A DNA stretch of 64,000 nt from a bacterium. Lineage in GTDB: Bacteria; Chloroflexota; Dormibacteria; Dormibacterales; Dormibacteraceae. Below the pieces are notes generated by a model, which worked only from the letters and a program-made list of their open reading frames with translations, made no database searches and had not been told where the DNA came from. The stretch's first letter is position 1; each line of letters starts with the position of its first letter. The translations under genes were made by a program, and so were the position numbers. Location: assembly GCA_004299235.1 (NCBI GenBank), contig SCQL01000004.1, positions 1 through 64,000 on the forward strand, read 5' to 3'. Shown piece after piece: positions 1 through 64,000 of the stretch.

Positions 1-1
1 C

Positions 2-82
2 TGCCTTAAGAGATACGTGGCCCGGGAGGTCTACAGGGCCTTGGTCGGCCCGCGCGAGGAGGCCATTCGCAGCGCCGCATGA
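2..82 (+). pseudogene. IS110-family transposase, C-terminal end only
   Basis: The window opens inside a reading frame that ends at TGA 80-82. Its 26 visible residues contain LKRYVAREVYRAL, which resembles the conserved C-terminal tail of IS110/IS1111 transposases. The rest lies outside the window, so it may be intact or broken. A GC-poor stretch with TTGACATCTATAGGAGG (99-115) follows and could be the right end of this element. Family assignment rests on a short motif only. Confidence 0.55.
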
Positions 83-103
83 GCCCCTCAAATCGCCCCT
101 TGA

Positions 104-337
104 CATCTATAGGAGGATCGATTCGTAACGCCCTATGGTCTGCATCATCTACGGACGAACCATCCAGCGAGGGGCGGCAGGCGCCGACGCCTCTACTGCT
201 CTGGCGCCTGCCGGCAGCGTGCCTTCCGCCAGCGCGAGGAGGAGCGCCTCTGGCGCGGCAGCGATCCAGAGCCGGCCGATATCGACGACGTCGCTACGAT
301 TCTCAACGCGGCCCTCAAGCCGCCGCCCAGGAGGTGA
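104..337 (+). pseudogene. Truncated small zinc-ribbon-like ORF
   Basis: An open frame without a plausible start codon runs from 104 to TGA 335-337. It encodes a basic run followed by LYCSGACRQRAFRQREEE, then an acidic tail. The CSxxCRQRAxRxR pattern recurs in small actinobacterial proteins of unknown function whose N-terminus carries another Cys pair; here that N-terminus is missing, apparently removed by the upstream IS110 end. An ATG (337-339) overlaps the stop (TGATG) and would start MSDTIAVNPEG, which soon runs into the IS21 remnant. Both look like pre-existing host genes cut by insertions. Function unknown. Confidence 0.35.
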
Positions 338-387
338 TGTCCGACACCATTGCCGTCAACCCCGAGGGTGTCCACGAAACCGGGTCA

Positions 388-867
388 ACTCCATCCGAGC
401 CAAGGAGGACCTCATTCTTGTCGGTCCAGCGGGCACCGGCAAATCGCATCTGCTCGTCGGTCTCGGTCACGCGGCCGTGCGTGCCGGCCTGCGCGTTCGT
501 TTCTTCGGCGCCTCTGACCTCGTCGAGACGCTCTACCGCGGCCTCGCCGACAACTCGGTGGGCAAGGTCATCGACAACCTTTTGCGCGCCGACCTGGTCC
601 TCCTCGACGAGCTGGGCTTCGCGCCCCTTGACCTCACCGGCACCCAGCTCCTCTTCCGCTTCATCGCCGCCGCCTACGAGCGGCGTGCGCCTCGGCATCG
701 CGAGCCACTGGCCCTTCGACCAATGCGGACGCTTCCTTCCCGAGCCAACCACCGCCACTTCGATGATTGATCGCCTCCTCCACCACAGCGTCGTGGTGGT
801 CACCGAGGGCGAGTCCTTCAGGCTCCGCGAAGCCCATTCAAGAGGAGGTGAGCGCCAGAAGAAGTGA
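388..867 (+). pseudogene. istB: IstB remnant of an IS21-family element (left copy)
   Basis: This encodes the ATP-binding transposition helper IstB. Walker A (VGPAGTGKS) and Walker B (LVLLDELG) are readable in the frame that includes position 390. Near 690 there is one extra base relative to the second copy at 10149-10571, after which IstB continues in another frame to VTEGESFRLREAHSRGGERQKK-type residues and a stop at 865-867. The N-terminus and all of istA are missing. After the gene, 868-925 carries the IS21-type right end with repeats of the GGACTTT/TGGCC kind, ending in TTGACA at 920-925. The nucleotide match to the right copy is very close over the whole shared part. Confidence 0.8.
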
Positions 868-926
868 GCTTGGGGTGCGGACTTTCAGTTGGCCAAAACT
901 GCGGACATTGAGATGGCCATTGACAA

Positions 927-1046
927 CCCGCTTCCGATCTTCGTCTTCGATCTCCCAAGATCCCCAAGCCCCACCAGCGCACCTACTTCCCAAGCCTGCT
1001 CGAGCCTCGGCGGCGGCACCAGCGGGCGCCGTTGAACCTCCAATGA
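927..1046 (+). pseudogene. IS256-family transposase fragment
   Basis: The frame ending at TGA 1044-1046 contains PKIPKPHQRTYFPSLLEPRRR, matching the IS256 transposase motif usually read as IPKLRxGSYFPSLLEPRRRxE, which lies in the N-terminal half of the enzyme. Only about 35 residues survive, starting right after the IS21 right end. The sequence GCCATTGACA at 1056-1065 resembles the IS21 terminus again, so another scar may end here. Not functional. Confidence 0.5.
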
Positions 1047-1059
1047 GCCAACGTCGCCA

Positions 1060-1084
1060 TTGACATTTTACATGTGACATGTCA
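1060..1084 (+). promoter_or_regulatory. Putative promoter and GntR operator for the cyclic-ureide operon
   Basis: TTGACA at 1060-1065 is a strong -35 candidate, with no clean -10 at standard spacing. Directly downstream lies the near-perfect palindrome ACATGTGACATGT (1070-1082), ending ten bases before the GTG start of the GntR gene. That position is typical of an autoregulatory GntR site. The -35 hexamer may be supplied by IS-end sequence. Confidence 0.5.
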
Positions 1085-1093
1085 GTATGAATT

Positions 1094-1792
1094 GTGCCTT
1101 TGCCGTCCTCCAGTAACAGCCAAGCAGTCGTAGCCGCTTCAGCGCTAAATGACCAAGTGTATGAAGTTGTTCGCAGGCGGTTAGTGACAAATCGTGTACA
1201 GCCACACCAGCATCTGAGCCTCGCGGACCTGGCTGATGAACTTCACGTATCCCGTAGCCCGGTCGGACATGCTTTGAATCGTTTGGCGACTGAAGGATTG
1301 CTGAGCGTCGAACCGCGCAAGGGATACTTCGTTAGACCACTAACGGTAAAGCGGATTACGGAAGCGTATGACGTTCGCATGGGACTGGAATTTCTGGCAA
1401 TAGAAGTTATCACCACGAAGCAGAAACCACTCCACCTGGAGCGTCTAGAAGAATTGCTTCACGAGCGAGAAGCAACGGTTAGCGGTCGGACCATCGTTGA
1501 CCGCGATCTCTATATCGCCACAAACGAGGCGTTCCACAATTACATTATTGACCTCGCGAACAACGACATCCTCTCGGAGGTGTATCGGAAACTCGCTGTG
1601 AACCTACTGATGAACAGGATTATGTATGACGCGAAGGAAACCGCCGGTGACGTCGGCGGTGAGCATGCCGAAATGGTCGGTGCGTTGCGACAGCGAGATT
1701 TAGAACGCTTCCGGCGTGTGTGTCGCAAGCACATTGAGACCGGCAAGAAGATGGCCCAATTGGCTATTGAACGAGCTGGTGGGACTCTCTAA
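1094..1792 (+). CDS. GntR-family regulator, FCD subfamily
   Basis: A DNA-binding repressor or activator of 232 aa. The N-terminal winged helix (about residues 18-80) includes LADELHVSRSPVGHALNRLATEGLL followed by GYFVRPL, the standard GntR signature. The C-terminal half (about 85-225) is an alpha-helical FCD ligand domain with FHNYIIDLANN and a late GEHAEMVGALRQRD motif supplying the metal-ligand histidines. GTG start chosen; an ATG at 1087 is out of frame. It is the first gene of a same-strand run of six and probably controls uptake and hydrolysis of the substrate of the downstream amidohydrolase through the 1070-1082 palindrome. Base composition is clearly lower in GC than the rest of the window. 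Confidence 0.85.
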   Translation: MPLPSSSNSQAVVAASALNDQVYEVVRRRLVTNRVQPHQHLSLADLADELHVSRSPVGHALNRLATEGLLSVEPRKGYFVRPLTVKRITEAYDVRMGLEFLAIEVITTKQKPLHLERLEELLHEREATVSGRTIVDRDLYIATNEAFHNYIIDLANNDILSEVYRKLAVNLLMNRIMYDAKETAGDVGGEHAEMVGALRQRDLERFRRVCRKHIETGKKMAQLAIERAGGTL

Positions 1793-1826
1793 CATGCCTT
1801 TGCCCGTGTAGGCCAGCGAGGGAATA

Positions 1827-3338
1827 GTGAATACTTCAGCTTTTATCCCAACAGGCCTACTTGCCTCCTCAATTGGTGAGATTACCGCACTTGTCAAGAC
1901 CCGTAGGATTACGGCCCGGCGCGTCCTCGAAATGCATATAGATAGGATCTCGGAGGTCAATTCGGACGTGAATGCTATCGTCACGTTACGGACAGACGAA
2001 GCGTTGATAGAAGCCGACGCAATTGACAGTCGCATTAAACAGGGGCTTGATTGTGGGCCGCTAGCTGGCATCCCTTTTACAGTCAAAGACATAATCGCGA
2101 CGAAAGGGTTGCGCAGTACTGCTGGATCCAAATTATTGGCGAATTACGAGCCCGGGCTTGAGGCTCCTGCGGTTGCGCGTTTGAGGGCTGCTGGAGCTGT
2201 CCTACTTGGAAAATCGAATTGCCCTGAATTTGCACTTGACATGCACACGGACAATGAAGTGTTTGGAGAGACACATAACCCTTGGAACTCGAAGCGGACT
2301 TCGGGAGGATCCAGCGGCGGTGACAGCGCTGCGGTCTCGAGTGGATGTTCAGTGTTCGGAATTGGAACGGACTACGGTGGTTCTATCCGCTGGCCCGCTC
2401 ACTGCACGGCCCTTGTGGGACTTCGAGCGAGCAACGGACTCATACCCGGCACTGGTCAGATCCCTTGGACTAGCGCTTCACTGCTCGACCGTTTTCAGGA
2501 GCGCACGTGGCTGCAACCACCAAACAGTATGTCATTGCAGTCTCAACTCCAAAAGATCGCGCCCATCGCACGGTATGTCACTGATGTATGGACGTTGTTG
2601 GACGTTATGCGCGGCCCTCATCCGCATGATCCATCCACCGTCCCGGTCGAATTGGGTAAGCCGGACAATGTAGGCCTTAGGGCGACACGCGTCGCTTGGT
2701 GTCGGGGTGATGGAAATATACCTGTTCGAACCGACATTCTTCATGCACTTGAATCAGTAGCTATATCCCTCTCGCGGATGGGCCTCGAAGTCTTTGAGTT
2801 TCTACCTGAGCCCATCAAGTACGCAGAACGTGTATTCGATGACTTCCGTAAAGCCGATGGGTTGCCCGATCACGAAGCGATTATAGGTGGCAAAGTTGAT
2901 GATATTGGCGCCAACTTGCGAGAGTGGTTGGACTCCGTGGAAGAGAACTGTAGCGTATCGCGCTTCCGGGAGTTAGCCGCCGAGAGCGATGCGCTCCGCG
3001 CGCTTATGCTCGACTGTTTTCGCGACTTTGATGTGCTGCTGCTACCGGTAGCGAGCATCCCGGCCTTTGAGCGAAACCAGCCGATGATGAATGTCGACGA
3101 TGTAAGTGTCCCGCGATTCAACATCTTGAACTGCTGCAGGGCCATCAGTGTGCTGAACTTGCCATCGCTTACAGTCCCAGCTGGAACCTCACGCGACGGT
3201 CTGCCCATCGGTATTCAGATTGTGTCTGCACCATATCGGGAACACCTTTCGGTCGCCGTCGCCTTGGCGATCGAACAATCTGGCAGCCCTTGGGCACGGT
3301 TGGCGAACGAGCGGAACGGAAGTTACCCAGTTGAGTAA
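1827..3338 (+). CDS. Amidase signature (AS) family hydrolase
   Basis: A cytoplasmic C-N hydrolase of 503 aa. The AS catalytic triad is visible as K87 (FTVKD), cis-Ser162 in GGSSGG and nucleophile Ser186 in GTDYGGSIR. The 24-residue Ser-Ser and 99-residue Lys-Ser spacings equal those of characterised AS enzymes. Standing beside an AtzD/barbiturase-like enzyme, it is a candidate for the next step, hydrolysing a linear product such as carboxybiuret, biuret, allophanate or ureidomalonate. That role is inferred from context; AS sequences alone do not give the substrate. No small AtzG-like partner is seen nearby. GTG start at 1827 with AGCGAGGGA upstream. Its last codons overlap the start of the permease gene. 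Confidence 0.85.
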   Translation: MNTSAFIPTGLLASSIGEITALVKTRRITARRVLEMHIDRISEVNSDVNAIVTLRTDEALIEADAIDSRIKQGLDCGPLAGIPFTVKDIIATKGLRSTAGSKLLANYEPGLEAPAVARLRAAGAVLLGKSNCPEFALDMHTDNEVFGETHNPWNSKRTSGGSSGGDSAAVSSGCSVFGIGTDYGGSIRWPAHCTALVGLRASNGLIPGTGQIPWTSASLLDRFQERTWLQPPNSMSLQSQLQKIAPIARYVTDVWTLLDVMRGPHPHDPSTVPVELGKPDNVGLRATRVAWCRGDGNIPVRTDILHALESVAISLSRMGLEVFEFLPEPIKYAERVFDDFRKADGLPDHEAIIGGKVDDIGANLREWLDSVEENCSVSRFRELAAESDALRALMLDCFRDFDVLLLPVASIPAFERNQPMMNVDDVSVPRFNILNCCRAISVLNLPSLTVPAGTSRDGLPIGIQIVSAPYREHLSVAVALAIEQSGSPWARLANERNGSYPVE

Positions 3339-4338
3339 CCGAGGAGAGAACTCGCGAGGCGCTCTTAAAGTTCGAGCCAGTAACAAACTGTCACCACACG
3401 TGCGCCTCGGTAGGGACGTAGTGCGTCGGTACGCACTCCTCTTCGCTTGGGCGCTTGTAATAGTGGTCTTTGGCGTCCTTAGGCCCGAAGCGTTTTGGTC
3501 CCTTGAAAACCTGAGCACTGTTTTGGGAACGCAAGCTGTACTCCTATTCCTAGCGCTTGTATCATTGCCGGCCTTTGTGGCTGGTGAATATGATCTCTCG
3601 ATCGCCGGCAATCTCAGTTTCAGTCTTGTCTTGTTCGGGTTCCTTAATGTGATCCAGCATTGGCCACTGTTACCTTCGGCGTTCGTAGTTTTGGCGTCGG
3701 GTCTCGTTATTGGCTTGATCAATTCGCTGCTTATTGTCGGTACTGGCGTTCCATCCTTGATCGTCACACTCGGGATGGGGACTGCGCTAGGCGGTCTTGC
3801 CGTCGCAGTAAACGCCCAGACAACTGGCGGCGTATCCGAAACGCTAGTTAGTCTCGCACGGACCCAAGTGTTGGGCCTGCCGCTTGCGTTCTTCTACGCG
3901 CTCGCGCTGACAGTATCACTCTGGTATTTCCTCGTGTTCACACCCACTGGACGGCACCTATACTTCGTCGGCAGCGGCAGAGAAGTCGCACGTTTGACCG
4001 GTATCCGCGTAAATGGATTGCGTGTTGGCGTATTCCTCTTCTCCGGAGTGGGAGCGAGTGTTGCTGGCCTTATCCTCGCTGGCTCACTGGGGGCAACCGA
4101 CCCGAATGTAGGGCCGAGTTACCTGTTGCCAGTCTTTGCCGCTGTATTCCTTGGATCGACCGCCATTCAACCCGGTCGTTTCAACGCATGGGGCACGTTC
4201 GCTGCTGTCTATTTTCTCGTAACTGGTATCACTGGTCTGCAACTAGTTGGACTCTCCGGCTGGGTTAGCGATGTCTTTTATGGAGGTTCACTGGCGATCG
4301 CCGTCACGCTTTCACAATTGGCAAGCAAGGGGGACTAG
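3331..4338 (+). CDS. Ribose-type (RbsC-like) ABC importer permease
   Basis: An inner-membrane permease of the CUT2/ribose-xylose type with about 8-10 hydrophobic segments (for example LLFAWALVIVVFGVL and FVVLASGLVIGLINSLL) and the family hallmark GRHLYFVGSGREVARLTGI, where TGI follows the coupling region. The start is uncertain. TTG 3331 overlaps the amidase stop by eight bases and suits the coupled operon; GTG 3402 would remove about 24 charged residues. It is followed by its binding protein and a double ATPase, giving a full importer. Sugar-type importers of this class also carry nucleosides and other ring compounds, which fits a cyclic ureide substrate (inference). Confidence 0.82.
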   Translation: MSNRGENSRGALKVRASNKLSPHVRLGRDVVRRYALLFAWALVIVVFGVLRPEAFWSLENLSTVLGTQAVLLFLALVSLPAFVAGEYDLSIAGNLSFSLVLFGFLNVIQHWPLLPSAFVVLASGLVIGLINSLLIVGTGVPSLIVTLGMGTALGGLAVAVNAQTTGGVSETLVSLARTQVLGLPLAFFYALALTVSLWYFLVFTPTGRHLYFVGSGREVARLTGIRVNGLRVGVFLFSGVGASVAGLILAGSLGATDPNVGPSYLLPVFAAVFLGSTAIQPGRFNAWGTFAAVYFLVTGITGLQLVGLSGWVSDVFYGGSLAIAVTLSQLASKGD

Positions 4339-4462
4339 TGGTCGGACCATAAAAGCCCCGGAACAGGGTGGTGACGGCAAGAGCAGCCGTTGGCTGCGGA
4401 GTGGGAACGCGTAGTAGTTCTGGTTTATATATGAGTTTGGGCCGGATTAGGAGAATCTGCGA

Positions 4463-5641
4463 ATGAAAAGGTACAACCTTAGTAAGCTGGCGAGCGTTAC
4501 TGCAGGGTTAGCAGTCGGTGTGCTCATTCTTGGCGCGTGCAGTTTTGGGGGCGGGTCTACTCCAGGCCCAGGAGAAGCGTCATCGACTACGACAAACGAT
4601 CCGGGCATCGCATTGGCAAAAGCTGCTGTCACCGCTGCGACTGCACCTATTACTTCGTTTCAGGCTCCGGGCCCAGCCTTCGACGCCGCCAAAGCGAGCG
4701 GGAAGGATGTCTGGGTTCTTGCGCCGCTTAGTGTCCCATTTGCCGCAACTGCGTTGCGCGGTATGCGCGAGGCCGCAAGCACTGCACACGTGACAATTAC
4801 CGCATTTGACACGAAGGCACAAGTTGCGCTAACGAGTCAAGGTATTCAGCAAGCGATCGCGGCTCACGCGGCAGCGATCCTAATTATCGCTCTTCCGGTA
4901 ACCTTGTTCTCTGCGGACTTGGCCACCGCTCAGAAAGCCGGCATCAAGGTAATAAGTGTGGAAAACCATGATCCTGGATTACCGCCGTCGACCGATCCAA
5001 AGGCGGTAGTCGCCTCGGTGGATCAGTGTCACGGATGCGCTGGCACAGTTATGGCGGATTATGTCATTGCCAAGGCCAAGGGTGCCGCCAACGTGGTTAT
5101 CTTCTGGTCGTCAGATTCTCCCGGTATCGGTGAACCGCAGTTGAAGGCGATAAAAGAAGAGTTTGCGACAAATTGTGCCTCGTGCAAGGTAAGTGTCGAA
5201 GATGCGCCTATCGCCACTTGGGCAACTCGGCTGACCGCACAAACTCAATCTGTCCTCACGGCAAATCCAAAGGCGAATGTCCTGCTTCCTATTTATGACG
5301 GAATGGTACCGTTCATGCTTCCAGCGGTCTATGCGGCGAACCGAAGCTCAGGAGTCAGCATCGTCACGTATAATGCCACGCCTGCCGTGATGCAGAGTCT
5401 CGCTAAAGGTGATGTTGTGGTCGCCGACATCGGAGTAGGGACTACTCGGTTTGGGTGGGCCTGGGCGGATCAGGCGTTCAGGGTATTGGCCGGCGCCGCG
5501 CCGGTTGCCGATGAGAATGTGCCCCTCAGGTTGTTCGACTCGACTAATGTTAAGCAACTTAAAATCGACGGGCCTGATGACGCTTGGTACGGCACTGTCG
5601 ACTATCGGAGTGCTTACGAGAAGCTCTGGGGACTATCTTGA
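4463..5641 (+). CDS. ABC importer substrate-binding lipoprotein, periplasmic-binding type 1
   Basis: A secreted, lipid-anchored binding protein of 392 aa. It has a positive N-terminus, a hydrophobic core and lipobox LGAC with the modified Cys at 26, then a Ser/Thr/Gly/Pro linker. The body resembles ribose/xylose-binding proteins (GKDVWVLAPL near the start and LPIYDGM in the second lobe). Two unusual Cys pairs, DQCHGCAG and NCASC, are present and may form disulfides. ATG start with TTAGGAGAA upstream. A 124-bp gap separates it from the permease; no terminator is obvious. It likely delivers the ring compound degraded by the neighbouring amidohydrolase. Confidence 0.83.
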   Translation: MKRYNLSKLASVTAGLAVGVLILGACSFGGGSTPGPGEASSTTTNDPGIALAKAAVTAATAPITSFQAPGPAFDAAKASGKDVWVLAPLSVPFAATALRGMREAASTAHVTITAFDTKAQVALTSQGIQQAIAAHAAAILIIALPVTLFSADLATAQKAGIKVISVENHDPGLPPSTDPKAVVASVDQCHGCAGTVMADYVIAKAKGAANVVIFWSSDSPGIGEPQLKAIKEEFATNCASCKVSVEDAPIATWATRLTAQTQSVLTANPKANVLLPIYDGMVPFMLPAVYAANRSSGVSIVTYNATPAVMQSLAKGDVVVADIGVGTTRFGWAWADQAFRVLAGAAPVADENVPLRLFDSTNVKQLKIDGPDDAWYGTVDYRSAYEKLWGLS

Positions 5642-7221
5642 ATGAATTGGATGGTCACGAGGAGTATGGCAGCCGCAAAGGCTCAACGGATGATCATGGG
5701 TTCCTTCTTGAGGCTCGTGGGTTGTCGAAAACGTTCGGTGAGAGGACCGTTCTCAGTAGTTTGGACTTTACAGTCGCGCCGGGGACTGTCCATGCCCTTG
5801 TAGGTCAAAATGGATCAGGAAAATCGACTTTCATTAAAATCCTTTCTGGCTATTACACGCCTGATCCCGGTGGACGTCTCAAGGTCAAGGGGCAAGAGAT
5901 CCCGTTGCCGGTGTCCCACAAGGAGATTACCCGGGCTGGTATCAGTTTTGTCCACCAAGATCTCGGACTTGTACCGGCCCTTTCCGTCGTTGAGAATGTC
6001 ATGGTCAGGCGGTTTCACCCAAACCGCATTGGGTATATCTCGTGGCGCGCGGAGAAAGCGCGGACTGCAAGTTGCCTCGAGAGGGTCGGAATTCGGGTCG
6101 ATCCTGAGATGCTCGTCCAAGATCTTGACCCGGTAGAACAGGCTCTGGTGGCTATCGCGCGCGGGCTTGACGGCCTTCCGAAGAGCGGGGGCGTTCTGAT
6201 ACTCGACGAACCTACGGCATATCTCCCGAGAGATGGAGTTGACAGGCTCTTCGATGCTGTCGATCAGGTACGTAACATCGGGTTCGGAATAGTCCTTGTT
6301 TCACACAGGCTGGAGGAGGTCAGGAGAATGGCGGACGACATCACGGTCCTTCGCGATAGCCGTGTGGTGCTCGAATCTTCCGCTGGCAACCTCAGTGATG
6401 ACGATCTCGTTACTGCCATTGTTGGTCGTGCGTTACTCGCTCGGAAACCCGCACCCGTTTTGGCGAAGGGTGCGACCCTCGGTCGCGTAAGTGGCTTGTA
6501 TGGTCCTCAGGTTATTGACTGCAGTTTTGAAGTACGTGAGGGTGAAGTCGTTGGGCTTGCAGGGCTTATCGGCATGGGACAGAACGAGGTTGTGCACCTG
6601 CTCTTCGGAGCTGCTAGGGCGATGCACGGTACCCTCCAGGTCGGAGACTCGCAAATTTCGCTTAGCGAAATGACACCGCGCAAGGCGATGGCACGGGGGA
6701 TATCGTTCCTCCCTGGTGACCGGCGGAGTCAGTCGGCAGTCGCCGTTGGCACAGTGTCCGAGAATCTAAGCCTGCCAATTCTTGGGAAGATTGCCCGTTG
6801 GGGTTTCCTTAGACCGCGAGTAGTACAAAAGCATGTGCTAGCTCTAGTCGAAGAGTATGACGTCAGACCAGCAGAGCCTAATCTCCCGTTTGGATTGCTA
6901 AGTGGCGGAAACCAACAGAAGGCTCTAGTCGGTAAGTGGATGCAATTGACGCCTCGACTTCTCATGTTTGAGGAACCGACTGCTGGCGTCGATGTAGGAG
7001 GCAAGAGCGAGATACTCCGGCGAATTCGAAGTTCAGTTCAGTCAACCTCAGCGGCGGCCATAATCGCAAGTTCGGATTTCGCGGAATTTGCAGAGGTTTG
7101 CGACCGGGTTCTGGTTTTCCGCGACGGTCGAATCGTTGGCGAACTCAATTCGGCAGAGATATCTGAGGATTCAATCGCCGAGCTGGCTCTGCGTCCTGTT
7201 GAGTTAGTTCAATCTGCGTGA
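5638..7221 (+). CDS. RbsA-like double ABC ATPase of the importer
   Basis: A two-domain ATPase that powers the ribose-type importer. The first nucleotide-binding domain has Walker A GQNGSGKST, Walker B VLILDEPT and switch His (LVSHR), but its ABC signature reads DLDPVEQALVAIARG instead of an LSGGQ-like motif. The second domain has the normal LLSGGNQQKAL signature and FEEPTAGVDVG, but the P-loop is degenerate (AGLIGMGQNE), as is usual in this family. Start TTG 5638 overlaps the binding-protein stop (TTGA). The protein is 527 aa, a normal length. Confidence 0.87.
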   Translation: MNELDGHEEYGSRKGSTDDHGFLLEARGLSKTFGERTVLSSLDFTVAPGTVHALVGQNGSGKSTFIKILSGYYTPDPGGRLKVKGQEIPLPVSHKEITRAGISFVHQDLGLVPALSVVENVMVRRFHPNRIGYISWRAEKARTASCLERVGIRVDPEMLVQDLDPVEQALVAIARGLDGLPKSGGVLILDEPTAYLPRDGVDRLFDAVDQVRNIGFGIVLVSHRLEEVRRMADDITVLRDSRVVLESSAGNLSDDDLVTAIVGRALLARKPAPVLAKGATLGRVSGLYGPQVIDCSFEVREGEVVGLAGLIGMGQNEVVHLLFGAARAMHGTLQVGDSQISLSEMTPRKAMARGISFLPGDRRSQSAVAVGTVSENLSLPILGKIARWGFLRPRVVQKHVLALVEEYDVRPAEPNLPFGLLSGGNQQKALVGKWMQLTPRLLMFEEPTAGVDVGGKSEILRRIRSSVQSTSAAAIIASSDFAEFAEVCDRVLVFRDGRIVGELNSAEISEDSIAELALRPVELVQSA

Positions 7222-7231
7222 AAGGAAGATC

Positions 7232-8347
7232 ATGACCTCACAACGAGTTTCAATCCATCTGTGTGAAATGAAAACGCCAACCGACGTTTCAGAAGTCGAA
7301 GCGCTACTCGGCAAGATTGATCCGCACTCAATTGTCGGAGTTATAGGCAAGACGGAGGGCACGGGGCTATCGGATGATTATGCACGTGTGGTTGCTGACT
7401 GGAGCTTGCGAGATGCAATAGGTGCGCGCACCGGCTGGAGTCGCGATGAGGTTGGTGTGCGAGTCGCTTTTGTCCTTTCGGGCGGGTGCTTTGGTGCTGT
7501 CACACCGCATGTATCGATCATCACCCGTGAAGACATGAGAGAGACACCTCATTCGGGTAAGTGGTTGGCTGTAGGGCGTGGGTGGTCAGATGAAATATTT
7601 GCCGAGGATGTCGGCCGGTCTGCGCAGATTCGTAAAGTTGCCGCGGCCGTGCGCCAAGCCCAGGTCGACGCGAGTATCGACGATGTGTCTGACATTCACT
7701 GCGTACTTGTGAAGGCACCTTCGCTTACCCGAGAGACTATCGAAGATGCGCGGCGTCGGGGGAAAGACGTCGTCACCACTGACCTTGGGGTGGGCGAAAA
7801 CGGAGCAATGTGTTTTTCTAATGACGGCTCTGCACTCGGTGTAGCGCTAGCCTTAGGGGAGATTGCCGAGCGAGATGTTAATGACACGATTGTGAGGCAA
7901 CGATGGGATCTCTATTCCGAAGTTGCGTCAACGTCGTCTGGTGGAGAGAAGCGGCATGCTGAAATATTCCTCCTGGGGAACAGCACGAAAAGTGTAAGCG
8001 ATCTGCGTATCGGTCACGGTATTACTCGAGATTTCATCGATCAGGAAGGGATTAAGAGTGCCCTTCGCAGCGCGGGGCTTGACTTCGATTGCGCTCCCAA
8101 CCCGGAACAACAAAGCCATGTAGTAGCAGTCTTCGCTAAGATGATTGTTCCTGGCGACGGCCAGATCCGGGGCCATTCAAGCACGCTATTGCGGGAGTCA
8201 AACCCTGAGAGGACGGCAAAAGCTGTGGGCGGTGCGCTGATAGGGTCCGTGATCGGTGAAACCCGTTTCTTCATGTCGGGAGGGGAGCGGAACTCGCATC
8301 AGGGACCGCCCGGAGGAAGCCCCGTCGCGGCAGTCGTCCGTCCCTAG
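7232..8347 (+). CDS. Ring-opening amidohydrolase (cyanuric acid hydrolase/barbiturase family)
   Basis: A 371-aa member of the AtzD/TrzD-barbiturase family, enzymes built from three similar domains that hydrolyse an amide bond in cyanuric or barbituric acid. Each domain shows the expected Lys and Ser: K40 (IGKTEG) with S83 (VLSGG), K161 (LVKAPS) with S235 (STSSGG), and K303 (FAKMIVPG) with S349 (FMSGGE). The C-terminal HQGPPGGSPVA motif, known to form the metal site, is nearly canonical. Which ring is opened cannot be told from the sequence. It is the last gene of the operon, ten bases after the ATPase, with AAAGGAAG as ribosome-binding site. Lower GC than flanking DNA supports acquisition. 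Confidence 0.9.
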   Translation: MTSQRVSIHLCEMKTPTDVSEVEALLGKIDPHSIVGVIGKTEGTGLSDDYARVVADWSLRDAIGARTGWSRDEVGVRVAFVLSGGCFGAVTPHVSIITREDMRETPHSGKWLAVGRGWSDEIFAEDVGRSAQIRKVAAAVRQAQVDASIDDVSDIHCVLVKAPSLTRETIEDARRRGKDVVTTDLGVGENGAMCFSNDGSALGVALALGEIAERDVNDTIVRQRWDLYSEVASTSSGGEKRHAEIFLLGNSTKSVSDLRIGHGITRDFIDQEGIKSALRSAGLDFDCAPNPEQQSHVVAVFAKMIVPGDGQIRGHSSTLLRESNPERTAKAVGGALIGSVIGETRFFMSGGERNSHQGPPGGSPVAAVVRP

Positions 8348-8627
8348 AACGTACGCTCGAAACCCATCTACAAGTCTGATCTCAACTGGACGGCAATGGT
8401 GCTAAACGTATCTGCGGTGAAGATGGTTCCACCAGGTTGTCATGACAAACCGCACAAGCCGACCCAGCTGTGGCTGACGGTGTGGGGTGTTTTTAAAACC
8501 GTTTGCGGCTTTGGAAATCCGAGCGCCCACCTTGAGCTAGATGTAGTCCCCAAATAGGTTGTTGACAGGCTGAGAGCCCTCCGAGTTCGGTTGTGGGTGT
8601 TCCAACTCACACCGACAGGAGGCTCTC
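8348..8627. other. Intergenic tail of the operon and left end of an IS481 element
   Basis: No gene is seen in these 280 bases. GGGGTGTTTTTAAAACC near 8485-8503 is the only T-rich stretch and could help end transcription, but it has no convincing GC stem. From about 8540 the sequence (TGTAGTCCCCAAATAGG, then TTGACAGGC) looks like the terminal region of an IS481-type element, followed by GACAGGAGGCTCTC as its ribosome-binding site. Confidence 0.35.
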
Positions 8628-8822
8628 ATGGCGCATGGTAGTTCTCGGCTGACTGTTCGCGGTCGTCGCCTGCTGGTTGAACGCGTCCTCGTGTAAGGCT
8701 GGGCTGCAACTCGAGTTGCAGAGGCTGCAGGCGTTTCGCGGGCTAGCGTCTACAAATGGGTCCGGCGCTTCCAGCTGAAAGGTGAGCCTGGTCTCGATGA
8801 CCGGACATCGCGTCTGCACCGG
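8628..8822 (+). pseudogene. IS481-family transposase, N-terminal fragment
   Basis: From ATG 8628 the translation gives MAHGSSRLTVRGRRLLVERVLV, then an in-frame TAA (8694-8696), then continues in frame with a helix-turn-helix of the type AAGVSRASVYKWVRRFQ and GEPGLDDRTSRLH. This is the N-terminal DNA-binding part of IS481 transposases. The gene is broken twice, by the nonsense codon and by insertion of an IS21 element at 8823. The catalytic domain is absent and does not resume beyond 10629. Confidence 0.75.
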
Positions 8823-8965
8823 TGCGCGTGGCCATGTGAAAGTACGCGGTTGTGGCCACCGAAAGTCCGCACCCTCGACCGTCTGATTTAGCCACCGGGA
8901 AGGTCCCCGGACCGGGCAAAGTGGAGTTGCTTCAGACCCACTCACCCGACCGGAGGACCTACCTA

Positions 8966-10140
8966 TTGAAGACGACGAGGGATCAGTTGAACATCATCGA
9001 TGCATTTCATCAACTTGGGAGCTACCGCGCCGCCGCTCGCTTGTGCAACGTAACGGACAAGACGGTCAGGCGCGCCGTGCTGCGTCAGGAGGCGGGCGGG
9101 CCATGGGTCCGCCGTCCGCGTCCGACTTCGCGGAACACCGACGCAGTCGTGTCGGTCATCTGGGAGCGGGTGCGAAGGACCGACGGTCGCATCTCCGCCA
9201 AACGATTAATGCCGGCGGTGCGCGCAGCCGGGTACAAGGGCTCCGCGCGCAACCTGCGTCGCGAGGTCGCCAAGGTCAAGGCAGAGTGGCGGCAGAAGCG
9301 ACGAATCTTTCGGCCTTGGGTGCCCAGTCCGGGACAGCACCTGGTCGCCGACTGGACCCAGATCGCAGTCGGACTGCACATGTTCTGCGCGGTGTTGGCC
9401 TGGTCCGCGGTACCGCTTCGTGCGCTTGGCCAGCGATGAGACCAGGGAGACGACTCTGGGTTTGATGGCCGAATGCTTTGAGGAGTTGGGAGCTGTGCCC
9501 GCGGTGGTCCTCACCGACCGCATGGCTTGTCTCAAGAATGGAGTCGTCGCCAACGTCGTGGTGCCTCATCCCGACTACGTCCGCTTTGCCGCCCACTACG
9601 GGTTCCGACCTGACTTCTGCGAGGCCGCCGACCCGAATCGAAGGGTGTCGTCGAGCACCTGTGCGGATATGCCCAGCGCGACCTGGTCGTGCCCGAGGAC
9701 AACTTCGGTGGCGACATCGCGACCGGCAATCGCCAGGCAAGACTCTGGGGCCTGGAGGTCAACAGCCGTGTTCACAGCGAGACGCAGGTGACGCCGGATG
9801 AGCGGCTGGTGGAGGAGCGAGCACTGATGCGGCGGCTGCCGTCTCTGCGACCGGCGCTCTGTCGCGGCGAGCTGCGCAAGGTCGACCGCATGCAGACGAT
9901 TCGCTTCGGCTCGGCACGCTACTCGCTGCCGACCGCCTGGGTAGCAAAGCAGGTCGAGGTCACCGTGCAGGACCACGAGGTGGTGCTCGCCTACGACGGA
10001 AACGAGATCAATCGGCATCCGCTGATGGCACCAGGCGAGGTCTCTATTAAGGATGAGCACTACAAGGGCAAGTCCAGAATGCCGGCGCGAGCCATCCGCG
10101 TCCGGACCGGAACCGAGCGTGCGTTTATCGCCCTCGGACC
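8966..10140 (+). pseudogene. istA: IS21 transposase IstA, frameshifted
   Basis: A DDE transposase pseudogene. From TTG 8966 (after CGGAGGACC) the frame encodes an HTH (YRAAARLCNVTDKTVRRAV) and the first catalytic Asp (LVADWTQIAV). Around 9410 an extra base shifts the frame; the core continues with the second Asp in VVLTDRMACLK. Near 9636 one base is missing, and a third frame gives the catalytic Glu in GVVEHLCGYAQRDL and the C-terminal beta-barrel (ARYSLPTAWVAKQVEV). The far C-terminus is fused to truncated istB. Two frameshifts and a deletion make it inactive. Confidence 0.8.
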
Positions 10141-10148
10141 TCCCGCCG

Positions 10149-10571
10149 AAGCATCTGCTCGTCGGCCTCGGTCATGCGGCCGTGCGTGCCGGCCTGCGCG
10201 TGCGCTACTTCGCCGCCTCCGACCTTGTCGAGACGCTCTATCGCGGCCTCGCCGACAACTCGGTGGGCAAGGTCATCGACAACCTTTTGCGCTCTGAGCT
10301 GGTCCTACTCGACGAGCTGGGCTTTGCGCCCCTTGACCTCACCGGCACCCAGCTCCTCTTCCGCTTCATCGCCGCCGCTTACGAGCGACGTGCACTCGGC
10401 ATCGCCAGCCACTGGCCCTTCGACCAATGGGGACGCTTCCTTCCCGAGCCAACCACCGCCACCTCGATGATTGATCGCCTCCTCCACCACAGCGTCATGG
10501 TGGTCACCGAGGGCGAGTCCTTCAGGCTTCGCGAAGCCCGTTCAAGAGGAGGTGAGCGCCTGAAGAAATGA
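10149..10571 (+). pseudogene. istB: IstB truncated at its N-terminus (right copy)
   Basis: The frame from about 10149 encodes HLLVGLGHAAVRAGLRVRYF, Walker B LVLLDELG and the rest of IstB to a stop at 10569-10571. The homologous left copy shows that the part before CATCTGCTCGTCGG, including the P-loop GxxGTGKS, is gone. The deletion endpoint joins it directly to istA sequence. Without Walker A it cannot act as an ATPase. In contrast to the left copy, the reading frame across the AYERRALGIASHWPF region is intact. Confidence 0.8.
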
Positions 10572-10629
10572 GCGCCGGGTGGGGACTTTCACCTGGCCAA
10601 AAGTGGGGACTTTGAGATGACCATTGACA

Positions 10630-11138
10630 CTCTGCATGCGATCCGGGGTTGCTTTCTTCTTCAAACAGTGGGGTGGGCACCATCCGAAAACCGGCGGGCG
10701 ACAACTCGATGGCAAGGAATGGTCCCAGCTACCTTCCGTCGCACCCGCAGCCGCCGGTGCTCAAGATTGAGCGGTCCGCGCCGCCGTCCACGACTTGGAT
10801 ATTGGCGGGCGCCCGTGGTCCGCGATGAACTGTCTGATTGCCGCGAGGGCCTGATCCGTCGGGTAGCCGAACCCGATCGAATTCCGTTCCATCCGGCGGG
10901 TACCCCACTTTGAGTGGTTCGAGAAGAGTATGTCTGGGTCCACCAAATTCTTGAGTTCGAGATTCCGGCCCGTGATAGTCGCGCCGCAGCGCTCGGGCAA
11001 CCTGGCACAGACACCCAAAAACCGCCGGGACGACTGTACGGTGGAGGAGCCTCGGTAGATTTCGGGACGGTGAGACCTCGAGTTCAAATCCCAGGCCCCC
11101 GATACCGCGCCGCGCCGGTCGGGATATCGCCCTTCCCG
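10630..11138. other. Gene-free junction with a possible decayed ORF on the minus strand
   Basis: No convincing gene is seen. On the minus strand a frame from 11087 to 10761 contains ALAAIRQFIADHGRPPISKSWTAA, which resembles the repeat found in some actinobacterial HNH/homing-endonuclease-associated proteins. It ends abruptly and lacks the later FGSW part of that repeat. The upstream residues (CARLPERCGATI) hint at a zinc finger. This is probably an old truncated gene at the edge of the IS cluster. The AGTTCAAATCCC at about 11091 is not part of a tRNA. Confidence 0.25.
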
Positions 11139-12224
11139 TTAGGACGGGTCCGGCAGCACCGTGTCGCGCACCAAGGACTCCAGCTCGTTGCACGCACCCA
11201 GGAACTGGCGCAGGGTCCTGACCGTGGCCCCGTATGAGTCAAACTCATGCACCTTCATCCCGTCCGGCTCGTAAGCGCGCTTGAAGTCTGGGAAGTGGGT
11301 GAGGAGGGAGTCGACGATCTTTGGATCGACAGGATCGTTGATCCGCGTTCTGACCTCGATATCGCTAGCGTTGAGCAGCCTCTGCCAGGCTGATGGCGGC
11401 GAGATGACCGCGTCGGCGCCGATGAGCTCGCTCCAGTGCATGTGGTTGCGGAAAGCGGCCGACAGCAGGCGGATGCGGTATCCGCGTTCGCGGAAGAGCT
11501 TATACGTGTTCTTGAACACCGCTACGCCCGCCCACTCGCAGGCGCCCGGGTCGATCGCTATCTTCCGCCTGTCCATGAGCACCTTCATCCAGTCGTCCAG
11601 GCGGCCGACCATGATCGTGCAGACCGGACCCATCGACTTGACGTCCTTGCCCTCCGAATCGCGGCGCATAAGACCCCGTTCCACAGCCTCGGCGACCGCC
11701 ACGCACTGAGGCGCGGTGAAGCACACCGTGGCGTTGATGCTGACCCCGCGGTAGGTCGCCTCCTCGATCGCCTCCACCCCGGCGCGAGTGACCGGAATCT
11801 TCACGATCATATTGCGCGCCAGCTTGTTGAACGCCTCGGCCGAATCGACGATGGCGCGCGAGTCGCGGTACAGGCGAGGATCGGTCTGGATCGAAAGCCG
11901 ACCGTTGCGGCCGCCGCTCGCGTCGAACGCCGGCTCGAGCAGCTTGGCTGCTCGAATCGACATCTCCTCCAAAATCCGCCAGGCGATGCGGTCCTCGGTG
12001 GCGGAGGGCATCTCGTCCGCCGCGGCCAAGATGCGCGGCCGCCACTCGGCGATCTCTTTCTTCAGGATGCCGTAGGCGATGGCGGGATTGCAGGTGGCGC
12101 CGACCGCCCCGTGCTCGATGGAGTACGTCAGCTCGTTGATTGCGGCCGAGTCGTTCCACAGACAGGTCGGCGTCGTCTGAGTCATCTGGTAGAGCGGGCT
12201 CTTGTAGGTCTGCGCGGTGCTCAC
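11139..12224 (-). CDS. Transaldolase-family protein
   Basis: A 361-aa TIM-barrel aldolase-type enzyme. NMIVKIPVT carries the Schiff-base lysine of transaldolases, preceded by STVD/SIQTDPR-type strands (RLSIQTDPRLYRD) and followed by INATVCFTAPQ and later AAFRNHMHWSELIGAD. The N-terminal ATCNPAIAYGILKKE matches the TxNP motif. It is the last gene of an iolD-iolB-transaldolase run on the minus strand, 45 bp after iolB, so it probably handles a sugar or sugar phosphate in inositol-type catabolism rather than acting as the housekeeping pentose-phosphate enzyme (inference). ATG start with GGAGATTGAAGTGAGC upstream. Confidence 0.82.
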   Translation of the reverse strand: MSTAQTYKSPLYQMTQTTPTCLWNDSAAINELTYSIEHGAVGATCNPAIAYGILKKEIAEWRPRILAAADEMPSATEDRIAWRILEEMSIRAAKLLEPAFDASGGRNGRLSIQTDPRLYRDSRAIVDSAEAFNKLARNMIVKIPVTRAGVEAIEEATYRGVSINATVCFTAPQCVAVAEAVERGLMRRDSEGKDVKSMGPVCTIMVGRLDDWMKVLMDRRKIAIDPGACEWAGVAVFKNTYKLFRERGYRIRLLSAAFRNHMHWSELIGADAVISPPSAWQRLLNASDIEVRTRINDPVDPKIVDSLLTHFPDFKRAYEPDGMKVHEFDSYGATVRTLRQFLGACNELESLVRDTVLPDPS

Positions 12225-12269
12225 TTCAATCTCCTCTCAGGGCACGAATGATCCCACGTCCGAGCGCGA

Positions 12270-13079
12270 TCAACTCAGCTGCCAGCGGTGTTCTGGGTCG
12301 GTCGTGACTAGCCAGCGGCGGTGCGGACCCGCCATCACATTGAGGTAGTAGAGGTCGTAACCCGGGCCTGCCGCTACTGGGTGATAGCCGCGCGGAACCA
12401 GCACCACGTCGCCATCTCTCACCCGCAGAGTTTCGTCCAGCGAGCGGTCGTCGGTGTAGACGAGCTGCATGGCGAAACCTTCCGCGCGGCGTGTCCGGTG
12501 GTAGTACGTCTCCTCGAGCATGCTCTCGCGCGGCAGATCGTCGGTGTCGTGCTTATGTGGCGGATAGCTCGACCAGTGGCCGCCGGGCGTGTACACCTCG
12601 GTTACCAGCAGCGACTCCGCGGGCCGGTCTTCCATCAGAAGGTTGTGGACGGTGCGCGCGGTCGCTCCGGAGCCGCGCTGGAAGGGCTTGACCTGGCTCG
12701 CGCGGATGAGTGCCGGCTCGACCCCGTGGGCCGCCGGCGCCCACGCCAGCGCGACCTCGCAGTCTCCGCTCGCGGCGGTCACTTCGAGCGCACCACTGGG
12801 CGGCGCATAGACACAGTCGGGCGGCCCGTCGAAAACCGACTGCCTTCCGCCGATTCTGCTCCACGTTTGACCGCCGAAGCCGACGTCGGCTTGGCCCGTG
12901 AGCATCACCAGGCACACCTCACGGCCGTCTGTCGGGCGCTCGATGCGCTGCCCGTGAGCCAGCCGGTAAACGTCGAAGCCGACATACCTCCATCCGGCCG
13001 ACTCGGGCGTGATGGAGATCACGAGCCCCGATGGGTTGGGCTGATGGCGGCTCCCGACTACCAGCGGGCCGTGGCTCAC
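12270..13079 (-). CDS. iolB: 5-deoxy-glucuronate isomerase
   Basis: IolB isomerises 5-deoxy-D-glucuronate to 5-deoxy-2-keto-gluconate in myo-inositol breakdown. The protein is 269 aa, the usual length. The second cupin has the metal-binding set SYPPHKHDTDD (two His) with EETYYHR (Glu), and a later GYHPVAAGPGYDLYYLNVMAG motif that is highly typical of IolB. GTG 13079 is preferred because it overlaps the iolD stop (GTGA); a longer in-frame ATG at 13178 would add 33 Gly/Arg-rich residues inside iolD. Cytoplasmic. Confidence 0.93.
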   Translation of the reverse strand: MSHGPLVVGSRHQPNPSGLVISITPESAGWRYVGFDVYRLAHGQRIERPTDGREVCLVMLTGQADVGFGGQTWSRIGGRQSVFDGPPDCVYAPPSGALEVTAASGDCEVALAWAPAAHGVEPALIRASQVKPFQRGSGATARTVHNLLMEDRPAESLLVTEVYTPGGHWSSYPPHKHDTDDLPRESMLEETYYHRTRRAEGFAMQLVYTDDRSLDETLRVRDGDVVLVPRGYHPVAAGPGYDLYYLNVMAGPHRRWLVTTDPEHRWQLS

Positions 13080-14956
13080 AGGTGCCAGCGCCTGCGAGCC
13101 TGGCCCTTCTCGTGCTCGAGGCGCGCGGCCTGGACGTCCTTTGATTCGGAAACCTCCGCGACCGGCACCTCCCACCATGACTCATAGCCGGGCACACCCT
13201 GGTAGCGGTCGGTCCGCACGTGGATCACGACGGTGCGGTTCGCCTTCTTCGACTCGACCAGCGCGTCGCGCAGCTCCTCCACGTTGCGCGCGCGAAACAC
13301 CACGGCGCCGAGTCCCTCGGCGTTGAGGGCGAGGTCGACAGGCAGTTCGTTGCTTTCGTGCTTGCCCGAATCGTCGCCGAGCGAACCGTCCACTCGGTAG
13401 CGGTAGCGTGTGCCGAAGCCTTCGCTGCCCTTGTCTCGCGAGAGAGAACCGATGGAGGCGAAGCCCTGGTTGTCGACCAGGACGATGGTCAGCTTGGCGC
13501 GCTCCTGGATGGAGGTCACTATCTCTTGGGCCATCATCAGATATGAGCCGTCGCCCACCATCACGTACACCTCGCGGCTCGGATCCGCGAGCTTGACCCC
13601 AAGCCCGCCTGCGATCTCGTAGCCCATCGTCGAATAGCCGTACTCGACGTGGTAGCCCTTCGGGTCGCGCGTCCGCCACAGCTTGTGCAGGTCGCCAGGC
13701 ATTGAACCGGCCGCACACACCACGACGTCCGTCGCCGCGCTCAGCTCGTTGACCGCGCCGATCACCTCCGACTGCGCCGGCAGCGGGCCGTGGCCCAGCC
13801 GATAGAGTCGCGTGACCTCAGCGTCCCAATCCTTCCGCATTCGCTCGGCGAGCTGGCGCCATTCCGGGTGCACTGACCAGCCGCGCAGTCGTTCGCCGAT
13901 GGCCTCGAGGGCCGCACGGGCGTCGCCGGGCAGCGCGAGGCCACCAAGCTTGATGGCGTCGGCGTCCGCAACGTTGATGTTGACGAACCGCACCGCTGGA
14001 TCCTGAAACGCAGTCCGCGATGCAGTGGTGAAGTCGCTGTAGCGGGTGCCAACGCCGATTATGAGGTCGGCCTGCGCCGCGAGCCGGTTCGCCGCTAGCG
14101 TGCCGGTCGCGCCGATCGCGCCCAGCGCGCCCTCGTGGTCGTATGGCAGCGAGCCCTTGCCCGCCTGAGTCTCCGCCTCCGGGATGCCGGTCGCGTCGAC
14201 CAGCGAGCGCAGAGCGCCGGTGGCTTCCGAGTAGATGACCCCGCCACCCGCGACGATGAGGGGCCGTTTCGCGTCCTTGATGAGAGCTGCGGCGCGGTCC
14301 AGCAACGCCCGATCAGGAAGCGGGCGGGCGATGTGCCACACCCGACTACCGAAGAACTCCTCCGGGTAGTCGAAAGCCTCGGTCTGCACGTCCTGTGGCA
14401 GAGCGAGCGTGACCGCGCCGGTATCCGTCTGGCTGGTCAGCACCCGCATGGCAGCGAGGGCCGCGGGAATCAGCTGCTCAGGTCGCTGAATACGATCCCA
14501 GTAGCGGGACACCGGCTGCAAGGCATCGTTTGCGCTGATATCGCCGCGGGCGGGAATCTCGAGCTGCTGCAGCGCCGGGTCCGGTCGCCGCGACGCGAAC
14601 GTGTCGCTGGGGAGCAGCAGCACCGGCAGGCGATTGACCGTGGCCGCCGCCGCGCCCGTGACCATGTTGGTCGCGCCGGGGCCGATCGAGGTGGTGCACG
14701 CGAGGGTGGAGAGCCGGTTGCGCATTCGCGCGAAACCGGCGGCGGTGTGGACCATGGCCTGTTCGTTGCGTGCTTGGTAGTAGGTGAGAAGGTCCGGGCG
14801 TTCGCCCAGCGCCTGTCCTACTCCCGTCAGGTTTCCGTGGCCGAAAATGCCGAAACAGCCCTCGAAGAACCGGTACTCCACGCTGTCGCGTTCTGCATGC
14901 TGGGCGCCGAGAAACCGCACCAGCGCCTGAGCCATGGTGAGCCGTACCGTTTTCAC
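13076..14956 (-). CDS. iolD: 3D-(3,5/4)-trihydroxycyclohexane-1,2-dione hydrolase
   Basis: IolD is a thiamine-diphosphate enzyme that opens the diketo-inositol ring to 5-deoxy-D-glucuronate. The 626-aa protein has the N-terminal pyrimidine-binding domain (QARNEQAMVHTAAGFAR, with the catalytic Glu), a central domain (LIVAGGGVIYSEATGAL), and the C-terminal ThDP/Mg motif starting GDGSYLMMAQEI and ending VDNQGFASIG. ATG start with TAGGAGGTTCGGTGAA. First gene of the minus-strand operon, divergent from the isomerase gene at 15206, with a LacI-type palindrome between them. Confidence 0.94.
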   Translation of the reverse strand: MKTVRLTMAQALVRFLGAQHAERDSVEYRFFEGCFGIFGHGNLTGVGQALGERPDLLTYYQARNEQAMVHTAAGFARMRNRLSTLACTTSIGPGATNMVTGAAAATVNRLPVLLLPSDTFASRRPDPALQQLEIPARGDISANDALQPVSRYWDRIQRPEQLIPAALAAMRVLTSQTDTGAVTLALPQDVQTEAFDYPEEFFGSRVWHIARPLPDRALLDRAAALIKDAKRPLIVAGGGVIYSEATGALRSLVDATGIPEAETQAGKGSLPYDHEGALGAIGATGTLAANRLAAQADLIIGVGTRYSDFTTASRTAFQDPAVRFVNINVADADAIKLGGLALPGDARAALEAIGERLRGWSVHPEWRQLAERMRKDWDAEVTRLYRLGHGPLPAQSEVIGAVNELSAATDVVVCAAGSMPGDLHKLWRTRDPKGYHVEYGYSTMGYEIAGGLGVKLADPSREVYVMVGDGSYLMMAQEIVTSIQERAKLTIVLVDNQGFASIGSLSRDKGSEGFGTRYRYRVDGSLGDDSGKHESNELPVDLALNAEGLGAVVFRARNVEELRDALVESKKANRTVVIHVRTDRYQGVPGYESWWEVPVAEVSESKDVQAARLEHEKGQARRRWHL

Positions 14957-15160
14957 CGAACCTCCTACACTCCCATCTGCTGTCGAGATTTTGAACGAGC
15001 CTGCCGCCCGATCATGATCACGGCGAGGTCAGCTGAATGCCGGCGGCCGACCATAACAGCCCTCCGGCGATCGGCCACTTGATTCGCAGTCGCAGCGGCG
15101 GTCTTGTCGACGGACTCTGGCTCGCTGATCCCGTGAACCCTACACCCCCCAGCGCACCTC

Positions 15161-15174
15161 CTGGAACGCTCCAG
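15161..15174. promoter_or_regulatory. Putative LacI-type operator, site 1
   Basis: CTGGAACGCTCCAG is a 14-bp palindrome with one mismatched pair. It lies in the 249-bp divergent region between iolD (minus) and the isomerase gene (plus), 32 bp before the plus-strand start. The same TGGAAC core recurs at 17272 and 21487, and a LacI-family gene lies just downstream at 16206. Confidence 0.65.
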
Positions 15175-15205
15175 AATTAAGGGAGGGTGCCAGAATGAAG
15201 GGAGA

Positions 15206-16183
15206 ATGAGGGAAGGGGGTGCGGCCTCGAGCCGCTCACGCGTTCATGTCGGCGTGGTGATGGAGGCATTCCTCGATCGCCCACTGTCCGAGGTTGGGCG
15301 GTGGCTCGCCTCTTCGCTCCCGGCGGTGACCGACGTCGAAGTGGGTACGGGCGGCTACGCCCCTCATCCGCATTGCGACACTGGGTTGCTCTTGCGCGAC
15401 GCCGCGGCGCGGAGCAGTTGGCTGGATGAGGTCGGTTCGTTCGGCCTCTCTGTCGGCGCACTCAACGTATGGGGCAATCCGCTGCACCCCGACCCCGAGG
15501 TCGCGCGCGGCCACGATGCCGCGCTCCGCGACACCATCCGGCTCGCCGCCGCGCTCGGCGTGGACCGTGTTGTGGCGATGTCGGGCTGCCCGGCCGGCGC
15601 ACCAGGCGACCGCACACCTCACTTCGCCGGCGGAGGCTGGCTGCCCTACCTCGAGGGCATCACGGAGCTGCAGTGGCAGGACGTGGTCGAGCCGTACTGG
15701 TCCGAGGTGGCCGAATTCGCGCGCCGTGAACACCCTGACCTTCTCATCTGCCTGGAACTCCACCCGGGAACCGTGACCTACAACGTCGAGACTTTCGAGC
15801 GCCTCGCCAGGTTGGGCGAGTCGATTGCCGCCAATCTGGACCCGAGCCACTTTTTCTGGATGCAAATGGACGCACTCGCCGTGGCGGAGCGGCTCGGACC
15901 GAAGGTCGGCCACTGCCACGGCAAGGACGTGCAGTTCAACGCCGACCGCCTCGCCCTCAACGGTCTGCTCGACCGCCGGTGGCCGCGGCCGCCGGAGGAG
16001 ATGCCCTGGAACTTCTCTGTTGTGGGCAGGGGCAAGGATTCCGGGTGGTGGTCACGGCTGGTCGCAGTGCTGCTGGCTAAGAGTCGGATCCACACGATCG
16101 CTATCGAGCACGAGGATCCATTCGTCGACGCGGAGGAAGGGGTGGTGGAGGCTGCCGCCGTCCTCGCGCGCGCTCTGGTGTGA
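15206..16183 (+). CDS. Sugar phosphate isomerase/epimerase (xylose isomerase-like TIM barrel)
   Basis: A 325-aa AP-endonuclease-2-type TIM barrel. Metal-site motifs are visible: CLELHPGTVTYNVE (Glu, His), NLDPSHFFWMQMD (Asp, His) and HCHGKDV (His, Lys/Asp), followed by SVVGRGKDSGWW and IEHEDP with the final Glu. Relatives include inosose dehydratases and sugar epimerases; the exact reaction is not known. ATG 15206 retains the N-terminal strand HVGVVMEAFLDRP. It heads the plus-strand operon with the LacI gene 22 bp downstream. Likely acts on a keto-inositol or keto-sugar. Confidence 0.82.
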   Translation: MREGGAASSRSRVHVGVVMEAFLDRPLSEVGRWLASSLPAVTDVEVGTGGYAPHPHCDTGLLLRDAAARSSWLDEVGSFGLSVGALNVWGNPLHPDPEVARGHDAALRDTIRLAAALGVDRVVAMSGCPAGAPGDRTPHFAGGGWLPYLEGITELQWQDVVEPYWSEVAEFARREHPDLLICLELHPGTVTYNVETFERLARLGESIAANLDPSHFFWMQMDALAVAERLGPKVGHCHGKDVQFNADRLALNGLLDRRWPRPPEEMPWNFSVVGRGKDSGWWSRLVAVLLAKSRIHTIAIEHEDPFVDAEEGVVEAAAVLARALV

Positions 16184-16205
16184 CAGCCGAGGGGCGGGAG
16201 GAGAC

Positions 16206-17243
16206 ATGAGCACGGCACGCAAGCCGCCAGGCCGCGACGCGACGATCATCGACGTGGCCCGGATCGCGGGCGTGTCGAAGTCGACCGTCTCCAATGTGAT
16301 CCGCGGTTCGCTGGGCGTGACGCCGCAGACCAAGGCGCGTGTCTTGGAAGCGGTGTCGAAGCTCTCGTACCGGCCGAACGTCCTCGCCCGCCACCTCGTC
16401 CTCCAGCGCACGACCACGCTCGGTGTGGTGGTCGGCGATCTGGGTAACCCGTTCAACGCCGAGATGGCGAGCCACATCGCCTACGAGGCTGCGCGCCAGG
16501 GATACCGCCCGATGTTCTGCAACACGCAGGGCGTGGCCAAAGCGGAGCTGGACGGTCTGGAGGGCTTCGTCGAGCACCGCGCCGCGGGCATCGTCTTCCT
16601 GTCACAACCGGTCGAGTCGGCTGCGGCGAAGCGCGCAGTCGGCCGCGTCCCAGCGGTCTCGGTTTCCTGCGTGTGCGACTGGTGCGACAGCGTTTCCGCC
16701 GACGATCGAGCCGGGGCCAAGGCGGCGACCCAGCACCTGATCGATCTCGGCCACAAGCGCATCGCCTATGTCGCCGACCCGCTCGTGGAGGACGTCGCGG
16801 ACCGCGAGCGCGAAGCGGGCTATCGCGCCACGCTGGAGGCCGCAGGCCTCCGCCCGGCTGTCTTTCATTGGGGCGGTCCGCCGGACCAGCTGACCGCCAA
16901 CGCGCGCGACCGCCAGGTCGCATCGATCGTGGCCGATCGCATCACGGCGATCGTGTCGTCGAACGACTACGGCGCGATCGAGGTGCTCGATTCGGCCGAC
17001 CGCCTCGGTGTGAAGGTGCCGGCGGAGCTGTCGGTCATCGGGTTCGACGATGTGGTGACCGCCGGACTTGCCCGCATCAATCTCTCGACCATGCGCCAGC
17101 CGCAGCCCGAGCTTGCCGCCGCCGCGCTCAAACTACTCAACGAGCGCATCTCCGGGCGGGCGCCGCGCCGCCTCGAGCATCGCACCCTGCCCGTGACCCT
17201 GGTGGTGCGTGGTTCAACCGGTGTGGCGAAAACCGCGCGTTGA
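16206..17243 (+). CDS. LacI-family transcriptional regulator
   Basis: A 345-aa repressor. The HTH lies at about residues 14-35 (ATIIDVARIAGVSKSTVSNV), followed by the hinge helix region SYRPNVLARHLV and a periplasmic-binding-protein-like effector domain (TTTLGVVVGDLGNPF; DLGHKRIAYV; VIGFDD). Start ATG 16206 is preceded by GGCGGGAGGAGAC. It is the likely binder of the TGGAAC palindromes at 15161, 17272 and 21484, and so of the whole inositol-like locus; the effector would be an inositol or a catabolite. The assignment of regulator to sites is inference from proximity and family. Confidence 0.9.
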   Translation: MSTARKPPGRDATIIDVARIAGVSKSTVSNVIRGSLGVTPQTKARVLEAVSKLSYRPNVLARHLVLQRTTTLGVVVGDLGNPFNAEMASHIAYEAARQGYRPMFCNTQGVAKAELDGLEGFVEHRAAGIVFLSQPVESAAAKRAVGRVPAVSVSCVCDWCDSVSADDRAGAKAATQHLIDLGHKRIAYVADPLVEDVADREREAGYRATLEAAGLRPAVFHWGGPPDQLTANARDRQVASIVADRITAIVSSNDYGAIEVLDSADRLGVKVPAELSVIGFDDVVTAGLARINLSTMRQPQPELAAAALKLLNERISGRAPRRLEHRTLPVTLVVRGSTGVAKTAR

Positions 17244-17290
17244 CATGCCAGCCGGTTTCGGATACGTTCCGTGGAACGTTCCAGGGAACG
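17240..17290 (+). promoter_or_regulatory. Promoter with LacI-type operator, site 2
   Basis: TTGACA (17240-17245), a 17-bp spacer and TACGTT (17263-17268) form a sigma-70-type promoter. The perfect 12-bp palindrome TGGAACGTTCCA (17272-17283) covers the expected start of transcription and sits inside a larger inverted repeat beginning CGTTCC at 17265 and ending GGAACG at 17290. It controls the oxidoreductase gene at 17325. Confidence 0.72.
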
Positions 17291-17324
17291 ATTCTTCTGG
17301 CAGAACGAATGCGTGGAGTGGGGC

Positions 17325-18431
17325 ATGACTGAGAGGTTGAAGGTGGGTTTGGTTGGCTGTGGCCTGGTCGCGCAGGTTATGCATCTCAACTACCTCCGTG
17401 AGCTGTCCGACCGATACGAGATCGCGGCCATCGCGGACCTCTCGCCCGAGGTTCTTGATGCTGTCGGCGCCGAGTACGGGGTGGCGCGGAGGTTCGCGAA
17501 ATGGCAGGACCTCATCGCCGAACCGATCGACGCCGTCATCGTGCTCACCCCTGGCAGCCACGCGCCGATCGCGATCGCGGCAGCGAAGGAGGGAAAGCAC
17601 GTGCTGGTAGAGAAGCCGATGTGCTTCTCAGTGGCCGAGGGCCACGCCATGATCGAGGCGTCGCGCAAGTCGAAGAAGACGCTGATGGTCGCCTACAACA
17701 AGCGCTACGACCCCGCCTACCTCCGCTTCGTGGAAGAGGCGAAGCGCATGCCCGACCCGCGCCTGTTGCGGGTCACAACGCTTGAATCCCCGATCTCGCC
17801 CTACGTTCACCAGTACCGGTTGTTCCGCGGCGGACCGCTGCCGGACGACGTCCTCCGTGACCTGAAAGACGACGACGAGAAGCGGCTGACCGAAGCGCTC
17901 GGCGACGCCGACGAGCTCTCTCGCTGGGGCTACCGCTACGTGCTGCTCGACAGCCTCGTCCACGAGTTCAGCGCCATGCGCGGTGCGCTGGGCGAACCCG
18001 ACCGGCTCGATTTCGCGGACATCCGCAAGAGCGGCCTCACCACGGTTCTAACCTTCGGCGACATCCAGTGCGTCTTCGCCTGGATCGACCTCCCGGTCAT
18101 CGCGCGCTACGAGATGGAGTTCGCGCTGTACTCGCCGACTCGCCGAGTGACGCTGTCGTTCCCGTCGCCGTTCCTCCGCAGCATGCCGACGCTGCTCATC
18201 ACGGAAGAGGGCGACGAGACCACACCGCGCGCCTCACGCAAGGAGGAGGTCACGTCGTATCAGGAGAGCTTCAAAGAGGAACTGGTGCACTTCCACGAAT
18301 GCGTCACGACCGGGCGCGAGCCGCGGACCTCAGGCGTGGAGGCGCTGCACGACATCGCGCTGTGCGAGGCGGTGGTGAAGGGCCACCGCGCGCGCCAGGG
18401 TGTGGCGAGGCCGAGCGAGACCGCCCTGTGA
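17325..18431 (+). CDS. Gfo/Idh/MocA-family oxidoreductase
   Basis: A 368-aa NAD(P)-dependent sugar or inositol dehydrogenase candidate. The Rossmann motif is VGLVGCGLVAQVMH, and the family signature EKP (VLVEKPMCFSVAEGHAM) is present. The C-terminal substrate domain is longer than usual, with an insert rich in Asp/Glu (DLKDDDEKRLTEALGD), then SLVHEFSAMRG carrying the probable catalytic His. ATG 17325 chosen over an earlier in-frame start because it lies after the operator and GGAG. The stop overlaps the next start (GTGA). Confidence 0.85.
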   Translation: MTERLKVGLVGCGLVAQVMHLNYLRELSDRYEIAAIADLSPEVLDAVGAEYGVARRFAKWQDLIAEPIDAVIVLTPGSHAPIAIAAAKEGKHVLVEKPMCFSVAEGHAMIEASRKSKKTLMVAYNKRYDPAYLRFVEEAKRMPDPRLLRVTTLESPISPYVHQYRLFRGGPLPDDVLRDLKDDDEKRLTEALGDADELSRWGYRYVLLDSLVHEFSAMRGALGEPDRLDFADIRKSGLTTVLTFGDIQCVFAWIDLPVIARYEMEFALYSPTRRVTLSFPSPFLRSMPTLLITEEGDETTPRASRKEEVTSYQESFKEELVHFHECVTTGREPRTSGVEALHDIALCEAVVKGHRARQGVARPSETAL

Positions 18432-19363
18432 GCGCGGCCGCGAGCCCCAAGGGCAATGTCGTCGTCGCCAACGCTCCCGTGAGCTACGGCGCCTTCGAGC
18501 TGACGGTCGGCATCCTTCCGGGCGTCCCCGACGGCCCGATGGTGCTCGATGAGGTCGCCGCCGCGGGATACCAGGGCATAGACCTGGGTCCGGTGGGTTA
18601 CTTCGGCCAAGGCTCGGAATTGCTGCAGGCGCTCTCCGGTCGCGGCCTCGGCCTCGCCGGCGGGTTCTTCGAGCTCCCCTTCAGCGATCCGGCGGCCATG
18701 CGTGCGGCCGTGCCGGGCCTTTCGGGCCTGCTCGATGTGTTCGACTCGGTGTCCGTACTCGGCGGGCTCAAGCCCAAGCCGACGCTGGCCGACGCCTCGA
18801 GCGACCTGCGCCGGGGGCGCCCGGCCCAAGCGGCAATCGATCGCTCGCTCGGCTTCGACTCCGACGGCTGGAAGCGGTTCGCGGAGGGCGTAGCGATGGC
18901 GCAGGAGGTTTGCGCCGCACGCGGCTACGAGCCGACCTTCCACCACGAGACCGGGACGCACATTGAAGCGTCCTGGGAGATCGAGAAAGTGCTCGAGCTG
19001 ACCACCATCGGCCTGTGCCTTGACACCGGCCACCTGCTGCTCGGCGGCGGCGACCCTGCGAAGAAGATCCGCGAGTGGGGTTCGAGGATCAATCATCTGC
19101 ACTTGAAGGACGCGCGGCAGTCGGTGGTCGAAGGTATCGTCCGCGAGGTGGCGCCGGTGGATGAGATCTGGAAGCGCAAAGCGTTCTGCCGGCTGGGCGA
19201 TGGCGACCTGGACCTGGACAGCGTCCTCGACTACGTGCGCAGCTCCTACTCGGGCTGGCTCGTGGTGGAGCAGGACGTGCTGCCCGACCCCGACAACCCG
19301 CTCGGCCGTCCGGCCGTGGACCAACGCGCCAACCGCGAGTTCCTCCAAGACAAGGGCTTCTGA
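18428..19363 (+). CDS. IolE-like TIM-barrel protein (probable inosose dehydratase)
   Basis: A 311-aa xylose-isomerase-like barrel. FHHETGTHIE, LCLDTGHLLLGGGDP and NHLHLKDA correspond to the metal-binding motifs of IolE, which dehydrates scyllo-inosose to the diketo compound used by IolD. The N-terminus NAPVSYGAFELTVG is also IolE-like. GTG 18428 is coupled to the upstream oxidoreductase stop (GTGA), and its own stop overlaps the next ATG (TGATG). IolE fits the pathway with iolD and iolB; a related isomerase activity cannot be excluded. Confidence 0.78.
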   Translation: MSAAASPKGNVVVANAPVSYGAFELTVGILPGVPDGPMVLDEVAAAGYQGIDLGPVGYFGQGSELLQALSGRGLGLAGGFFELPFSDPAAMRAAVPGLSGLLDVFDSVSVLGGLKPKPTLADASSDLRRGRPAQAAIDRSLGFDSDGWKRFAEGVAMAQEVCAARGYEPTFHHETGTHIEASWEIEKVLELTTIGLCLDTGHLLLGGGDPAKKIREWGSRINHLHLKDARQSVVEGIVREVAPVDEIWKRKAFCRLGDGDLDLDSVLDYVRSSYSGWLVVEQDVLPDPDNPLGRPAVDQRANREFLQDKGF

Positions 19364-20283
19364 TGGTGCCGTTCCGGATCGGTCTCGCCGGCGCCGGCCG
19401 CATGGGCCGCAACCACATGGCGGCGATTGCCGCGTCTGAGCACGTCGCTGTGACGGCCATCGCCGAGCCGGTGGAGGCGACGCGCCAGGAAATGGCGGAC
19501 TCGGGAGCCAAGGTCTACGACAGCCTGGAGTCGATGGTGAATGCGGGTGGCATCGACGGCGTGATCGTGTGTGTGCCTAGCGACCAGCACCTTCAAACGG
19601 TGCGGCGCCTTGTCGGGGCGCGGCTCCCCATCCTGTGCGAGAAGCCGCTCGGCGTCAGCGCTGCCGAGGCGCGCGAGGCGAGCGGTCTTGCGGAGCAGGC
19701 CCGCATTCCGCTGCAGATCGGCTTCTGGCGCCGGTTCGTTCCCTCGCTCAGGCGCCTGCGGGCCCGCATCGAACAGGGCGAGCTGGGCGAGATATACCAG
19801 GTGGGCTGCTACCAATGGGACGGCGTGCCCCCAGGCGTGGCGTTCCGCGCCCACAGCGGCGGCATCTTCATCGACATGGGCGTGCATGAGTTCGACCAGG
19901 CCCGGTGGCTGACCGGCCAGGAGTTCGAAAGCGTGGAAGCAATGGATAGCGGAGTGGCGCTCGAACCTTGGCCGGGCGACCCGGAGAGCGCGCAGGCGCT
20001 GGGCCGGATGTCGGGGGGGAGCACCACCATCGTGTCGCTTGGCCGGCGGTTCCCGCTCGGCGACGTGTGCAAGGTCGAGGTTCACGGCACGCGCGACTGG
20101 GAGGAGGTCCGCTTCCTCTGGCCGCCCGACGCCGACGCTGTGTTCATGGCCGCGTTGCGCAACCAGGCTGAGAGCTTCGCCCACTATGCGAGGGGAGGCA
20201 GCCTCCAGGGCGCCGGAGGACGCGATGTGACGGAGGCCGTGGTCGCTGCTGAGAGTGCCGCCGCGGCTTCGGGCAAGAGCTGA
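19363..20283 (+). CDS. Gfo/Idh/MocA oxidoreductase (myo-inositol 2-dehydrogenase-like)
   Basis: A 306-aa dehydrogenase close in layout to IolG. The Rossmann fold starts IGLAGAGRMGRNHM, then LCEKPLGVSAAEAREA with the EKP lysine, GFWRRFVPS, and GIFIDMGVHEFDQARWL with the catalytic Asp/His pair. It would oxidise an inositol to an inosose with NAD. It is co-transcribed with the IolE-like gene (overlapping stop/start) and six bases upstream of another MocA protein. Substrate assignment is inferred from the neighbourhood. Confidence 0.85.
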   Translation: MVPFRIGLAGAGRMGRNHMAAIAASEHVAVTAIAEPVEATRQEMADSGAKVYDSLESMVNAGGIDGVIVCVPSDQHLQTVRRLVGARLPILCEKPLGVSAAEAREASGLAEQARIPLQIGFWRRFVPSLRRLRARIEQGELGEIYQVGCYQWDGVPPGVAFRAHSGGIFIDMGVHEFDQARWLTGQEFESVEAMDSGVALEPWPGDPESAQALGRMSGGSTTIVSLGRRFPLGDVCKVEVHGTRDWEEVRFLWPPDADAVFMAALRNQAESFAHYARGGSLQGAGGRDVTEAVVAAESAAAASGKS

Positions 20284-20288
20284 GCCGG

Positions 20289-21446
20289 ATGGCAGAACGT
20301 GAGGTTCGAATTGGCATCGCGGGCTACGGGATGATGGGTCGCGCCCACTCCTATGCCTACACGGCCTTGCCGTCGCTGCGGAAGGTCGGGGTACGTCCCA
20401 AGCTGGTGCTGATCAGCGGCCGCGACAGGCAACGGGTGGCGCGCGCGGCCGACGCTTATGGATTCGCCGAATGGACGGAGGACTGGCGCGAACTGGTTTC
20501 GCGCAAGGACATCGACATCGTCGACATCTGCACGCCGCCCGGCACGCACGCCGAGATCGCGACGGCCGCGGCGCAGGCCGGCAAGGCCGTGATCTGCGAA
20601 AAGCCGCTGGCCGTGACCTACGCGGAGGCGCGCAGCGCTGCCACCGCGGCTGAAAAGGCCCGGGTGCTGAACGCCGTCGGCTTCAACTACCGCCGGCTGC
20701 CGGCTGTGTCGCTGATGAAGCGCATGATCGATGAGGGCGCGGTCGGCAAGGTGCGCCTATGGCGAGCGGTCTGGCTGTCGGACGAGTTCGTCGACCACGC
20801 GATCCCGTTTGACTGGCGCTTCGACAGGCCTATGGGCGCGACCACCATCGCGGACCTCGGTAGCCACCTGATCGACATGGCGCTATGGATGGTGGGCGAT
20901 GTGGCGGAGGTCGCGGCCCAGTCCGAGACGTTCGTCAAGGAGCGGTCGAACCCCGCCGGAGGAAGCGCACTCAAGGTGTCGGTCGACGAAGCCTCCTCAG
21001 CGCTGCTTCGGTTCACATCCGGGGCGCGCGGAGTTTTGGAGATGGCGCGCCTGGCCCCGCGTCGGCCGTGTGACTTCACGATCGAGGTCAACGGCGAGCG
21101 CGGAACGCTCGTGTTCGACTACGCGCGCCTCAACGAGCTGAAGTACGGGGATGGCTCGGATGATCCTGGTCTGTACGGCATGCGCACCATTCGCGCCGAG
21201 CATCCGACTCACCCTTACGCCGCCACGTGGTGGCCGATCGGGCAGGGGGTTGGTTACGGCTCGAGCTTCGTCAACCACTTGGGCGATCTTCTGGAGCGAT
21301 ATCCGGACGGTCCCTGGGAGCCGGGTTTCAACCAGGGAGCCCTGGTCCAGGCCGTGTGCCAAGCGATCGAAACAGCCGCGGAGGGCCGGCGCTGGGTCGC
21401 CGTCAGCGAGATCACGGACTGGAACAGACCGCAAACGACGTCTTGA
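20289..21446 (+). CDS. Gfo/Idh/MocA-family oxidoreductase
   Basis: A 385-aa NAD(P)-dependent oxidoreductase. Motifs: IGIAGYGMMGRAHSYAY, VICEKPLAVTYAEAR, GFNYRRLPAVSLMK, and TIADLGSHLIDMALWM with the Asp/His pair. The AHSYAY and FDYARLNEL segments are typical of the longer members of the family often found in inositol and sugar-acid loci. It may use a different stereoisomer from the preceding enzyme. Its last codons overlap the -35 element of the next promoter, TTGACG at 21443. Confidence 0.86.
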   Translation: MAEREVRIGIAGYGMMGRAHSYAYTALPSLRKVGVRPKLVLISGRDRQRVARAADAYGFAEWTEDWRELVSRKDIDIVDICTPPGTHAEIATAAAQAGKAVICEKPLAVTYAEARSAATAAEKARVLNAVGFNYRRLPAVSLMKRMIDEGAVGKVRLWRAVWLSDEFVDHAIPFDWRFDRPMGATTIADLGSHLIDMALWMVGDVAEVAAQSETFVKERSNPAGGSALKVSVDEASSALLRFTSGARGVLEMARLAPRRPCDFTIEVNGERGTLVFDYARLNELKYGDGSDDPGLYGMRTIRAEHPTHPYAATWWPIGQGVGYGSSFVNHLGDLLERYPDGPWEPGFNQGALVQAVCQAIETAAEGRRWVAVSEITDWNRPQTTS

Positions 21447-21499
21447 CGGTTGCCAGGGGTTCGGATATGGTGCTGAAACTTCCTTTGGAACCTTCCAAA
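21443..21499 (+). promoter_or_regulatory. Promoter with LacI-type operator, site 3
   Basis: TTGACG (21443-21448), 17 bp, TATGGT (21466-21471), then the imperfect palindrome TTTGGAACCTTCCAAA (21484-21499) 31-34 bp before the permease start. The layout closely repeats that of the 17240 promoter, including a shared TTCGGATA just before the -10. Confidence 0.7.
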
Positions 21500-21532
21500 G
21501 AAATCATTGCCGACCAGCATAGGAGGGGAATG

Positions 21533-23188
21533 ATGGCGATCGCTACGTCTGCCGGTAAAGCTCCGGCGTCTTCGGGCTTGTTCACACGGCAGTCGTCAGG
21601 ACTGGTCCGCGAACTGGGCATTCCAGCGGCCACCGGTATCGCGCTTGCGTCCGTGGCGGTGGTGAACACTTTCGTCAACTTCTATTCGGGTCTTTTCAAC
21701 TTCGGCAACGTCGACATGATCCTGCCGCTGCTGCTAGGCGCGGCGATCTGGTTCGTGGCCATGTTCTCGTACAAATACCTATTACAGGCGATCCCGCGCG
21801 CAGGTGGTGAGTACGTCTACATGTCCCGCGTCATCTCCCCCGCGGTGGGGACGATGGTTGGCATCGCGACGGCGGTCGGCTTCAGCTACACGCTTTCCGC
21901 CAACGCGAACTTCGCTGCCACTTATGTGCCGTTTGCCCTGACCAGTCTGGGATCAGCGTTCAATAGCTCGGCGCTCATCAACGCGGCCACCAGCATCACT
22001 AACACCACGACCTGCCTCACGGTCACCTGCTCACCGGGGCTCGTGATGTGCGCAGTCGGCATGCTCGTGATCGTCGCCATCGGTTCGATCTTCTCCCTGC
22101 GCCGCATCGCTCAGGTCATCTTCGTGCTGGTCATCTTCCAGGTGGTGGCGTTCTTGGTCCTCGGTTTCCTGCTGGCGACTCACTCGCACCAGGACTTCAT
22201 CAACGCCCTCGGCTCGTACAGCGGTAAGGCCACCGCTTACAACGACGTCATCAACCTCGCCAGGAAGAACGGGATGCCCCTCGGCGTCGACCTGGGCGCC
22301 TCGCTCCTGGTCATCCCCTTCATGGTCCTGAACTACAACGGCGTTCTGTACTCCTACTACGTCGGTGGTGAGCTTAAGAAGCCGGGCAGCACCTACATCT
22401 GGGCCTCGGTCATCAGCCTCGCGCTCCTGATCGTGGTCTGGGTGGGGGTCTGGCTACTGATGCGGAACACCATCGGCCTCGATTTCATGCAAGCTCAGGC
22501 TCAGGCGGGAGGCCTGTCCGATTATGGAGCCATCACGAGCCTCCAGGCCAACGCCGGAGGCCTCGGGTACGGCCTCGTGCTTGCGAGCGACCCGGTCAGC
22601 AAGATCCTTATAGGTCTCGCGGTTCCGGCGGCGGAACTCGCCGTCGACCTGGCGTTCGTGGCCTGTGTGACGCGCGTCATCTTTGCCCTCGCCTTCGACC
22701 GCATGCTGCCCATCGGCCTGGCCAAGGTCAGCGAGCGCAACTCGGCGCCGACCAACGCCGTGATCCTCGCCATCGTCCTCGGCATCGGATTCACCATCCT
22801 GAGCTCCGTGCTCAACATCGCGAACATCTCAGCCAACCTGGCGCTCTTCTTCGGTCTGGTGCTGCTCGCTGGCTCGATCTCTGCGGCCGCGCTGCCGTAC
22901 CGCCGGCCGGAACTCATTAAGAACCCGGCCACCGGTGACGTCGACCGGGTGGGCGGAATCCCGACCGCCACCATTTGGGGCGGTGTCTCGACTCTACTGG
23001 CGCTGTTCACGGTCGGCGTCATCATTGCCCAGCCCAACGTGTTCGGCGCTTTCAGCATCGCCTCGGTCGGTTCGCTGGTCGTGATCTTCTTCTCCGGTCC
23101 GATCATCTACACCATCGTGCGGCGAAGGCGAATGCAGACTTCTTCGATTGATATCGGTCTCGCCATGCGCGAGCTGCCTCCGGAGTGA
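21533..23188 (+). CDS. APC-superfamily permease
   Basis: A secondary transporter of about 551 aa with roughly 12 membrane segments. The first helix region IPAATGIALASVAVVNTFVN is followed by YLLQAIPRAGGEYVYMSRVISP, the usual APC TM2-3 consensus (PRAGGxYVYxSR). A Cys-rich external loop (TTTCLTVTCSPGLVMCA) lies between TM4 and TM5. Either ATG 21530 or 21533 could start it; AGGAGGGG at 21521 suits 21533. APC members usually carry amino acids, but the operator and location put it under the same control as the inositol-type genes, so it may import their substrate (inference). Confidence 0.83.
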   Translation: MAIATSAGKAPASSGLFTRQSSGLVRELGIPAATGIALASVAVVNTFVNFYSGLFNFGNVDMILPLLLGAAIWFVAMFSYKYLLQAIPRAGGEYVYMSRVISPAVGTMVGIATAVGFSYTLSANANFAATYVPFALTSLGSAFNSSALINAATSITNTTTCLTVTCSPGLVMCAVGMLVIVAIGSIFSLRRIAQVIFVLVIFQVVAFLVLGFLLATHSHQDFINALGSYSGKATAYNDVINLARKNGMPLGVDLGASLLVIPFMVLNYNGVLYSYYVGGELKKPGSTYIWASVISLALLIVVWVGVWLLMRNTIGLDFMQAQAQAGGLSDYGAITSLQANAGGLGYGLVLASDPVSKILIGLAVPAAELAVDLAFVACVTRVIFALAFDRMLPIGLAKVSERNSAPTNAVILAIVLGIGFTILSSVLNIANISANLALFFGLVLLAGSISAAALPYRRPELIKNPATGDVDRVGGIPTATIWGGVSTLLALFTVGVIIAQPNVFGAFSIASVGSLVVIFFSGPIIYTIVRRRRMQTSSIDIGLAMRELPPE

Positions 23189-23212
23189 AGGCGGGCGGCG
23201 AGCTGATTTTCA

Positions 23213-24178
23213 TTGGCTGGTAAAGGAGGGCGCAAACGCGCCCTCCGTCTTTATTTCGCGACCGACATCCACGGTTCGGAGCGCTGCTTCCGCAAGTTCC
23301 TCGCGGCTGCGAAGGCCTACGACGCGACCGTCCTCATTATGGGTGGAGACATCGCGGGCAAGGGCCTCGTGCCCATCCGGGACCACGGGGCCACGCTGTC
23401 CGCGACGGTGCGTGGCGAGACTGTCACCGTGCCGCGCGCCGACGAGGAGCGGCTGCGCGGTGAAATCAACAAGCTCGGCTTCTACTCCGTGCTGCGAGAT
23501 GACTCGGAGGTGGACAGGCTGGAGCGTGACCCCGCTGCTCAGGCGACGGAGTTCAGGCGGGAGATCGTCGCCCAAATCAAGCACTGGGCAGAGCTGGTGG
23601 AAGAAAGGCTCGATCCGTGGATCCGCTGCATCATCACGCCAGGCAACGACGACCCGCTGGAGATCGATCCCGTTCTGCATTCGGCGCCGCGGATCGACTG
23701 CCCGGAGGGAGAGCTCTTCGACCTGGGCCCCGCCCTGCTCGCCAGCTGCGGCGACGTCACGCCGACACCGTGGAACACCGACCGCGAGTTTCCCGAACCT
23801 GAGCTCGCGAAGCGCCTGGCCAAGATGCTCGACGCGGTGCCCAAGGGCCGCGAGGTGATCTTCAACTTCCACAACCCTCCGTATTCGTCTGGACTGGACT
23901 TCGCGGCCGAGCTCGACGCCAACCTGCTGCCGGTCATCCGCGGCGGGCGGCCGAGCATCATCCCGGTGGGCAGCACCGCCGTGCGCAACGCGATCAGGCA
24001 GTATCAACCGTCTGTCGCGCTACACGGCCACATCCACGAGTCAAAGGGGGCGCAGAAGATCGGAACGACGCTGTGCCTAAACCCCGGCTCGGACTACGCC
24101 GCCGACCTGCTGCGCGGCGTGGTGGTGGACATCGCCGAGGACGGCAGCTCCCTCGACTTCCTGTTTACCGCGGGTTAG
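23213..24178 (+). CDS. Metallophosphoesterase (calcineurin-like)
   Basis: A 321-aa dinuclear metal phosphoesterase. The block motifs are TDIHGSERC (D-x-H), MGGDIAGK (GD), TPGNDDP (GND where GNH is common), FNFHNPP (H) and LHGHIHES (GHxH). A helical insertion (about residues 60-130) separates the second and third motifs. The only in-frame start before the first motif is TTG 23213, upstream of a terminator-like hairpin, so the true start is uncertain and the first dozen residues may not be translated. Substrate unknown. It lies between the sugar locus and an accessory region. Confidence 0.8.
   Translation: MAGKGGRKRALRLYFATDIHGSERCFRKFLAAAKAYDATVLIMGGDIAGKGLVPIRDHGATLSATVRGETVTVPRADEERLRGEINKLGFYSVLRDDSEVDRLERDPAAQATEFRREIVAQIKHWAELVEERLDPWIRCIITPGNDDPLEIDPVLHSAPRIDCPEGELFDLGPALLASCGDVTPTPWNTDREFPEPELAKRLAKMLDAVPKGREVIFNFHNPPYSSGLDFAAELDANLLPVIRGGRPSIIPVGSTAVRNAIRQYQPSVALHGHIHESKGAQKIGTTLCLNPGSDYAADLLRGVVVDIAEDGSSLDFLFTAG
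23225..23246 (+). terminator. GC-rich hairpin with T-rich tail after the permease gene
   Basis: GGAGGGCGC and GCGCCCTCC form a perfect 9-bp stem with an AAAC loop, followed by GTCTTTATTT. This has the form of an intrinsic terminator for the permease transcript. It lies inside the first codons of the metallophosphoesterase reading frame, so it may instead attenuate that gene. Confidence 0.6.
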
Positions 24179-24190
24179 CCTGAGGACAAG

Positions 24191-24964
24191 ATGGGGGCAA
24201 ACGGGCGTCCGGCCGAGCCACACCCAGATGTGGTGGCCGAGGCGAGGCGCCTCATTGCCGCCGGCGAGGCGGCGCACGTGATGCTCCGGGCGCTGGGCGG
24301 CGTTGCGGTCCGTTTGCAGTCTCCGGACGAGGGTCCGCTGCTGCCCCGGTCTTATCAGGATATTGACCTGGCCACGACCAAGGACAAGCGTCGCGTCGCG
24401 GAACAGTTGATCACCTCGGCCGGCTACATCAGCGACGAAATGTTCAACACCCTGCACGGGGTTAGCCGGATGCTGTTCTACGACCACGCCAACCACCGCA
24501 AGCTCGACGTTTTCGTGGGCCAGTTCAGCATGTGCCACGTGATCCCAATCGCGGACCGGCTCAACCGCGACCCACTGACCGTGCCACTTGCCGAGCTGCT
24601 GCTGACCAAGCTTCAGGTGGTGGAGTTGACCGAGCGCGACCAGCGCGATATCTACAACCTGATCTACCACCACCCACTTTCGAGGGAAGGCTCCCACGGG
24701 ATTGAGGTCGATTTCATCGCAGTGCTGTGCGCCAAGGACTGGGGCCTGTGGCGCACCACCAGGCAGACGGTGGAGCGTTGCGTCGCCAACCTGCCGGAAT
24801 ACAAGGTGCCTGCGCAGGCGGCGGCGGTCATCACGGACCGGCTGGGAGAGCTTTGGAGGGGCATCGACGATGCTCCAAAGACCACCGGTTGGCGCCTGCG
24901 CAGCCGCGTTGGCGACCGGGTCCGCTGGTACGAAGAACCCGAGGAGCACCGAGACAGCCAGTAA
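24191..24964 (+). CDS. Nucleotidyltransferase-fold protein of unknown role
   Basis: A 257-aa protein resembling the NTase/AbiEii-like superfamily: an N-terminal helix, LRALGGVAVRL with the GG of the NTase fold, SYQDIDLATTK carrying the paired acidic residues (DxD), then KLDVFVGQF with a third acidic residue, followed by a helical domain (LLLTKLQVVELTERDQRDIYNLI) typical of AbiEii-like proteins. The three acidic positions suggest a metal-dependent transferase. ATG 24191 with GAGGACAAG upstream, 12 bp after the phosphoesterase, so probably co-transcribed. Whether it is defence-related is not shown. Confidence 0.6.
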   Translation: MGANGRPAEPHPDVVAEARRLIAAGEAAHVMLRALGGVAVRLQSPDEGPLLPRSYQDIDLATTKDKRRVAEQLITSAGYISDEMFNTLHGVSRMLFYDHANHRKLDVFVGQFSMCHVIPIADRLNRDPLTVPLAELLLTKLQVVELTERDQRDIYNLIYHHPLSREGSHGIEVDFIAVLCAKDWGLWRTTRQTVERCVANLPEYKVPAQAAAVITDRLGELWRGIDDAPKTTGWRLRSRVGDRVRWYEEPEEHRDSQ

Positions 24965-25177
24965 CGGATGCCGCGGCGCGACTTCGATTGTCGACCTTGC
25001 TCGTGTCAAGTATCGGTGTGCAGAAAAGGCCGCCTCGCTGCCTGTCCGATTGTGGGGTGCTTTTAATCCGTCCGTATTCTCTGGAGCATGCTGCGCAACG
25101 CCTGTACTTCGCGGTTAACGAACTGTCCAGGAACCAGTTCGAACCTGGGCGCAAATCCGACCGGCCCCAGCCTTGAA

Positions 25178-25561
25178 CTAGATCGTCGCGATGGTGACCC
25201 GGGCCCGTGCGGCGTCGACGATGTGCTGGACGTCGCGAGGATCTGAGGTCACAATCCCGTCGCCACGCCGTATGGCACCCTCGACGACGGCGACGTCAAC
25301 GATGTTCCTGTGGCTGGAGCGCCCAACGAGAACGCCCACGTCCTTTGCCTGACCCTCGCTCATAGCCTCGACTACGCAAAGTGCGAGGAAGCGGGCCAGG
25401 CTCGCCTGACGAGGGCCACCGCGCCAGGCTTCGGCAAGCACCGGTGCCGGGACGGTCGGCACTACTTCCCCGGCGAGGAAGCCGGCATGCAGCGCCCACA
25501 TTCGGCGGTCGTTGCGCTCGGCGGCAACCAAGGCGCCGGTGTCGTAGGTGACGCCGGGCAT
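25178..25561 (-). CDS. PIN-domain toxin (VapC-like)
   Basis: A 127-aa PIN ribonuclease. The N-terminal acidic residue is in VTYDTGALVAAERND. Glu in VLAEAWRGG and the C-terminal pair in NIVDVAVVEGAIRRGDGIVTSDPRDV complete the acidic site. This last motif, ending with TSDxxD, is characteristic. ATG 25561 directly abuts the stop of the upstream antitoxin gene with no gap. VapC toxins cut tRNA or rRNA when freed from antitoxin; the target here is unknown. Confidence 0.85.
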   Translation of the reverse strand: MPGVTYDTGALVAAERNDRRMWALHAGFLAGEVVPTVPAPVLAEAWRGGPRQASLARFLALCVVEAMSEGQAKDVGVLVGRSSHRNIVDVAVVEGAIRRGDGIVTSDPRDVQHIVDAARARVTIATI

Positions 25562-25834
25562 CTATCTAGGCAGACTCGCCAGGCGGCGCCGACTTCGTTT
25601 GCCGAGTAGCGCCCGGGCGCGGGCGAGACCATCCGCGAGCTCGTCTGCTGTCAGTGGGCCGTGGTCCGATTCCCACCCGGCGATCGCCTGCCGGCCTGCT
25701 TCCAAACGAAGGCGGTGAGCTGCCGTTCGTGCAATCCATCCGCTCACCGTCGTTCCCTCAGCGGCGGCTGCCCGCTCGATGTCATTCGCCAGGTCCGGCG
25801 GAAGCGAGATGGACCTCTTCAGGCGTTGAGCCAC
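25562..25834 (-). CDS. Ribbon-helix-helix antitoxin of the PIN toxin
   Basis: A 90-aa protein starting with a basic strand and RHH fold (QRLKRSISLPPDLANDIERAA, then GTTVSGWIARTA), followed by a tail that would wrap the toxin (LTADELADGLARARALLG). GTG 25834 is chosen because the RHH fold starts right after it; an ATG at 25864 would add ten residues. It precedes the toxin in the usual antitoxin-toxin order and should repress the pair. Confidence 0.82.
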   Translation of the reverse strand: MAQRLKRSISLPPDLANDIERAAAAEGTTVSGWIARTAAHRLRLEAGRQAIAGWESDHGPLTADELADGLARARALLGKRSRRRLASLPR

Positions 25835-26128
25835 ATTCCAATGGTAGTACAGCCGGTAGGACAAATCAATGCCAGTTGACAGCTTATCGAATGGACTGCG
25901 GTGGACTCTGGTGGACCCGATGGCCTGACGTAAAGGCCGCTCACCGTACTGGGGTAGACGGATATTCCTTATCCGTTGTTCCTCGTTCGTCGCGGCGACC
26001 CAGATGTTCTAAGCGGCCACCTGCAGATCAACGTGGTTGCGGCTAACACCTGCCCGCATGTAAAGAAGACGCGCGCGAGAGGGTCGTCGCTGCGGAGCTG
26101 GTATCACCACATGGCCGCCCGCCCGCTC

Positions 26129-26737
26129 TTACGCGACGAAGAAATCGATCGGTCGGCCCAGCCGCTCCGCGAGCTGGGAGAGGACTTCTTGCGATGGACG
26201 CACATCGGCGCTCTCGTACATGTGAACAGCGGCTCTGGAAACAATCCCCTCCCCCAGTGCCTGCAACGAGAGCCCAGCCGCCATCCGAGCCTCTTTCAGC
26301 GCGCCCGTTTTCAGAACGACCCCGGCCCGCCTGCCGCGCGTCCGTCGACCAAGGGCATGGCGGCCACGTGGTGGTTGCCCGCGTCCGTCCATCGCCGTGC
26401 GCATCCGATCGATCAGACGCTGCAGGTCCTCGATGCTGGGGCCCTCACCGGTCGCCGTGTTCCCGGCGACGAGGACATGGACGAGCTGTGGGGTTGGCGT
26501 GTACGAGGACGCGGGCGCGAGCTCGATGGCTACGACCTGACCCTTTCGATCGCGTTCAATGGTGATTCCGCCGGTCGCCGACTCGCGTCGCCTGCGCTTC
26601 AGCTCATGGTCGATGAATTCGAGCCGGATCACGTCGCTCGTCAGGTCCACAATCAGCCGCACGCTGGCAATTCTGGGATCTGGTCCACGCCATGTCCAGC
26701 GCCACGATCTGCTGCTAGGAGACGCGCGCCTCCTCAT
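26129..26737 (-). CDS. XRE-type HTH regulator with an N-terminal beta-rich domain
   Basis: About 202 aa. The N-terminal part (VRLIVDLTSDVIRLEFID, then GGITIERDRKGQVVAIEL) resembles the small DUF2283-type beta domain. A linker rich in Arg/Gly follows, then a C-terminal HTH (KEARMAAGLSLQALGEGIVSRAAVHMYE) with a PSQEVLSQLAERLGRPIDFF tail. The HTH is clearly related to that of the larger regulator immediately upstream, sharing VSRxAxHxxE, PSxExL and PIxxF. ATG 26737 overlaps that gene's end by 23 bp; GTG 26662 at the domain boundary is an alternative start. Probably a partner or paralogous regulator in one operon. Confidence 0.65.
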   Translation of the reverse strand: MRRRASPSSRSWRWTWRGPDPRIASVRLIVDLTSDVIRLEFIDHELKRRRRESATGGITIERDRKGQVVAIELAPASSYTPTPQLVHVLVAGNTATGEGPSIEDLQRLIDRMRTAMDGRGQPPRGRHALGRRTRGRRAGVVLKTGALKEARMAAGLSLQALGEGIVSRAAVHMYESADVRPSQEVLSQLAERLGRPIDFFVA

Positions 26738-28091
26738 CCCAGCGATTCAAGGCGATCTCAAAGGCGGCCGATCTGCCGATATGGGCAGCCAACTTCCACT
26801 GGCGCGCCGCCGCGCTCACATCTCCGCGGTCGTCGAGCAGTTGCGCGTATCTCATATGACACTCGCGTAAGCGGTCACGCATCTCACCCTCGCCGAGAAT
26901 GCGGATCGCCTGCAGAAAGTGATCGTCCGCCGAGCGCGGGTTGGCTTGCCGCTCTTTCAGCTGACCGAGGAGCATCTGCACGTCAGCCAGGACGATCCGT
27001 TCACCCAACGCCTTCCCGACCTCTTCGGCCTGATCCAGGTAGCTTCGGGCCTCCTCCAGGCGACCGTTTCGCAGACTGACGTCGGCGAGATTGGCCAGGA
27101 TGAAGCCGCGGCCGCGCCGGTCGATCCGGAGTGCTTCGGCCCCGGCCAGGGCGGTGAGGAGGTGTCGTTCAGCCAAATCGATCTGCCCTGCCTGCAGAAG
27201 CAACTGACCGAGATCGTTCTCGACCCGATATACAGCGCTCAAATCGGACTCGATGGCGTAAAGCGCCAGCGCCTTGTCGAAGTGCTGGCGGGCCCTGACC
27301 GGCTGCCGCAGACGCTGATATGCCGCACCCAAACCGTGGTGCATCTTCGCCAGCTGAAGCAGGTCCTTCACGGCACCGGCCGCATCGACGGCAGCTTCGT
27401 AATGACTGATCGCCAAGGCCCAGGATTCGCCCACGACGAACATGCCGGCGATGTGACCCAGGATCCGAGCCTCCAATTGGGGCGCCTGCGGTTCGAGTTT
27501 GCGGCAGCGCTCCAGCGCTTGGTTCGCAAGCGCGATGGCCTTTGGATCTTCCAGCAGCCCCCAGGCGCTCGCCTCCCAATCAAGCGCCTCGACCGACAGC
27601 CACTCGTCTTGTTGCCGCTCGAATTGCGCACGCGCCAGAGGTAGGTGGGCGAGTGCCTCTTGTGGTTGCACCAGTCTGCAATGGGCTTGGCCGAGATAGA
27701 AACGGACGAGCGCTCGCGCTTCTTCGCTCCACTGCTTCTCAAGGACCGTCACCCCGAGCTTGACGACCGCCTCGAAGTCACGAACCGACGTGAGCCGCTC
27801 GAGTTCGTGCAGCTCCTGTTGCGGCTCGGTCAGGCTTGGATGTGCACCTGGATCGAGCAGGAAGTACTCGATCGGCTTGCGAGTCTGGCGGGCGATCAGC
27901 TGAAGGGTTTCCAGGGAGGGCTTGACCCGGTCGTACTCAACAAGGTGGATCGCGGTTCGGCTGACCTGGTCGGCGGCGACGTCGGCCAGGCTCAGCCTGG
28001 CCTCGAGTCGCGCTTGGCGGACCGAGCCCTCTCGGATGGCTATCCCGCGGCGGCGACCACGATACCTGGTGTCGAGCATGGCGGTGAGCAT
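26715..28091 (-). CDS. XRE HTH-TPR regulator (RRNPP-like architecture)
   Basis: A 458-aa cytoplasmic regulator. An N-terminal XRE helix-turn-helix (about residues 24-72: RQARLEARLSLADVAADQVS) is followed by a long helical array of degenerate tetratricopeptide repeats (about 90-440), with repeat-like units such as GLGAAYQRLRQPVRARQHFDKAL and LGQLLLQAGQIDLAERHLLTAL. HTH plus TPR of this size is the architecture of PlcR, NprR, Rgg and AimR, which bind imported oligopeptides; Rap lacks the HTH. A gene for a 31-residue secreted peptide lies 43 bp upstream on the same strand, with its own strong ribosome-binding site. Peptide control is inference. Confidence 0.83.
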   Translation of the reverse strand: MLTAMLDTRYRGRRRGIAIREGSVRQARLEARLSLADVAADQVSRTAIHLVEYDRVKPSLETLQLIARQTRKPIEYFLLDPGAHPSLTEPQQELHELERLTSVRDFEAVVKLGVTVLEKQWSEEARALVRFYLGQAHCRLVQPQEALAHLPLARAQFERQQDEWLSVEALDWEASAWGLLEDPKAIALANQALERCRKLEPQAPQLEARILGHIAGMFVVGESWALAISHYEAAVDAAGAVKDLLQLAKMHHGLGAAYQRLRQPVRARQHFDKALALYAIESDLSAVYRVENDLGQLLLQAGQIDLAERHLLTALAGAEALRIDRRGRGFILANLADVSLRNGRLEEARSYLDQAEEVGKALGERIVLADVQMLLGQLKERQANPRSADDHFLQAIRILGEGEMRDRLRECHMRYAQLLDDRGDVSAAARQWKLAAHIGRSAAFEIALNRWDEEARVS

Positions 28092-28134
28092 ACCGCCATG
28101 CCCGACCGATCAGCGATCGATTTAGCGATTAACT

Positions 28135-28230
28135 TTACGGAGTCGGGCCGATGGAGCTCGCTGCGGCGGGCGCGATCGCGAGCACCACGCCCACGACCGC
28201 CAGCAATGCCGACATGACGAATCTGCGCAT
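28135..28230 (-). CDS. 31-residue secreted peptide, candidate signalling precursor
   Basis: ATG 28230 to TAA 28135-28137. Residues 1-4 are MRRF, 5-20 are a hydrophobic helix (VMSALLAVVGVVLAIA) and 21-24 are PAAA, a good signal peptidase site of the AxA type. After it only seven residues remain (SSIGPTP). An almost perfect Shine-Dalgarno AGGAGGTG (28238-28245) precedes the ATG. A lone signal peptide with a heptapeptide tail beside an HTH-TPR regulator is the layout of peptide-pheromone genes. The gene is short, so chance cannot be fully ruled out, but start signal, hydrophobicity and cleavage site agree. Confidence 0.6.
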   Translation of the reverse strand: MRRFVMSALLAVVGVVLAIAPAAASSIGPTP

Positions 28231-28540
28231 TTGGGTTCACCTCCTATTCAGTAATGGCGCGAGTGTCGGTTGAGTTGACAAGCACTGTCAACTCAAAGCG
28301 GCCAGAAGCGGAGACCAAGTGCGCGGCGTTGCCTGGCTACAAGAGCCAAGCTGTTAAATCATTGGTCCAAGGGGATTGGCCGGCGCCGCGCCTTCGCGGG
28401 GCCTGTGCGTGATGGGGCCTCAATGCAGGACCCAATCTCGATGGCATATGATCTACGAGATCTGATATGCAACGGCTCCTAGGGGCAGCGTGCCGTGGTT
28501 CAGCCCGCGATCACCCTGGTGGCCCAGAGGAGATGAGCCT
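28231..28540. promoter_or_regulatory. Divergent region between the peptide gene and the crotonase operon, with palindrome GATCTACGAGATC
   Basis: These 310 bases hold no further gene. They start with the ribosome-binding site of the peptide gene. TTGACAAGCACTGTCAA (28275-28291) is an inverted repeat (TTGACA/TGTCAA) that may be an operator for the peptide-regulator unit. At 28450-28462 lies GATCTACGAGATC, flanked by CATATG and GATATGC. Nearly the same block, including the following A-C-G-G-C, occurs at 39826-39838 upstream of the RraA-like operon, pointing to a shared regulator. Confidence 0.5.
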
Positions 28541-29332
28541 GTGAGTGGAGCCGAGAAGCAGTTCGTCAGAACGGAGACGATCGGCCATGTCGCCGTCGTG
28601 ACGGTCGATCGGCCACCGGTGAATGCGTTCAGCCAGGCAGTGGGGGAGGAGCTCGCCCAAACTTTCGAAGAGCTGGCGGGCCGAGGCGACGTCTACGTCG
28701 TCATCCTCACGGGTGGGGATCGCCTCTTCTCGGCCGGGGTCGATATCAAGGAGCTCAACCTGGAGAACGCCACCGACCCGGCACAGGCGGTACCTCGCAA
28801 CCAGCGCTTCGAGAACATTTGCCGCAGCATCGCCAGCCTGAAAGCCCCGGTCATCGCTGCCATGAACGGATATGCACTTGGTGGCGGTTGCATGATCTCT
28901 GTCTACTGCGACATTCGGGTCGCGGCTGAAGACGCTTCGTTTGGCCTCCCGGAGATCAATCTCGGCGGTGTTCCAGGGTCTGGGATGCAGCGGCTGAGCC
29001 GGTTGATCGGCCAGGGGAGGACCAAGCTGATGGTGCTCACGGGTGACTCCATCGACGGGCGGGAGGCCTACCGGATCGGACTCGTCGACGTCCTCGCCGG
29101 TCCTGGCCAGGCTCTGCCGGCGGCCCTCGAGCTGGCCCAGCGGATAGCTTCCAAACCACCCCTGTCGGTCCAGGCCTGCAACCAGACGATCAGCCTTGGC
29201 GCGGATCTGCCCCTCGAACGCGCGCAGGCGATCGATCTTCTCTTCGTCGAGCGGGTGGCCGGTACCGAGGACCGTGCCGAGAGCCTGCGTGCGTTCCTCG
29301 AAAAGAGGGCGCCTCGCCTGGCCGGGCGTTGA
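28541..29332 (+). CDS. Enoyl-CoA hydratase/isomerase family protein (crotonase), paralog A
   Basis: A 263-aa crotonase. The oxyanion-hole segments are FSAGVDIKEL and MNGYALGGGCM, and the acidic active-site position is in FGLPEINLGGVPG. Start GTG 28541 after AGAGGAGATGAG matches the start context of its near twin at 43472. Both are exactly 263 codons plus stop and most residues are identical. It is followed 64 bp later by a nitrilase gene, so its CoA substrate may come from an amide or carbamoyl compound (inference). Reaction unknown: hydratase, isomerase or C-C hydrolase. Confidence 0.88.
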   Translation: MSGAEKQFVRTETIGHVAVVTVDRPPVNAFSQAVGEELAQTFEELAGRGDVYVVILTGGDRLFSAGVDIKELNLENATDPAQAVPRNQRFENICRSIASLKAPVIAAMNGYALGGGCMISVYCDIRVAAEDASFGLPEINLGGVPGSGMQRLSRLIGQGRTKLMVLTGDSIDGREAYRIGLVDVLAGPGQALPAALELAQRIASKPPLSVQACNQTISLGADLPLERAQAIDLLFVERVAGTEDRAESLRAFLEKRAPRLAGR

Positions 29333-29396
29333 CGGGCGGGGGACAAGTTGATCGAGAGCAGCGGGCCAGTGGACAGCTGAAAGGAGGTCTTGTGAC

Positions 29397-30317
29397 ATGA
29401 CAGTGACAATCGGTGTGGCTCAGTTCGTCAGTACCGACACGACGCATGAAAACCTACTTTCCATCGACAGAATGGTCGCGCGAGCAGCCGACCAGGGCGT
29501 GCAACTACTGGGCTTCCATGAAATTGCCAACACGTCCTACCCGTGTTTCATACAGGATCCGAAATACAGAGAACTTGCGGAGCCGATTCCGGGCCCCTCG
29601 ACAGATCACGCCAGTGAACTGGCGACCCGCCATGGCGTGCACATGGTCCTGCCGCTCTATGAACGCCAAGGCGACATGCGGTTCAATACGGCCGCCTTCA
29701 TCGAACCGGGCAAGGGCGTCGTGGGCAAATACCAGAAGTCTCACATTGCCAGGTCGCGCGTCCACAGCCCTGGGGACCTGAAGACGGCAGATGAAGCGTA
29801 TTACTGCGAACCGGGACAGACCGGATTCTCCACCTGGGACAACGTCCAGCTCGGAATCAGGATCGGGGTCCAGATTTGCTACGACCGGCATTTTTTTGAA
29901 GGAGCGCGCAGCCTCGGACTGCAGGGTGTCGACCTGGTGTTTGTGCCGACAGCCTCATATCGGAAGTTCATCATTGAAACGCTGTGGAACGCGGAGTTGC
30001 AGGCGATGGCGTTTCAGAACACGTTTTTTGTGGCGGGGATCAACAAGATCGGGCCGGTCACGGGTTTCACCGACGGCCGGCGGTTTCCCGGACGCTCGCT
30101 GATCGTCGATTTCGAGGGCCGGGTCATGTCTCAGGCGGGGGATGAGGAAGCGTTGGTGGTTGCCGACATTGATCCTGCGCGGGCTCAAGACGCGAGGGAC
30201 GTGCTGCGTTTCTATGAGCTCCGGAGACCCGAACTGTACGAGCAGCTGACGCGAATGGACGCGGGAGCCGACTTTGACAGGGCGGCGCACCGATCAGATG
30301 GAGATCCCCGCCTCTAG
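29397..30317 (+). CDS. Nitrilase-superfamily carbon-nitrogen hydrolase
   Basis: A 306-aa amidase/carbamoylase-type enzyme. The Glu-Lys-Cys triad is seen at E42 (FHEIANT), K114 (YQKSHI) and C161 (VQICYDRHF). The CYDRHFFEGAR and IGPVTGFTDGRRFPG patterns resemble beta-ureidopropionase and N-carbamoylputrescine amidase, so it may release ammonia and CO2 from an N-carbamoyl compound. ATG start with GAAAGGAGGTC. Its stop and the stop of livF share the palindrome CTAG at 30314-30317. Confidence 0.88.
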   Translation: MTVTIGVAQFVSTDTTHENLLSIDRMVARAADQGVQLLGFHEIANTSYPCFIQDPKYRELAEPIPGPSTDHASELATRHGVHMVLPLYERQGDMRFNTAAFIEPGKGVVGKYQKSHIARSRVHSPGDLKTADEAYYCEPGQTGFSTWDNVQLGIRIGVQICYDRHFFEGARSLGLQGVDLVFVPTASYRKFIIETLWNAELQAMAFQNTFFVAGINKIGPVTGFTDGRRFPGRSLIVDFEGRVMSQAGDEEALVVADIDPARAQDARDVLRFYELRRPELYEQLTRMDAGADFDRAAHRSDGDPRL

Positions 30318-31078
30318 ACCCCCAGGTACGCCCCCCGCACGTGGTCGTCGGTGAGGAGGCTTTTGGCCTCTCCCTCGAGACTCACGGTGCCCGATTCGAT
30401 GACATAGGCGCGGGTGGCAAGGCGCAAGGCCAGGCGGGCATTCTGCTCGACGAGCAGGACCGAAGTCCCCGCCTTGTTGATGCCCAATATCACCTCGGCG
30501 ATGGCGCGCACCATCATCGGTGCCAGGCCCAGCGAGGGCTCATCGAGCATCAGGACCTTTGGGGTACCCATCAGCGCCCTGCCGATCGCCAACATTTGCT
30601 GCTCGCCGCCGCTCAAGGTTCCCGCCAGTTGCTTGCGCCGGTTGGCGAGCACCGCAAAAAGGTCGAAGATCCGGGCCAGGTTTTGCTTCGCGGCCAGCCT
30701 GTTGGAGGCGCCGTAGGCGCCGAGGTCCAAGTTCTCCTGAACCGTCAGGGTCCCGAAGATCCTGCGACCCTCCGGTACGTGCGAGATGCCCATTCGCACG
30801 CGCTGATCAGCGGACACACCGAGCAGGTCGCGTCCCTGGAAGACGACCGCGCCGCGGCGGGGCCGCAGCAGACCCGAGATGGTGTTGAGCGTCGTCGTCT
30901 TGCCCGCGCCGTTGGCTCCGATGAGTGCGACCAGCTCAGACCGTCCGAGTTGCAACGATAGTCCGCGAAGGGCGCGGACGTCGCCGTAGTAGACGTCCAG
31001 GTCCCGCAGTTCGAGAATTGAATCGGTGCCCAATTCGCTGGCCCGATCAGGCAGACAGTGAATCGTCTTCAACGCCAA
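30314..31078 (-). CDS. livF: Liv-type ABC importer ATPase (LivF-like)
   Basis: A 254-aa ATPase of the branched-chain amino acid/urea/amide importer class. Walker A is GANGAGKTT, signature LSGGEQQML, Walker B VLMLDEPSLGL and switch LLVEQNA; the C-terminus RGAYLGV is typical of LivF. Start TTG 31078 lies inside the previous gene; TTG 31033 would remove the overlap. It completes a livH-livMG-livF transport unit. The class imports varied polar compounds, so the substrate cannot be read from it. Confidence 0.88.
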   Translation of the reverse strand: MALKTIHCLPDRASELGTDSILELRDLDVYYGDVRALRGLSLQLGRSELVALIGANGAGKTTTLNTISGLLRPRRGAVVFQGRDLLGVSADQRVRMGISHVPEGRRIFGTLTVQENLDLGAYGASNRLAAKQNLARIFDLFAVLANRRKQLAGTLSGGEQQMLAIGRALMGTPKVLMLDEPSLGLAPMMVRAIAEVILGINKAGTSVLLVEQNARLALRLATRAYVIESGTVSLEGEAKSLLTDDHVRGAYLGV

Positions 31079-32873
31079 GGTATGCCTCTATCACCTCCGA
31101 ATCGTTCCGGATCGTCTCTGGAGCACCCTGGGCGATCCTGCGGCCGTAATTCAAAACGACGATCTGATCGGCCAGGCCCATGATCAGCGGCATCGTGTGC
31201 TCGACGAGCAAGACCGTTATTCCGAGGTCAACGATCTGCCTGATAAGTTGCGTCAGGTCAAGGCGCTCGCGGTCGTTCATGCCGGCCGCCGGCTCGTCCA
31301 GGATCAACAGCTCCGGCTGGGTCGCCAGCGCGCGCGCGATCTCCAGCCGCCGCTGGTCGCCGTAGGAGAGGTTCTTGGCCTCCGTGTAGGCCAGGTTTCC
31401 GAGGCCGACGAATTCGAGCTGACGAAATGAATTGGCGATGATCGCTCGTTCTTCCGCCTGCTGCCTGGGGGTGCGAAACACGATTCCGAGCACACTGGCG
31501 CGGCTGCGCGAGTGACATCCCGCCATCACGTTCTCGATCACGGACATGGTGCCGAACAGGCGGATCGATTGGAAGGTGCGGGCTATCCCCGCATCCACGA
31601 TCCGGCTGGGCCGCCAGTGATGGATCGGCCGGCCCTTGAACAGGATTTCGCCCCGGTCCGGTCGGGTGAACCCGGTGATGAGGTTGAACACGGTCGATTT
31701 GCCCGCGCCGTTGGGCCCGATCAGGGCAGTCACCCGACCGGCCTCGATCACGAAGTCCAAGTCGTCGACAGCGGCCAACCCCCCGAAATGCTTGGTGAGG
31801 TTGCGGACCTGTAGGAGTGGGCCCGTCGCCGCTCCGGGTCGGGTGACCCGGGTCGCGCCCCGGCCGCCGAGGTGGTCGGCGGCGCCTCCGCCCCGCGCGT
31901 ACCGACGCACCTTGTTCGGCCACAGCCCTTGAGGCCGGTAGATCATCATCCCGATCAGTACGATGCCGAAGACGATGAACCGGTAATCCTGCAGCCCCCG
32001 CAGCGCTTCGGGCAGCACGATCATCGCGGCGACGCCGACGAAGACGCCAGGCAATCGACCCGATCCGCCGATGAGGACGATGATCAGGACGGTCACCGAC
32101 TCCCAGACCGAGAAGCTGTCCGGTGTGACGACCGACAGGATGGCGGCAAACATGACTCCGGCCAAGCCGGCGCAGGTCGCGCCCAGGCCGAAGGCCAAGA
32201 GCTTGGTGGTTACCAGGTTGATACCGACGGCTTCGGCCGCGATCTCGTTGTCACGGATGCACATCCATGCGCGGCCCAATCTGGAGTTGCCGAGGCGGGC
32301 CACCGCGATCAGAATCAACACGGTCGCGGGAAGCACCAGGTAGTACTGCTGCATCGGTTCGACCAGATCGATGCCGAAGAAGTTGGCGGCGGGTACGCCG
32401 ACCACGCCGTTCGGTCCTCCGGTCAGCCAGTCGAGGTTGCGCACGCTGAGGCGGATGATCTCGCCGAAGCCCAGCGTGACCACGGCCAGGTAGTCCGCGC
32501 GCATCCGCAGCACCGGAAAGCCCAGCAGCGCTCCCGCCAAGCCGGCCAGAATCGCTCCGACCGGCAGCAGCAGCCAGAAGCTGATTCCGTAGTGAGTGGC
32601 CAGCAGCGCCGAACTGTAGGCACCGATCGCGTAGAAGGCTATGTACCCGAGGTCGATCAACCCCGTGTAGCCGACCACGATCTCCATGCCCGAGGCCAAC
32701 ATGATGTAGAGGCTCGCTTCGACGCAGATCGCCAGCACATAGTTGTTGGGTACGAGCAGCGGAAAAGCCGCGGCGACGGCAATCAGCAGGCCGGTCCGCC
32801 GGCGGCTGTGGCCGGCCCCCACCAACGGCAACCTCGACGTCCTCTCACCCAGCGCTTGCAGCATCCCCACCAT
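31047..32873 (-). CDS. Fused LivM permease and LivG ATPase
   Basis: A 608-aa fusion. Residues 1 to about 345 are a LivM-type permease with about 8-10 membrane segments and motifs ASGMEIVVGYTGLIDLGYIAF and GGSGRLPGVFVG. After a Gly/Arg-rich linker the C-terminal part is LivG: Walker A GPNGAGKST, VFNLITGFTRPDRG, ARTFQSIRLF, signature LSYGDQRRLEIARAL and Walker B LLILDEPAAGM. These are usually two genes; a single chain fixes their stoichiometry. ATG 32873 overlaps the livH stop (TGATG). A longer start exists but would add residues within livH. Confidence 0.9.
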   Translation of the reverse strand: MVGMLQALGERTSRLPLVGAGHSRRRTGLLIAVAAAFPLLVPNNYVLAICVEASLYIMLASGMEIVVGYTGLIDLGYIAFYAIGAYSSALLATHYGISFWLLLPVGAILAGLAGALLGFPVLRMRADYLAVVTLGFGEIIRLSVRNLDWLTGGPNGVVGVPAANFFGIDLVEPMQQYYLVLPATVLILIAVARLGNSRLGRAWMCIRDNEIAAEAVGINLVTTKLLAFGLGATCAGLAGVMFAAILSVVTPDSFSVWESVTVLIIVLIGGSGRLPGVFVGVAAMIVLPEALRGLQDYRFIVFGIVLIGMMIYRPQGLWPNKVRRYARGGGAADHLGGRGATRVTRPGAATGPLLQVRNLTKHFGGLAAVDDLDFVIEAGRVTALIGPNGAGKSTVFNLITGFTRPDRGEILFKGRPIHHWRPSRIVDAGIARTFQSIRLFGTMSVIENVMAGCHSRSRASVLGIVFRTPRQQAEERAIIANSFRQLEFVGLGNLAYTEAKNLSYGDQRRLEIARALATQPELLILDEPAAGMNDRERLDLTQLIRQIVDLGITVLLVEHTMPLIMGLADQIVVLNYGRRIAQGAPETIRNDSEVIEAYLGVEDDSLSA

Positions 32874-33817
32874 CAGAGCTTCTCGACCACTCGCTCGCCG
32901 AACAGACCCCACGGTCGGAAGAGGAGCATCAGGATGAGGACGACGAAGGCTATGGCGTCGGTCCATTCCGAAGATACGTAGCCGGCGACCAACGCCTCCA
33001 CCACCCCCAGCGCGAAGCTCATGAGGACCGCGCCCAGGATGTTGCCCATGCCTCCGAGGACAGCGGCGGTGAAGGCTTTAAGGACCGCCTCGAAGCCCAT
33101 CAGATAGTTGAGGGCGCCGTACTGCAATCCATACATCACGCCGGCCACGCCACACAGACCTGAGCTCAAGACGAAGGCGATCACGATCACCCGGTTGACA
33201 TTTATGCCCATGAGCAGGGCTGTGCCGGGATCGAGACCGATCGCTCGCATGGCCTTGCCGACATTGGTTCGCTGGACGTAGAGATGGCAGCCGATCATGA
33301 ACACCAGCGAGGTGATCACGATCACGATCTGCGCGGGCGTGATCACGAGCCCGGCAAACAGGAACTTGGCGTACGGCAGGATGGCTGGGAACTGTGGGTA
33401 TCCCTTGCCCCAGACGATCATCACTATGTTCTGGAGTAAGAGCGAGACGCCGAGGGAGGTCATGAGCAGTGGGACCTTCTCGTTGCGGCCGATCGGCCTG
33501 AACGCGAACCGTTCCGAAAGGACGCCGCTGACCACCGAGCCGGCGACCGCGGCGACGAGGGCGAGGCCGACCAGCAAGAAAAGGGGCAGGTGCAGCCATG
33601 ACCCGGTGGAGATGATGGCGGTCATGCCGAAAAAGGCGCCGACGGTGAAGTAGTCGCCGTGGGCGAAGTTGATCAGCTTCATGACGCCGAAGACGATCGT
33701 GAAGCCGATCGCGACGAGGGTATAGCGCGCCCCCGTCGTGACGCCGTTGACGAGTTGCTGCCCGAACAGCGACAGCCCCCCGCCGCCCAGGACGCCAAAC
33801 ATGTAGCCAGCTAGCAC
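32873..33817 (-). CDS. livH: Liv-type ABC importer permease (LivH-like)
   Basis: A 314-aa membrane protein with about 8 segments. Motifs: the N-terminal GQQLVNGVTTGARYTLVAIGFTIVFGVMKLINFAHGD is the classic LivH consensus, and the internal MRAIGLDPGTALLMGINVNRVI matches the coupling helix with its GI(N) turn. GTG start after AAGGAGATG. It is the first gene of a minus-strand importer operon, divergent from an amidase and a Liv-type binding protein that probably belong to the same transport system. Confidence 0.9.
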   Translation of the reverse strand: MLAGYMFGVLGGGGLSLFGQQLVNGVTTGARYTLVAIGFTIVFGVMKLINFAHGDYFTVGAFFGMTAIISTGSWLHLPLFLLVGLALVAAVAGSVVSGVLSERFAFRPIGRNEKVPLLMTSLGVSLLLQNIVMIVWGKGYPQFPAILPYAKFLFAGLVITPAQIVIVITSLVFMIGCHLYVQRTNVGKAMRAIGLDPGTALLMGINVNRVIVIAFVLSSGLCGVAGVMYGLQYGALNYLMGFEAVLKAFTAAVLGGMGNILGAVLMSFALGVVEALVAGYVSSEWTDAIAFVVLILMLLFRPWGLFGERVVEKL

Positions 33818-33888
33818 GGCCCATCTCCTTGCAGAACGGTCATTGGCCCCCCGCCGCCTGACCCGGCGATCCCGCGGGGCCCGGCATG

Positions 33889-33919
33889 TGATGTATCATA
33901 TGGAATATGATGTATCATA
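33889..33919. promoter_or_regulatory. Tandem palindromes in the livH/amidase divergent promoter
   Basis: TGATGTATCATA occurs twice, at 33889-33900 and 33908-33919, 19 bp apart. The second copy extends to ATGATGTATCAT, with arms ATGAT and ATCAT around GT. This resembles operator half-sites of FCD-type GntR regulators, and a similar ATGATATACCAT lies upstream of the gntR gene at 39693. It sits between divergent livH and the amidase gene, so it could control both. Confidence 0.6.
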
Positions 33920-33955
33920 CGGCGTATGCGAGCGCAATTATAGGGTGAGCTGCAA

Positions 33956-35140
33956 GTGATCGCAGCTGACGCCAGGGCTGCCATCAAGCGCCTTGCTCGC
34001 TTGAACGCCTTCATCGCCCTCACGGATGAGGACGGCGAAGGTCCCTTGGTGGCGGTCAAGGACGTGGTCGACGTCCAGGGCATGCTCACCACCACTGGCG
34101 CCAGCGCGCGCGGCCTGCGCCCCGCCGCCGAGGATGCGGACGTCATCCGGGCGATCCGATCGGGCGGTTGCCTGGTGATCGGCAAGACCAACTTGAGCGT
34201 CAACGTCGCCTGCGCCAATCCGCACTACGGCCGGGTCCTCAATCCACGCGATGAGCGGCGGATCACAGGTGGGTCCTCCGGCGGCTCGGCCGCGGCGGTC
34301 GCGGCCGGTCTCTGCTCGTGGGCGATCGGTACCGACACGGGTGGCTCGGTGCGCATGCCCGCGTCGCTATGCGGAGTGGTCGGGTTCAAGCCGACGCTCG
34401 GCCTCGTCAGCACCCAGGGCGTCAGTGTCCTCAGTCCGACTCTGGACACAGTCGGGGTGCTGGCTCCAGGCGTCCGGACCGCGGCGTCGGCGATCGCGCT
34501 GATGTCGGGCCGCCCGGAGCTCGTGTCAGAGGAGGTTGGCCCGGCGTTCGGGAGCTACCGACTGGGCGTGCCCAGCCGGTGGCTGACCGGCCTCGACCAC
34601 GATGTGGCCCGAGCCTGGCGCGGCTTGGAGACCAACGCTGAAGAGGTGGCGGTGCCCGATCTCGAGCGGATGGTCGCGACTCACAAGCGCATCGTGCGGC
34701 CAGAGGCCGTCCTCACGTATCGGGATCGGCTGTCCGGGGACGCCGACTACCACGACCAGGAGGTTCAGGAGTATCTCGAGATCGGGCTTCGCCTTGGCGC
34801 CGTGGACTACCTCCAAGCGCGGAGGGAGCGCGAGCGGATTTGCCATGAGGTCGAAGTCGCGATGCTCGGCCTGGATGCGCTGATCCTTCCCACCACGCCA
34901 TGTGTGGCGCCGGTCTACGAGGAAGGTGTGCACCCGGATGATGACCTTCTCCGGTTCGCGCGACCGTTCAACGTGACTGGGCAGCCGGCAATCTCGGTCC
35001 CTGTTCCCGGAACCGGCTTACCGGTCGGTATTCAGTTGGTCGGGCGCTTCGGCGAAGACGCGAAGCTCCTCCAAATGGCCCAAGCCCTCGAGCAATTGCT
35101 GTTGGCGACTTTTCCTGAAGGAGGCACGAGTCCGAGATGA
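33956..35140 (+). CDS. Amidase signature family hydrolase, short form
   Basis: A 394-aa AS-family hydrolase. The triad is K35 (VAVKDVVD), cis-Ser107 in GGSSGG and Ser131 in GTDTGGSVR; the 24-residue Ser-Ser spacing is canonical. It is shorter than most AS enzymes, with only 34 residues before the lysine. GTG start; the stop overlaps the ATG of the following Liv-type binding-protein gene (ATGA). Coupled expression with an importer suggests the imported compound, or its first product, contains an amide. Substrate unknown. Distinct from the amidase at 1827. Confidence 0.86.
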   Translation: MIAADARAAIKRLARLNAFIALTDEDGEGPLVAVKDVVDVQGMLTTTGASARGLRPAAEDADVIRAIRSGGCLVIGKTNLSVNVACANPHYGRVLNPRDERRITGGSSGGSAAAVAAGLCSWAIGTDTGGSVRMPASLCGVVGFKPTLGLVSTQGVSVLSPTLDTVGVLAPGVRTAASAIALMSGRPELVSEEVGPAFGSYRLGVPSRWLTGLDHDVARAWRGLETNAEEVAVPDLERMVATHKRIVRPEAVLTYRDRLSGDADYHDQEVQEYLEIGLRLGAVDYLQARRERERICHEVEVAMLGLDALILPTTPCVAPVYEEGVHPDDDLLRFARPFNVTGQPAISVPVPGTGLPVGIQLVGRFGEDAKLLQMAQALEQLLLATFPEGGTSPR

Positions 35141-36321
35141 ACATCAAGACTGCGCTGGGCTGGGCGCCGGCCGCCGCGCTCGCCATTGGAGCGCTGGTGA
35201 CCGGCGCCTGCGGTGCGCCGGGCGGACAGTCGGGGAATGCCTCCGGCCCAATAGTGATTGGCGGCCTTACCCAGACCACCGGGGTCGACGCATATGTGGG
35301 CGCTCAATGTAAAGACGCGATGCAACTGGCTGTCGACCAGGCCAACGCGGCCGGCGGCATCAACGGGCGGCAGATACAGCTCACCTTCGAGGACGACCAG
35401 GACGATCCCGCAAAGGCGGCCACCCTGACGCAGAAGATGATCAACGAGGGCGTGGCGGCGGTCGTGGAGCACGACTCCAGCGCCATCACCCTGGCCGTAT
35501 TGCCGATCGCCAACCGAGCGCGCGTGGTGGTGATGTCAGTGAGCGCGACCTCCCCCAGTGTCACCGAGCGCGGATACCACTACTTCTTCAGGACCATCAA
35601 TCGCGCCGACCGCGGCCAGCCTGTCATCGAGGCCGATTACGCGGTCGAGGCCTTGCACGCCACTTCGGCGGCGGTGCTCAACGACAAGACCACCTATGGA
35701 CAGAGCTTCACGGACGCCTTCGCGGCGGAGTTCGCGGCCAAGGGCGGCAAGATCATCGCCACCGATTCGATCACGGCTGGCGCTGCTGACTACACCCCGA
35801 TTCTCACCCGGATCAAGTCGAACGCCCCGGACGTGCTCGTCTACGGCGGTTACTATCCCGAAGCCGGCCTCATCGCCAAGCAGATGAAGCAGCTCGACAT
35901 GTCCACCGCCTTCATGTCGGCGGCGCTGCTGGGCACCAACTACACCGAGATCGCGGGTCCCGGTGCGGTCGGGACCATCAACGGTGGAGCCCCGGACCCC
36001 AAGTGGTTCCCGCCGGCCAAGAAGTTCTTCGACGCCTTCTCGAACCGCTACCACCAGAATCCGACCGAATGGGCGGCGCACGCCTACGACGCCACGAATA
36101 TCTTGATCGCCGCCCTGCGTAAGTCCGGTTCCGACAACAAGCAGGCGCTGCGGAATGCGGTCGCCGGTGTCTCCAATTACCCGGGCACCTACGGCCCCAT
36201 CAGTTTCGACGCCAAGGGAGACATCACGACCAATGGCAACGTGATCTTCGTTTTCAGGGGCGGCCAGGATTGGGCGGCATACGGCCGTGCCAACGGCAAG
36301 TGGTCACTGATCCGCGAATGA
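35137..36321 (+). CDS. Liv-type substrate-binding lipoprotein
   Basis: A 394-aa extracellular binding protein of the branched-chain amino acid/amide class. The signal peptide ends in a lipobox-like GALVTGAC with Cys25. The mature part begins IVIGGLTQTTGVDAYVG and has NAAGGINGRQIQL, FEDDQDDPAKA and VVEHDSSAIT, typical of the family. It likely feeds the divergent livH-livMG-livF permease, which lacks another binding protein in the window. Translationally coupled to the amidase. Confidence 0.9.
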   Translation: MNIKTALGWAPAAALAIGALVTGACGAPGGQSGNASGPIVIGGLTQTTGVDAYVGAQCKDAMQLAVDQANAAGGINGRQIQLTFEDDQDDPAKAATLTQKMINEGVAAVVEHDSSAITLAVLPIANRARVVVMSVSATSPSVTERGYHYFFRTINRADRGQPVIEADYAVEALHATSAAVLNDKTTYGQSFTDAFAAEFAAKGGKIIATDSITAGAADYTPILTRIKSNAPDVLVYGGYYPEAGLIAKQMKQLDMSTAFMSAALLGTNYTEIAGPGAVGTINGGAPDPKWFPPAKKFFDAFSNRYHQNPTEWAAHAYDATNILIAALRKSGSDNKQALRNAVAGVSNYPGTYGPISFDAKGDITTNGNVIFVFRGGQDWAAYGRANGKWSLIRE

Positions 36322-36379
36322 AGGGCGTGAGATCCTGCCGTGTCAGCCGCATACGAGTGGTTCGGGCCGAGGTACTGAG

Positions 36380-37327
36380 ATGACGACGCACTACGCGTCC
36401 AAGCTCGACACCTCGGCGGTGCGGGAGGGGTTGCAGACCGTGGTCGCCATCACGGTCACCCCCTTCGATGCCGAAGGCGTCGTTGACGAACGCGCTTTCA
36501 ACCGGGTCCTCGATCGAATGCTGGATGCCGGGGTGACCGCCATCACCGTCAACGGCAACACCAGCGAGTTCTACTCGCTGACGTCGAAGGAGTGGCACCG
36601 GCTGACCGAGCTCGCGATCGAGCAGGCTCGCGGCCGCGCCCTGGTGATCGCGGCCGCCGGCTACGACGTGGCCACCGCGATCGAAATGGGGCGGGCGGCC
36701 CAGGAGCTGGGCGCGACCGCGCTGATGATCCAGCAGCCCGTCCATCCGTATCAGTCTCCTGAAGGCTGGCTGGAGTACCACCGGAGCATCGGGGCCGCTC
36801 TGCCGGACCTCGCGCTGATTCCCTACCTGCGCAGCCGCATGGTGACTGCGAGCCTGCTCGATCGCCTCGCGAGCGACTGCCCGAACGTGCTGGGAATCAA
36901 GTACGCGGTGCCGGACCCGCTGCGTTTCACAGAGGTGGTGGGTCAGGTCGGCAGTGAGCGCCTGGCCTGGGTGTGCGGCCTGGCCGAGCCCTGGGCGCCC
37001 TTCTTCTGGCTCGCCGGTGCCCGTGGGTTCACGTCGGGGCTGGTCAACGTGGATCCTCAGCTGTCGCTCGCCATGCTGCAGCACATGCGTCGTGATGAAA
37101 GCGACGCGGTCATGGACATCTGGCGCCTCATTCAGCCGTTCGAGCAGTTGAGAGCGGCTGACGCCAGCGCCCGCAACGTATCGGTCGTGAAGGAGGCCCT
37201 GGCCGCGGTCGGACTCTGCTCAGCCCGGGTTCGTCCGCCGCTGAGCCTGCTGAGCGATTCCGAGCGAGATCTGGTGGGGAGCATCCTCGCCACCTGGGAG
37301 CGCCGCGGAATCGCGGGCGGGGCATAA
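36380..37327 (+). CDS. Dihydrodipicolinate synthase-family lyase (DapA-like)
   Basis: A 315-aa class I aldolase-fold enzyme. The Schiff-base lysine is K174 in LGIKYAVPDP, with the helper tyrosine at Y149 (IPYL) and NGNTSEFYSL in place of the GTTGE loop. Members catalyse reversible C-C cleavage or dehydration of keto acids, for example keto-deoxy sugar acid dehydratases. Given nearby amidases and an aldehyde dehydrogenase at 47360, it may cleave a keto acid derived from the imported compound (inference). ATG 36380 is 58 bp after the binding-protein gene. It differs from housekeeping DapA by its catabolic neighbours. Confidence 0.82.
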   Translation: MTTHYASKLDTSAVREGLQTVVAITVTPFDAEGVVDERAFNRVLDRMLDAGVTAITVNGNTSEFYSLTSKEWHRLTELAIEQARGRALVIAAAGYDVATAIEMGRAAQELGATALMIQQPVHPYQSPEGWLEYHRSIGAALPDLALIPYLRSRMVTASLLDRLASDCPNVLGIKYAVPDPLRFTEVVGQVGSERLAWVCGLAEPWAPFFWLAGARGFTSGLVNVDPQLSLAMLQHMRRDESDAVMDIWRLIQPFEQLRAADASARNVSVVKEALAAVGLCSARVRPPLSLLSDSERDLVGSILATWERRGIAGGA

Positions 37328-37347
37328 CCACCGCTTCCCCTATTCCG

Positions 37348-37367
37348 CCGGGGGGCCGGCCGCCCGG
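37348..37367. terminator. GC-rich inverted repeat between convergent genes
   Basis: The 20-base sequence CCGGGGGGCCGGCCGCCCGG folds into a near-perfect stem (one G-G mismatch) with no T-run. It sits in the 42-bp gap between the DapA-like gene and the convergent flavoprotein gene, where a bidirectional terminator would be expected. Confidence 0.35.
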
Positions 37368-37369
37368 GC

Positions 37370-38977
37370 CTACGACCTGCCGGCGAGGTCCGCCTTCTGG
37401 TAGTTCAGCCGCAGATCGCGACCGTCTTCGGAGAGCTGGACTTCAAGGTTGCCCAGCCAATTGACGTCATCGCGATCGGGGTGGTCGGAGCGGAAGTGAT
37501 CACCCCTGCTCTCCCGCCGGGCCAGGGCGGAGCGGGCGATGGCGAGCGCCACCAGATTCGCTCTTCCGGCGTGAGTCGGCGCGTGGTCGGTGGCGACCAG
37601 TTCCTGGCGGACGGCTTCGAGTTCGGCCACCGCGTTCGTGAGGCATTGCTCATCACGAAGAATCCCGCAACCGCCGTCGAGCGCCGAACGGATCCGGACC
37701 AGCCGCTGGCGGTCACTCGGATCGAGTGAGGTGGGGAGGAGCGCGGGTTGCGGTTGGAGAGCCCGCCCGGGTGAGCGGATTCGGTTCGCGAGAGCATGCG
37801 CCGCCGCCGCTTCGCCCGCGATCGCGCCCATCGCCACGACTTCGGTGCCGCCGGCGGCCGCGAGTCGATGCGCGCCGTGGGCCCCGCCGGCGACCTCCCC
37901 GACCGCGTACAGGCCGGGCACGTCACTCGCGCCACGGCCGTCGATTCGAACGCCTCCCATCAGGTAGTGCTGCGCCGGCATCACCTCGATGAGTCCCTGC
38001 GCGGGCGTGAGCTGCAGGCCGCGCAGCACCTGCTCGATCTGCACGTAGCGAGCCACGATTCCGGGCTCCATTTCGCGGATGTCGTAGTACACGGCGCCGC
38101 CAGGAGTCCCCCGGCCGGCCCGCACCTCGCCGACCATGGCTCGGCAGATGACGTCCTTGCTCGGTGCCGATCCGGTGTCGAGGAATTCATCGCCGCGCCC
38201 GTTGCGCAGCCGGGCGCCCTCCCGGAGGACGGTCGTCGGCAGATCGCGGCCCCGCATATGCGGCGGGCCTGCGGTGACGAATGGTTCGAAGGAGATGAAC
38301 TCCATGTCGATGAGCGACGCCCCCGCTTCGAGCGCGAGCGTGTACCCGATGCCGCGGCTGCCGGGCGGATTGGTCGTGTAACCGAAGAGCTGGCCGGCCC
38401 CGCCGGTGGCGAGAACCACGGCCGGCGCATGGATCGTGACCGGGCGCTTGTCCTCGCCCAGGACCAGCCCGCCGGCCACCCGCCCATCTTCGACCAGCAG
38501 CTGGAGCAGCAGGCCGTGCGGGATCGCCGTCACCTGGCTGCCGGCTGCTTTGAGCCGGCGGCGGATCTCCTTGGAGATGTCCACGCCGACCATGCCCAGG
38601 GAGTAGACCGCGCGCGTCCAGGTCGTTCCGGCAGCCTGCCGCCTCGCCAGCTCGCCGTGCTGGTGGTAGAACGGGATGCCCAGGCTCTCCAGGAACCTGG
38701 TCTCAGCGCCGATGCGCTCCGACATGGCGGCGACCACCTCGAGGTTGTTGATCGCGCCGCCGGCGCGGACCACGTCGTTGAACAGTGCAGCGGGCGCGTC
38801 CTCGGGCACCTCACCCAGCGCCGTGTTCAGGCTGCTGATGCGATTGGAAGCGCCCGGCGTGCCGGAGAGCAGGACGACGCGCGCTCCCGACAGCTGCGCC
38901 CTCAGTGCCGCCATCAAGCCGCCGACGCCGCCGCCCGCGACCAGGACGTCAGCGCTGAGTTCTTCGGTCACCGTCAT
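37370..38977 (-). CDS. FAD-dependent oxidoreductase, fumarate reductase/L-aspartate oxidase-like
   Basis: A 535-aa flavoprotein. The N-terminal dinucleotide motif is VLVAGGGVGGLMAALRA. VVLATGGAGQLFGYTTNPPGSRGIGYTL-type residues form the covalent-family core, and YLMGGVRIDGRGASDVPGLYAVGEVAGGAHGAHRLAA is the second FAD motif of this family. The C-terminal helical part ends with FRSDHPDRDDVNWLGN. It could act as a dehydrogenase of a dicarboxylate or as an amine/imino-acid oxidase. ATG 38977 overlaps the end of gntR by 29 bp; GTG 38971 is an alternative. Same transcript as gntR. Confidence 0.82.
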   Translation of the reverse strand: MTVTEELSADVLVAGGGVGGLMAALRAQLSGARVVLLSGTPGASNRISSLNTALGEVPEDAPAALFNDVVRAGGAINNLEVVAAMSERIGAETRFLESLGIPFYHQHGELARRQAAGTTWTRAVYSLGMVGVDISKEIRRRLKAAGSQVTAIPHGLLLQLLVEDGRVAGGLVLGEDKRPVTIHAPAVVLATGGAGQLFGYTTNPPGSRGIGYTLALEAGASLIDMEFISFEPFVTAGPPHMRGRDLPTTVLREGARLRNGRGDEFLDTGSAPSKDVICRAMVGEVRAGRGTPGGAVYYDIREMEPGIVARYVQIEQVLRGLQLTPAQGLIEVMPAQHYLMGGVRIDGRGASDVPGLYAVGEVAGGAHGAHRLAAAGGTEVVAMGAIAGEAAAAHALANRIRSPGRALQPQPALLPTSLDPSDRQRLVRIRSALDGGCGILRDEQCLTNAVAELEAVRQELVATDHAPTHAGRANLVALAIARSALARRESRGDHFRSDHPDRDDVNWLGNLEVQLSEDGRDLRLNYQKADLAGRS

Positions 38978-39650
38978 CTTGGTGCACGCGCAGGCCGGCC
39001 TTCAACCCGGCCCGGAAGGAGCGCACGTGGTCCCGCATCAGGCGACCCGCTTTGCGCGCGTCCCGCGCCGCGACCGCGCCGAGCACGGCCAGGTGCTGGT
39101 CGTGCTCAACGGCCATCGAGGGGCGGGCCTTCCAGCCCATCATCGAGATGACGCGCACGCGGTCGTGGAGTCGCGCGAGCGCCTCGATGAGCGGGCGGTT
39201 GCCGGAGTTGCTCGGGAAGATGCCGTGAAATTCGCGGTTGAAGTGCGCCACCCGCGTCAGGTCGCCGCTCTGCTGAGCTTCGTAGGAGCGCTCGAGCGCG
39301 TCTTTGGCCGCGGCGATGTCCTCATCGCTGATCCGTGGCGTGGCCAGGCGCACCGCCATCTCCTCGAGCAGCTCGCGCAGCTCGTAGATCTCATCGGCCA
39401 GCTCGGGCTCGATGCGAATGACCGACATCCCGCGATAGGCCGACTGAATCACCAGGCCCTCGCCCGCCAGCCGCTGTAGAGCGTCGCGGACTGGGCTCTT
39501 GCTCACCCCGAAGCGGGCGGCCAGGTCGCGCTCCACCAGGGCCTGCCCGGGCTCCAGCTCGAGCGAGAAGATGGCATGCCGAATGGCGCTGTAGACGCGG
39601 TCGGTGAGCACCTGGCGGTCGTCCAAGAGGCCGATCGCCTTGGCTCCCAT
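38949..39650 (-). CDS. GntR-family regulator, FCD subfamily
   Basis: A 233-aa regulator. HTH: VYSAIRHAIFSLELEPGQALVERDLAARFGVSKSPVRDALQRLAGEGL. The FCD domain has the metal ligands in FNREFHGIF (Asp/Asn, His) and AVEHDQHLAVLGAV plus MRDHV. ATG 39650 is preferred since the fold starts soon after; a much longer frame upstream runs over the operator sites. It is divergent from the RraA-like operon, whose promoter carries GATCTCCGAGATC, and ATGATATACCAT lies just before its own start. It is the obvious candidate regulator for this region and for the matching site at 28450. Confidence 0.88.
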   Translation of the reverse strand: MGAKAIGLLDDRQVLTDRVYSAIRHAIFSLELEPGQALVERDLAARFGVSKSPVRDALQRLAGEGLVIQSAYRGMSVIRIEPELADEIYELRELLEEMAVRLATPRISDEDIAAAKDALERSYEAQQSGDLTRVAHFNREFHGIFPSNSGNRPLIEALARLHDRVRVISMMGWKARPSMAVEHDQHLAVLGAVAARDARKAGRLMRDHVRSFRAGLKAGLRVHQDDGDRRTQR

Positions 39651-39690
39651 TGGATCCGGCGAGGGTGGGTCGCTCGGTCGGCTCACCAAG

Positions 39691-39838
39691 ATATGATATA
39701 CCATCCCGTCGAGGCGGAAAGCTCTCTTCTGAGCGGTTGGCGCGCCGCTCATCGCGTGCGCCGGGCCTCGTTTACGCCCGGGCTGGACACCGTCGCCGGA
39801 GGCCTCAGTGTCGAAGGTAGTATACGATCTCCGAGATC
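39691..39838. promoter_or_regulatory. gntR/RraA-operon divergent operators
   Basis: Two sites are visible. ATGATATACCAT (39693-39704) is a near-palindrome 43 bp upstream of gntR and resembles the tandem sites at 33889-33919. GATCTCCGAGATC (39826-39838) is a perfect 13-bp palindrome 19 bp before the RraA-like start, followed by CATATGCGACGG. It matches the 28450 site in 12 of 13 bases and in the downstream bases. Confidence 0.6.
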
Positions 39839-39856
39839 TCATATGCGACGGCCCAG

Positions 39857-40612
39857 ATGACCAACCTTCCGGCATCGATCGCCCTCCTCGGCGAGGTGAG
39901 CACCGCGACGATCAGCACGCAGCTCTTCAAGCGCGGGCTGCGCAACGCGTTTCTCCAGGGCCTCTACCCGCTGAACCCAGGCTGCGCCCGATTCGTCGGT
40001 GAGGCTTTTACGCTGCGCTCGATCCCAAGCCGGGAGGACCTCGACGTCCTCGCGGTGTACGAGGACTACGACCACCCCCAGCGCAGGGCCGTGGAGTCGG
40101 TTGAGTCAGGCCAGGTGCTGGTCGTCGATTCGCGCAGCGACGTCCGGGCGGCGTCAGCCGGGCAGATCCTGCTGACGCGCCTGCTGAAGCGGGGGGCGGT
40201 TGCATTCGTCACCGACGGCTCGCTGCGAGACTCGGGGGAAATCCGGAAGATGGAGTTCCCCGCATTCGTGGCGGGGGTCGCGGCCACCACCAACCTGGCC
40301 CGCCACCACGTGGTGGACATGCAGGTCCCGATCAGCTGCGCCGGCGTCGCCATCTATCCGGGGGACATCCTGGTCGGTGACGAGGAGGGCGTGATCTGCG
40401 TCCCTCGTCACCTGGCGCCCGAAATTGCGCAGCCGGCCGCGGAGCAGGAGCGCATGGAACGGTTCATCCTCGGCAAGATCGCCGCCGGTGCGCCGCTTCG
40501 TGGCGTCTATCCGCCCGATTCCCAGACCCGTGGTGAGTACGAGTTGTGGTCGAGGAGCGACCGCCGAGAGGCGCGTCATTCCTCTCAGCCGACATTGGAG
40601 GAATCCCGATGA
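39857..40612 (+). CDS. RraA/4-hydroxy-4-methyl-2-oxoglutarate aldolase family protein
   Basis: A 251-aa protein of the RraA-like family, which includes HMG/CHA aldolases that split hydroxy-oxo-diacids into pyruvate and an oxo acid. The signature GAVAFVTDGSLRDSGEIRKMEFPAF holds the substrate-binding Arg-Asp, and VVDMQVPISCAGVAIYPGDILVGDEEGVICVP is a highly typical strand pair. Cytoplasmic. First gene of an eight-gene overlapping operon; the stop overlaps the next ATG (ATGA). Aldolase activity is suggested because the catalytic Arg-Asp pair is intact, but family members without enzymatic activity exist. Confidence 0.83.
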   Translation: MTNLPASIALLGEVSTATISTQLFKRGLRNAFLQGLYPLNPGCARFVGEAFTLRSIPSREDLDVLAVYEDYDHPQRRAVESVESGQVLVVDSRSDVRAASAGQILLTRLLKRGAVAFVTDGSLRDSGEIRKMEFPAFVAGVAATTNLARHHVVDMQVPISCAGVAIYPGDILVGDEEGVICVPRHLAPEIAQPAAEQERMERFILGKIAAGAPLRGVYPPDSQTRGEYELWSRSDRREARHSSQPTLEESR

Positions 40613-41751
40613 ACGACCGAATCCGTACCGTCCAGGATTTCCAGCGGTTGTGGTCAGACGTCCTGCGCGACCGCCCCTCGCGGCGCGCGCTGTTGAAGGG
40701 CGCCCTGCTGCTCGGGCTCTCAGCCCCAGCGCTCGGCGCGCTGCTGGAAGCCTGCGGCAGCGCTCCCCAACCCCCCGGCGCCGGCGTCGCGTCTGCCGGT
40801 CCTGACCTCGAGGCGGCCCGCAAGGAAGGCACTCTGGTCGTCCTGCACGGTGATATCGAAGCCGACATGGTCAAGTTCGTCCAGGCCTTCACCGCCAAGA
40901 CCGGCATCCAGGCCACGGAGCAGCGCCTGCTCCCGGGAGCTGCCCTGCCCAAGCTCGAAGCCGAGCTGCGGTCTGGAGGGAGCAGCGAGTACGACGTCTA
41001 CGACACCTCGGACGTGAGTGTCATGGAGCACCTGCGCCAGCAGGGCCGGTTGCAGCAGTACATCTCGAAGGAGATGCATGCCTACGAGGCGGCCTACAAG
41101 AGCAGGCCGGAGGGTTTCTGGACCACTTACATGATCAACGTCGCGGCCATCATGTACAGCACCGACCACGTCCAGCCCGGCGATGCTCCAAAAACGTATG
41201 AGGATCTGCTGGCGCCCCGCTGGAAGCGCCAGATCGGCTTTCAGGATTCCTCGGCGGGCACGCAGTACGCCTGGTGGTATCTCCTCAAGGACAAGCTCCC
41301 GGCGGATTACTGGGACCGGCTGGCCGAGCAGCAGCCGCGCATCTACGCCTCCTCGACCCAGATGATGCAGGACGTCTACAGGGGCGAGCTCCTGATCGGC
41401 GCCAAGGTCAGCATCTTCCAGCACTACCAGGCGCTCCACGCCCACCAGCCGATCAACGTGGTCATCCCGCCCACTGGGGCTCCCGCGAACCTCCAGGTCG
41501 CGGGCATCATCGGTGGGACCAAGAAACCGAATGCGGCCAAGGCCTACATCGACTACCTCCTCTCCGAGGAGGGGCAGCAGGCGTGGGCCGGCATCGAGGG
41601 CAACTACTCCGTCCGATCCGGGGTCACCGTCCCCGGAGTGCCGCCGCTGGCCGCGGTGAAGCTGCTCTTGCCGGCCGACTATTCCGATTACGTGCTGACC
41701 GCCAACCACGCCCAGTTCGTGAAATTGTGGAATCACATCTCGGGCCTCTAG
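40609..41751 (+). CDS. ABC importer substrate-binding lipoprotein with Tat-like signal (family 1/AfuA type)
   Basis: A 380-aa binding protein. The N-terminal SRRALLKGALLLGLSAP with RR at 25-26 is a twin-arginine signal and LLEAC (Cys49) a lipobox-like site. The mature body begins ARKEGTLVVLHGDIEADMVKFVQAFTAKTGI, like Fe(III)/putrescine/phosphonate-type binding proteins, and ends YIDYLLSEEGQQAWAGIEGNYSVRSGV. Iron-binding tyrosines are not evident as a pair, and the operon is catabolic, so the ligand is more likely an organic acid or amine. ATG 40609 overlaps the upstream stop. Confidence 0.86.
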   Translation: MNDRIRTVQDFQRLWSDVLRDRPSRRALLKGALLLGLSAPALGALLEACGSAPQPPGAGVASAGPDLEAARKEGTLVVLHGDIEADMVKFVQAFTAKTGIQATEQRLLPGAALPKLEAELRSGGSSEYDVYDTSDVSVMEHLRQQGRLQQYISKEMHAYEAAYKSRPEGFWTTYMINVAAIMYSTDHVQPGDAPKTYEDLLAPRWKRQIGFQDSSAGTQYAWWYLLKDKLPADYWDRLAEQQPRIYASSTQMMQDVYRGELLIGAKVSIFQHYQALHAHQPINVVIPPTGAPANLQVAGIIGGTKKPNAAKAYIDYLLSEEGQQAWAGIEGNYSVRSGVTVPGVPPLAAVKLLLPADYSDYVLTANHAQFVKLWNHISGL

Positions 41752-43475
41752 CCGAGCCGCCGGCGGCCGGCGGCGGTGCGGCGTACGGCAGGCTGCTGGC
41801 ACGGATCAGGGGCGGGAGCAGCCTGCCGGCGCTGCTCCTCCTGCCGCTATTGCTCGTGTTGATCGGGTACCCGCTGTTTCTCCTCGTGACGATGGCGTTC
41901 AACACGGGCGACCCGGAGCAGATCCCCGTTGTCCAATTCGGCCTCGGGGGCTTTCCGGAGGTGCTCCAGCATCTGAACTGGGTCGCCAACAGCCTGCTGG
42001 TCTCGGTGTCGGCGATGCTGCTGGCGACCGGGATCGCGGTAGTGCTGGCCTGGATCCTCTACCGGACCACCGTGCCTGGGCGCCGGGTCTTCGAGGTCCT
42101 GGTCGCCATCCCGTACCCGATCGGCCCCCTGGTCGGTGCGCTGGCCTGGAGCGAGCTCGGCTCGCCCCGTGCCGGCCTCCTCAATCAGATCTTCACCAGC
42201 CTCACCGGGCAGCACGTCACTCTGGTCAACACCTACAGCGTGGCCGGCATCGTCTTCGTGATGGCCATCTTCGAGGCCCCGGTCGCCGTGCTCATGATCG
42301 GCGCGGCGATGCGGCGCATGGACCCTTCCCTGGAAGAGTGCTCGATGATCCTGGGCGCCGGCAACGCTCGTACGGCGCTCCGCATCACCCTGCCGCTGAT
42401 GCTGCCGGCCATCCTGTCCGCCGCATTGTTTCTATTCGCCTCGATGATGGGCGCCTTCGCCATCCCCACCATACTCGGGGCCAACTCGCGCTTCTACGTC
42501 GCGACCACCGCCATCTACATGCTGTTCCAGGGCTATCCGCCCGACTATCCCCTCGCGGCCGCCTTGGGAGTGGTGATGATCGCCATCACGGTGCTGGCGG
42601 TGCTCCTCTACGGCCGTGCCGTCCGCGGCCGGTCGTACGCCGTGATCTCGGGCCGCACGTACCGGCCGCGGCCGATCGACATGCGGGGCTGGACGCCGTT
42701 TCTGTTCCTGTTCGAGTGCCTCTACGTCCTGATCGCGCTGGTCCTGCCGCTCGGCGTTCTCATCCTCGCCTCTTTTCAGCATTCGAGTGAGCTGTCACTC
42801 GCGGCATCGAGCTGGACGCTGCAGAACTACCACTACGTCCTGATCGATTTTCCGACCACCCGTGAGGCGATCGTCAACAGCCTGATCCTGGGCGTCGGCA
42901 CGGGCACCCTCGGGGTGGCGCTGGCGACCGTCATCGCCTGGGTCGTGTATCGCACCCGCGGCCGCGGCCGCGGGTTGCTCGAGCAGGTCACCATGGCTCC
43001 GCAGGCCATGCCCAGGCTGATCCTCGCCGTCGGTCTGCTCTGGATGGTGCTGACCCTCCCGATCAACATCTACGGGACCATCTTCGCCGTCTTGCTCGCC
43101 TACGTGATCGTCTTCCTCCCGCTGGCGTTCCGGACCCTGAGCGGGGTGGTCGTGCAGATCGATCGCTCGCTTGAGGAGGCATCGCGGGTGGTCGGGGCGG
43201 GCTGGCTGCGCACCATGGCCTCGATCAACCTCCCGCTGCTCCGTTCCGGTTTGCTGGCGGCCTGGGTGCTGCTCTTTATGATCTCGGTGCGCGAAGTCAG
43301 CGCCTCGCTGTTTCTATCGGGCGCCTCGACTCGAGTGCTGGGCCCGGCAATCTTCAACTTCTGGGATTCCGGCGGCCTTCCCAGGGTCAGCGCGCTGGCT
43401 GTTGTTCAGGCCGCGATCGTCCTGGTGGCTCTATTGGTGGTGCGCCGGGTGACCCGAGAGGAGATGAGCGCATGA
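41727..43475 (+). CDS. ABC importer permease with two fused transmembrane domains
   Basis: About 582 aa with about 12 membrane segments, built of two homologous permease halves. EAA-type coupling loops are seen twice, EECSMILGAGNARTALRITLPLMLPA in the first half and EEASRVVGAGWLRTMASINLPLLRSG in the second. This double-length form is known for AfuB/FbpB-type importers. No good start follows the binding-protein stop; GTG 41727 (VESHLGPLAEPP), overlapping by 25 bp, is the best in-frame choice. The next gene is a crotonase, not the ATPase, which comes one gene later. Confidence 0.85.
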   Translation: MESHLGPLAEPPAAGGGAAYGRLLARIRGGSSLPALLLLPLLLVLIGYPLFLLVTMAFNTGDPEQIPVVQFGLGGFPEVLQHLNWVANSLLVSVSAMLLATGIAVVLAWILYRTTVPGRRVFEVLVAIPYPIGPLVGALAWSELGSPRAGLLNQIFTSLTGQHVTLVNTYSVAGIVFVMAIFEAPVAVLMIGAAMRRMDPSLEECSMILGAGNARTALRITLPLMLPAILSAALFLFASMMGAFAIPTILGANSRFYVATTAIYMLFQGYPPDYPLAAALGVVMIAITVLAVLLYGRAVRGRSYAVISGRTYRPRPIDMRGWTPFLFLFECLYVLIALVLPLGVLILASFQHSSELSLAASSWTLQNYHYVLIDFPTTREAIVNSLILGVGTGTLGVALATVIAWVVYRTRGRGRGLLEQVTMAPQAMPRLILAVGLLWMVLTLPINIYGTIFAVLLAYVIVFLPLAFRTLSGVVVQIDRSLEEASRVVGAGWLRTMASINLPLLRSGLLAAWVLLFMISVREVSASLFLSGASTRVLGPAIFNFWDSGGLPRVSALAVVQAAIVLVALLVVRRVTREEMSA

Positions 43476-44263
43476 GTGGGGCGAAGAACCAGTTCGTCAG
43501 GACGGAGACGGTCGGACACGTCGTGGTCGTGACCATCGATCGGCCGCCGGTCAATGCGATCAGCCAGGCGCTCGGGGAGGAGCTCGCCTCGACGTTCGAG
43601 GAGCTGGCCGGTCGCGGCGACGTCTACGTGGTCGTCCTGACGGGTGGCGATCGCTTCTTCTCCGCCGGCGTCGACATCAAGGAGCTCAACCAGGAGAACG
43701 CCAACCATCCGGCGCAGGCGGTGCCTCGCAACCAGCGCTTCGAGAGCATTTGCCGGGGCATCTCCAACCTCCGTGCCCCGGTCATCGCCGCGGTGAATGG
43801 ATATGCGCTCGGCGGCGGTTGCATGCTCCCCGTCTACTGCGATATCCGGGTCGCCGCTGAAGACGCTTCGTTCGGCCTCCCCGAGATCAACCTCGGCGGG
43901 GTGCCGGGATTCGGGATGCAGCGCCTGAGCCGGCTGATCGGCCAGGGCAAGACCAAGCTGATGGTCCTCACCGGGGACCCGATCGACGGGCGGCAGGCGT
44001 ACGGGATCGGCCTCGTGGACGTGCTCGCCGGCAGCGGCCAGGCCCTGCCGGTGGCTCTCGATCTGGCGCAGCGCATCGCCTCCAAGCCGCCGCTGTCGGT
44101 CCAGGCCTGCAAGCAGGCGATCAGCCTCGGCTCGGAGCTGCCGATCGAGCGCGCGCAGGCGATCGACCTGCTGTTCGTCGAGAAGGTGGCCGGGACCGAG
44201 GACCGGGCCGAAAGCCTGCTTGCGTTCCTCGAGAAGCGGCCGCCTCGCCTGGTCGGGCGCTGA
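43472..44263 (+). CDS. Enoyl-CoA hydratase/isomerase family protein (crotonase), paralog B
   Basis: A 263-aa crotonase nearly identical in length and sequence to the one at 28541. Shared motifs include FSAGVDIKELNxENA, VPRNQRFE, GYALGGGCM and LPEINLGGVPG. It is embedded between the permease and ATPase genes of an ABC importer, with ATGA overlap upstream, so it is made together with the transporter. This suggests the imported acid is activated to a CoA ester and processed by a pair of crotonases (with 46650). Exact chemistry unknown. Confidence 0.88.
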   Translation: MSGAKNQFVRTETVGHVVVVTIDRPPVNAISQALGEELASTFEELAGRGDVYVVVLTGGDRFFSAGVDIKELNQENANHPAQAVPRNQRFESICRGISNLRAPVIAAVNGYALGGGCMLPVYCDIRVAAEDASFGLPEINLGGVPGFGMQRLSRLIGQGKTKLMVLTGDPIDGRQAYGIGLVDVLAGSGQALPVALDLAQRIASKPPLSVQACKQAISLGSELPIERAQAIDLLFVEKVAGTEDRAESLLAFLEKRPPRLVGR

Positions 44264-44264
44264 G

Positions 44265-45440
44265 GTGGTCGAGGCGAGCCTCGCGACACCAGACGGGCAG
44301 GTCGGAGCTGCGGCGGCTGCCGGGGAGTCACAGTCGTTCATCGAAGTCCGCGACCTGGTGGCCGCGTACGGCGGTGCGCTGGCGGTGCGAGGGGTCAGGT
44401 TCAGCGTCCGCAAGGGCGAGCAGCTTTCCCTGCTCGGTCCCTCGGGCTGTGGCAAGTCGACCACGCTTCGCTGTGTCGCCGGCCTGGAGACACCGGTCTC
44501 CGGCGAGATCGTCATCGACGGGCGGGTCATCTTCTCCTCGAAGCTGGGGATCAACGTGCCCACCGAGAGGCGCGACCTCTCGATGGTCTTCCAGTCCTAT
44601 GCGATCTGGCCGCACATGACCGTGTTCGAGAACATCGCCTACGGACTCAAGGTCCGCCGCCGGGGCCGGCAGGAGACGAGACAGCGGGTCGAGGAGGTGC
44701 TGCGCATGGTCGGCATGGAGGAGTACATCGACCAACCGGCCACCAATCTCAGTGGCGGCCAGCAGCAGCGGGTCGCGCTGGCGCGGAGCTACGCCTACGT
44801 CCCCAAAGCCCTGCTCCTCGACGAGCCCCTCTCCAACCTCGATGCGCGGTTGCGCGCGCGCATGCGCGATGAGCTCAAAGAGCTGCAACGGCAATTCGGA
44901 GCCACGACCATCTTCGTCACCCACGACCAGGAGGAGGCGATGGCGATCTCCGACCGCATCGTGGTCATGAGCAAGGGCGTCATCGAGCAGGAGGGCGGTC
45001 CGATGGAGATCTACGACACCCCGCGCACGCGTTTCGTGGCGGACTTCATCGGGGCGGCGAACATCCTCGCGGGCGGCCTCGTGGAAGACCCGGCGGGGGG
45101 CCCCGGCGTCTTCACCGTGGGGGAGGCCACCATCCGTTGCGCACCTCGCCTCAAGCCGCCCAGGCGGACGGCCGAGGGCCGCCATCTGCTCGCCGTGCGC
45201 ACCGTGTACCCCGAGCTGCAACGGCGCCCGCAACCCACGCAGGAAAACCAGTGGCCGGCGCAAATCCGGCGGCGGGTGCTGCTGGGAGACACCGTCAACT
45301 ACACCGTCGATTGGCCGGGGGGAGAGCTCAAGGTCCACGGATTCCCGCGCGATCTGCTGGCGGAGGGGGAGCGCGTCTTCCTCCACATACCGGCGGAGCG
45401 AGCCTTGCCCATCGACGCCGATTTGGAGACTGCCAGCTGA
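44265..45440 (+). CDS. ABC importer ATPase (PotA/FbpC type)
   Basis: A 391-aa ATPase energising the importer encoded just upstream. Walker A GPSGCGKST, Q-loop MVFQSYAIWPHMTVFENIAYGL, signature [14 protein letters not shown], Walker B ALLLDEPLSNLD and switch FVTHDQEEAMAI. A C-terminal TOBE-like regulatory domain follows (about 280-391). GTG 44265, one base after the crotonase stop, is used; the upstream in-frame codons lie in the crotonase gene. The stop overlaps the next ATG (TGATG). Confidence 0.89.
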   Translation: MVEASLATPDGQVGAAAAAGESQSFIEVRDLVAAYGGALAVRGVRFSVRKGEQLSLLGPSGCGKSTTLRCVAGLETPVSGEIVIDGRVIFSSKLGINVPTERRDLSMVFQSYAIWPHMTVFENIAYGLKVRRRGRQETRQRVEEVLRMVGMEEYIDQPATNLSGGQQQRVALARSYAYVPKALLLDEPLSNLDARLRARMRDELKELQRQFGATTIFVTHDQEEAMAISDRIVVMSKGVIEQEGGPMEIYDTPRTRFVADFIGAANILAGGLVEDPAGGPGVFTVGEATIRCAPRLKPPRRTAEGRHLLAVRTVYPELQRRPQPTQENQWPAQIRRRVLLGDTVNYTVDWPGGELKVHGFPRDLLAEGERVFLHIPAERALPIDADLETAS

Positions 45441-46648
45441 TGAACGACCACGTTGCCGCACCGCCACCCCTGGCCGGGATACGAGTCGTGGATGTGACCC
45501 GCGCGCTCGCCGGTCCCTTCTGCACGATGCTTCTGGGCGACCAGGGGGCGGAGGTCATCAAGATCGAACAGCCCGGCGTCGGTGACACCACCCGGCACCA
45601 GGCCAACCCAAGCGTGCAGGGCGAGAACAGCGCCTTTTTGGCGGTGAACCGCAACAAGAAGAGCGTCACGCTCGATCTCCGGAAGCCCGAGGGGCAGCGG
45701 ATCGCACGCGAGCTCATCCGGCGTTCGGATGTCTTCGTCGAGAACTTCCGGCCCGGCAAGGCGGCCGACTATGGGCTGGACAGCGAGCGGCTTCTCGCGG
45801 AGAACCCGCGTCTGATCTACTGCTCGATCTCGGGTTGGGGACCTGACGGGCCCTACGCTCACAAGGCCGGCTACGCCGCCACCGCCGAGGCGATCTCCGG
45901 ACTCATGAGCATGACTGGCGAGCGCGACGGACCGCCGGCCAAGCTCGGCGTGTCGATCATCGACAACCTGACCGGGCTCTTCGCGAAGGACGCGATCACC
46001 GCCGCCCTCTACGCTCGGGAGCGAAGCGGGCGCGGCCAGCGGGTCGATACGTCGCTGATGGAGAGCGCGACGGCCGTGCTCAGCATGGCGGCCAGCTCCT
46101 ATCTGATCGGAGGCGTGGTCGCCGGACGCTGGGGCTCCGAGCACGAGTGGAACACGCCCTGGAAGGCCCTTCAGACGAAGGACGGCTGGCTCATGCTGGC
46201 CGCGGGCAGCGAGGGCACCTGGCGCCAGCTCTGTGAGGCGCTGGGCATCCCCGAGATGGCGACCGACCCTCGCTTCACGTCGATGGGCTCACGGGCTGAG
46301 CATCGGGGTGAGCTCTATACGATCCTGGAGAGGATCATCGCCACCCGGACCACCGCGGAATGGCTGGCGGTGATGGATGCGACCGGGACGGCCGCGGCTC
46401 CGGTGAACACTGTCGACGAGGTCTTCAAAGACCCTCAGGTCCTGCATCGCCAGATGCTCCTCAAGGTCAAGCACGCGACGCTGGGCGAGATCCCGCAGGT
46501 CGGCTTCGCTGAGAAGTTCTCGGACACCGCCTGCGTGATCCAGCTCCCGCCGCCGGTGCTCGGCGCACACACCGAGGAGGTCCTGCGCGAGCTGGCCGGC
46601 TGCACGCCGGAACGGATTCAGGACCTCCGTTCGCAACAGGTGATCTGA
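45440..46648 (+). CDS. Class III (CaiB/BaiF) CoA-transferase
   Basis: A 402-aa CoA-transferase. GIRVVDVTRALAGPFCTMLLGDQGAEVIKIE is the classic N-terminus, FRPGKAADYGLDSE and RLIYCSISGWGPDGPY are conserved, and the catalytic Asp is D175 in KLGVSIIDNLTG. It would move CoA from a donor such as succinyl-CoA to the imported acid. Located between the ABC ATPase and a third crotonase in the same operon. The substrate is not given by the sequence. Confidence 0.9.
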   Translation: MNDHVAAPPPLAGIRVVDVTRALAGPFCTMLLGDQGAEVIKIEQPGVGDTTRHQANPSVQGENSAFLAVNRNKKSVTLDLRKPEGQRIARELIRRSDVFVENFRPGKAADYGLDSERLLAENPRLIYCSISGWGPDGPYAHKAGYAATAEAISGLMSMTGERDGPPAKLGVSIIDNLTGLFAKDAITAALYARERSGRGQRVDTSLMESATAVLSMAASSYLIGGVVAGRWGSEHEWNTPWKALQTKDGWLMLAAGSEGTWRQLCEALGIPEMATDPRFTSMGSRAEHRGELYTILERIIATRTTAEWLAVMDATGTAAAPVNTVDEVFKDPQVLHRQMLLKVKHATLGEIPQVGFAEKFSDTACVIQLPPPVLGAHTEEVLRELAGCTPERIQDLRSQQVI

Positions 46649-46649
46649 G

Positions 46650-47363
46650 ATGGATGCTGATTGCGAGTTCGTCCGTGTCGAGAAGGCTGAGCGGCTTGCC
46701 GTCGTCACCGTGGACCGGCCCCCGGTCAACGCCATCCACAACCAGATTCGCGACGAGCTCGGCCGCGTCTTCGCCGAGATCGATGGCGCGCTTGACATCC
46801 ACGCGGTGGTGCTGACCGGCGGACCCCGCATCTTCTCGGCGGGGGTTGACATTCGCGGGTTGCGGGCGGCGGCGCCCTCCGACGCGGTGCCGCGCAACAC
46901 CCGCTACCAGGCGATCTTTCTATCGATCGCGCGCGTGCGCGCGCCCGTGATCGCGGCGGTCAACGGCTATGCGCTGGGTGGAGGCCTTGAGCTGGCGATG
47001 GCGTGCGATCTCCGGGTGGCCGCCTCCGATGCCTTCTTCGCCCTGCCGGAAATCAACCTCGGCGGTGTGCCCGGCGCCGCCGGCCCGCAACGGTTGGCCC
47101 GGCTCGTCGGGCGGGGGATGGCGACGCGGATGGTGGTCAGCGGCGAACGGGTCGACGCCGAAGAGGCGTACCGGATCGGCCTGGTCGACGAGCTCGCCGC
47201 CCCGGGCGAGGCGATCGCGCGGGCGGTCGAGCTGGCGCGCCGGATCGCCGGCCACCCGCCGCGTGCCGTCCAGGCCTGCAAGGCTGCCATCTCGCTTGGC
47301 GACGAGCTCCCGCTCGAGCGCGCTCAGGCCATCGACCGCCACCTCTTAGGCTACGCAACGTGA
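46650..47363 (+). CDS. Enoyl-CoA hydratase/isomerase family protein (crotonase)
   Basis: A 237-aa crotonase, slightly short for the family and more divergent than the 28541/43472 pair. FSAGVDIRGL and VNGYALGGGLELAMACDLRVA form the oxyanion hole; the active-site acid is in FALPEINLGGVPG, and the C-terminus is short (AQAIDRHLLGYAT). Its product may feed the following aldehyde dehydrogenase, with which it overlaps by GTGA. Confidence 0.87.
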   Translation: MDADCEFVRVEKAERLAVVTVDRPPVNAIHNQIRDELGRVFAEIDGALDIHAVVLTGGPRIFSAGVDIRGLRAAAPSDAVPRNTRYQAIFLSIARVRAPVIAAVNGYALGGGLELAMACDLRVAASDAFFALPEINLGGVPGAAGPQRLARLVGRGMATRMVVSGERVDAEEAYRIGLVDELAAPGEAIARAVELARRIAGHPPRAVQACKAAISLGDELPLERAQAIDRHLLGYAT

Positions 47364-48979
47364 CCGTCAATCCCACTCACGTCACGGGTGCCAACCTGAT
47401 CGCCGGCGAGGAACATCAGGCCGGCGCGACCACCTTCGTGGCCCATAACCCCACCACCGGCGAGCCGGGGAAGCTCAGGTTCCACGAGGCTTCGCCGGCC
47501 GAGGTTTCGCGCGCGACCGCGGCGGCAGCCGCCGCCTTCGCCATCACCAAGACCTATTCCAGCGCCCGGCTGGCGGAGATCCTGGAGGCCGTGGCCGTGG
47601 AGGTCGAGGCTCTTGGCCAGCTTCTGCTCGACACCGCCCGCGAAGAGACCGGGCTCGGCCTGGAACGCCTGGAGGGCGAGCGAGCCCGGACCTGCGGCCA
47701 GTTCCGGGCCTTCGCCGCGCTCCTCAAAGAAGGCTCATACGTCGAGGCGATCATCGATACGGCCGATGCGCCGGGTCAGCCACGGCACCCGGATCTGCGC
47801 CGCATGCTCTTTCCCATCGGGCCGGTGGCGGTTTTCGGGTCCAGCAACTTCCCGCTCGCGTTCAGCGTCCCGGGCGGGGACACCGCGTCGGCGCTCGCCG
47901 CCGGCTGTCCCGTGGTGGTCAAGGCACACCCCTCACACCCCGCCACCTCGGAGCTCTGCGCTCAAGCGATCCTGAAAGCTCTACGGGCTACGGATGCGGC
48001 GCCCGGGACCTTCTCGATGCTGCAGGGCAACAGCGTTCAGGTCGGACAGCAGCTGGTCCAGGCGCCGGAGATCAAGGCCGTGGGTTTCACCGGGTCGTTC
48101 GGTGCGGGGCGGGCGCTCTTCGACCTCGCCGCGGCGCGCGCCGAGCCGATTCCGGTCTATGCCGAAATGGGCAGCGTCAATCCGCTTTTCGTGCTGCCCT
48201 CGGCGCTGGAGGCCCGCGGAGGTGAGATCGCCGAGGGCCTGGTCGCCTCGATCACCATGGGCGCCGGCCAGTTCTGCACGAAACCGGGGCTGGTCTTCGT
48301 CGTCGATGGCGAGCCCGGACGTGCCTTTGCCGGCAGGGTGGCGGAGCTGGCGGGCCGGCAGGCCACGGGACCGCTCCTGAACCAGGGCATCTACGACCGG
48401 CTCACGCGCCAGCTCGACCATACCCTGGGGCTGCCTGGGGTCGAAGTTCTCACGGGTGGTCCCAGCACCGGCGGCGTGGGCCTGGTCTGTCCGGAAACCG
48501 TGCTCACCACGACCGCCGACGTCTTTCTGGCCACCCCGGAGCTCGTCGACGAGCACTTCGGACCGGTTGCCGTCATCGTGCGCTGCCGCTCTGTCGAGCA
48601 GATGGTGGAGGTGGCCTCGCGAATGCAGGGCAACCTGACCGCCACGCTCCATGCGACCGACGCTGATGATGACAAGGCGGCCGCGCTCCAGTCGGTGCTG
48701 CAGGAGAAGGTGGGGCGCCTGATCTGGAACGGCTATCCGACCGGGGTCGCCGTGGTTGCCGCCATGCACCATGGTGGCCCGTATCCAGCCTCAACCTTCC
48801 CCCAGCACACCTCCGTGGGGGCGACGTCGATCAAACGCTTTCAGCGTCCGGTCGCTTTCCAGAACCTTCCGGACAGGGCCTTGCCGCAAGCGCTGAACGA
48901 CGCCAACCCGCTGGGGATCCTGCGCCTCGTGAACGGCTCGTGGACCAGGGACTCGGTGGTCCGTCGAGGTGACTCCTAA
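47360..48979 (+). CDS. Aldehyde dehydrogenase, 2-oxoglutarate semialdehyde dehydrogenase-like
   Basis: A 539-aa NAD(P)-dependent aldehyde dehydrogenase. Nucleophile C306 in GAGQFCTKPG and general base E269 in YAEMGSVNP, plus FGSSNFPLAFSVPGGDTASALAAGCPVVVKAHP. The EMGSxNP, QFCTxPG and SNFPLAF variants, rather than ELGGK and GQxC, are those of 2-oxoglutarate semialdehyde dehydrogenases such as those in sugar-acid and hydroxyproline breakdown. GTG start overlaps the crotonase stop. Last gene of the operon; a possible GC hairpin (48980-49004) follows. Confidence 0.88.
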   Translation: MTVNPTHVTGANLIAGEEHQAGATTFVAHNPTTGEPGKLRFHEASPAEVSRATAAAAAAFAITKTYSSARLAEILEAVAVEVEALGQLLLDTAREETGLGLERLEGERARTCGQFRAFAALLKEGSYVEAIIDTADAPGQPRHPDLRRMLFPIGPVAVFGSSNFPLAFSVPGGDTASALAAGCPVVVKAHPSHPATSELCAQAILKALRATDAAPGTFSMLQGNSVQVGQQLVQAPEIKAVGFTGSFGAGRALFDLAAARAEPIPVYAEMGSVNPLFVLPSALEARGGEIAEGLVASITMGAGQFCTKPGLVFVVDGEPGRAFAGRVAELAGRQATGPLLNQGIYDRLTRQLDHTLGLPGVEVLTGGPSTGGVGLVCPETVLTTTADVFLATPELVDEHFGPVAVIVRCRSVEQMVEVASRMQGNLTATLHATDADDDKAAALQSVLQEKVGRLIWNGYPTGVAVVAAMHHGGPYPASTFPQHTSVGATSIKRFQRPVAFQNLPDRALPQALNDANPLGILRLVNGSWTRDSVVRRGDS

Positions 48980-49183
48980 CCGAGGCTCATCGGCAGAGCC
49001 GTCGGGAAGGTCGGGCGTTTTCGAGATCGGATCGTTGACACGCGGATGACATCAGGCCCAGCCGCCTGATCGTCCGCGATCCCCGCTTGGTCGGGTTCGC
49101 GACACCCCACCTGACCTCCTTTTCTGCTCCTGGCCGGGCCGCCGCGTCTGAAGCACCCGCACGGTGCCGGATCCAGAGAAGTC

Positions 49184-49212
49184 TTGACCCCCGCGCAGTC
49201 GAGGCCTAAGAT
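49184..49212 (+). promoter_or_regulatory. Sigma-70-type promoter before the crotonase/CoA-transferase pair
   Basis: TTGACC (49184-49189), a 17-bp spacer and TAAGAT (49207-49212) are close to consensus. They are followed 35 bp later by GTG 49248 with AAAGGAGGCG. The remaining 48980-49183 stretch shows only a weak GGCTC/GAGCC hairpin at its start, fitting the end of the previous operon. Confidence 0.65.
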
Positions 49213-49247
49213 TCCTAGATTCGTACTTACATACAAAGGAGGCGCCC

Positions 49248-50027
49248 GTGAGCGAAGAGATCATTTGCGAGGTGTCGGGAGGCGTTGCCACCGTCACCCT
49301 TAACCGCCCTCAGGTCCTGAACGCCCTCTCGCGATCGATGAAGCAGGAGCTGACCCAGACCTTCGGTCGCCTTGGCTCCGACCCCGCGGTCCAGGCGATC
49401 CTGCTGACCGGCGCCGGCGACAGGGCGTTCTCGGCCGGCAGCGACATCAAGGAGATGAGCGGCTTCAGTGCCGCCGAGGCAGAGGCGATGCTCACCGTCG
49501 AGCACGCCTGCTTCGAGAGCGTGCTGACCTGCCCCAAGCCGGTCATCACATCGGTCGCCGGCCATGCCCTCGGTGCGGGCTGCCAGCTGGCGATGTGCGG
49601 CGACATCTGCGTGGCGACCGAGGATGCGCGTTTCGGCATGCCGGAGCTCAAGTTCGGCGCCGTCAACGGGAACGAGACGGCCCTGTTCATGTATTTCGGC
49701 GGCCTCGGCCTGACCCGCCGGCTGATCCTGGGTTGCGAGGTGCTCACCGCACGCGAGGCGGCGACGTGGGGCATCGTCACGCGCGTCGTCGCGGATCGCG
49801 AAGACCTCAGGCGCGAATCCGAGCGCACCGCTCGCGAGCTGGCATCCTATCCCGGAGCTTCGTACTCCCGCCAGAAGCGGCTGATCCTGAATTGGTTGGA
49901 CCAGGGCTACTCGTCAGCGGTCAACACGAGCATCGCCGCGGCGGCCATGGCGTGGTCCGAATCGGATATCAAGCAGGCCATGGGCCAGGCCCTCGCCAAG
50001 CCTTCTCGGAGCAATGCCGGTGCCTAG
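49248..50027 (+). CDS. Enoyl-CoA hydratase/isomerase family protein (crotonase)
   Basis: A 259-aa crotonase. FSAGSDIKEMSGF and VAGHALGAGCQLAMCGDICVA give the oxyanion hole. The position usually held by active-site Glu reads FGMPELKFGAVNGNETALF, with the extended NGNE segment. It has its own promoter and overlaps a family I CoA-transferase by 14 bp. The two likely form a CoA-activation plus hydration/isomerisation module separate from the operon before it. Confidence 0.87.
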   Translation: MSEEIICEVSGGVATVTLNRPQVLNALSRSMKQELTQTFGRLGSDPAVQAILLTGAGDRAFSAGSDIKEMSGFSAAEAEAMLTVEHACFESVLTCPKPVITSVAGHALGAGCQLAMCGDICVATEDARFGMPELKFGAVNGNETALFMYFGGLGLTRRLILGCEVLTAREAATWGIVTRVVADREDLRRESERTARELASYPGASYSRQKRLILNWLDQGYSSAVNTSIAAAAMAWSESDIKQAMGQALAKPSRSNAGA

Positions 50028-51585
50028 AGAAGCCCGGGTTGTTACGGCTGGTGAGGCGGCCGCGCTGGTCGCGGACGGCACGAGCGTGGCGGTCGGCGGG
50101 ACTGGATGCGGCCATCTTGTCGCCGAGTCTGTGCTCGCGGCCCTGGAGGAGCGGTTTCTGGAGGTGGGCCGGCCCAAAGACCTGACTCTGGTGCACACCA
50201 TGGGGTTGGGCGACCAGAAGACCAATCGCGGAATCGAGCACTTCGCTCATTCGGGTTTCGTGAAGACCTTCTACGGCTCGCACTACGCGCACAACAAGAA
50301 CCTGATGGCGATGCTGCTGGCGGGCGAGATGTCCGCCTACGTGCTCCCGGCCGGCGTCATCTGCCAGCTGTACAGGGAGATCGCCGCCGGACGGCCCGGC
50401 CTGATCACCAAGACCGGCATCGGCACGTTCGTGGACCCGGAGCTGGAGGGGGCGCGCAGCCATCCCGGAATGGCGGAGTACGTGAGGCGGCTGGAGATCG
50501 ACGGCGTCCGGTACCTGTTCTACCCGAGCTTCCCGATCCAGGTCGGCCTGATCCGCGCCTCCGTCGCGGATGTCGAAGGCAACCTCTGCATGCTTGATGA
50601 GCCGGCGCTGGGTGACAACCTGCAGCTGGCGCAGGCGGTCAAGAACAGCGGTGGCGTGGTCGTCGCCCAGGTGGCTCAAGTCGCCGCACGCCACTCCTTG
50701 CCGTCGCGCCTGGTGCAGGTGCCGGCCGCGTTGATCGACTACCTTGTAGTCGAGCCCGACGCGCCGGTCACCTACGTGACCAAGCGCAGCGACGCCTACA
50801 GCGGTCGCTATCGGGTGCCGGCGACGGCCATTGAACCGCTTCCAGGTGGCCCTCGCAAGGTGATCGCGCGACGGGCGGCCCAGCTGCTGAAACCGGACAC
50901 CCTGGTGAATCTGGGATTTGGGGTCGCCAACGGCGTCGCCACGATCCTGGCCGAAGAGGGGCTGGAGGCAATCCTCAATCTCACCGTGGAGCAGGGCACT
51001 TATGGCGGCAACCCGGCGGTCGGACTCGACGCGGGCGCCGCGGTCAACTACGACGCGCTCATCGACGTCCCGACTCAGTTCGACTTTTACGATGGCGGCG
51101 GTCTCGATCAGACGTTTCTCTCCTTCGCGCAGGTGGATCCACGAGGACGGGTGAATGTCTCCCGCTTCGCCGACAAGCTCACCGGCCCGGGCGGCTTCAT
51201 CGACATCTCTCGGCGTGCCGGCCAGGTCGTCTTCCTGGGGATGCTGACCGCGGGAGCACGCCTGACGCAGGCCGGCGCCGGCTGGGGGATTGAGCGTGAA
51301 GGGCTGCCGAAGTTCGTCTCCACGCTCGACCAGGTCACTTACGACCCGGCGACGGCTGAGAACCGGATCAGCCCGGTTTACATCACCGAGCGCGCCGTCT
51401 TCGAGCTCCGATCGGGCCGCCTCACCCTGACCGAGATCGCACCCGGATGCTCGCTGGAGTCGGTCATCGCCGCCATGGGCTTTCGCCCGGAGGTGGCGGC
51501 CGAGGTGAAGGAGATGCCGGCTCGCCTCTTCGACGCCGAGGCGGGCTTTGTCCGGTCATCGATGCCGGAAGCGGCCCCTGTCTGA
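50014..51585 (+). CDS. Family I CoA-transferase, propionate CoA-transferase-like
   Basis: A 523-aa fused two-domain CoA-transferase (alpha and beta parts in one chain). The N-terminal domain has VGGTGCGHLVAESVLAAL, and the C-terminal domain has the catalytic Glu E326 in LTVEQGTYGG, in line with the acyl-glutamate forming residue of propionate CoA-transferases, plus YDGGGLDQTFLSFAQVDPRGRVNVS. It likely exchanges CoA between short acids and acetyl/propionyl-CoA. ATG 50014 within the crotonase gene. Confidence 0.88.
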   Translation: MPVPREARVVTAGEAAALVADGTSVAVGGTGCGHLVAESVLAALEERFLEVGRPKDLTLVHTMGLGDQKTNRGIEHFAHSGFVKTFYGSHYAHNKNLMAMLLAGEMSAYVLPAGVICQLYREIAAGRPGLITKTGIGTFVDPELEGARSHPGMAEYVRRLEIDGVRYLFYPSFPIQVGLIRASVADVEGNLCMLDEPALGDNLQLAQAVKNSGGVVVAQVAQVAARHSLPSRLVQVPAALIDYLVVEPDAPVTYVTKRSDAYSGRYRVPATAIEPLPGGPRKVIARRAAQLLKPDTLVNLGFGVANGVATILAEEGLEAILNLTVEQGTYGGNPAVGLDAGAAVNYDALIDVPTQFDFYDGGGLDQTFLSFAQVDPRGRVNVSRFADKLTGPGGFIDISRRAGQVVFLGMLTAGARLTQAGAGWGIEREGLPKFVSTLDQVTYDPATAENRISPVYITERAVFELRSGRLTLTEIAPGCSLESVIAAMGFRPEVAAEVKEMPARLFDAEAGFVRSSMPEAAPV

Positions 51586-51608
51586 TGGCTCGCCTGGCTC
51601 TGTAGATC

Positions 51609-52286
51609 GTGTTCCTGATCCCACGCTTCGATTTCAGCGCGGTCACGGACCACTGGCAGTTCCTGCTCCAGGGGCTTGTCGTCACCCTGGAGGTCTGCGC
51701 GCTCGGCATGTTGCTGGCCACGGCGCTCGGCCTGGCGGTGGCCGTGCTCAGGATCTACGGCGGCAAGACGGTGGATCGAGGGCTCGGCTTCGTGGTCGAT
51801 GTCATGCGGTCGATCCCGCTGCTGGCGCTGATGGTCTGGGTCTTTTACGCGCTGCCGGTGCTCGTCAATGGCGAGATGTCGCCATTCCTGGCTGGGGTCA
51901 TCAGCCTCGGCGTTCAGTACGCGGCCTTCATGAGCGAGGTCTTCCGGGCCGGTCTGGGCTCGATCTCGCCGGGCCAGCGCCTGGCGGCTCTGGCCCTCGG
52001 CATGACCCCGTTCCAGGCCCTCTATCGGGTGATCGTGCCTCAGGCCGCGGTGCGCATGCTGCCGCCGATGGGCTCCCAGCTGGTGTCGCTGATCAAGGAC
52101 TCATCGCTGCTCTATGGCATCGCGGTGGCCGAGCTCATGCACCAGGCGGCAACCCTGAACGGCCTCTATGCCCGTCCCTTTGAAATCTTCACCGCCATCG
52201 CGATCGTCTATGTGGTGCTCACCTATCCCGTCACTCTGGGAGTGAACGCGGTGTACCGGCGCCTCGTGCCGCTGACGGCGGGTTAG
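51609..52286 (+). CDS. Polar amino acid-type ABC importer permease (first)
   Basis: A 225-aa HisM/GlnP-type permease with about 5 membrane segments. LQGLVVTLEVCALGMLLATALGLAVAVLR is the N-terminal consensus and RLAALALGMTPFQALYRVIVPQA the EAA-type coupling loop. GTG start 51609, 23 bp after the CoA-transferase. First gene of a transport operon that continues through a second permease, ATPase, GH88, a kinase and an aldolase. Confidence 0.88.
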   Translation: MFLIPRFDFSAVTDHWQFLLQGLVVTLEVCALGMLLATALGLAVAVLRIYGGKTVDRGLGFVVDVMRSIPLLALMVWVFYALPVLVNGEMSPFLAGVISLGVQYAAFMSEVFRAGLGSISPGQRLAALALGMTPFQALYRVIVPQAAVRMLPPMGSQLVSLIKDSSLLYGIAVAELMHQAATLNGLYARPFEIFTAIAIVYVVLTYPVTLGVNAVYRRLVPLTAG

Positions 52287-52291
52287 GCGAC

Positions 52292-52960
52292 ATGGGCTAC
52301 CAGTGGGATTGGAGCGTCATCCCGCAGAATGCCGGGTTTTTCGTCGCCGGCATCGAGATGACTCTGGTGCTGGCCGTCCTGACCATGCTTCTGAGTTCGA
52401 TCGGAGGTCTGCTTCTGGCCTTCGCCCGGCTGAGCCCCTGGGCGCCGCTGCGGCTAGTCGTCGTGTTCTATGTCGAGACCTTCCGGACGACGCCGTTTCT
52501 GATCCAACTCTTCTGGATCTTCTACGGCATGCCATATGTGTTCGGCGTCTCGTGGCCCCCTTTTGCCGCCGGCCTGGCGACGCTCAGCCTCAACCTCACC
52601 GCTTTCAACTCAGAGATCTTCAGGGCCGGCATCCAATCGGTGGCCGCCGGCCAAAAGCAGGCCGCGCTCGCGCTGGGTATGAACCGCGTTCAGGTCATGA
52701 CGCGGGTGGTGCTGCCCCAGGCCGTGCGCAGGATCATCCCGCCGCTCGGCAGTCAGTGGGTGTCGATGTTCCAGGCGACCTCGCTGGTGTCGTTCATCGC
52801 CGTGCCGGACCTCATGTATCAGAGCCTCATCCTCCGATCCGACACCTACCGGTCGCTTGAGATCCTCAGCGCGACGGCTCTGCTCTACCTGATCCTCGGC
52901 TATCCGCAGGCCAAGATTGTCGATTACCTCTACAGGAGGATGCGAGTCAATGAGCTCTAG
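52292..52960 (+). CDS. Polar amino acid-type ABC importer permease (second)
   Basis: A 222-aa partner permease. [28 protein letters not shown] leads into FVVF-type helix [25 protein letters not shown], a hallmark of this family, and [27 protein letters not shown] is the coupling loop. ATG 52292 is five bases after the first permease; the two would form a heterodimer. The 3' end overlaps the ATPase start by 11 bp. Confidence 0.88.
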
Positions 52961-53783
52961 GAGCAACGATGGGGCTGAGGTGGTGATCAGCTGTCGTGGG
53001 GTGGTCAAGCGTTACGGAACCCCCGAGATTCTGCGTGGCGTGGATCTCGATGTGCATCGAGGCGAGGTCCTTTGCATCATCGGCCCGAGCGGCTCCGGCA
53101 AGTCCACCCTGCTGCGGTGCTTGAACGGACTGGAGCCGATCGGAGGAGGGTCCATCTTTTTTCAGGGCGTGGACATAGCCGCTCCCGGCGCCGACCTGGT
53201 CAAGATCCGCCGCCACATCGGCATGGTCTTCCAGCAGTTCAACCTCTTCCCGCACATGTCCGTGCTGGACAACGTCATGGAGGGACCGCGCACCGTCCTC
53301 AAGATGAAGCGTGCTGAGGCCAGGGAGCAGGCCATGAACCTGCTGGCCAAAGTCGGGCTCGAGGACAAGGTCGATGCCAAGCCGGCCGAGCTTTCGGGCG
53401 GCCAGCAGCAGCGGGTGGCCATCGCCCGAGCGCTGGCGATGCAGCCGCGAGCGATGCTTTTCGACGAGGTCACCTCCGCTCTCGACCCGGAGCTCGTGGG
53501 CGAGGTGCTTGGCGTGATGAGGGCGCTGGCCGAGGAAGGCATGACCATGGTCGTGGTCACGCACGAGATGACCTTCGCCGAGCGCTTCGCCGACCGGGTG
53601 GCCATGTTTGACCAAGGCAGGATCATCGAGCTCTCCACGCCGGAGGTGATCTTCCACGGCGCCCAAGAGCCGAGAACTCGACGCTTCCTCAGCCAGCTGC
53701 ACTGGGATAAGGATCCAGAGCACAGGAACGGGGCGGCCGGCGATCTCGACGGCGGCCTGAGGGAGATGTCCCTTGGACACTGA
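52950..53783 (+). CDS. Polar amino acid-type ABC importer ATPase
   Basis: A 277-aa GlnQ/HisP-like ATPase. Walker [11 protein letters not shown]-loop [22 protein letters not shown], signature [17 protein letters not shown], Walker [16 protein letters not shown] (Val where Pro is common, as is normal in this class) and switch VVTHEM. ATG 52950 with AGGAGG at 52935 overlaps the permease end. A non-family C-terminal tail ([11 protein letters not shown] onward) follows the core. The binding protein is encoded at 56589. Confidence 0.9.
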
Positions 53784-54927
53784 CGGCGCGACCGGACATC
53801 AGCTCGGCCGGGCGGATAGGAATCAGCTCGAGCAAGCCCTGCAGCTGGCGGTCGAACGGGCGGGACGGGACGCCGCCGGGCTTGCCGCCTTCCCGCACAT
53901 CACACGTGACGGCGCATGGCTGGTCAGCGAGCACGGCCGCTGGACCGCGGGTTTCTTCGTCGGGATGCTCTGGCTCGCCAGCATGGTCGAAGAGAACGGC
54001 GGGTTGGAATCCCGATGTCGCGACTGGTGCCGCCGGCTGGCTCCACGTGCCGATGACCGGACCACCCACGACATGGGTTTTTTGTTCGAGCCCAGTTTCG
54101 TCAGGGGTTTCAACATCACCGGTGAGCGGGAGCTGCAGGCGGTCGCGCTTCGCGCCGCCGACTCCCTCGCCTCGCGATATCGACCCCTCGGCCGGTTCAT
54201 CCCCGCTTGGGATCCATCAGAGGGCGACCAGGCATATGCCGGCCTCGCGATCGTGGACACGGTGATGAACCTCCCGCTTCTGCTCTGGGCCGCGAGGGTG
54301 AGGGGCGAATCCAGGTTGGACGGCATCGGTCGCGCGGTGGCGGAAACCATCGCGCGGCAGCACGTCCGGGAGGACGGGTCGACGGTCCACGTCATCCATC
54401 ACGACCCTGCCGATCCGGCTCGGGTCCGGCCGGACACGCATCAGGGCGCATCGGCCACGTCGTGCTGGACCCGAGGTCAGGCCTGGGCGCTGTACGGCTT
54501 CACCCGGTTGGGCGTGCTGGCCGGGCGCGCGGACTGGATCGAGCTGGCGGGCCGGCTCGCGGACACGTTTCTGGAACGCATGGCCGGCGCGTCGCTCGCG
54601 CCCTGGGATTTCGATCGCGCCGGTCCCGGTGAGCCGCGCGATGCGGCCGCCTCCGCCATCGCCGCCTCCGGCCTCCTCGAGCTGTCTCGTGCCGCCGGCC
54701 ACACGCGGTACGCGGCGGCGGCGGTCGGCATATTGACGGGACTCGTCAAAGACTGCTTGCAGCGGGATCCCCAGGCGCCCGGTCTTCTGCGGCATGTCAG
54801 CGTCGATGTCCCACGAGGCTCGGGCATCGACGTCTCCACCATGTATGGCGATCACTACTTCATGGAGGCCCTGGTCAAACTGCTCAGGCCTTCGCTCTGG
54901 GATCTGCTGGGCTGTGTCGTCTGGTGA
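53773..54927 (+). CDS. Glycoside hydrolase family 88 (unsaturated glucuronyl hydrolase-like)
   Basis: A 384-aa (alpha/alpha)6-barrel hydrolase. The catalytic Asp pair is expected in TTHDMGFLF and [35 protein letters not shown] and [15 protein letters not shown] are strongly conserved in GH88 enzymes, which hydrate 4,5-unsaturated uronyl residues released by polysaccharide lyases. TTG start 53773 overlaps the ATPase end. No signal peptide, so it acts on imported disaccharides in the cytoplasm. The kinase and aldolase that follow fit uronate catabolism through 2-keto-3-deoxygluconate. Confidence 0.86.
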
Positions 54928-55898
54928 GTGGTGCCCTGGCGTTCAAGGCGCCCGGCGGCGCCGAGGTCCTGGCCTTCGGCGAATGCATGGTCGAGTTCCG
55001 GGCCGATGCGCAACCGGCCGCGCCGGACACCTTCATCCGGACCTTTGGCGGAGATACGTTCAACACCCTGGCCGGGCTCGCCCGCCTCGGGCATTCGTGC
55101 GGATATATCTCCAAGCTCGGCGCGGACGCGTTTGGCGACTACCTGCGCGCGCAATGGGCACGCTGCCGCGTCGACGCCACTCTGGTCGGGGGCAGCGAGG
55201 CGCCCACGGGCGTCTATTTCATCTCCGTCGGCGGCAACGGCGAGCGGGAGTTCACGTATTACCGCCATGGCAGCGCCGCGTCGCGCTTCACGAGCTCAGA
55301 CCTCCCACTGCCGGAGATTGCCCGGGCCTCGCTCTTCTATACGAGCGGCATTACGCAGGCCATCTCCGGGAGTTGCCGAGACGCGGTGCGGCTGGCGATG
55401 CGTTGTGCCCGCGACCACGGGGTGGTCACCGCCTTCGATACCAACTACAGGTCTCGGTTGGTCTCGCCGCAGGCGGCGTGTGAGGCGCTTGCGGATTTGC
55501 GCGGCCTGATCGACGTGGCGTTTCCCAGCGGGCCCGAGGAGGCGGAAACGCTGTTCGGGACCTCCGAACCGGGCGAGGTGTGCGCTCGATTCATCGAGAT
55601 GGGCGCGCGGGTGGTGGCCTACAAGGTGGGTTCGGCCGGCTGCTGGGTGGCCACCGCCGCCTCCCCGAGCCCGGTCCACGTGCCGGCGGTGCCGAAGGCC
55701 GCCGTCGACACCAGCGGTGCGGGGGACGTCTTCAACGCGGGCTTCCTTCACGGGCTGTTGTCGAACTTCGACGTGGCCGAAGCCGGGGAGTTCGGCAACC
55801 GCTTGGCCGGGCTCAAGATCATGCGTCCGGGGACGGCCTCCGCGCTCCCGAACGACACCGAGCTGCGGCAGCTGATGCGGGTGGCCCGTGTTGATTGA
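54924..55898 (+). CDS. PfkB-family sugar kinase, 2-keto-3-deoxygluconate kinase-like
   Basis: A 324-aa ribokinase-fold kinase. FGECMVEFR at the start and FGGDTFNTLAGLARLG bind sugar; DTSGAGDVFNAGFLHGL holds the catalytic base Asp and anion hole. The GECMVEF start, FDTNYRSRL and FPSGPEEAETLF are typical of KdgK, which makes 2-keto-3-deoxy-6-phosphogluconate. GTG 54924 overlaps the GH88 stop; its 3' end overlaps the aldolase gene by 11 bp. Confidence 0.88.
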   Translation: MSGALAFKAPGGAEVLAFGECMVEFRADAQPAAPDTFIRTFGGDTFNTLAGLARLGHSCGYISKLGADAFGDYLRAQWARCRVDATLVGGSEAPTGVYFISVGGNGEREFTYYRHGSAASRFTSSDLPLPEIARASLFYTSGITQAISGSCRDAVRLAMRCARDHGVVTAFDTNYRSRLVSPQAACEALADLRGLIDVAFPSGPEEAETLFGTSEPGEVCARFIEMGARVVAYKVGSAGCWVATAASPSPVHVPAVPKAAVDTSGAGDVFNAGFLHGLLSNFDVAEAGEFGNRLAGLKIMRPGTASALPNDTELRQLMRVARVD

Positions 55899-56523
55899 GC
55901 CCGCATCCGAGCTCGTTCGTGCCCGGCTGGTCGCGGTGATCCGCACCAAGAGCGCCGAGGCCGCGCTGCTGGTGGCTCGGGCGGCGCTGGCCGGCGGCAT
56001 CGACGCCCTGGAGGTGACAACGTCCGTACCCGGCTGGCCGGCGGTCGTGTCACAGCTGGCGCGAGAGGTCCGCCTGGTCGGCGTCGGGACTCTGTTCGAA
56101 CCAGAAGACTGCCTGACCGCGCTGGCCGCCGGAGCGCGCTTCGTCGTCTCGCCGGCCGGCCGGTCGGAGCTCGTGGCCCCGGCGCACCAGGCCGGGGCGG
56201 CGTGTGCGCTGGGCGGGATCACGCCCACCGAGGTGGACGCGGTCCGGCGCGCCGGCGCCGATCTGATCAAGGTCTTTCCCGCTGACGCCGCGGGCGGCGC
56301 TGGGCTGATCAAAAGCCTGAGAGCGGTCTTCCCGGAAGTCGTTTTCATGCCCACGGGTGGCATCACCGCGGACACGATCGCCGGCTATCTGTCGCTCGAC
56401 CGGGTGGTTTTGGGGATCGGTGGCTGGCTGGCGCCGGCCGGCGCGATCGCGGGCGGCGATGCTGCCGAGATCACTCGCCGCGCCCGTTTGCTCGTGGCGC
56501 AGGCCGGCTCCGGCGGCCATTGA
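55888..56523 (+). CDS. eda: KDPG/KHG aldolase-like protein
   Basis: A 211-aa class I aldolase. Schiff-base K128 in DLIKVFPAD, the base E42 in ALEVTTSVPG, GVGTLFEPEDCLTALAAGARFVVSP and FMPTGGITADTIAGYL match Eda, which splits KDPG to pyruvate and glyceraldehyde 3-phosphate. GTG start inside the kinase gene. With the kinase it completes KDG use; the KduI/KduD-type steps needed between a GH88 product and KDG are not in the window. Confidence 0.9.
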   Translation: MLIEPASELVRARLVAVIRTKSAEAALLVARAALAGGIDALEVTTSVPGWPAVVSQLAREVRLVGVGTLFEPEDCLTALAAGARFVVSPAGRSELVAPAHQAGAACALGGITPTEVDAVRRAGADLIKVFPADAAGGAGLIKSLRAVFPEVVFMPTGGITADTIAGYLSLDRVVLGIGGWLAPAGAIAGGDAAEITRRARLLVAQAGSGGH

Positions 56524-56536
56524 CGATCCGCCGCTT

Positions 56537-56565
56537 TTGTCCTATTGTGCGCACATTCGTTTAAT
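56537..56565 (+). promoter_or_regulatory. Promoter with internal palindrome before the binding-protein gene
   Basis: TTGTCC (56537-56542), a 17-bp spacer and TTTAAT (56560-56565). The perfect palindrome TGTGCGCACA (56546-56555) lies between the two hexamers, where a bound repressor would block polymerase. The gene start follows at 56589 with ATGGAGGCGAG. Confidence 0.6.
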
Positions 56566-56588
56566 CAGACAGATGGAGGCGAGAACAC

Positions 56589-57446
56589 ATGCGACGTAGT
56601 CCGATGGTTGTGGCGCTGCTGGCGGCGGCGCTGATGGTGGGGGGGTGCGGCGGCGGCTCGAGCGCTGCCGGCTCCAGCACCCGTCCAGCCGGAGTTCCGG
56701 CCGCGGGCGTCAGTCCGACGATCGACCGGATCCTGCAGAACGGGTACCTGAAGGTCGGCGTCATGGCCGGCCCGCCCTGGCTGGTCCAGAACCCAACCGG
56801 GGGCACCAGCGCCTGGTCGGGTCCATCCTGGACGCTGGCTCAGGCGGTTTCCAAACAGCTCGGAGTGCCGCTCAAGCTGGTCGACGTCGGCGACGACACC
56901 AAGGTCACCTCCGTGCAGACCGGTCAGATCGATATTTCGATCACCCCGCTGAACGAGACCGACAAGCGGAAGAAGGTCGTGGACTTCATCACCTATTCGG
57001 TGGATGGGTATTGCTGGTTCGCGCTCCAGTCCAACAACAAGGTCAGCTCGGTCGCCGACTTCAACAAGGGCGGGATCGTCGACGCGGAGGTCTCGGGCGG
57101 CGCCGAGGTGAGCACCCTGCCCACCATCTGGCCGAACCTGAAGATCATGCAGTACGTGGCCGCTCCGGGAGAGGTCTACGCGCTGGAGCCGGTCCTGAGC
57201 GGGCGCGCCGATATTGCGGGCTTCGATGCCCCGCTGGTGGGCCAGATCCAGCATCAGTATCCGCAGCTCAAGTTCATCCCCGATCCCCAGACCTGCATTG
57301 CCAAGCCTCTGCTGCCCATCCAAGTAGGGTGGGCGATCCGTCAGGGCGATCCGGCCTTCAAGTCCTTCCTGGAAGGCATTGAGAAGCCGATGCAGTCTCA
57401 GCTCGACAAGGAGACAAGCGACATAATCGCGCACCTCTCGAGTTAG
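56589..57446 (+). CDS. Polar amino acid-type ABC substrate-binding lipoprotein
   Basis: A 285-aa binding protein with signal peptide and lipobox VGGC (Cys20). The core has DRILQNGYLKVGVMAGPPW, SGPSWTLAQAVSKQLGVPLKLVDV and GQIDISITPLNETDKRKKVVDFITY, the family-3 binding-protein pattern. It is the missing binding subunit for the permeases and ATPase at 51609-53783. It has its own promoter, which would give the excess of binding protein usual for these systems. The mature protein has two further Cys, in GYCWF and QTCIA. Confidence 0.87.
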   Translation: MRRSPMVVALLAAALMVGGCGGGSSAAGSSTRPAGVPAAGVSPTIDRILQNGYLKVGVMAGPPWLVQNPTGGTSAWSGPSWTLAQAVSKQLGVPLKLVDVGDDTKVTSVQTGQIDISITPLNETDKRKKVVDFITYSVDGYCWFALQSNNKVSSVADFNKGGIVDAEVSGGAEVSTLPTIWPNLKIMQYVAAPGEVYALEPVLSGRADIAGFDAPLVGQIQHQYPQLKFIPDPQTCIAKPLLPIQVGWAIRQGDPAFKSFLEGIEKPMQSQLDKETSDIIAHLSS

Positions 57447-57518
57447 CGAACAAGGCGTTTGCGGAGCCGGCGGCACGGGCCCTCGGAACCGAGTTCACGA
57501 AAGTTAACAGGTTGTAGG

Positions 57519-58355
57519 ATGACTTCTCCCTTGGCGAGAACCCAGAAGGACGGATGGGCGGCAATGCAGCTGTACGCGGGTACGATCCCTGCGGCTCGAC
57601 AGCTGGACTCGGCCAGCCCGATTCCTCTGTGGTACCAGCTCGTCCAGCTTTTGAAGCTGGGCATCGAGTCTGGTGAGTTCAGGGCGGAGGCTCCGATCAG
57701 CACTGAGGAGAACCTCGTGACGGAGTTCCGGGTGGCCCGGGCCACGGTTCGCCGGGCGCTTGATGAACTGCAGAGGGAAGGCTGGCTGGAACGTCGGGGC
57801 CCGCGCCGGCCCCTGGTCGTTAAGCAGAGGCCCGTGCTGCAGGAGGCGACCAAGCTTGCCGGCCTGTTCAGTGAAGGATTCGTCAGCCGTGGTTATCGCA
57901 TGAGCATTGAGGTGCGGTCCGCCGAGGTGGTCATCGATGCTCGTGTCGCCATGGAGTTGAGCGTTCGAGCCGGCGCGCCGCTCTATCGCCTGGAGCGCGT
58001 TTTCAAGGCCGGTGACGAGCCGGTGGCTTGTGAGATCGCCTGGCTGCCCAAAGCGCTGTTTCCGCGCCTCCTGCAGCAGCAGCTCGACCGGCCGATCACC
58101 ACGCTCGCCGAAGAGAAATACGGAACCATGTTCTCGTCCGCGCGCCAGCACCTGGCCGCCCGTCTCGCCTCGGCTCAGGAGACCAAGAAGCTGCGCTTGG
58201 ATCAGCCGGCGGTCGTCCTGGCGGTCGGGCGGTTGACGAGGGACCAGCTCGGCCGTCCGATCGAGTACATGGAGAGCATCCTCCGAGCGGACCGATACGA
58301 CTTCGTCATGGCCCTCGAGTCGAGCAACCGTTCGATCGACATCAGGCTGAGTTAA
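57519..58355 (+). CDS. GntR-family regulator with UTRA domain (HutC type)
   Basis: A 278-aa regulator. The winged helix is PLWYQLVQLLKLGIESGEF, then STEENLVTEFRVARATVRRALDELQREGWLERRGPRRPLV, followed by a UTRA ligand domain (about 105-275) with GAPLYRLERVFKAGDEPVACEIAWLP and QLGRPIEYMESILRADRYDF. ATG 57519 is used; GTTAACAGGTTGT just before it could be an operator. Placed after the importer and uronate genes, it is their likely local regulator, perhaps through TGTGCGCACA at 56546. Its stop shares TTAA with the convergent gene. Confidence 0.85.
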   Translation: MTSPLARTQKDGWAAMQLYAGTIPAARQLDSASPIPLWYQLVQLLKLGIESGEFRAEAPISTEENLVTEFRVARATVRRALDELQREGWLERRGPRRPLVVKQRPVLQEATKLAGLFSEGFVSRGYRMSIEVRSAEVVIDARVAMELSVRAGAPLYRLERVFKAGDEPVACEIAWLPKALFPRLLQQQLDRPITTLAEEKYGTMFSSARQHLAARLASAQETKKLRLDQPAVVLAVGRLTRDQLGRPIEYMESILRADRYDFVMALESSNRSIDIRLS

Positions 58356-58798
58356 GGCTCACCGCCGCGCGGTCGGGACGCTTCCCTGGCGACCACGTGG
58401 ATCAGGCGCACACGCGGGTGCTGCCGGCGCAGCCGGCTGACGACGTCCATCCCGATCCATCGAGACACGCCCGCCGGCAGGGTCGAGATGACGATCGCGT
58501 CATAGCGCCGCCCCGCCACGAACTCGTCGTGGACGGCAAGGACCGGGTCCGCGTCTCCGACCCTGGCCTCCGTGACCTTGATCCCGTTGCGCTCGAGCGC
58601 CACCGTCGCCGACCGGGCCTTGGATCGAGCCACCGCCTTGGTCTCGCCCTCCTCCCACGCCAGGAGATGGGCCACGGGGGTTGCCGGCACGAGCAGCGTG
58701 AACTCCGCCTGCGCGTCCGACGCGGCCAGCTCCAGGGCCGCGTCGAGCAGCTCCTGTCGCTCGGCGGTCTGATGCGCTACCAGCAGGTACTTCGCCAT
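58352..58798 (-). CDS. Small UspA-like nucleotide-binding-fold protein
   Basis: A 148-aa protein with a Rossmann-like alternation: KYLLVAHQTAERQELLDAALELA, AEFTLLVPATPV, GIKVTEARVGDADPVLAVHDEF, YDAIVISTLPAGVSRWIGMDVVSRLRR and VRLIHVV. It resembles universal-stress-type domains: ISTLPAGVSRWIGMDVV corresponds to the usual G-x2-G-x9-G(S/T) region but lacks the full ATP motif. ATG 58798 begins the first strand; ATG 58825 or 58819 are alternatives. It is divergent from the CO dehydrogenase genes. Role unknown. Confidence 0.65.
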   Translation of the reverse strand: MAKYLLVAHQTAERQELLDAALELAASDAQAEFTLLVPATPVAHLLAWEEGETKAVARSKARSATVALERNGIKVTEARVGDADPVLAVHDEFVAGRRYDAIVISTLPAGVSRWIGMDVVSRLRRQHPRVRLIHVVAREASRPRGGEP

Positions 58799-58943
58799 CG
58801 CTGCGACCTGTCGCGACATCGCCATGTGCGGGCCCCCACGCCGGGCGCCTCGCGAGCGCTGCCGCCAGGTGATACCAAGTCTAGTTGCTGATCGGCGGCC
58901 GTACCAGATGATGTCTGCGGGCCGACCGGCCATGAGCCGCTGT

Positions 58944-58972
58944 TTGACATCGACCGGGGCCGGTGATATACC
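58944..58972 (+). promoter_or_regulatory. Sigma-70-type promoter for the CO dehydrogenase operon
   Basis: TTGACA (58944-58949), a 17-bp spacer and TATACC (58967-58972). The start codon of coxM is 66 bp downstream, preceded by CCAGGAGGGA. The -35 hexamer is perfect and the spacing optimal. Confidence 0.7.
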
Positions 58973-59037
58973 GCGACAGGGTACTCGGGGACGCCCATCG
59001 CGCCGCCTCGTTAGTCGTGCGCCAGGAGGGAAGACCG

Positions 59038-59913
59038 ATGTTTCCAGCCGCATTCGACTACCACGCTCCAGCCAGCCTGGGCGAGGCGCTCGCCCTCCTC
59101 AAGGAGCGAGGCGACGACGCCAAGGTGATGGCGGGCGGGCAGAGCCTCATCCCCCTGCTCAAGCTCCGCCTCGCGCAGCCGGCGCTGGTCGTCGACATCG
59201 GCCGCCTGCCCGCGCTGGCGTCAGTCACGCGCCATGACGGGAGCGTGCGGATCGGCGCCCTGGTCCGCCACGTCGACGTCGAGCGCAGCCCGGAGCTGGC
59301 GAGCCTGTGCCCGCTGATGGTCGAGGCCTCGCATTGGATCGCGGATCCTCTGGTCCGCAACCGCGGGACGGTGGTGGGCTCGGTCTGCCATGCGGACCCT
59401 GCCGGCGACTGGGGCGCCGTGATCCTGGCGCTGGGAGCCGAGATCGTGGCCCGCTCGGAATCCCGCGAGCGCGTGATCCAGGCCGAGGGGTTCTTCCAGG
59501 GTCCGTTCAGCACCGAGCTGAAAGCCGACGAGGTGGTGACGGAGCTACGCATCCCGCTGCCCACCGGGCATGCCGGCGGCGCCTACCTGAAGCTGGAACG
59601 CAAGGTCGGCGACTTCGCCACCGTGGCGGTGGCCGTGCAGCTCGCGCTCGACGGCCGCAAGGTCGCGAAAGTGGGCATCGGGCTCACCGCGGTCGGCGCG
59701 ACCAGCATCAAAGCGACCGCCGCCGAAAGGGCGCTGGTCGGCCAGGAGCCGACCGCCGAGGTGATCGCCGAGGCGGCCGGCCTGGCCGCCGCCGCGGCCG
59801 AGCCCAGGGACGACATGCGCGGGAGCGTCGCCTACAAGCGCGACATGGTCCGCGTGTTCGTGCAGCGCGGCCTCAGGACCGCGCTCGGCCGGGCAGAGGG
59901 GGTGCGCTCATGA
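59038..59913 (+). CDS. coxM: Aerobic CO dehydrogenase, FAD-binding medium subunit
   Basis: A 291-aa flavoprotein subunit. The two FAD motifs are visible as [15 protein letters not shown] and [19 protein letters not shown]. Domain order is FAD-binding (1 to about 175) and CO-dehydrogenase flavoprotein C-terminal domain (about 180-285). It passes electrons from the iron-sulfur subunit to the quinone pool. ATG 59038 with AGGAGGGA. The stop overlaps coxS (ATGA). Confidence 0.92.
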
Positions 59914-60424
59914 AGGTCGCGATGGTCGTCAACGGCACCGAACGCTCCGGCGATGTGGAACCCCGGGTGCTCCTCGCCGACTTCCTGCGCACGAACCTGG
60001 GACTCACGGGGACTCACATCGGTTGCGACACGACCAGCTGCGGCGCGTGCACGGTGTTGCTGGATGGGGAGCCGGTCAAGTCGTGCACCCTGCTCGCCGT
60101 CCAGGTCGAGGGACGGCAGATCAAGACCGTCGAGGGGCTGGCGCAGGGCGCGAACCTGGCGCCCATCCAGGTCGGCTTTCACGAGGAGCACGGCCTGCAG
60201 TGCGGGTTCTGCACCCCGGGCATGATGCTCGTCGGCGCGGCGCTGCTCGAGCGCAACGCAGATCCGACGGATGAGCAGATCCGCTGGGCGATCAGCGGGA
60301 ACATCTGCCGCTGCACCGGCTACATGAACATCGTCAAAGCGATCAGGCATGCCGCCCAGCTGCAGGCGGCGGCCAGGATGGCGCCGGCCGCCGAGGCCGC
60401 CGCGGCGGTCACCGGAGGTGAGGA

Positions 60425-60428
<4 letters not shown>
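59910..60428 (+). CDS. coxS: Aerobic CO dehydrogenase, [2Fe-2S] small subunit
   Basis: A 172-aa subunit with two [2Fe-2S] domains: a plant-ferredoxin-type set [16 protein letters not shown] with a further Cys in VKSCTLL, and the helical domain [10 protein letters not shown] with [16 protein letters not shown]. These eight Cys are all present. An Ala-rich C-terminal tail is unremarkable. Overlaps coxM and coxL by four bases each, so the three subunits are co-translated. Confidence 0.94.
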
Positions 60429-62775
<2,347 letters not shown>

Positions 62776-62779
<4 letters not shown>

Positions 62780-63747
62780 ACGACGAGCTGATCGAGCTGC
62801 TCCACGAGCACGCGGTGACCGGCACGCCGTGCGTGCTGGCGACGGTCGTGCGGGGCGAGCCGCCCACTTCCGCCCGCCCCGGTGACAAGGCCGTCGTCAC
62901 CGCCGACGGGCGGCTGCGTGGTTGGATCGGAGGGAGCTGCTCGGAGCCGATCGTGCGCCGCGAGGCCCTGCGGGCGCTGGCCGAGGGCACGCCGCGGCTG
63001 GTCAGGATCGTGCCCGCGCCCGAGGTCAAGCAGACCCGGAAGCGGGGCGAGCTGATGGTGGCCACCACCTGTCCGAGCGGCGGCGCCCTCGACATCTTCA
63101 TCGAGCCTAGACTGCCGAAGCCCCTCCTGCTCGTGTTCGGCGACAGCCCGTCGGCACGCACCCTCGTCCAGATGGGGACGCTGGCCGGTTTCCGGACTTG
63201 CTCGGTCCACCCGGGGGCAAGACCCGAGGACTTTCCCGGTGCCGGCATGGTGCTTGGCAGCCTGGGCCTGGCCGAGGCCAACCCAGGCCCCGACAGCTGG
63301 GCTGTGGTCGCCACCATGGGTCACTACGACGAGGACGCGCTCGAGGCGGCCCTCGCCCATCCCGGCCTCGAGGTGGGTCTCATCGCCAGCAGCCGTCGCG
63401 CGGCGGCGGTGCGAGAGGCGCTTCGCGGCCGCGGATTCAACGAGGAGGCGCTCGCGCGCATCAGGACGCCGGCCGGGAGGGTGCGTGGCGCGAGCCAGGA
63501 GGAGATCGCGCTGCTGGCCCTGACCGAGGTGGTGACCGCTCGCCGGCGGCGCGGTCCCATTCCCCCGGCGCCCTCGGCGCCCGCCGTCCTCTTCGTCACC
63601 GACCAGGTGTGCGGCATGACCGTCGACCCGCTGACCGCCAACCACCAAGCGGTCCACGGCGGGCTCACCTACTGGTTCTGTTCCGCGGGCTGTCAGGCCG
63701 AGTTCGAAAAGGCGCCGGAGCGCTACCTCAGAGCGGTCGAAGCCTGA
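62776..63747 (+). CDS. XdhC/CoxI-family maturation factor with C-terminal YHS domain
   Basis: About 323 aa. The N-terminal XdhC/CoxI domain has TPCVLATVVRGEPPTSARPGDKAVV and WIGGSCSEPIVRREALRAL. The central Rossmann domain has LLLVFGDSPSARTLVQMG and ATMGHYDEDALEAAL; the C-terminus is a YHS domain (DQVCGMTVDP, FCSAGCQAEFEKAPERYL) with three Cys that may bind metal. Such proteins help insert the sulfurated Mo cofactor. No ATG, GTG or TTG is found at the expected place: ATA 62776, after AAAGGGGTGA and overlapping the coxL stop (ATAG), gives the expected start IDDELIELLHEH. The start is therefore uncertain. Confidence 0.82.
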
Positions 63748-63781
63748 CGCCGGCCGCGGTGGGTGGTGCGCGAGCCCGCGA

Positions 63782-64000
63782 CTACGCTGGGCTCGGGGAC
63801 TCGTCCTCCCCCAGGACCCCACCCGATCGCAGCCGCTCCAGGCTCTGCATGCGCGACTGGGCTTTGGGGCCCAGCCGGCTGATCACGGCGGCGACCACGG
63901 CCTCGACGACGGCTATCGCCCCGACCAGCGAATCGAACGGTCCGACGGTGTCGACGCTCGTTACCAGCACCTGGCGCGCAAACGCCGAGGCGGGCGACAG
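63782..64000 (-). CDS. RpiR/MurR-family regulator, C-terminal part (runs off the window)
   Basis: Only the last 72 residues are visible, reading to TAG 63782-63784. The segment VLVTSVDTVGPFDSLVGAIAVVEAVVAAVISRLG is the end of a SIS sugar-phosphate-binding domain as found in RpiR/MurR regulators, followed by a helix (SRMQSLERLR) and a short acidic tail. The N-terminal HTH would lie beyond base 64000. It is convergent with the CoxI-like gene and its target is unknown. Confidence 0.6.
   Translation of the reverse strand: MSPASAFARQVLVTSVDTVGPFDSLVGAIAVVEAVVAAVISRLGPKAQSRMQSLERLRSGGVLGEDESPSPA

Follow-up and report, generated by a model that had tools for sequence, protein, structure and literature searches.

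A candidate RRNPP-like peptide-pheromone module with an upstream propeptide gene in Dormibacterota

Intracellular peptide-pheromone signaling is, to our knowledge, documented almost solely in Bacillota. The window analyzed here (the whole stretch of 64,000 nt at the start of contig SCQL01000004.1, from a member of the Dormibacteraceae) carries a very small gene for a putative secreted peptide directly upstream of a gene for an HTH-TPR regulator, raising the question of whether the two constitute such a system in another phylum. A sequence-only reading of the window had proposed a peptide-pheromone circuit at this locus, and every element of its description was confirmed from the sequence: a 31-codon ORF with a Shine-Dalgarno (SD) sequence, AGGAGGT; a signal peptide, MRRFVMSALLAVVGVVLAIAPAAA, terminating in PAAA; a predicted mature tail, SSIGPTP; and, after a gap of 43 nt on the same strand, an HTH-TPR ORF of 458 aa (Table 1). 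Two further conserved elements, an inverted repeat upstream of the peptide gene and a stem over the regulator start, had gone unnoticed in that reading.

Table 1. Coordinates of the features of the locus in the window
Feature	Position	Strand	Basis or detail
Propeptide gene, 31 codons	28135..28230	minus	ORF and SD; ortholog conservation
HTH (XRE, HTH_3) and nine-TPR regulator, proposed cytoplasmic peptide receptor	26715..28091	minus	Pfam, AF2
Perfect inverted repeat TTGAGTTGACA-N5-TGTCAACTCAA, 11-bp arms, proposed operator	28270..28296		Overlaps -35 TTGACA
Putative peptide promoter P1	28262..28291 (approximate)	minus	TTGACA, 18 nt (17 in several orthologs), GACACT
Putative leaderless regulator promoter P2	28079..28092	minus	-10 TATGCT (28092-28087), 7 nt, ATG 28079
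15-bp stem with 6-nt loop	28071..28106	minus	Encloses P2 -10 and regulator start

Homologs of the regulator were drawn from 61 related genomes, and their upstream regions were read in the proper orientation with a strict detector that required 24-40 codons, an SD, a K/R start and a hydrophobic core. The detector was positive upstream of 45 of the 72 Dormibacterota homologs, compared with 0 of 72 reverse strands of the upstream regions and 1 of 592 stretches of the window. Four further precursors recognized by eye bring the total to 49, in about 35 of the 61 genomes. Their length is 26-36 aa (exactly 31 or 32 aa in 38), and most consist of a KR n-region, a hydrophobic core, an A/V-x-A site and a tail of 5-9 aa, with cleavage sites judged by motif (AxA). 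The gap between peptide and regulator genes ranges from 22 to 170 nt. The sequence-only reading had asked for a small ORF upstream of homologous regulators, coding for a signal peptide and a short variable tail, and such ORFs are present, with tails of 5-9 aa.

Nine orthologous propeptide loci have IGPT(P/G) tails. Across these nine orthologs, pN/pS is 0.08 for the last five residues, IGPTP, whereas the signal part has 0.49 and its hydrophobic core 0.61, and synonymous change is high throughout the precursor (pS about 0.53). Because pN/pS is lowest in IGPTP and pS is even, the strongest selection acts on the exported tail, not on the membrane part; coding constraint, another expectation of the earlier proposal, is thus strong and concentrated where a signal would reside. 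A chance ORF was ruled out by the detector counts together with the constraint on the tail. We conclude from these comparisons that 28135-28230 is a real coding gene.

The regulator matches Pfam HTH_3 and TPR_12, which are common to 43 of 43 aligned homologs, and an AF2 model (8 sequences, pLDDT 82) displays an HTH and nine TPR hairpins. In a Foldseek search with this model LGN (LGN/GPSM2) came top and Rap proteins lower, the closest bacterial signaling matches being RapI, Rap-pLS20 with Phr* and Rap-phi3T. An HMM search of the PDB agreed, with generic TPR proteins (LGN) best and Rap chains below. Taken at the level of predicted fold, these matches show a TPR superhelix, not membership in the Rap/NprR subfamily. 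The regulator matched only generic TPR/HTH models in Pfam, NCBIfam and PHROGs, with no named RRNPPA subfamily among them, and no homology above the generic TPR/HTH level to Rap, Rgg, NprR, PlcR, PrgX, AimR or ComR was found. No phage match and one weak plasmid TPR match were found for the receptor, and the idea that it came from a phage or other mobile element was rejected.

Inner TPR helix-A positions show more clade specificity than other positions, a modest effect (permutation p 0.017) based on author-assigned rather than coordinate-based TPR numbering, and N292 in TPR6 is nearly universal among the receptors. In RRNPP structures, conserved asparagines touch the peptide backbone. The clade-specificity of the groove and the conservation of N292 fit peptide recognition, although they are suggestive only. 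The regulator ORF opens with an ATG (28091) that falls within a -10-like TATGCT and is missing in five of nine orthologs, so the true start is probably 28079, which would give a protein of 454 aa. The end of the regulator gene is overlapped by a minus-strand ORF (26129-26737) encoding a weak DUF2283-like segment and a lone HTH (38% identity to that of the regulator) followed by a stop; it is possibly the relic of a second receptor.

The perfect inverted repeat is located upstream of the peptide gene, 40 nt from its start. All nine orthologs keep TGAGTTGAC and GTYAASTCA, with variable flanks and a spacer of 6 or 7 nt. Its left half provides a TTGACA that is separated from GACACT by 17-18 nt; the resulting putative promoter P1, with a leader of about 30 nt that includes the SD, is weak by consensus and is missed by a simple sigma-70 scan. 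The palindrome is unique in its own genome at up to three mismatches. An exact scan of the 61 genomes with the consensus gave matches in seven, every one at an IGPTP peptide-receptor locus (control, 0), and an eighth genome has two copies with one flanking base off consensus. Since the consensus is confined to IGPTP loci, the palindrome is very probably the operator of the receptor and would serve local autoregulation, a link supported by this co-occurrence; its position over the -35 of the peptide promoter suggests repression. At up to three mismatches, no second convincing operator site or regulon was found in the genome, and a looser core gave two extra imperfect sites, which is not above the reversed control. 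No equally clear palindrome was found upstream of the peptide gene in the other receptor clades.

The regulator itself appears to have a separate promoter. The TANNCT/TANNGT motif at P2 is kept in nine of nine orthologs, the spacing between -10 and start is alike in the xPCC, WPNP and orphan clades described below, and a -10 located seven nt before ATG 28079 fits a leaderless mRNA. The same region is enclosed by a stem with 98.3% of cells paired over eight distinct sequences, two pairs with double changes, and a folding z of about -4 to -6 in all nine orthologs. This stem may be an RNA hairpin in a read-through transcript or a DNA dyad; in a read-through transcript it would conceal the regulator start codon. 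At four STGPGI-type loci (L044, L045, L017 and L018), a 12-nt arm, CCCGCGTGGCTT, follows the peptide stop and is complementary to codons of the regulator N terminus, AAGCCACGCGGG, forming an unrelated-looking second stem that is also expected to cover the regulator start. No known RNA element and no terminator were found at the window's locus.

In a maximum-likelihood tree of 71 receptors, tails co-segregate with receptor clades. The clade of the window has the tail IGPT(P/G)(K/R); the other tail groups are STGPG(I/V)/STGPHI, WPPGT and WPNP(T/M/L), together with an xPCC-type (xxPCC) clade of 16 receptors. Several distinct tails occur within single genomes, that of the window having SSIGPTP and GGSVPCCP. 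A mostly orphan Dormibacterota clade comprises 21 receptors, only three of them with a peptide; the peptide-less members could be listeners or repurposed regulators. Several orphan-clade receptors adjoin a prephenate-dehydratase-like ORF (by eye), and a palindrome, ACTTAAC-N3-GTTAAGT, is located upstream of many receptors of this clade (that of L006, G000:C2:181808-183082). Within the IGPTP clade, the match of one locus (L014, G010:C29:313722-314777) spans only residues 91-442 and no upstream peptide gene was found there; HTH and signal were apparently lost together.

Beyond these families, HTH-TPR regulators of other Chloroflexota classes have the identical domain order and match the family profile at E < 1e-30, but in a set of 40 such relatives, which takes in two distant Dormibacteria loci, a comparable SD-preceded signal-peptide ORF was found upstream of only one. 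Because of this rarity, peptide-receptor pairing is a trait that belongs to two Dormibacterota families rather than to HTH-TPR genes at large. The sole strong small ORF outside Dormibacteria, MARQLVILLAAVVSLLVEASEVALAGPRPPCVPGWGC, is at L149 (G281:C44), upstream of 67489 and before an HTH-TPR gene.

Flanking genes are not common to the window and the more distant orthologs, and the conserved elements therefore belong to the module; no linked output gene was found in this comparison. The ABC importers of the window, which had been invoked in favor of peptide re-import, turn out not to be specific evidence, as those in the inspected part (30314-33817) resemble, by eye, branched-chain-amino-acid (LIV) components. 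Elsewhere in the genome there are eight matches to SBP_bac_5 oligopeptide-binding proteins. On the other side of the regulator, a minus-strand segment (25178-25864) contains an RHH antitoxin-like ORF (25562-25864; weak in Pfam) directly followed by a 127-aa PIN-like ORF recognized by eye, which is likely a VapBC-type toxin-antitoxin pair.

In the published RRNPP signature, a receptor of 250-500 aa with TPR repeats and an optional HTH is adjacent to a propeptide of 10-100 aa with a Sec signal peptide, at a gap of -60 to 400 nt; the mature C-terminal oligopeptide, re-imported by an oligopeptide permease, binds the TPR domain and alters its activity (PMC10075063). The regulator agrees with this signature in size (458 aa, or 454 from the likely start) and in domains (HTH_3, TPR_12 and nine TPR hairpins), as does the propeptide in length (31 aa) and distance (43 nt). 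Published surveys keep to Firmicutes. RRNPPA matches are likewise described only from Firmicutes, and their propeptides are known "immediately upstream or downstream" of the receptor (PMC9765709). The upstream peptide order, put forward in the sequence-only reading as a new arrangement, had thus already been described. Its placement of the system outside the usual phylum is borne out by the host lineage, which is Dormibacterota and not Bacillota, and a literature search limited to open-access articles found no paper tying RRNPP-type peptides to Chloroflexi or Dormibacterota. Overall, the circuit idea is strengthened by the homolog survey and the tail constraint, and loses the novelty of gene order and the support of the window importers.

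With the RRNPP/RRNPPA systems NprR-NprX, PlcR-PapR and AimR-AimP, the Dormibacterota system would share an HTH-TPR cytoplasmic receptor of 250-500 aa, a propeptide of the Sec type, 10-100 aa long and encoded no more than 400 nt away, that ends in a mature tail of 5-9 aa, and many orthogonal pairs. It differs in lying outside Bacillota; in an upstream propeptide that has hardly any pro-region, its tail coming directly after the predicted signal peptidase site; and in a receptor that has its own putative leaderless promoter and, in the searches made, is no closer in sequence to any named subfamily. The nine-TPR scaffold and the expansion of orthogonal pairs are also features of Rap-Phr of Bacillus, and both the HMM and the Foldseek search list Rap chains among their bacterial matches; however, Rap has no HTH and targets response regulators, and the Phr gene is downstream. 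We conclude that the novelty is in lineage, family size, near-absent pro-region and private operator, not in gene order.

By analogy with these systems, we consider it probable that the locus is a self-contained RRNPP-like peptide-pheromone module, in which autorepression is lifted by the heptapeptide of the locus once it is back in the cell. Each proposed step, from export and re-import to TPR binding and derepression, is modeled on the known examples. Sec would export the 31-aa propeptide, signal peptidase I would cut it to free SSIGPTP, and an oligopeptide permease would take the heptapeptide back in, to be bound in the concave TPR groove of the neighboring HTH-TPR protein, itself expressed from the leaderless promoter. 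In the absence of peptide, a dimer of this protein would sit on the palindrome, covering the -35 element from which the peptide gene is transcribed, and repress the promoter; binding of peptide would release the dimer, and peptide production would feed forward. The family of pairs has expanded in Dormibacterota, and their different tails would act as separate channels.

The same parts could serve a cell-autonomous sensor, in which the peptide is bound in the same cell or re-imported mainly by its producer and reports secretion, peptide turnover or envelope state rather than a census of neighbors. We regard this as unlikely: the only detectable target is indeed the own promoter, with no linked output gene, but several orthogonal tails per genome and tail conservation across species fit communication better. 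The molecular parts of the two are identical, and sequence cannot discriminate between them on that score. Considerably less probable is a membrane toxin or bacteriocin as the product of the small gene, with the HTH-TPR protein as its repressor or immunity regulator. The size and single hydrophobic segment of the peptide resemble those of type I toxins, and some paralogs have CC-rich tails; yet it is the tail that is selected while the hydrophobic part drifts, the AxA site is retained in most precursors, and no modification or immunity genes are common to the loci. The strong stem that is conserved at the start of the regulator would suit a leader peptide (uORF) that acts on the regulator through its translation, by attenuation or coupling, its product being irrelevant. 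We discarded this reading as very improbable, since the amino-acid tail is conserved while synonymous sites change freely, gaps range as widely as noted above, there is no terminator and the regulator seemingly has its own leaderless promoter.

Returning to the peptide-pheromone module, we are evenly divided over a broader reading, in which Dormibacterota evolved and expanded a peptide-receptor family independently of Bacillota, from ordinary Chloroflexota HTH-TPR regulators, so that many genomes would hold several orthogonal channels along with orphan listeners, every receptor controlling its own peptide promoter via a private operator. SSIGPTP and its relatives can be synthesized, and together with one exact candidate operator they make the proposal directly testable in a standard host. 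The peptide-less HTH-TPR regulators of sister classes offer a starting point for the evolution of such systems. If the proposal is true, lineage-wide pairs in these largely uncultured soil bacteria would mean that such communication arose or spread beyond Bacillota.
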